From contig CAMYWU010000012.1 in NCBI GenBank assembly GCA_947302895.1, positions 1 through 15,067 on the forward strand: DNA of 15,067 nt. The letters run 5' to 3'. Below the pieces are notes generated by a model. That model saw nothing but the letters and a program-made list of their open reading frames with translations, was not told the DNA's origin and ran no database searches. The position numbers were made by a program, and so were the translations under genes. Source of the stretch: an uncultured Clostridia bacterium. Lineage in GTDB: Bacteria; Bacillota; Clostridia; Oscillospirales; Acutalibacteraceae. Shown piece after piece: positions 1 through 15,067 of the stretch (position 1 is the stretch's first letter; each line of letters opens with the position of its first letter).

Positions 1-2
1 TT

Positions 3-413
3 ATAGAAGATGAGTCTTCAACTGGATGTCTTTTTTCCTCTGAAGGACGTTTTGACGGGTGGATTGCTGCCAAACTTGGGCAATGTGACCCCTTATTCTG
101 GAATGTGGTATTACTTTATGAATCATTAAAAGACTCGATAAAAAACTTATTCTCATCATCATTACATGTTAAATTTGAATGGTACAAATTAATTGGAGCC
201 TTATTATTTATAATGATAATATCATTGTGCTATATGTTATTAAGCAGACTAATAATAAAAACAATAAAAAATAATTTCCATTATCAAAGAGTTCGAGAAG
301 TCGTTTCAGTATTATATATCTATAAAATGCTAACAGATGAAGAGCAGACAAAAAAGTTTGACAAAGAAAAAAGAGTCAAAATACTGCTTAATTCAAAGCA
401 GCCTCCAGATTAA
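3..413 (+). CDS. 3' end of an unrecognised membrane protein gene (5' truncated by window edge)
   Basis: The frame is open from the first complete codon at position 3 to a TAA at 411-413, so the real start lies before the window. A GTG at 105 could serve as a start, but the open upstream frame argues for a longer protein, and no clear ribosome site precedes that GTG. The visible part is about 136 residues: a soluble stretch containing FDGWIAAKLGQ, then one strongly hydrophobic segment (KLIGALLFIMIISLCYMLL), then a basic, probably cytoplasmic tail ending NSKQPPD. I do not recognise the family. The AT-rich composition matches the two genes downstream on the same strand. It may belong to the same accessory unit, but the terminator-like hairpin across its stop codon suggests separate transcription. 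Confidence 0.6.
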   Translation: MEDESSTGCLFSSEGRFDGWIAAKLGQCDPLFWNVVLLYESLKDSIKNLFSSSLHVKFEWYKLIGALLFIMIISLCYMLLSRLIIKTIKNNFHYQRVREVVSVLYIYKMLTDEEQTKKFDKEKRVKILLNSKQPPD

Positions 414-435
414 CTGAATGCTGCTTTTTGGTTTT
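395..435 (+). terminator. Terminator-like hairpin over the stop codon of the first gene
   Basis: Arms AAAGCAGC (395-402) and GCTGCTTT (420-427) are perfectly complementary. The loop is 17 nt and T-rich sequence follows (TTTTTGGTTTT). The first arm lies inside the last codons of the upstream gene. The large loop makes it a moderate rather than strong Rho-independent terminator. Confidence 0.5.
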
Positions 436-456
436 ATCATTAGTTGTCAACTGCTA

Positions 457-493
457 TTTTTATGCATTTTTTGTCGTTTTTTGCGTTGTTTTT
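457..493. promoter_or_regulatory. Phased T-tracts, predicted curved DNA upstream of a promoter
   Basis: Four T-tracts lie at 457-461, 467-472, 477-482 and 489-493. Their centres are 10 to 11.5 bp apart, one helical turn, which is the classic arrangement for intrinsic curvature. The last tract ends 10 bp before the -35 of the 160-aa gene, so it may act as an UP-like or curved-DNA promoter element. A 7-bp inverted repeat (TCAACTG 447-453, CAGTTGA 500-506) brackets the tracts. The bending is inferred from the phasing. Confidence 0.5.
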
Positions 494-502
494 GCAAATC
501 AG

Positions 503-532
503 TTGAGTTTTAAACATAAACCATGATTTAAT
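503..532 (+). promoter_or_regulatory. Candidate sigma-A promoter of the 160-aa membrane protein gene
   Basis: A -35 TTGAGT (503-508) is followed after 18 bp by a -10 TTTAAT (527-532), preceded by an extended -10 TGA. The expected start is near 539, giving a very short leader before the AGAGGA ribosome site at 545-550. Confidence 0.5.
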
Positions 533-557
533 TGATACAAAAAAAGAGGAATTATTT

Positions 558-1040
558 ATGTATTTATTATCTTGCCAATGTAGCCCAGAGAACATCGAAG
601 GAACGGGCAATGCCAACATTGTTGCTTTAATTGCAGCCATATTGGTTTTTATAGCTTCGGCTTTTAATATCTATATTATTTGGAACAATAATAAATCTAA
701 TGTTGTTAGTAAAAACCGACTAGTTTGGATCAATGATGTACGTGCTTTAATGTTTGAATTCTTAAAAGAATATACAAATGGAAAAGACAGTACAAAAATG
801 AAGAACATAAAATTTCAAGTAATGCTTTATATGAGAGAAGGCGTCACATCTTATAAAGTTCTTATAGAAAAAATGAACAAATGCATTGAGGAAGACTACT
901 CAGACAAAAACTGCGACGAGTTAATAAAAGCAGCACAAGATGTTTTTTCAGAAGTTTGGATAAGGTTAAAAAGAGAAGCAGGAATAAGCAAGTTAAACGA
1001 TAATAGATTCACCAGAATGTTTGAAAGCAAGAAACAATAA
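558..1040 (+). CDS. Small single-pass membrane protein of unknown function (160 aa)
   Basis: The ATG at 558 has AGAGGA 7 nt upstream. The protein has a short N-terminal segment with two cysteines (CQC, residues 6-8), one transmembrane helix at about residues 20-44, and a charged, helical C-terminal domain of about 110 residues that is probably cytoplasmic. The residues after the membrane segment (NRLVWINDVRALMFEFLKEY) resemble a pattern I associate with small membrane proteins of accessory loci, but I cannot name the family. It lies 115 bp upstream of the DUF4062 gene on the same strand. The two could be a membrane partner and a sensor or effector, which is inference only. The two cysteines could suggest lipid attachment, but no lipobox is present. 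Confidence 0.75.
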   Translation: MYLLSCQCSPENIEGTGNANIVALIAAILVFIASAFNIYIIWNNNKSNVVSKNRLVWINDVRALMFEFLKEYTNGKDSTKMKNIKFQVMLYMREGVTSYKVLIEKMNKCIEEDYSDKNCDELIKAAQDVFSEVWIRLKREAGISKLNDNRFTRMFESKKQ

Positions 1041-1053
1041 ACACTATAGTGTT
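1021..1053 (+). promoter_or_regulatory. Candidate promoter with a palindromic operator for the DUF4062 gene
   Basis: TTGAAA (1021-1026) and TATAGT (1045-1050), each 5/6 to consensus, are spaced 18 bp apart. They lie across the 3' end of the 160-aa gene. A perfect 14-bp palindrome, AACACTATAGTGTT (1040-1053), covers the -10, a position where a bound dimer would block transcription. Alternatively it is a weak 5-bp hairpin after the upstream stop codon. The leader to the ATG at 1156 would be about 100 nt. Confidence 0.4.
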
Positions 1054-1155
1054 ATTCTTATTTCTTAAGTATTCAAGTTATTATTGCATTTTTAATCTGC
1101 CCAGTTTTGTTTATATCACAAAACATCAATCATCACACAAAGCAAAGGAGAACCT

Positions 1156-2343
1156 ATGGCTGGAATAAAAGTTTTTGTTTCATCAACCTGTTATGATTTA
1201 TCAATGCTACGCTCTGAATTAAGGGATTTTATACTGTCCATGGGCTATGAGCCTGTTATGAGCGATTATATGGATGTTTTGTATGACCCCCGAGAGCACA
1301 CTCACACAAGCTGCATAGATGAAGTATCTAATTGCGATATGTTAATTGTTATAATAGGCTCGCGATTCGGAGGCAAGGGAGTTCCTGAATCTGTCAGCAG
1401 AATCGACATTAACTCTTTAGAAGAATTGAGTAAAGGCAAGCTGCCCAAGGATGAAAATCTTTCTATAACTCAGTTGGAGGTATTAAAAGCCATCCAAGAC
1501 GGTATTCCTGTTTATACATTTATTGAGCAAAGCGTTTATTCTAATCATTCAGTATATGAAAAAAATAAAGATAACCCAAATGTAAAAGATATTCTGTTCC
1601 CTGCTATTGAAAAACAAGAAACCGCCGAGTTCATTTTTTCATTTATCGATTTTATCAGGCTTCGGTCGGTAGGCAACCCTATTTTTCAGTTCAGCAGAAT
1701 TCAAGACATTGAAAACACTCTTAAAAGGCAATGGGCATCGTATTTTCAAAAACTACTTTCTGAGCAAAAATATAGGGCAGCAGAAGAAAAGAGAATAGAC
1801 TTCTTAAACAATCAACTCGAGGATTTAAAAGCTGCTGTTTTATCTTCTATTGGTAATGCTAATCAAAAAGAAATTGCCCGAAGTGTTATTAAATACAGAC
1901 GACTTACAGATTTTTTATTTTCATTAAAATACGAGATTAATGAATTAGCTGCATCGGACCTGAGTTTTGATAAATTACTTAATAGTAAAGATATTGTTAA
2001 AATAACTGATGCAAGAAAGCTCGATTTGGACAGAGAAAGCAGAATTTACGGCAGAACTCTATTAGTTAAATCAGACCATACTTTCTATGATTGTAGGATG
2101 CCAACAGATGCTATTCTGGATTTAAGAAACGAATGGGACTCATTCAAAAAGCTGGATAAAGAGTCAAAAGAAATTGTGCTTGAAACTCTTTTTGATAATC
2201 AAAGGAGTTCAATGTGGTTAATGCATTATCATGCTGAGATTATTGATGAATACCTATATAAGAGTCCTTCAATCTTAAGTGATAGCGATATAAATGTTTT
2301 TGATAGATATATCAAAAACTTATCAAACGAAGACCAACTCTAA
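1156..2343 (+). CDS. DUF4062-domain protein (395 aa), possible defence or stress protein
   Basis: The ATG follows AAAGGAG at good spacing. Residues about 4-123 match DUF4062 by eye: VFVSSTCYDL (6-15), a central HTHTSCIDEVSNCDMLIVIIGSRFGGK run (48-74) and SITQLEVLKAIQDGIPVYTFIE (103-124), in the usual order. The domain is Rossmann-like and is often found at the N terminus of STAND/NACHT or other defence-linked proteins. Here no P-loop follows. The remaining ~270 residues are mostly helical, with a likely coiled coil at about 198-230 (SEQKYRAAEEKRIDFLNNQL). No transmembrane segment or catalytic motif of a known effector is visible. Its AT-rich composition and neighbouring membrane-protein genes fit an accessory locus. 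The DUF4062 assignment is firm; a defence role is inference. Confidence 0.85.
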   Translation: MAGIKVFVSSTCYDLSMLRSELRDFILSMGYEPVMSDYMDVLYDPREHTHTSCIDEVSNCDMLIVIIGSRFGGKGVPESVSRIDINSLEELSKGKLPKDENLSITQLEVLKAIQDGIPVYTFIEQSVYSNHSVYEKNKDNPNVKDILFPAIEKQETAEFIFSFIDFIRLRSVGNPIFQFSRIQDIENTLKRQWASYFQKLLSEQKYRAAEEKRIDFLNNQLEDLKAAVLSSIGNANQKEIARSVIKYRRLTDFLFSLKYEINELAASDLSFDKLLNSKDIVKITDARKLDLDRESRIYGRTLLVKSDHTFYDCRMPTDAILDLRNEWDSFKKLDKESKEIVLETLFDNQRSSMWLMHYHAEIIDEYLYKSPSILSDSDINVFDRYIKNLSNEDQL

Positions 2344-2387
2344 AAAAGATTAAACTTTTCATTGTTGAACCCCTATATGAAATAATC

Positions 2388-2411
2388 GCCCCGAAGCTGA
2401 TGCTTCGGGGC
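2388..2411. terminator. Strong hairpin between convergent genes
   Basis: A perfect 10-bp stem, GCCCCGAAGC (2388-2397) with GCTTCGGGGC (2402-2411), has a TGAT tetraloop. It sits between the DUF4062 stop (2343) and the permease stop (2420) and can serve both strands. Neither side has a clean T-run (TGTGTTTATT on +, GATTATTT on -), so efficiency is uncertain. Confidence 0.7.
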
Positions 2412-2419
2412 TGTGTTTA

Positions 2420-4891
2420 TTAGTCCTGTTTCAGGTTTTCAATTATGTTGTCGTCCTTGATTTTGTCTGCCGAGTAGAGCAGCGAAAGAAGGATGATAAC
2501 AAATACTGCGAGGATTGCTGCAAGATAATATTGCCAATTGGTTGAAAACGGTATCTGCATGCCCTCTGCGTTAGTGAGCGCCTGATACATCAGAATGTGC
2601 AATCCTATGCTTATCGGGAGCGACCACAGTAGCGATTTTGCGCCGTAGCGTATGCTTTCAACATATATCATTTTCTTGAAGCCCTGAGGCGTAACTCCGA
2701 CGGATTTAAGCATAGCAAACTCCGTTTTGCGCTCGTTCATCGAGTTTGAAATAGAATTGATAATATTGATAACTGCAATCAGTGTAATCAGCGAAATAAA
2801 GCCGTAAATAAACACCTTCATTATCTGAAGCACTGCATTGATTGCCTGAATCTGTGAAGTTGTATCAACCATTTCGCAGGCAATATTTTTGCTGTCAAAA
2901 TACTCTTCCGCTTTTTCCATTTCAGACTTATAATCTTTGGCGAAAATGTTGAACACAACGCCGTTTTGCTCCACCGGAAGAGCGCTGAGCACGTCCTCGG
3001 GAACGATGACTGACGGATAGTTCATATACTTGGGCAAAAACAGCTTTCCGCTGTATTCCTTATCTGTCATAAAGCCTGCTGTAACATCAAAGTTGTTTTC
3101 AATTTCGGTTTCGCTGTCTTTTTCATCAATTGTTTTGATGCAGAGGCTGAGCGCTTTTCCTTTTGCACTTTGTGAAAGTGCCGAATAATCCCTCGTGATT
3201 TTTCCCGAGGTATCAGTTATGCGGTTGAACACAATTCCTTTTATGCTTTCGGGATTGTGATAACCCTCAGGCTTTTCACCGAGCTGTTTAAGATAGCTAT
3301 TGAACGCATCGTTATCCATAACAAACAAATAGATATATGAAATGTTCTCTCCGTATGCATTTTTAGCCTCTTGGGTAAGCAAGTCCTTATTATTGACAGT
3401 TGCGTTTGCCTGAAGATATGAAACGCAGTCGTTGATATCCGCACCCTCAAAATATTTCTTAATTTCATCTTTATCCTCAATTTTTGCATAAACCTGAAAA
3501 TCGGCGTTCTGCTCGCCGGTTTCCATCTCTACCATAGAGGTAAAAAGCTGCGAAAAGTTCGTGACAGACATAAACAGCACAACACTCATAACAAGTGCAA
3601 AAACTATAGTCGAGCTGCGGCGATTGTTGCGTTTAAAGTTCTTTACTGCAAGCTCACCCTCATAGCCGTAAAGTTTTCTTGTCAGCTTTGAAACGCGGAG
3701 CTTCTTTGTCTTTCTAACCTTAACGGTATTCGTGCCCTTAATGGCTGCAATCGGCGTCGTTTTCGACGCGCGGCGCGCAGGGATATAACATGAAATGAAT
3801 ATTGTCAGTGCGCTGACTATTACCGTACCAATGATAATTAACGGGCTGATATGAACCTTTAGCGTATCCTTAATCGGTATTGCAAAGGTTGAAAGGAATG
3901 CGCCCTGAATACTCCTGAAGGTAATTGCCATACCGATAAAGCCTGCTGCAATACCTGCAGGAATTGCAATAGCGCCGAGGATTAACCCTTCAAAGTAAAT
4001 TGATGAGCGTTTCTGGGCTTTTGTTGCGCCTACGGAGGCAAGCATACCGAGATAGCGTTCGCGCTCCTGATACGATACGGCAAAGGAATCGTAAATCATA
4101 AACACCGATGCAAATACGATTACGGCAAGAATAATTGCAGTAAATATTTTCACGGTTTTGATAGTACTGCTGCCTCTTGATACGCCCGAATAATCAAGCA
4201 AATCCGTGTTGTATGAAATGGTTGCTGCGCCCGTTTGCTTTTTAAGGGCATCTGCTTTTTCATAAAAGGTATTATCGAGTGTTTTATAACTGAAAGTTAC
4301 ATAGGCTGCGTCGCCGTCAAGATTTGCCACAATTCCGTCGCGGTTATCAAAAAAGCTGACGTTGCCCTCGGCAATGCCGCAAAGTCGGTAATCCCGGTAT
4401 TCTTCTTTTTCGGTTTTTAAGTCAAGACACCAGAGCTTAACCTTGTCGCCAACCTTCCAATCAAGCTTGTTCTTCTCAATATATGAGTCGGTAACGAGTA
4501 TTTCGTCCGCCGTTTTCGGGAACGCGCCGTCTTTAATGTTGATATTTCTCATATCAACGACGGTTTCGTCAACTGCATCAACGTTGCCGTATGCCTTGGC
4601 TTTTTGAGAATCTTTGTCGAAAGTATACTGAAAAGCGTTGTTGCCGGCATAGTATTCTATTTCATCGTTTTTGAAAGCGGACATATCGGGCGTTTCATCA
4701 TAGAATAACTGCGCCTGCCAGCTGCCGTCGTAGGCGCGCGTGGCGTCCTTCAAAAAAGTAACGAACGAAAAAACGCTTGTGAACACCGCCGTAATCATCG
4801 CAACCGAAACAATGATTGAAAGAATCGTGAGCAGGCTGCGGCGCTTGTGCGTTTTTATATGCCGCAGGGTGAGTTTATTAACAATATTCAT
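2420..4891 (-). CDS. FtsX-type ABC transporter permease, two FtsX domains (823 aa)
   Basis: This is the integral membrane subunit partnering the ATPase just upstream. The ATG at 4891 is chosen because GAGGTGAG lies just before it and the protein then begins MNIVNKLTLRHIKTHKRRSLLT, the usual start of this family; an in-frame start at 4972 would overlap the ATPase gene. Predicted layout: TM1 about 19-47, an outside domain of about 200 residues, TM2-4 (about 248-270, 303-326, 350-372), TM5 about 426-447, a second outside domain of about 240 residues, and TM6-8 (about 690-715, 752-773, 787-807). Each FtsX half carries a coupling-helix-like motif (ERERYLGMLASVGAT and ERKTEFAMLKSVGVT). The eight-helix, two-domain plan resembles LolC/E or MacB-like permeases rather than ten-helix BceB. 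Export of an antimicrobial peptide or envelope lipid is plausible; the substrate is unknown. Confidence 0.9.
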   Translation of the reverse strand: MNIVNKLTLRHIKTHKRRSLLTILSIIVSVAMITAVFTSVFSFVTFLKDATRAYDGSWQAQLFYDETPDMSAFKNDEIEYYAGNNAFQYTFDKDSQKAKAYGNVDAVDETVVDMRNINIKDGAFPKTADEILVTDSYIEKNKLDWKVGDKVKLWCLDLKTEKEEYRDYRLCGIAEGNVSFFDNRDGIVANLDGDAAYVTFSYKTLDNTFYEKADALKKQTGAATISYNTDLLDYSGVSRGSSTIKTVKIFTAIILAVIVFASVFMIYDSFAVSYQERERYLGMLASVGATKAQKRSSIYFEGLILGAIAIPAGIAAGFIGMAITFRSIQGAFLSTFAIPIKDTLKVHISPLIIIGTVIVSALTIFISCYIPARRASKTTPIAAIKGTNTVKVRKTKKLRVSKLTRKLYGYEGELAVKNFKRNNRRSSTIVFALVMSVVLFMSVTNFSQLFTSMVEMETGEQNADFQVYAKIEDKDEIKKYFEGADINDCVSYLQANATVNNKDLLTQEAKNAYGENISYIYLFVMDNDAFNSYLKQLGEKPEGYHNPESIKGIVFNRITDTSGKITRDYSALSQSAKGKALSLCIKTIDEKDSETEIENNFDVTAGFMTDKEYSGKLFLPKYMNYPSVIVPEDVLSALPVEQNGVVFNIFAKDYKSEMEKAEEYFDSKNIACEMVDTTSQIQAINAVLQIMKVFIYGFISLITLIAVINIINSISNSMNERKTEFAMLKSVGVTPQGFKKMIYVESIRYGAKSLLWSLPISIGLHILMYQALTNAEGMQIPFSTNWQYYLAAILAVFVIILLSLLYSADKIKDDNIIENLKQD

Positions 4892-4901
4892 TGTGCTCAC
4901 C

Positions 4902-5582
4902 TCATATTCTGCGCTCGTCGCGGACGATTTTGCCGTCTTTGATTTCAATAAGACGGTCGGCGGAAAGCGCAATATTCTCGTCGTGAGTAATCATAATAAC
5001 CGTCTGACCGAGTTCACGGTTAAACTGACGGAGGAGCGAGATAATCTCCTTACTGTTTTCACTGTCAAGATTTCCCGTCGGTTCGTCGGCAAGCATAAGC
5101 GCAGGGTTATTAATCAGCGCTCTGCCGATGGATACCCTCTGCTGCTGTCCGCCTGAAAGCTGCGAAGGGAGGTGCCCAAGCCTGTCCTGTAAGCCAAGAC
5201 GCTCAATAATGTTTCTTAGTTGTCTTTTGTCTGGTTTTCTACCGTCGAGCAGAAGCGGGAGAGTTAAGTTTTCCTCAACCGTTAAAATAGGAATTAAATT
5301 ATAAAACTGATAAACAAGTCCTATCTGGCGTCTGCGAAAAATTGCAAGCGCAGTTTCGTCAAGCGTGGGAATATCGGTCTTGTCGATAATTACACTGCCG
5401 CTCGTCGCCTTGTCAACGCCGCCGAGAATGTGCATAAGTGTCGATTTGCCCGAACCGCTTGGTCCGACTATCGCAACGAACTCGCCGCGCTCCACGGAAA
5501 AGTTGACGTTGTCGAGTGCCTTAACCATAGTGTCACCGCTGCCGTATGTTTTGCAAAGATGTACTGTTTCTAAAATTTTCAT
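4902..5582 (-). CDS. ABC transporter ATPase, LolD/MacB-like (226 aa)
   Basis: Cytoplasmic ATPase of the FtsX-type transporter. Visible motifs are Walker A GPSGSGKST (40-48), Q-loop Q92, signature LSGGQQQR (142-149), Walker B ALMLADEP with D166 and catalytic E167, and switch H200 (MITHD). All are intact. The start at 5582 (MKILETVHLCKTYG) follows AAGGAG at 8-9 nt and fits the usual family length; a longer frame to 5606 has no better signal. Its TGA at 4902 lies 10 bp before the permease ATG, so the two are translationally close and surely co-transcribed. A 75-bp gap separates it from the kinase gene upstream and holds a box also found before the regulator gene, suggesting specific control of the transporter pair. 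Confidence 0.95.
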   Translation of the reverse strand: MKILETVHLCKTYGSGDTMVKALDNVNFSVERGEFVAIVGPSGSGKSTLMHILGGVDKATSGSVIIDKTDIPTLDETALAIFRRRQIGLVYQFYNLIPILTVEENLTLPLLLDGRKPDKRQLRNIIERLGLQDRLGHLPSQLSGGQQQRVSIGRALINNPALMLADEPTGNLDSENSKEIISLLRQFNRELGQTVIMITHDENIALSADRLIEIKDGKIVRDERRI

Positions 5583-5624
5583 AGTAGTATCTCCTTTCGA
5601 TGACACAATGGTAGCTCGTGTTCC

Positions 5625-5665
5625 TTACAATCAGGTGAATTTATTATTACAATTCAGTCATATAA
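5625..5665 (-). promoter_or_regulatory. Candidate response-regulator box upstream of the ABC genes
   Basis: The + strand sequence ATTACAATTCAGTCATATAA (5646-5665) matches 18 of 20 bases of the box at 7364-7383 upstream of the regulator gene. A second shorter copy, TTACAATCAG (5625-5634), lies 22 bp from TTACAATTCAG (5647-5657) in the same orientation, two helical turns apart. That spacing suits direct-repeat binding by OmpR-family dimers. Part of the box overlaps the last codon of the kinase gene. Function is inferred from repetition and position. Confidence 0.5.
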
Positions 5666-6650
5666 CGGATTTATAAAACTTTATCTCAAATTCCGTGCCG
5701 CTACCTTCCTCACTTATGACGGAAACGGCGGCGTTTTCTTTGTTTAATATCGCCTTTGAAAGCGCAAGCCCTATGCCCACGCTCTCGGCAGAGGCATTTT
5801 TGCCGTGGTAAAAGCGCTCAAAGATATGAGGCAAATCCTCCTTAGCAATACCGCAGCCGTTGTCGCGGATAATAACGCGCCCCCAAAGCGTTGTTTCGTC
5901 GGTTTCAAATTCAAGCCTGCCACCGTCGGCAGTATGCTCAATGCAGTTTTTGATTATATTCTGCAGCGCCTCGGCGCTCCACGCTCTGTCACCCGTGAAG
6001 GTGAAATCACTTATGTTTTTTTCCACCGTGATATTGCGCAAATCGAGCGTAAGCAAAAATGGCTTTAAGCTTTCGTCAATCACATCGCGGATTTCAACCT
6101 CGTCGGTTCCGATTTCAATCGTGCCCGCATCCAACTTCGAGAGCTTGAGCAGCGTTTGTATGAGCCAGCTCATTTTTTCGCACTGGATGTTTATAATGTC
6201 TGTGAACTCTTTGCGCTTATCTGCGTCCGTCTCGTTTTCAAGCAGTTCGGACACAACGAGCATAGAGGTCAGTGGTGTCTTAAGTTGATGCGAAATGTCA
6301 GCAAGCGAGTCGGCAAGGTACACTTTGTCCGCCTCAATCACTTCGTTTTGAGTTTTCAGCTGCGTGATAACCTTGTAAAGATTGTTCTGCAGTATCGATA
6401 GCTCGCCCTCGGTGTTGCTTTCAATATCAAGCTCATAGTTTCCGCTGCACACACGCGAAAGATAGTCGTTAAGATTCGCGATTGCCCTATACCTTTTTAT
6501 TGTGAAGAAAGCAAATACAGCAATAATTGCAGTACCAACCGCAACGCAAATCAGCGCGGCAGAGTTGCCAAAACTAAAGCAAACGGCAGCCGCAACCGCC
6601 GTAATTATTGCAGATATTATTATCGGTATGTACAATTCTTTATTTTTCAT
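5658..6650 (-). CDS. Sensor histidine kinase with short-loop (intramembrane-type) sensor (330 aa)
   Basis: Membrane sensor kinase of the two-component pair. Two transmembrane helices (about 7-26 and 31-50) are joined by only a few residues, so there is no extracellular sensing domain. Such kinases usually sense through the membrane or through a partner ABC permease. A HAMP-like linker (about 52-105) leads to the H-box SLADISHQLKTPLTS with phospho-acceptor H121. Then come N-box NIIKNCIEHT (231-240), G1 DNGCGI (263-268), an F-box-like PHIFERF and G2 GIGLALSK (292-299). All catalytic motifs are intact. The ATG overlaps the end of the regulator gene by 11 bp, implying translational coupling. The ABC genes downstream are the likely partner or output. 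Confidence 0.93.
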   Translation of the reverse strand: MKNKELYIPIIISAIITAVAAAVCFSFGNSAALICVAVGTAIIAVFAFFTIKRYRAIANLNDYLSRVCSGNYELDIESNTEGELSILQNNLYKVITQLKTQNEVIEADKVYLADSLADISHQLKTPLTSMLVVSELLENETDADKRKEFTDIINIQCEKMSWLIQTLLKLSKLDAGTIEIGTDEVEIRDVIDESLKPFLLTLDLRNITVEKNISDFTFTGDRAWSAEALQNIIKNCIEHTADGGRLEFETDETTLWGRVIIRDNGCGIAKEDLPHIFERFYHGKNASAESVGIGLALSKAILNKENAAVSVISEEGSGTEFEIKFYKSVI

Positions 6651-7317
6651 TGATAATATATCCCATTCCTCTTACTGTTTTAATAATGCTCGGCTCTGCC
6701 GGATTATCTTCAATCTTGTTGCGAAGGCGCTTGATATAAACGGTCAGCGTGTTGTCATTAACGAAATCGCCCTCAATATCCCATATGTCCTCAAGAAGCT
6801 TGTTTCGCGTGAGAACGATGCCCCTGTTGTTGAGCATAGTGAGAAGCAGGCGGTATTCCATAGCGGTCAGTATAACTTCCTCACCGTTTTTGAACACTCT
6901 CGCCTCGTTGGTGTTAACGGTTACATTTCCGATATGCACCGTGCCGTCCGCGCTATCTTTACTATAGCGGCGGAGTACGGATTTAATTCGCGCAAGTAGC
7001 TCCTTAAGACGAAACGGCTTTGAAATATAATCGTCCGCACCGAGGTCAAAGCCCATAACCACGTTAACCTCATCGTCATATGCGGTAAGAAATATCACGG
7101 GATAATCGCCCTGCGCCTTAACCGCCTTGCAGATGTCGTAACCGCTGCCGTCGGGCAGGGTCAAATCGAGAATATATAGTGAAAAAGTGTTGCTGTTTAT
7201 TATGCTTTTCGCTTCGGCAATACTTTTAGCGAGCGTAACGGAATAACCCTCGCTTTCAAGCGAATAAGTCAGCGCAACGCCGATTGCCTCGTCGTCTTCG
7301 AGTAAAAAGATGTTCAT
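6640..7317 (-). CDS. OmpR-family response regulator (225 aa)
   Basis: DNA-binding partner of the kinase. The receiver domain (about 1-113) has the acidic pair E7/D8/D9, phospho-acceptor D51 (LYILDLTLPDGSG), switch T78 and conserved K100 in SKPF. The C-terminal winged helix (about 128-223) ends in the typical IIKTVRGMGYIINEK. The ATG at 7317 follows GAGGTGA at close spacing and gives the normal family length. It is the first gene of the regulator-kinase-ATPase-permease cluster. Positive autoregulation is suggested by a box directly upstream of its promoter that recurs before the ABC genes. Confidence 0.95.
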   Translation of the reverse strand: MNIFLLEDDEAIGVALTYSLESEGYSVTLAKSIAEAKSIINSNTFSLYILDLTLPDGSGYDICKAVKAQGDYPVIFLTAYDDEVNVVMGFDLGADDYISKPFRLKELLARIKSVLRRYSKDSADGTVHIGNVTVNTNEARVFKNGEEVILTAMEYRLLLTMLNNRGIVLTRNKLLEDIWDIEGDFVNDNTLTVYIKRLRNKIEDNPAEPSIIKTVRGMGYIINEK

Positions 7318-7335
7318 TTTATCACCTCGGCTATC

Positions 7336-7383
7336 ATTTTAACACATTAGTTAATTAGTTTCCATTACAATTCTGTCACATAA
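7336..7383 (-). promoter_or_regulatory. Promoter and candidate regulator box upstream of the response regulator gene
   Basis: On the - strand, TGGAAA (7364-7359) and TAAAAT (7341-7336) are 17 bp apart, and the -10 has an extended TGT. The 20-bp box ATTACAATTCTGTCACATAA (7364-7383, + strand letters) abuts the -35 on its upstream side. That is the usual place for an OmpR-type activator helping a weak -35. The same box, with 2 differences, recurs at 5646-5665. Confidence 0.5.
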
Positions 7384-7407
7384 AAAACGGACGGCAATGC
7401 CGCCCGT
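7381..7407 (-). terminator. Rho-independent terminator of hpf
   Basis: On the - strand the arms ACGGGCGGC and GCCGTCCGT form a 9-bp GC-rich stem with one G-U pair and a 3-nt loop, followed directly by TTTTTT. It lies 12 bp after the hpf stop codon, and its T-run merges into the regulator box of the next gene. Confidence 0.9.
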
Positions 7408-7418
7408 GAGTATATTTC

Positions 7419-7967
7419 TTATTCGCAGATGATTAAGCCGTAGCCCTTCTTTCTCTTATAAACAACCTTTGTTTCACCGTCTATTCCAAGGAAAATGAAG
7501 AAGTTGTGGCCGAGCATTTCCATCTGAACGATTGCTTCATCATCGGTCATCATATTCGGAGTTATTGTTTTCTTTCTTGTTATGTCAACACTATCAAAAT
7601 ATGCCTCGTCGAAATTATCCATTGAAACCTCGTCGGAAAGCTCATCAATCGCCATTGCGATTTCATCAATTCCGCCCTTGCGCTTTTTATCAACGAAATA
7701 GGTCTTGAGCTTGCGAAGCTTTCTCTTCAAATCATCAACTGCCGCATCAATTGCAGGCTCGATTTTTCTCTCGAAGGATTCGCCTCTGATGAAGGAGCCG
7801 AAATGCTTAACTGTTATATCGCAGCTGTATCCCTCTTTTTCCTTTTTAAGAGTTACATCAAAAGTGGCATTTTCGGGAAGCATTTTTTCAATTCTGTGGA
7901 GCTCCTTTTCAATTCCGTCTTTTGCGCCCTGCTTTAAATCAAAGCCTCTTGCAGTAATGTTAATCAT
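7419..7967 (-). CDS. hpf: Long-form ribosome hibernation promoting factor
   Basis: It binds the 30S subunit in slow growth, blocks the tRNA/mRNA path and drives 100S ribosome dimers. The N-terminal S30AE domain (about 1-97) starts MINITARGFDLKQGAKDGIEK and has the basic helix DDLKRKLRKLKTYF. A variable acidic linker (about 100-130) follows. The C-terminal dimerisation domain (about 131-180) contains KKTITPNMMTDDEAIVQMEM, GHNFFIFL and YKRKKGYGLIIC. The 182-aa length is normal for long HPF of Firmicutes. The ATG at 7967 follows AAGGGGGT. It appears to be a single-gene unit with its own terminator. The family call is firm. Confidence 0.95.
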   Translation of the reverse strand: MINITARGFDLKQGAKDGIEKELHRIEKMLPENATFDVTLKKEKEGYSCDITVKHFGSFIRGESFERKIEPAIDAAVDDLKRKLRKLKTYFVDKKRKGGIDEIAMAIDELSDEVSMDNFDEAYFDSVDITRKKTITPNMMTDDEAIVQMEMLGHNFFIFLGIDGETKVVYKRKKGYGLIICE

Positions 7968-7998
7968 AATATTACCCCCTTGGGATTATTTTTTTACA

Positions 7999-8027
7999 AT
8001 TATATTATATTCCCAAAAGACAACTAA
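7999..8027 (-). promoter_or_regulatory. Weak candidate promoter of hpf
   Basis: Two overlapping TATAAT hexamers are present on the - strand (8009-8004 and 8004-7999). With a 17-bp spacer the second has only TTAGTT as -35, a poor match. The gene may use an alternative sigma factor; GGGAAT just upstream of the -10 is vaguely sigma-B-like. Low confidence in the exact element. Confidence 0.3.
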
Positions 8028-8035
8028 TAAAAGTA

Positions 8036-8064
8036 TTGAAATATGAATATTTATTTGATATAAT
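8036..8064 (+). promoter_or_regulatory. Near-consensus + strand promoter with no downstream ORF
   Basis: TTGAAA (8036-8041) and a perfect TATAAT (8059-8064) are 17 bp apart, with an extended -10 TGA. The expected start is G8071. No convincing + strand gene follows, only the two-hairpin module, so the likely product is a short RNA. It is divergent from the hpf promoter region. Confidence 0.6.
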
Positions 8065-8070
8065 ATTAAT

Positions 8071-8150
8071 GTTGCCGAGAGCTTACGCCCTCGGCAATTC
8101 TTTTATCCTCAAGCGTATACAGGGGTCAGACCCCTGTATACGATTTTTGT
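8071..8150 (+). ncRNA. Candidate ~80-nt two-hairpin small RNA beside the RAYT gene
   Basis: From the predicted start G8071, a transcript would fold at once into hairpin A (TTGCCGAG 8072-8079 with CTCGGCAA 8090-8097). A short linker ending CCTCAAG follows, then the 29-bp palindrome (8114-8142, 14-bp arms) and ATTTTTG TTTTA, which together look like a terminator. It ends at the stop codon of the convergent RAYT gene, so read-through would be antisense to the transposase mRNA. The same layout without a good promoter lies inverted on the other side of the gene. The RNA is inferred from promoter plus terminator; it could instead be just a repeat module beside a promoter. Confidence 0.45.
8114..8142 (+). 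repeat. 29-bp REP-like palindrome, copy 1
   Basis: The arm CGTATACAGGGGTC is followed by a central A and its exact reverse complement. The central base gives the palindrome an orientation (A read on + here). Flanks are CCTCAAG on the left and ATTTTT on the right, the same as copy 3 read on the - strand. It lies 9 bp beyond the RAYT stop codon. Confidence 0.95.
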
Positions 8151-8151
8151 T

Positions 8152-8898
8152 TTATTTATTTTGGGCTATTCTTTGCGAAACACCGGTTAATCTCATTATC
8201 TGGCGCACCGCTATACCCTCTTTATGAAATATTCTTATAAATTCACGTTGTTTATCAATTGGAACACGCTTAAATTCTTCCGGTGAACAACAACCCGATA
8301 TCTCTTCAATAATGTTTTTTGCCTGTGTGTCTGGCATCCTTGCTTCTGCTTCATCAACGATATCAAGATGAGAATCACTGCTTAATTCGTTATGTATTCT
8401 GACAAACTCATTAACTCCGATAAGCTCAAGCGCAAATCCGGTGTTTACAAAAGTATTGCTCATAAAATAACTGTTATAGCTGCTGAATTCATAATCCGAG
8501 CAATTGCTTACCATTCCTGCTTTTATAGGATTTTGATGAATGTACCTTAAGGCTGAAATAGAGTATTCATCATCGTTAACAGGAGCGCTATTGAATCTGC
8601 CCTGGAACACCCCACCGATTCTGTCGTATTTCAGATTGTACCAATATATAAAACTGTCGCCAAATCTTTTAAAAATCTTATCTATCGTCTCGTCGCCTTC
8701 TTTAATCAAAAGATGAACATGATTTTTCATCAAACAATATGCGTATAATTCAAATCTGCAGATATCTTTTGTTCTGGAAAGAACGTTTAAAAACATATAG
8801 TAGTCATCTTTATCAAAAAACACTTGTTGCTTGTTGATTCCCCTTAGCATAACATGGTATATGCCAGTCTCACTTTTGGCTCTTTGTTTCCTTGCCAA
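8152..8898 (-). CDS. REP-associated tyrosine transposase (RAYT), Y1/HUH single-strand endonuclease (248 aa)
   Basis: Y1 transposases of the IS200/REP type cut and join single-stranded DNA at hairpins. The N terminus ARKQRAKSETGIYHVMLRG is typical of the family. The HUH motif is H60-V-H62 (MKNHVHLLI). The likely catalytic tyrosine is Y119 in LRYIHQNPIKAGM, after the family stretch GGVFQGRF. A C-terminal helix-turn-helix (GIAVRQIMRLTGVSQRIA) ends the protein. Nothing appears broken, so it may be active. I place the start at a TTG (8898), because GGAGGTGA sits just upstream and the family starts there; an ATG at 8922 would lie upstream of that ribosome site. A near-consensus promoter precedes it, and the palindromes on both sides are its probable substrates. 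Confidence 0.92.
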   Translation of the reverse strand: MARKQRAKSETGIYHVMLRGINKQQVFFDKDDYYMFLNVLSRTKDICRFELYAYCLMKNHVHLLIKEGDETIDKIFKRFGDSFIYWYNLKYDRIGGVFQGRFNSAPVNDDEYSISALRYIHQNPIKAGMVSNCSDYEFSSYNSYFMSNTFVNTGFALELIGVNEFVRIHNELSSDSHLDIVDEAEARMPDTQAKNIIEEISGCCSPEEFKRVPIDKQREFIRIFHKEGIAVRQIMRLTGVSQRIAQNK

Positions 8899-8920
8899 AT
8901 CTTCACCTCCAGACATCAGC

Positions 8921-8949
8921 ATTATATCATCATTAATTCACCACGTCAA
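8921..8949 (-). promoter_or_regulatory. Near-consensus promoter of the RAYT gene
   Basis: On the - strand TTGACG (8949-8944) and TATAAT (8926-8921) are exactly 17 bp apart, with an extended -10 TGA. The start would be near 8914, giving a leader of about 16 nt with GGAGGTGA. This is unusually strong for a transposase gene. Confidence 0.8.
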
Positions 8950-8964
8950 CTCCCCCTCTCAAAG

Positions 8965-8993
8965 CGTATACCGGGGTCAGACCCCTGTATACG
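8965..8993 (+). repeat. 29-bp REP-like palindrome, copy 2
   Basis: Same palindrome as copy 1 with central A on +, and one arm mismatch (C at 8972 instead of A). The left flank CTCAAAG is kept, but hairpin A and the right T-tract are missing. It forms a tail-to-tail pair with copy 3, separated by 25 bp. Confidence 0.95.
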
Positions 8994-9012
8994 TTGTTAT
9001 ATCTGCAATTTT

Positions 9013-9080
9013 AAAAATCGTATACAGGGGTCTGACCCCTGTATACGCTTTGAGGTTGCCGAGGACGGGGTCCTCGGCAA
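9013..9080 (-). terminator. Two-hairpin module downstream of the ABC exporter operon
   Basis: Read on the - strand, hairpin A (TTGCCGAGGA/TCCTCGGCAA, 10-bp perfect stem, 9056-9080) begins 4 bp after the exporter stop codon. CCTCAAAG and palindrome copy 3 follow, then ATTTTTAAAATT. The second hairpin plus T-tract can terminate the operon. Hairpin A is also followed by ATTTTTAATT on the + strand, so it may block antisense transcription too. Confidence 0.6.
9019..9047 (-). repeat. 29-bp REP-like palindrome, copy 3
   Basis: A perfect copy with 14-bp arms. The central T on + shows that it is inverted relative to copies 1, 2 and 4. It is flanked by CCTCAAAG and ATTTTT on the - strand, like copy 1 on the + strand. 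Confidence 0.95.
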
Positions 9081-9084
9081 ATTT

Positions 9085-10881
9085 TTAATTCTGATATTTC
9101 TCTGCCTGTAAATTGAACATGTAAGCGTAAGTACCGTTAAGTTTCATTAGTTCCTCGTGGCTTCCCTGCTCGATTATCTGGCCGTTTTCCATAACATAGA
9201 TAACATCGGCATTAACCGTTGTTGAAAGTCTGTGGGAAATGAAGATAACGGTTTTATCCTCAGCGGCATTCATCATTGCCTGATTGAGATTATATTCTGC
9301 AATCGGGTCGAGGTTTGCTGAAGGCTCATCAAGTATAACATAGGGGCAATGCTTATAAAACGCCCTTGCAATTGCAACCTTCTGACCTTCGCCGCCGCTC
9401 ATCATCATTCCGTCATCATCAAATTCACGAAGCAGATTTGATTTCATTCCGTTTGGCAGTTCCTTTGAAAAGCCGCTGTTTTGAAGCGCTTTTTCGGCAT
9501 TCTTTTCCTCAACATTATAATCAAGCGCAACATTTTCGCCGATGGTTGCGGCAAAAATCTGGAAATCCTGAAAAACTGCTGCAAATCTGTCCTTATGCGA
9601 CTGGAGCGTTTCCTCCCTAATATCCTTTCCATCAATCAGAATTTCGCCATCGGAAACATCATAGAGCCTCATCAGAAGATTGGTGAGGGTTGTTTTTCCT
9701 GCCCCGTTATACCCGACGAGGGCTATTTTTTCATTTGGTTTGATAGTTAAATTGATGTTTTTAAGAGTTTCATGGTCGTTGCCCGGATATGTAAACGAAA
9801 CATTCTTAATCTCAATTGTTTTGGGCTCGGCGGATTTTGTTTCATTTTCACCGCCGAAAATCTTTCTGCCCCTTGAAAGAAACTCCCTGTATTTTTCTAT
9901 AAGCTTTGCCTGCTCTGAGAAATTACGAACAACACCGACAGTTAAAAACGAAAACGAGGTTGCAATTGAAAATGCACCGTTAAAGGTTGCAACAAAATCG
10001 CCTGCCGACAGGGTTTTTGTTTTTAAAACGCAGTATCCCAGATAGAGCGGAAGCAAAAACATAAAGCCCAGAATCTGAACGCCCGTTTCCTGGAAGAAAT
10101 AGATTAAATCAATCTTTCTTACATATTTTCTCTGGTTATCAATAACCGCATCGGCGGCTTCATCGTATTTATTCAGCAGAAGCGGCTTTATGTTGTTCAT
10201 ACGAACTTCTTTTGCATAATCCTGCAGATAGAAAACTCTTGCAAAATAATCGGCTCTTCTGTGGAGCTTGTTGTTTTCAATCTGTCTTTTGGATTGAAGC
10301 ATACCTATTTTCTTGCTTACGGGAGTAAAAATTGCAACAACCGCAAGAATGATAACAAGGCAAATCGGATCGATTGCAAAGAGAATTGAGCCTATTGCAA
10401 TAAGCGAGAAAACCTCGCCGATATATCCCTGAACAAGACCGAGAACTCTTGTTATTCTTCCGCCCGAGGAATCGATAACAAGAATGAAATTATTATAAAA
10501 ATCGGGGTCGTCGTAGCTCTCTAAATCAAGCTCCTTCGCCTTTTTGAAAAGCATTTCAAGTATGCCCGAGGAGAGCTTTTCAAAATTAACGCTGAAATAC
10601 AGCTCCCTGTACAGCGCATTTGCAATCTCGTTAAACAGCAATATCGCCGCAATTGCAACAACGGCATAAACTATTTTCATTTTATCATCGCCGCTTGAAA
10701 TAACATCAATAACGTATTTAACGCCGATAACGGAAATAAGCCTTGTGGGAAGCCTTGTTAAAACGCCGAAAATACACTCACATATTACAAGCACGGGCGA
10801 GATTTTAAACATTATTTTAAGAAAATAGAATACGTTTGAAACGATTGAATGCTGAAGCTTATCAGTTCTGAAATCATGCAT
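9085..10881 (-). CDS. ABC exporter half-transporter, second gene of pair (598 aa)
   Basis: Fused membrane-ATPase exporter. The N-terminal ~340 residues form the six-helix membrane domain, with a PDFYNNF-type coupling region typical of this subfamily. The ATPase follows with Walker A GYNGAGKTT (390-398), Q-loop FQD, signature MSGGEGQK (494-501), catalytic E519 in VILDEPSANLD and switch H550 (ISHRLS). The ATG at 10881 (MHDFRTDK) overlaps the upstream exporter's stop by 8 bp (ATGCATGA) and has AGGAG about 10 nt before it; a longer frame to 10983 would run deep into the neighbour. Both subunits keep the catalytic Glu, so neither site looks dead. They probably form a heterodimer. The substrate (drug, peptide or lipid) is unknown. 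Confidence 0.93.
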   Translation of the reverse strand: MHDFRTDKLQHSIVSNVFYFLKIMFKISPVLVICECIFGVLTRLPTRLISVIGVKYVIDVISSGDDKMKIVYAVVAIAAILLFNEIANALYRELYFSVNFEKLSSGILEMLFKKAKELDLESYDDPDFYNNFILVIDSSGGRITRVLGLVQGYIGEVFSLIAIGSILFAIDPICLVIILAVVAIFTPVSKKIGMLQSKRQIENNKLHRRADYFARVFYLQDYAKEVRMNNIKPLLLNKYDEAADAVIDNQRKYVRKIDLIYFFQETGVQILGFMFLLPLYLGYCVLKTKTLSAGDFVATFNGAFSIATSFSFLTVGVVRNFSEQAKLIEKYREFLSRGRKIFGGENETKSAEPKTIEIKNVSFTYPGNDHETLKNINLTIKPNEKIALVGYNGAGKTTLTNLLMRLYDVSDGEILIDGKDIREETLQSHKDRFAAVFQDFQIFAATIGENVALDYNVEEKNAEKALQNSGFSKELPNGMKSNLLREFDDDGMMMSGGEGQKVAIARAFYKHCPYVILDEPSANLDPIAEYNLNQAMMNAAEDKTVIFISHRLSTTVNADVIYVMENGQIIEQGSHEELMKLNGTYAYMFNLQAEKYQN

Positions 10882-12703
10882 ACTGCTCTTTCTCCTCTCC
10901 CTTATAGCGTGAGGCCTGAAGAGTGAACATATTGCAGTAATCCCCGCCGCTTTCCATAAGCTCGCTATGGGTTCCGCTTTCAATAACAGTTCCGCCCTTT
11001 AAAACGAAAATATTATCCGAAAGAACAGCGGAGGAAAGCCTGTGGGAAATATACAAAACAGTTTTGTTCTTCGTTGCCTTGATTAAGTTTTCATACATAT
11101 TGTATTCTGCAATCGGGTCGAGCGCCGAGGAGGGCTCGTCGAGAATTGCAACATCAAAATCCTTTGCAAACATTCTTGCAACGGCGGTTTTCTGGGTTTC
11201 ACCGCCCGAAAGCCCTGCGCCCGTTTCATCAAATTCCCTTGTTAAAACGGTATCCGCACCGTTTGGCAGCGACTGAATTTTATTCCAGACTCCGCTCTGA
11301 ATAAGCGCCTGCTTTGCAATTTCTTTTTCTTCAGCCGTGCAATCGTGGCAGATAACATTTTCATTAACCGAAAGCGCAAAGGTTTTATAATCCTGGAAAA
11401 CGGTTGCAAAACGGCTGTGAAGGCTTTCAACATTGTATTCCTTGATGTTTCTGCCGTTATAGAGGATTTCGCCCTCTGTAGGGTCGTAGAATCTAAGAAG
11501 AAGCTTAACAAAGGTTGTTTTGCCTGCACCGTTAACGCCGACTATTGCAACAGTTTCGTCCTTGTTTATTTTAAGGTTTACATTTTTAAGAGAATACTTC
11601 TTTGCGGAGGGATATTTAAACGAAACATTCTTAAATTCAATGCTTTCAAACTCCTCTGCTTCCAAGTCGCCCGATACAACCTTTGATTCATAATCAAAGA
11701 AATCACGAAGATTCTGGAAATAAAGCGCAACATTTGAAAGCGAAGCAAGTGAATCCGCAATCTGACGGGTTGTTGTTCTTACGGAGTTTATTGATGATAA
11801 AACAACCGAAAAGCCCGAAATATCAAGTCCGCTGTTGTTGATAAACTGATAGGAAGCAAAGGAATATGTTCCGACTATTGGAATAAGCTCGCCGAAAAGG
11901 GAGCTGAGCATCGTATAGAAAAACAGCTTCCAGCCATAGTTTTTGATAATGCGGATATTATCCTCAACCGCTCTTCTGAAACGGTTTATAATAACCGAAA
12001 AGATATTTGAGGTTCTTATATCCTTTGAAAAATCCTTGAGGAAAACCGTACGCTGGGAATAGTTTTTAATACGGTTATTGGTTGTCATTGAATAATTGCG
12101 CTTATACATAATCTTGCTTTTAATAATTTCAAAAGCAAAGATGAAAAGCACGGGGGAAAGGAAGATGAGATACGCAGGGTCGATGGATGAAACAATTCCG
12201 ATAACAAGGAAAAACGATATAACCGAGCCGATGAGATTTGAAATATCCATACAGAACATAAAGAAATAGCTATGGGTTATAATCTCGGTCGCTCTCTGAT
12301 ATTTATCGTAGAATTCGGGGTCCTCGTAGCAGGAAACGTCAACATTTGCAGCCTTTTCAAAGATTAAATCATTAAGCCCCTTTGTTACCTTTTTCATTCC
12401 GACATTCTGCAAATAATCGCAGGTTATGATTATAACCTCATTTATAAGCGCAACGCCGAGGAAAATCAAAAGAACTTTAACGAAGTATTCAAAGCTTGCA
12501 TTTCCCTCAATAAGATTCAGAAGAACCTTGAGGAATAAAACTCCCTGAATAAAAAGCGAGAATATTGAAAAAGAGGTTTGAGCCAGTATTGCCGAAAGCA
12601 TAAGGGTTTTATCAGCCTTAAAGCAGATTTTAATTGCAAAAAGGATGTTTTTCATAACGGGAACCTTTATATCCTCATGCAGCGGCATCCAGTGCCTTGC
12701 CAT
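10874..12703 (-). CDS. ABC exporter half-transporter, first gene of pair (609 aa)
   Basis: First gene of a two-gene exporter operon. The membrane domain (about 20-340) has six predicted helices and the subfamily motif SCYEDPEFYDKYQRA. The ATPase shows Walker A GVNGAGKTT (389-397), Q-loop FQDYKTF, signature LSGGETQK (498-505), catalytic E523 in AILDEPSSALD and H554 (YISHRLS). The ATG at 12703 (MARHWMPLHED) is chosen because GGAGGTGA ends 5 nt before it; a GTG at 12712 lies inside that ribosome site. The LSGGE form of the signature, shared by both subunits, replaces the common Q by E. A clear promoter sits about 30 bp upstream. Export of an amphiphilic compound is the general expectation for this family. 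Confidence 0.93.
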   Translation of the reverse strand: MARHWMPLHEDIKVPVMKNILFAIKICFKADKTLMLSAILAQTSFSIFSLFIQGVLFLKVLLNLIEGNASFEYFVKVLLIFLGVALINEVIIITCDYLQNVGMKKVTKGLNDLIFEKAANVDVSCYEDPEFYDKYQRATEIITHSYFFMFCMDISNLIGSVISFFLVIGIVSSIDPAYLIFLSPVLFIFAFEIIKSKIMYKRNYSMTTNNRIKNYSQRTVFLKDFSKDIRTSNIFSVIINRFRRAVEDNIRIIKNYGWKLFFYTMLSSLFGELIPIVGTYSFASYQFINNSGLDISGFSVVLSSINSVRTTTRQIADSLASLSNVALYFQNLRDFFDYESKVVSGDLEAEEFESIEFKNVSFKYPSAKKYSLKNVNLKINKDETVAIVGVNGAGKTTFVKLLLRFYDPTEGEILYNGRNIKEYNVESLHSRFATVFQDYKTFALSVNENVICHDCTAEEKEIAKQALIQSGVWNKIQSLPNGADTVLTREFDETGAGLSGGETQKTAVARMFAKDFDVAILDEPSSALDPIAEYNMYENLIKATKNKTVLYISHRLSSAVLSDNIFVLKGGTVIESGTHSELMESGGDYCNMFTLQASRYKGEEKEQYA

Positions 12704-12735
12704 AACTATCACCTCCGAAAAATCAAATTATTGGT

Positions 12736-12764
12736 ATAATATCACACCGCTTTTTCTTTGTAAA
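12736..12764 (-). promoter_or_regulatory. Sigma-A promoter of the ABC exporter operon
   Basis: On the - strand TTTACA (12764-12759) and TATTAT (12741-12736) are 17 bp apart, with an extended -10 TGA. The start would fall near 12729, leaving a leader of about 26 nt that holds GGAGGTGA. Confidence 0.75.
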
Positions 12765-12810
12765 TAATATGCTGAATAAATAATTACAGATAAAATATTT
12801 TGTAAACGAA

Positions 12811-12836
12811 AAAGAAGCCGTAATATCGGCTTCTTT
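12811..12836 (-). terminator. Rho-independent terminator of the symporter gene
   Basis: A perfect 10-bp stem (AAAGAAGCCG 12811-12820, CGGCTTCTTT 12827-12836) has a 6-nt loop and a T-run on the - strand (TTTTTCGTTT). It starts 9 bp after the symporter stop codon. Confidence 0.9.
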
Positions 12837-12845
12837 TAGATGAGA

Positions 12846-14480
12846 TTAATCTTCAATTTTGTTTATTGCATCAACAATTGTATCCGCATTTTCAATAAGC
12901 TCCTGAGCATCCTTTGCAGGTTTTTCAGCTGCTCTTTTCTCAATAAGCGCTGCAAGCATCTTCTTATGCTCGGCATCCGTCATTGCATAGTTCTTCATCG
13001 GAAGAGCCGAAAGAAGCATACCAACTGCAATCGGAATTGAAATAAGGAAGAACATTGCTGCTGCGTACTTACCGCCGTCGAGCTGATAGAAATGCTCGCC
13101 CTGTGAAAGACGGTAGTTGATATTATCAAGGTTCTGGTCGGAGAACTTAACAATTGTGTAAACAAGTCCCTGAATAAGCGCTGCAATACCGCCCGAAAGC
13201 TTTGTTAGGAAGCTCTGACCTGAGAAGAATACACCGTCGGGACGGTAGCCGTTATGGAACTCCTCATAGTCAACGCAGTCGGCAATCATAATTGACTGCA
13301 TAACGTTGATTCCGCCCATTGAAGCAGAAGCAAGACCAATGCAGATTGCAGAAGCGATAACCCAGCCCCATGTTAAAAGGTTGCCCTTTGAAAGCAGGTA
13401 GCCAACAAAGATTAATGCATATGGAACTGCGCCTGCAACCGAATAGAAATTATAGAGCTTTTTAGTTTCAAATTTCTTGATAAGCCCCGGTGTTATTGCC
13501 ATTGCGGCAAACTGAGGAATGAATACTGCAAGACCGATTAACGCAATCTTGATTATTCTCTGGCCGCCGTCGAGGTTGCCGACATTTTCCATTGCGTTAT
13601 CTGTATAGTAGTAAAGAACAAGGGGCATTGCAAGAATCATAAGGAGCTGCAAGGGTGAACGCAAAACACCCGAGATAAGAAGCTGTCTGAAAGGAAGGCA
13701 TTTCCACATAATTCTGAAGTTTTCAATCATGCCTCTCTTGTCCTCGGAATCGCCGGGAACTCTCTCTTTTGTTACAAGACCTGCAGTTTCAAAAAGAATT
13801 GTTGCAATAACTGTTAAAATAACAACGGTTGCAATCCAGGCAGCTCTTGAAGTAAAGTTATTTGCCATCTGCTGAGTTATTTCGCCGCTTTCAACCATTG
13901 CGTTATATTTGCCCTCAAACATTCCCTTGAGGAAGCCGGGAGCAATTGAAACAACCATTCCCACTCCGCCGAAGCCTGCTGCAATACGGGCAAGACCTAA
14001 GATTTTAGCTCTGTCGTCCATATCCTCGGTCATAAGCGAGGTAATGCCCCAAAGCGGAATATCGCAAACTGTGAACAGCATTCCCCAAGCTATATAGGAA
14101 ATAGCTGCCCAGGCAATAATGAGCGCCTTGCTTGCGCCCGGATGAGTATAAATTCCGTTAACGTAGCTCAGAATTGTCATAGCTCCGATAATTGCGGGGA
14201 AGATAATCAGATAAGGTCTGCATTTACCCCATTTGGTATGAATTCTGTCTACAATTGTTCCCATCATCGGGTCGTTGATAGCATCCCAGATTCTTGCTGC
14301 AAAAAGAATAACTGCAACAACGGATGCAGGAATATAAAGAACTGTTCCGAGATATACGCTGACAAGACCTGCAGCGATAATCTGATAAATAACATTCTGG
14401 CCGAACATACCTGTTAAATAGCCGAAAAGTTCTTTTTTCGTATAGGAATTAGCGGAAATTTTATGTGCTGTTTCACCCAT
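12846..14480 (-). CDS. GPH-family sugar:cation symporter, MelB-like MFS (544 aa)
   Basis: Glycoside-pentoside-hexuronide:cation symporter of the cytoplasmic membrane, taking up a sugar or glycoside with Na+ or H+. The family motif is clear near the N terminus: RIWDAINDPMMGTIVDR then HTKWGKCRPYL (residues 63-91). D66 and D70 correspond to the MelB cation-site pair D55/D59. About 12 transmembrane helices are visible. The C-terminal tail of about 50 charged residues (from NYAMTDAEHKK) is longer than in MelB but common in Firmicute homologues. The ATG at 14480 has AAGGAG 9 nt upstream. No glycosidase or regulator gene adjoins it in the window, so the substrate cannot be told. It appears monocistronic. 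Confidence 0.9.
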   Translation of the reverse strand: MGETAHKISANSYTKKELFGYLTGMFGQNVIYQIIAAGLVSVYLGTVLYIPASVVAVILFAARIWDAINDPMMGTIVDRIHTKWGKCRPYLIIFPAIIGAMTILSYVNGIYTHPGASKALIIAWAAISYIAWGMLFTVCDIPLWGITSLMTEDMDDRAKILGLARIAAGFGGVGMVVSIAPGFLKGMFEGKYNAMVESGEITQQMANNFTSRAAWIATVVILTVIATILFETAGLVTKERVPGDSEDKRGMIENFRIMWKCLPFRQLLISGVLRSPLQLLMILAMPLVLYYYTDNAMENVGNLDGGQRIIKIALIGLAVFIPQFAAMAITPGLIKKFETKKLYNFYSVAGAVPYALIFVGYLLSKGNLLTWGWVIASAICIGLASASMGGINVMQSIMIADCVDYEEFHNGYRPDGVFFSGQSFLTKLSGGIAALIQGLVYTIVKFSDQNLDNINYRLSQGEHFYQLDGGKYAAAMFFLISIPIAVGMLLSALPMKNYAMTDAEHKKMLAALIEKRAAEKPAKDAQELIENADTIVDAINKIED

Positions 14481-14506
14481 AAATAAAACTCCTTTTCTGT
14501 TTCGTT

Positions 14507-14578
14507 AGTTAATATTTTAACAGATACAGAGTTTTAATACAAGAAATAATTATTTTATTGCTTAAAAGTTAATATTTT
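14507..14578 (-). promoter_or_regulatory. Symporter promoter with repeated operator-like sequence
   Basis: On the - strand a weak -35 TTGTAT (14542-14537) and -10 TAAAAT (14519-14514), with extended TGT, are 17 bp apart. AGTTAATATTTT occurs twice on the + strand, at 14507-14518 over the -10 and at 14567-14578 upstream, exactly 60 bp apart. The first copy forms an imperfect dyad GTTAATATTTTAAC. A sugar-responsive repressor could bind both; this is inference. Confidence 0.5.
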
Positions 14579-14593
14579 TCTCTTCCAAAAAAA

Positions 14594-14622
14594 TGTATAC
14601 AGGGGTCAGACCCCCGTATACA
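14594..14622 (+). repeat. 29-bp REP-like palindrome, copy 4 (diverged)
   Basis: Central A on +, like copies 1 and 2. The outermost pair is changed from C-G to T-A, which keeps pairing, and one arm base differs (C at 14615 instead of T). It forms a tail-to-tail pair with copy 5, separated by 36 bp. No hairpin A or transposase accompanies it. Confidence 0.95.
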
Positions 14623-14658
14623 TAAAAAAGAAAGCCGCAATATAAGCGCATTTAGCCC

Positions 14659-14687
14659 CGTATACAGGGGTCTGACCCCTGTATACG
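14659..14687 (-). repeat. 29-bp REP-like palindrome, copy 5
   Basis: A perfect 14-bp-arm palindrome with central T on +, so inverted relative to copy 4. It begins 1 bp after the feoB stop codon on the - strand, so the mRNA end of feoB would carry it as a stable hairpin, which may protect or terminate the message. Confidence 0.95.
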
Positions 14688-14688
14688 T

Positions 14689-15067
14689 TTAAAGGAGGAG
14701 ATTGATTAAAGCGCAAAGGATGAAGCCGAAGGAAAGCGGAAGCAAAACCGATATTACTGTCCATTTGGCGCTTTTGGTTTCTTTGAATATTGTTAAAAGA
14801 GTTGTTGCGCAGGGAAAATGAAACAGCGAAAAAATGCAAACGCAAATTGCGGTTTTTGCACTCCAGCCGTTATTAACCAGAACTGCGCTGAGCTGGCTGA
14901 GGGAGGAATAATCGGAAAGCACTCCCGACGAAAGGTAGGTCATAAGCGCTATGGGCAAAACAATCTCATTTGCAGGAAAGCCGAGAATAAAGGCAAGCAG
15001 AATAACGCCGTCCATTCCCATAATTCTTCCAATGGGGTCGAGCGCTCCTGCCATATGATTCAGTATG
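14689..15067 (-). CDS. feoB: Ferrous iron transporter FeoB, C-terminal part (5' end outside window)
   Basis: The frame is open to the window edge (residues before MAGALDPIG continue as ILNH), so only the last ~125 residues are seen. They match the FeoB C-terminal membrane region by eye: LDPIGRIMGMDGVILLAFIL, GFPANEIVLPI, GWSAKTAICVCIFSLFHFPC and TLLTIFKETKSAKWT, ending in a last helix. FeoB carries Fe2+ across the cytoplasmic membrane, with an N-terminal GTPase that would lie beyond the window. The conserved HFPCATTLLTI stretch is present. The TAA at 14689 lies right next to a palindrome copy. Confidence 0.9.
   Translation of the reverse strand, partial: ILNHMAGALDPIGRIMGMDGVILLAFILGFPANEIVLPIALMTYLSSGVLSDYSSLSQLSAVLVNNGWSAKTAICVCIFSLFHFPCATTLLTIFKETKSAKWTVISVLLPLSFGFILCALINLLL

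Follow-up and report, generated by a model that had tools for sequence, protein, structure and literature searches.

What does a near-consensus promoter serve when it points into two hairpins, with no long gene behind it, beside a transposase gene? The question is raised by positions 8036-8150 of the window, by which we mean the whole stretch of 15,067 nt that was analysed. The first-pass annotation had read this segment as an orphan promoter making a terminator-ended small RNA from the target repeat of the neighbouring RAYT transposase. The promoter and both hairpins are a real feature, and comparison across the genus ties the promoter to its other neighbour, the hpf gene. At slightly under even probability, we read the feature as one half, facing outward and without a gene, of a rigid pair of back-to-back promoters, in which competition between the arms would tune hpf and a hairpin would cap the outward RNA.

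A promoter pair at hpf

Positions of all elements are listed in Table 1. The annotated near-consensus promoter, TTGAAA and TGaTATAAT separated by 17 nt, was confirmed, and no plus-strand ORF among those listed (80 aa or longer) starts within 8071-8150, in agreement with the annotation of a stretch without a long reading frame. The promoter is not an orphan, because it stands back-to-back with the promoter of hpf. Promoter-like sites number 43 in the window, compared with 36.0 expected by chance (sd 5.7), and two of them combine 11 of 12 consensus matches with TG: the site described here and the RAYT gene's own promoter at 8949-8921. Since the count is close to chance, the match alone proves little, and it is conservation throughout the genus that counts. 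Elsewhere in the window, a plus-strand frame at 1156-2343 encodes a 395-aa protein starting MAGIKVFVSSTCYDLSMLR, with no NCBIfam match.

Table 1. Elements of the window around the outward promoter (strand: +, plus; -, minus;., none assigned).
Feature	Position	Strand	Remarks
Outward sigma-A-type promoter, TTGAAA-17-TGaTATAAT	8036-8064	+	11/12 consensus matches plus TG; in 44/48 readable hpf loci
Predicted start site	8071	+	placed from the -10 element only, 7 nt after it
Shared central box AATAAAAGTATTG between both promoters	8026-8038	.	AGTATT in loci with the unit
hpf promoter -10, TATAAT on the minus strand	8004-8009	-	identical, 23 nt before GTATT, 44/44 loci
hpf, ribosome hibernation promoting factor	7419-7967	-	Pfam PF02482 and PF16321; TIGR00741 above cut-off
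Hairpin A (8072-8097) with T-rich tail	8072-8104	+	promoter-proximal, intrinsic-terminator-like stem
REP palindrome with T-run	8111-8148	.	passenger repeat, possible second terminator
RAYT (Y1 transposase) gene, convergent	8152-8922	-	PF01797; NF047646 71.6 bits, cut-off 80
Inverted REP pair upstream of the RAYT gene	8958-9054	.	
Second hairpin resembling hairpin A, beside the convergent ABC transporter gene	9056-9080	.	
ABC transporter gene	9085-10983	-	beyond the RAYT gene; more ABC transporter genes there

With one query, hpf was found in 50 of the 80 genus genomes. The 30 genomes in which this query gave no match include 19 of the 51 good-quality ones. Two of the 50 loci are broken off, one at the hpf start and the other 113 nt upstream, leaving 48 readable loci, 44 of which have the outward promoter upstream of hpf, the exceptions being L117, L120, L127 and L148. 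Every one of the 44 unit-bearing loci has the hpf -10 (ATTATA on the top strand) exactly 23 nt before GTATT. The predicted start sites lie 74 bp apart in 39 loci and 73 bp apart in five (L017, L019, L020, L129, and L130), TG precedes TATAAT (TGnTATAAT) in 43 of the 44, and the outward spacer of 16-17 nt, the sigma-A pattern and the TG extension are conserved together. Beyond AGTATT, the remainder of the box occurs in two variants across loci. The hpf start is predicted near 7997, and the predicted hpf leader is 28-68 nt long in 42 loci; in the other two, which have an insertion, it measures 193 and 196 nt. The arrangement in all 44 loci is that of a fixed, back-to-back divergent promoter pair, with an hpf arm that lacks a good -35 hexamer. 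It is not a bidirectional promoter with a shared -10, since two separate -10 elements are present, with predicted start sites 74 or 73 bp apart.

A pattern describing the unit (up to one mismatch) occurs once each in 37 of the 80 genus genomes, with no control matches, and comparison of coordinates placed all 37 just upstream of the hpf gene of that genome. Among 394 genomes drawn from the order, the pattern matched three of the four genus members and one of the 390 genomes outside the genus, the latter with one mismatch. Among the named contigs with the unit are those of [Eubacterium] coprostanoligenes ATCC 51222 (L054), with an MFS gene behind the promoter, and of rumen Eubacterium MAGs. In total 24 of 80 named hpf loci have it, as counted with a pattern that misses variants such as the one in G082, which is included in the 44-locus count; none of the distant hpf genes (lactobacilli, enterococci and similar) do.

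In several hpf leaders (e.g. L012, L013, L022), a short inverted repeat, AGGATA..TATCCT or CAGG..CCTG, was noticed by eye just upstream of the RBS. A separate, dispersed structured element of about 165 nt was also encountered (G000:C5:8331-8950, L257; L130; L232-L275). Its core pattern (up to one mismatch) occurs at 45 places in 22 of the 80 genus genomes, with no control matches. Of 44 copies read, 39 end in an AAGGC.A..G.AATT-like sequence with ATG within a few bases, and in 31 a loosely defined Shine-Dalgarno-like motif lies at most 16 nt before the 5' hairpin. The element thus tends to lie between Shine-Dalgarno sequence and start codon, and the genes it precedes are unrelated; they include hpf in G048 and G084 and, in G000, a gene for an Hsp70 (dnaK-like). 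Alignment of 26 of the 44 copies gave 38 predicted pairs, 13 of them with two-sided changes. No Rfam match at threshold was obtained for the copies tried, and a literature search found no description of it. It is possibly an intron-like or mobile leader element, and possibly more novel than the finding at the hpf promoter.

Genes behind the outward arm and constraint on the promoter

The outward arm of the 44 promoter-bearing loci leads into a plus-strand gene in 24, and into a convergent gene, with no gene between, in 18. Two loci were set aside, L020, which runs into the edge of its contig, and L136 (G079), where a GH28-like frame is represented by its start alone and the convergent gene is about 300 nt away. 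The plus-strand genes vary (GH28, sortase-like, DUF218, Na/Pi cotransporter, MFS, Tex), where the best score among the sortase-like calls equals the Pfam cut-off, one call falls below it, and the L012 protein has no Pfam match but is a homologue. At the 18 convergent loci, the facing genes are ABC, epimerase-like, MFS, Ig_mannosidase-domain, aldehyde dehydrogenase, iron-dependent repressor, response regulator and GDPD genes, assigned by homology to the ABC or RAYT proteins of the window or else by Pfam (8 of 8 others). The promoter is directly opposed by an ABC homologue in G053, G006, G012, G089, G047, G088, and G043; in G051 the homologue follows at a distance of about 300 nt. GH28 remnants lie behind the outward promoter, with a convergent gene next, in G081 (L135; 82 bits) and in G079 (L136; frame start only, recognized by eye); they are possible intermediates of gene loss, the one in G081 being counted among the 24 plus-strand-gene loci.

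Mapped onto the hpf tree, for the 46 rows that have a state, neighbour types must have changed at least 17 times when RAYT-plus-ABC and remnants are merged and G079 and G017 are excluded, or 21 times when RAYT-plus-ABC and remnants count as types of their own. Alternation of plus-strand and convergent genes needs at least 9 changes and loss of the promoter at least three events, on a tree with many weak forks, 13 of 45 being drawn open. The outward promoter is kept independently of the downstream gene. Two of the four promoter-less hpf loci have an HGSNAT-type plus-strand gene. G049 has kept hpf but lost box and promoter, and so can do without the unit. A minus-strand ORF of 198 aa opposite hpf in that genome has no Pfam match, and no clear plus-strand gene is seen; this may be a convergent locus after promoter loss.

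Sequence comparison was carried out over 17 convergent loci, L137 being excluded. Pairwise identity of TG plus TATAAT is 1.00 (1088/1088 comparisons), a value slightly favoured by the choice of loci with a -10 match of at least 5/6, although all were 6/6. The hpf -10 is likewise at 1.00 (816/816), followed by the box (0.89), the outward spacer (0.51) and the hpf spacer (0.40); fourfold-degenerate sites of hpf agree at 0.46 (3122/6791). The predicted outward start is G in 88% of these loci. From these values, the gene-less promoter looks to be under purifying selection.

This bears on the possibility that the promoter once served a plus-strand gene now lost, or is a spare one repeatedly reused by incoming genes, and has no present function in this genome. 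Both the assortment of plus-strand genes found behind it and the GH28 remnants in G081 and G079 would fit such a history. A functionless promoter is hard to reconcile with the invariance of TGnTATAAT in the 17 convergent loci against 46% agreement at fourfold sites, and loci facing an ABC gene occur in several group-A branches, which suggests a long gene-less history, with the proviso that many forks are weak. We consider this alternative unlikely.

The hairpins, the hpf arm and the RAYT module

RNA from 8071-8150 is predicted to fold into the two stable hairpins that had been annotated (-38.7 kcal/mol, z -8.3; none of 200 shuffles was equally stable). The first of these, hairpin A, is G+C-rich and is directly followed on its 3' side by the T-rich tail TTCTTTTATC, as in an intrinsic terminator. 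A transcript would therefore probably end near 8104, ahead of the REP hairpin. The annotation of a terminator-ended RNA stands as far as the T-run of the REP palindrome is concerned, but it did not credit hairpin A, which is already terminator-like. Examined as a dispersed repeat, hairpin A was rejected: a pattern with its exact arms matches nowhere in its own genome beyond the two copies in this window. These two hairpins (8072-8097 and 9056-9080), sharing the 8-bp arms TTGCCGAG/CTCGGCAA, frame the RAYT module, and in G002 TTAATGTTGC is present on both flanks of that module (L151).

Hairpins of relatives were scored by a fixed rule, which requires that a hairpin lie in the first 90 nt and, for a tail, that at least five of the 10 bases after the stem be T. 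Among the 17 convergent loci, 16 have a hairpin and 13 a T-rich tail. G085 misses the hairpin rule yet folds with z -4.8, and the T-run is absent by rule in G051 and G078. In G002 the rule chose the REP hairpin, while TTTTTTC follows hairpin A there; in G000 it likewise chose the REP hairpin, which passes. The eighteenth convergent locus, L137, has no hairpin in the first 90 nt. The same rule finds a hairpin in 8 of the 24 plus-strand-gene loci, six of which are four sortase-like and two DUF218 loci.

In the six closest relatives, all of them convergent, the stretch from the box to the -10 agrees at 31-39 of 39 positions, and positions +2 to +41 at only 7-28 of 40 when compared ungapped. The first bases are partly kept, the stem starting with TGTCGG in G007 and G048, near the TGCCG of G000 and G002. 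Hairpins of G053 and G051 are wholly different, and the stems of G078 and G061 are unrelated. In 14 group-A loci with the 5' arm TGC[CT]G, paired changes preserve the stem at positions 4, 7 and 8. Structure and place of the hairpin outlast its sequence, as would be expected for a terminator. Rfam at gathering score gave no match in the 17 loci, and only sub-threshold matches in window 7300-9300. For the raiA-motif RNA in particular, there was no covariance-model match in window 7300-9300, nor any at gathering score in the 17 loci. Neither a conserved RNA sequence nor a known family, by which a small RNA gene would be recognized, was found.

A functional hairpin RNA of about 34 nt, acting in trans or on hpf, would explain why a promoter is retained without a gene, and it could draw on the paired changes that hold the stem behind the common TGC[CT]G arm in the 14 group-A loci, as well as on the partly kept first RNA bases seen in the TGTCGG arm of G007 and G048. 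Past these first bases, however, replacement of the hairpin, complete in G053 and G051, is seen among six close relatives while the promoter stays, the stems of G078 and G061 bear no relation, and Rfam recognizes no family among the 17 loci at gathering score and offers only sub-threshold matches in the window. Such an RNA is accordingly rather improbable in our estimate.

The other arm of the pair is less canonical. In the hpf promoter (window 8004-8038, minus strand), TATAAT is often preceded by GG, and there is no good -35 hexamer. The conserved AATACT just upstream of it suggests an activator or another sigma factor. For a sigma-B/F/G factor, the model matches all 80 genus genomes (63 over cut-off), and its presence is therefore non-discriminating. 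Nor could the central box be upheld as a genome-wide regulator motif, with 8 + 6 occurrences (up to one mismatch) in the own genome versus 9 + 10 for the reversed control.

The outward -10 and the box might instead be binding sites or upstream promoter elements for hpf, with no transcription start of their own. The box lies directly against the -35 region of hpf, and the want of a good hexamer there suggests help from a bound factor. Against this, the sigma-A pattern is conserved in full, jointly with its 16-17-nt spacer and the TG extension and usually with a hairpin immediately behind, and in 24 loci a plus-strand gene is positioned to be driven by this promoter. We regard this explanation as distinctly improbable.

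There remains the connection with the transposase. The REP palindrome at 8111-8148 recurs inverted, 100% identical over 38 nt, at 9013-9050 on the far side of the RAYT gene, and there are further copies in the same genome, where 24 matches were counted over both strands. The Y1 transposase gene is flanked by REP palindromes, as in REPIN-RAYT systems, its score with the NCBIfam RAYT model being below cut-off. Searching the genus for RAYT yielded 31 matches, of which 30 have a locus; some of the loci overlap. REPs lie within 400 nt (exact motif) at eight RAYT loci, of which one is cut on the 3' side and seven are readable. The first-pass annotation had proposed searching related genomes for the promoter and hairpins beside RAYT genes, and had named palindromes kept without them as the pattern that would speak against its RNA gene built from the transposase's repeat. 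This pattern was found in five of the seven loci. The remaining two, G000 and G002, are both at hpf and have the outward promoter plus hairpin A, which are not a regular component of RAYT loci. Conversely, RAYT was not found at 42 of the 44 promoter-bearing hpf loci, reading up to 1500 nt, and G053 has promoter, hairpin and then the ABC gene at the equivalent site, without RAYT. REP and RAYT are passengers at the hpf promoter.

An RNA made from the REP repeat and acting with RAYT, whether as guide, decoy or regulator, is hardly credible. Promoter, hairpin A, REP and RAYT do occur side by side in G000 and G002, but both of these are the hpf locus; most readable REP-flanked RAYT loci (5/7) lack promoter and hairpin A, most promoter-bearing hpf loci (42/44) show no RAYT in the stretch read, and hairpin A should stop the RNA ahead of the REP. 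As a regular RAYT component the RNA gene was rejected, the REP with its T-run being a copy of a dispersed repeat and the promoter tracking hpf, which corrects a tempting RAYT-sRNA reading.

The RAYT proteins at this site in G000 and G002 (window 8152-8922 and L151) are about 67% identical, and hpf 96%. They are sisters in the RAYT tree (92/85), yet hardly closer than other copies. A further REP pair lies at window 14589-14690, and no RAYT gene was seen beside it.

Proposed mechanism and known systems

We return to the preferred reading, a gene-less arm that competes with hpf, in which initiation, termination and competition are what we infer from the sequences. The two -10 elements point apart around the shared 13-bp box, and with predicted starts 74 bp apart, two polymerases should not fit simultaneously. 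RNA polymerase covers roughly -55 to +20. Footprints would thus overlap across both promoters, and competition is to be expected if either arm is busy. Outward initiation would meet hairpin A at +2 and yield an RNA of about 34 nt. Most likely the outward arm is retained because, when busy, it would help to hold hpf low during growth by polymerase competition, and hairpin A because it would muzzle that arm, barring its RNA from running antisense into the convergent gene. The REP copy arrived with the RAYT module and is at most a back-up terminator.

Several observations weigh against this explanation. The unit has been lost in G049 while hpf stays, and in the 24 loci with a plus-strand gene the arm may be kept simply to express that gene. 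No hairpin lies in the first 90 nt of L137, by the rule G085 also lacks one and G051 and G078 lack the T-run, and a hairpin is present in 8 of the 24 plus-strand-gene loci too. Furthermore, the five E. coli promoters tested in PMC12825309 had a basal activity too low for competition. That the promoter is conserved for its effect on the neighbour, its RNA being halted within about 35 nt by terminators that keep changing, and the act of outward firing, not the RNA, setting hibernation-factor expression throughout the genus, is a tentative proposal which we hold possible but short of an even chance.

The genus offers many natural replicates of a seemingly selected promoter without a gene behind it, and a set of natural variants on which the origin of intrinsic terminators immediately at a transcription start can be tested. 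Should the competition model be right, a gene-less promoter would help to set the entry of these Clostridia of gut and rumen into ribosome hibernation, and similar "dummy" arms capped by a terminator could be sought beside other genes.

In the portions of the literature consulted on divergent and bidirectional promoters, REP/RAYT, hpf promoters, raiA RNA and transcription starts of E. coprostanoligenes, no description of the unit was found. The unit can be set beside several systems that resemble it in part. REPIN-RAYT systems consist of a Y1 transposase gene flanked by REP palindromes; the transposase of the window likewise stands between REPs, unlike promoter and hairpin A, which are not a regular part of such systems. 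With the sRNA control of the ISPpu9 transposase reported in Pseudomonas putida (PMC8450116), the common point is RNA-based control at a REP-linked transposase, the difference being that the RNA predicted here would belong to the neighbouring hpf promoter.

In B. subtilis, hpf depends on sigma-H and sigma-B and is switched on at the end of growth, according to PMC12421865, whereas the hpf -10 described here is TATAAT and its conserved partner is an outward sigma-A-type promoter. Bidirectional promoters, as described in PMC12825309, have divergent starts that share one -10 and are most often 18 bp apart, 10 and 23 bp also being common; in E. coli promoters used in both directions, polymerases compete only when one direction is strongly active. 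Like these promoters (Warman/Grainger, PMC12825309), the hpf unit would direct divergent transcription from a small region, with opposing polymerases predicted to exclude each other. Unlike them, it has two separate -10 elements facing away, with predicted starts 74 bp apart. With the back-to-back promoter pairs of ordinary divergent genes it shares the presence of two promoters in one intergenic region. It differs from ordinary divergent pairs in that one arm is gene-less in 18 of 44 loci and usually capped by a hairpin near its start, yet conserved.
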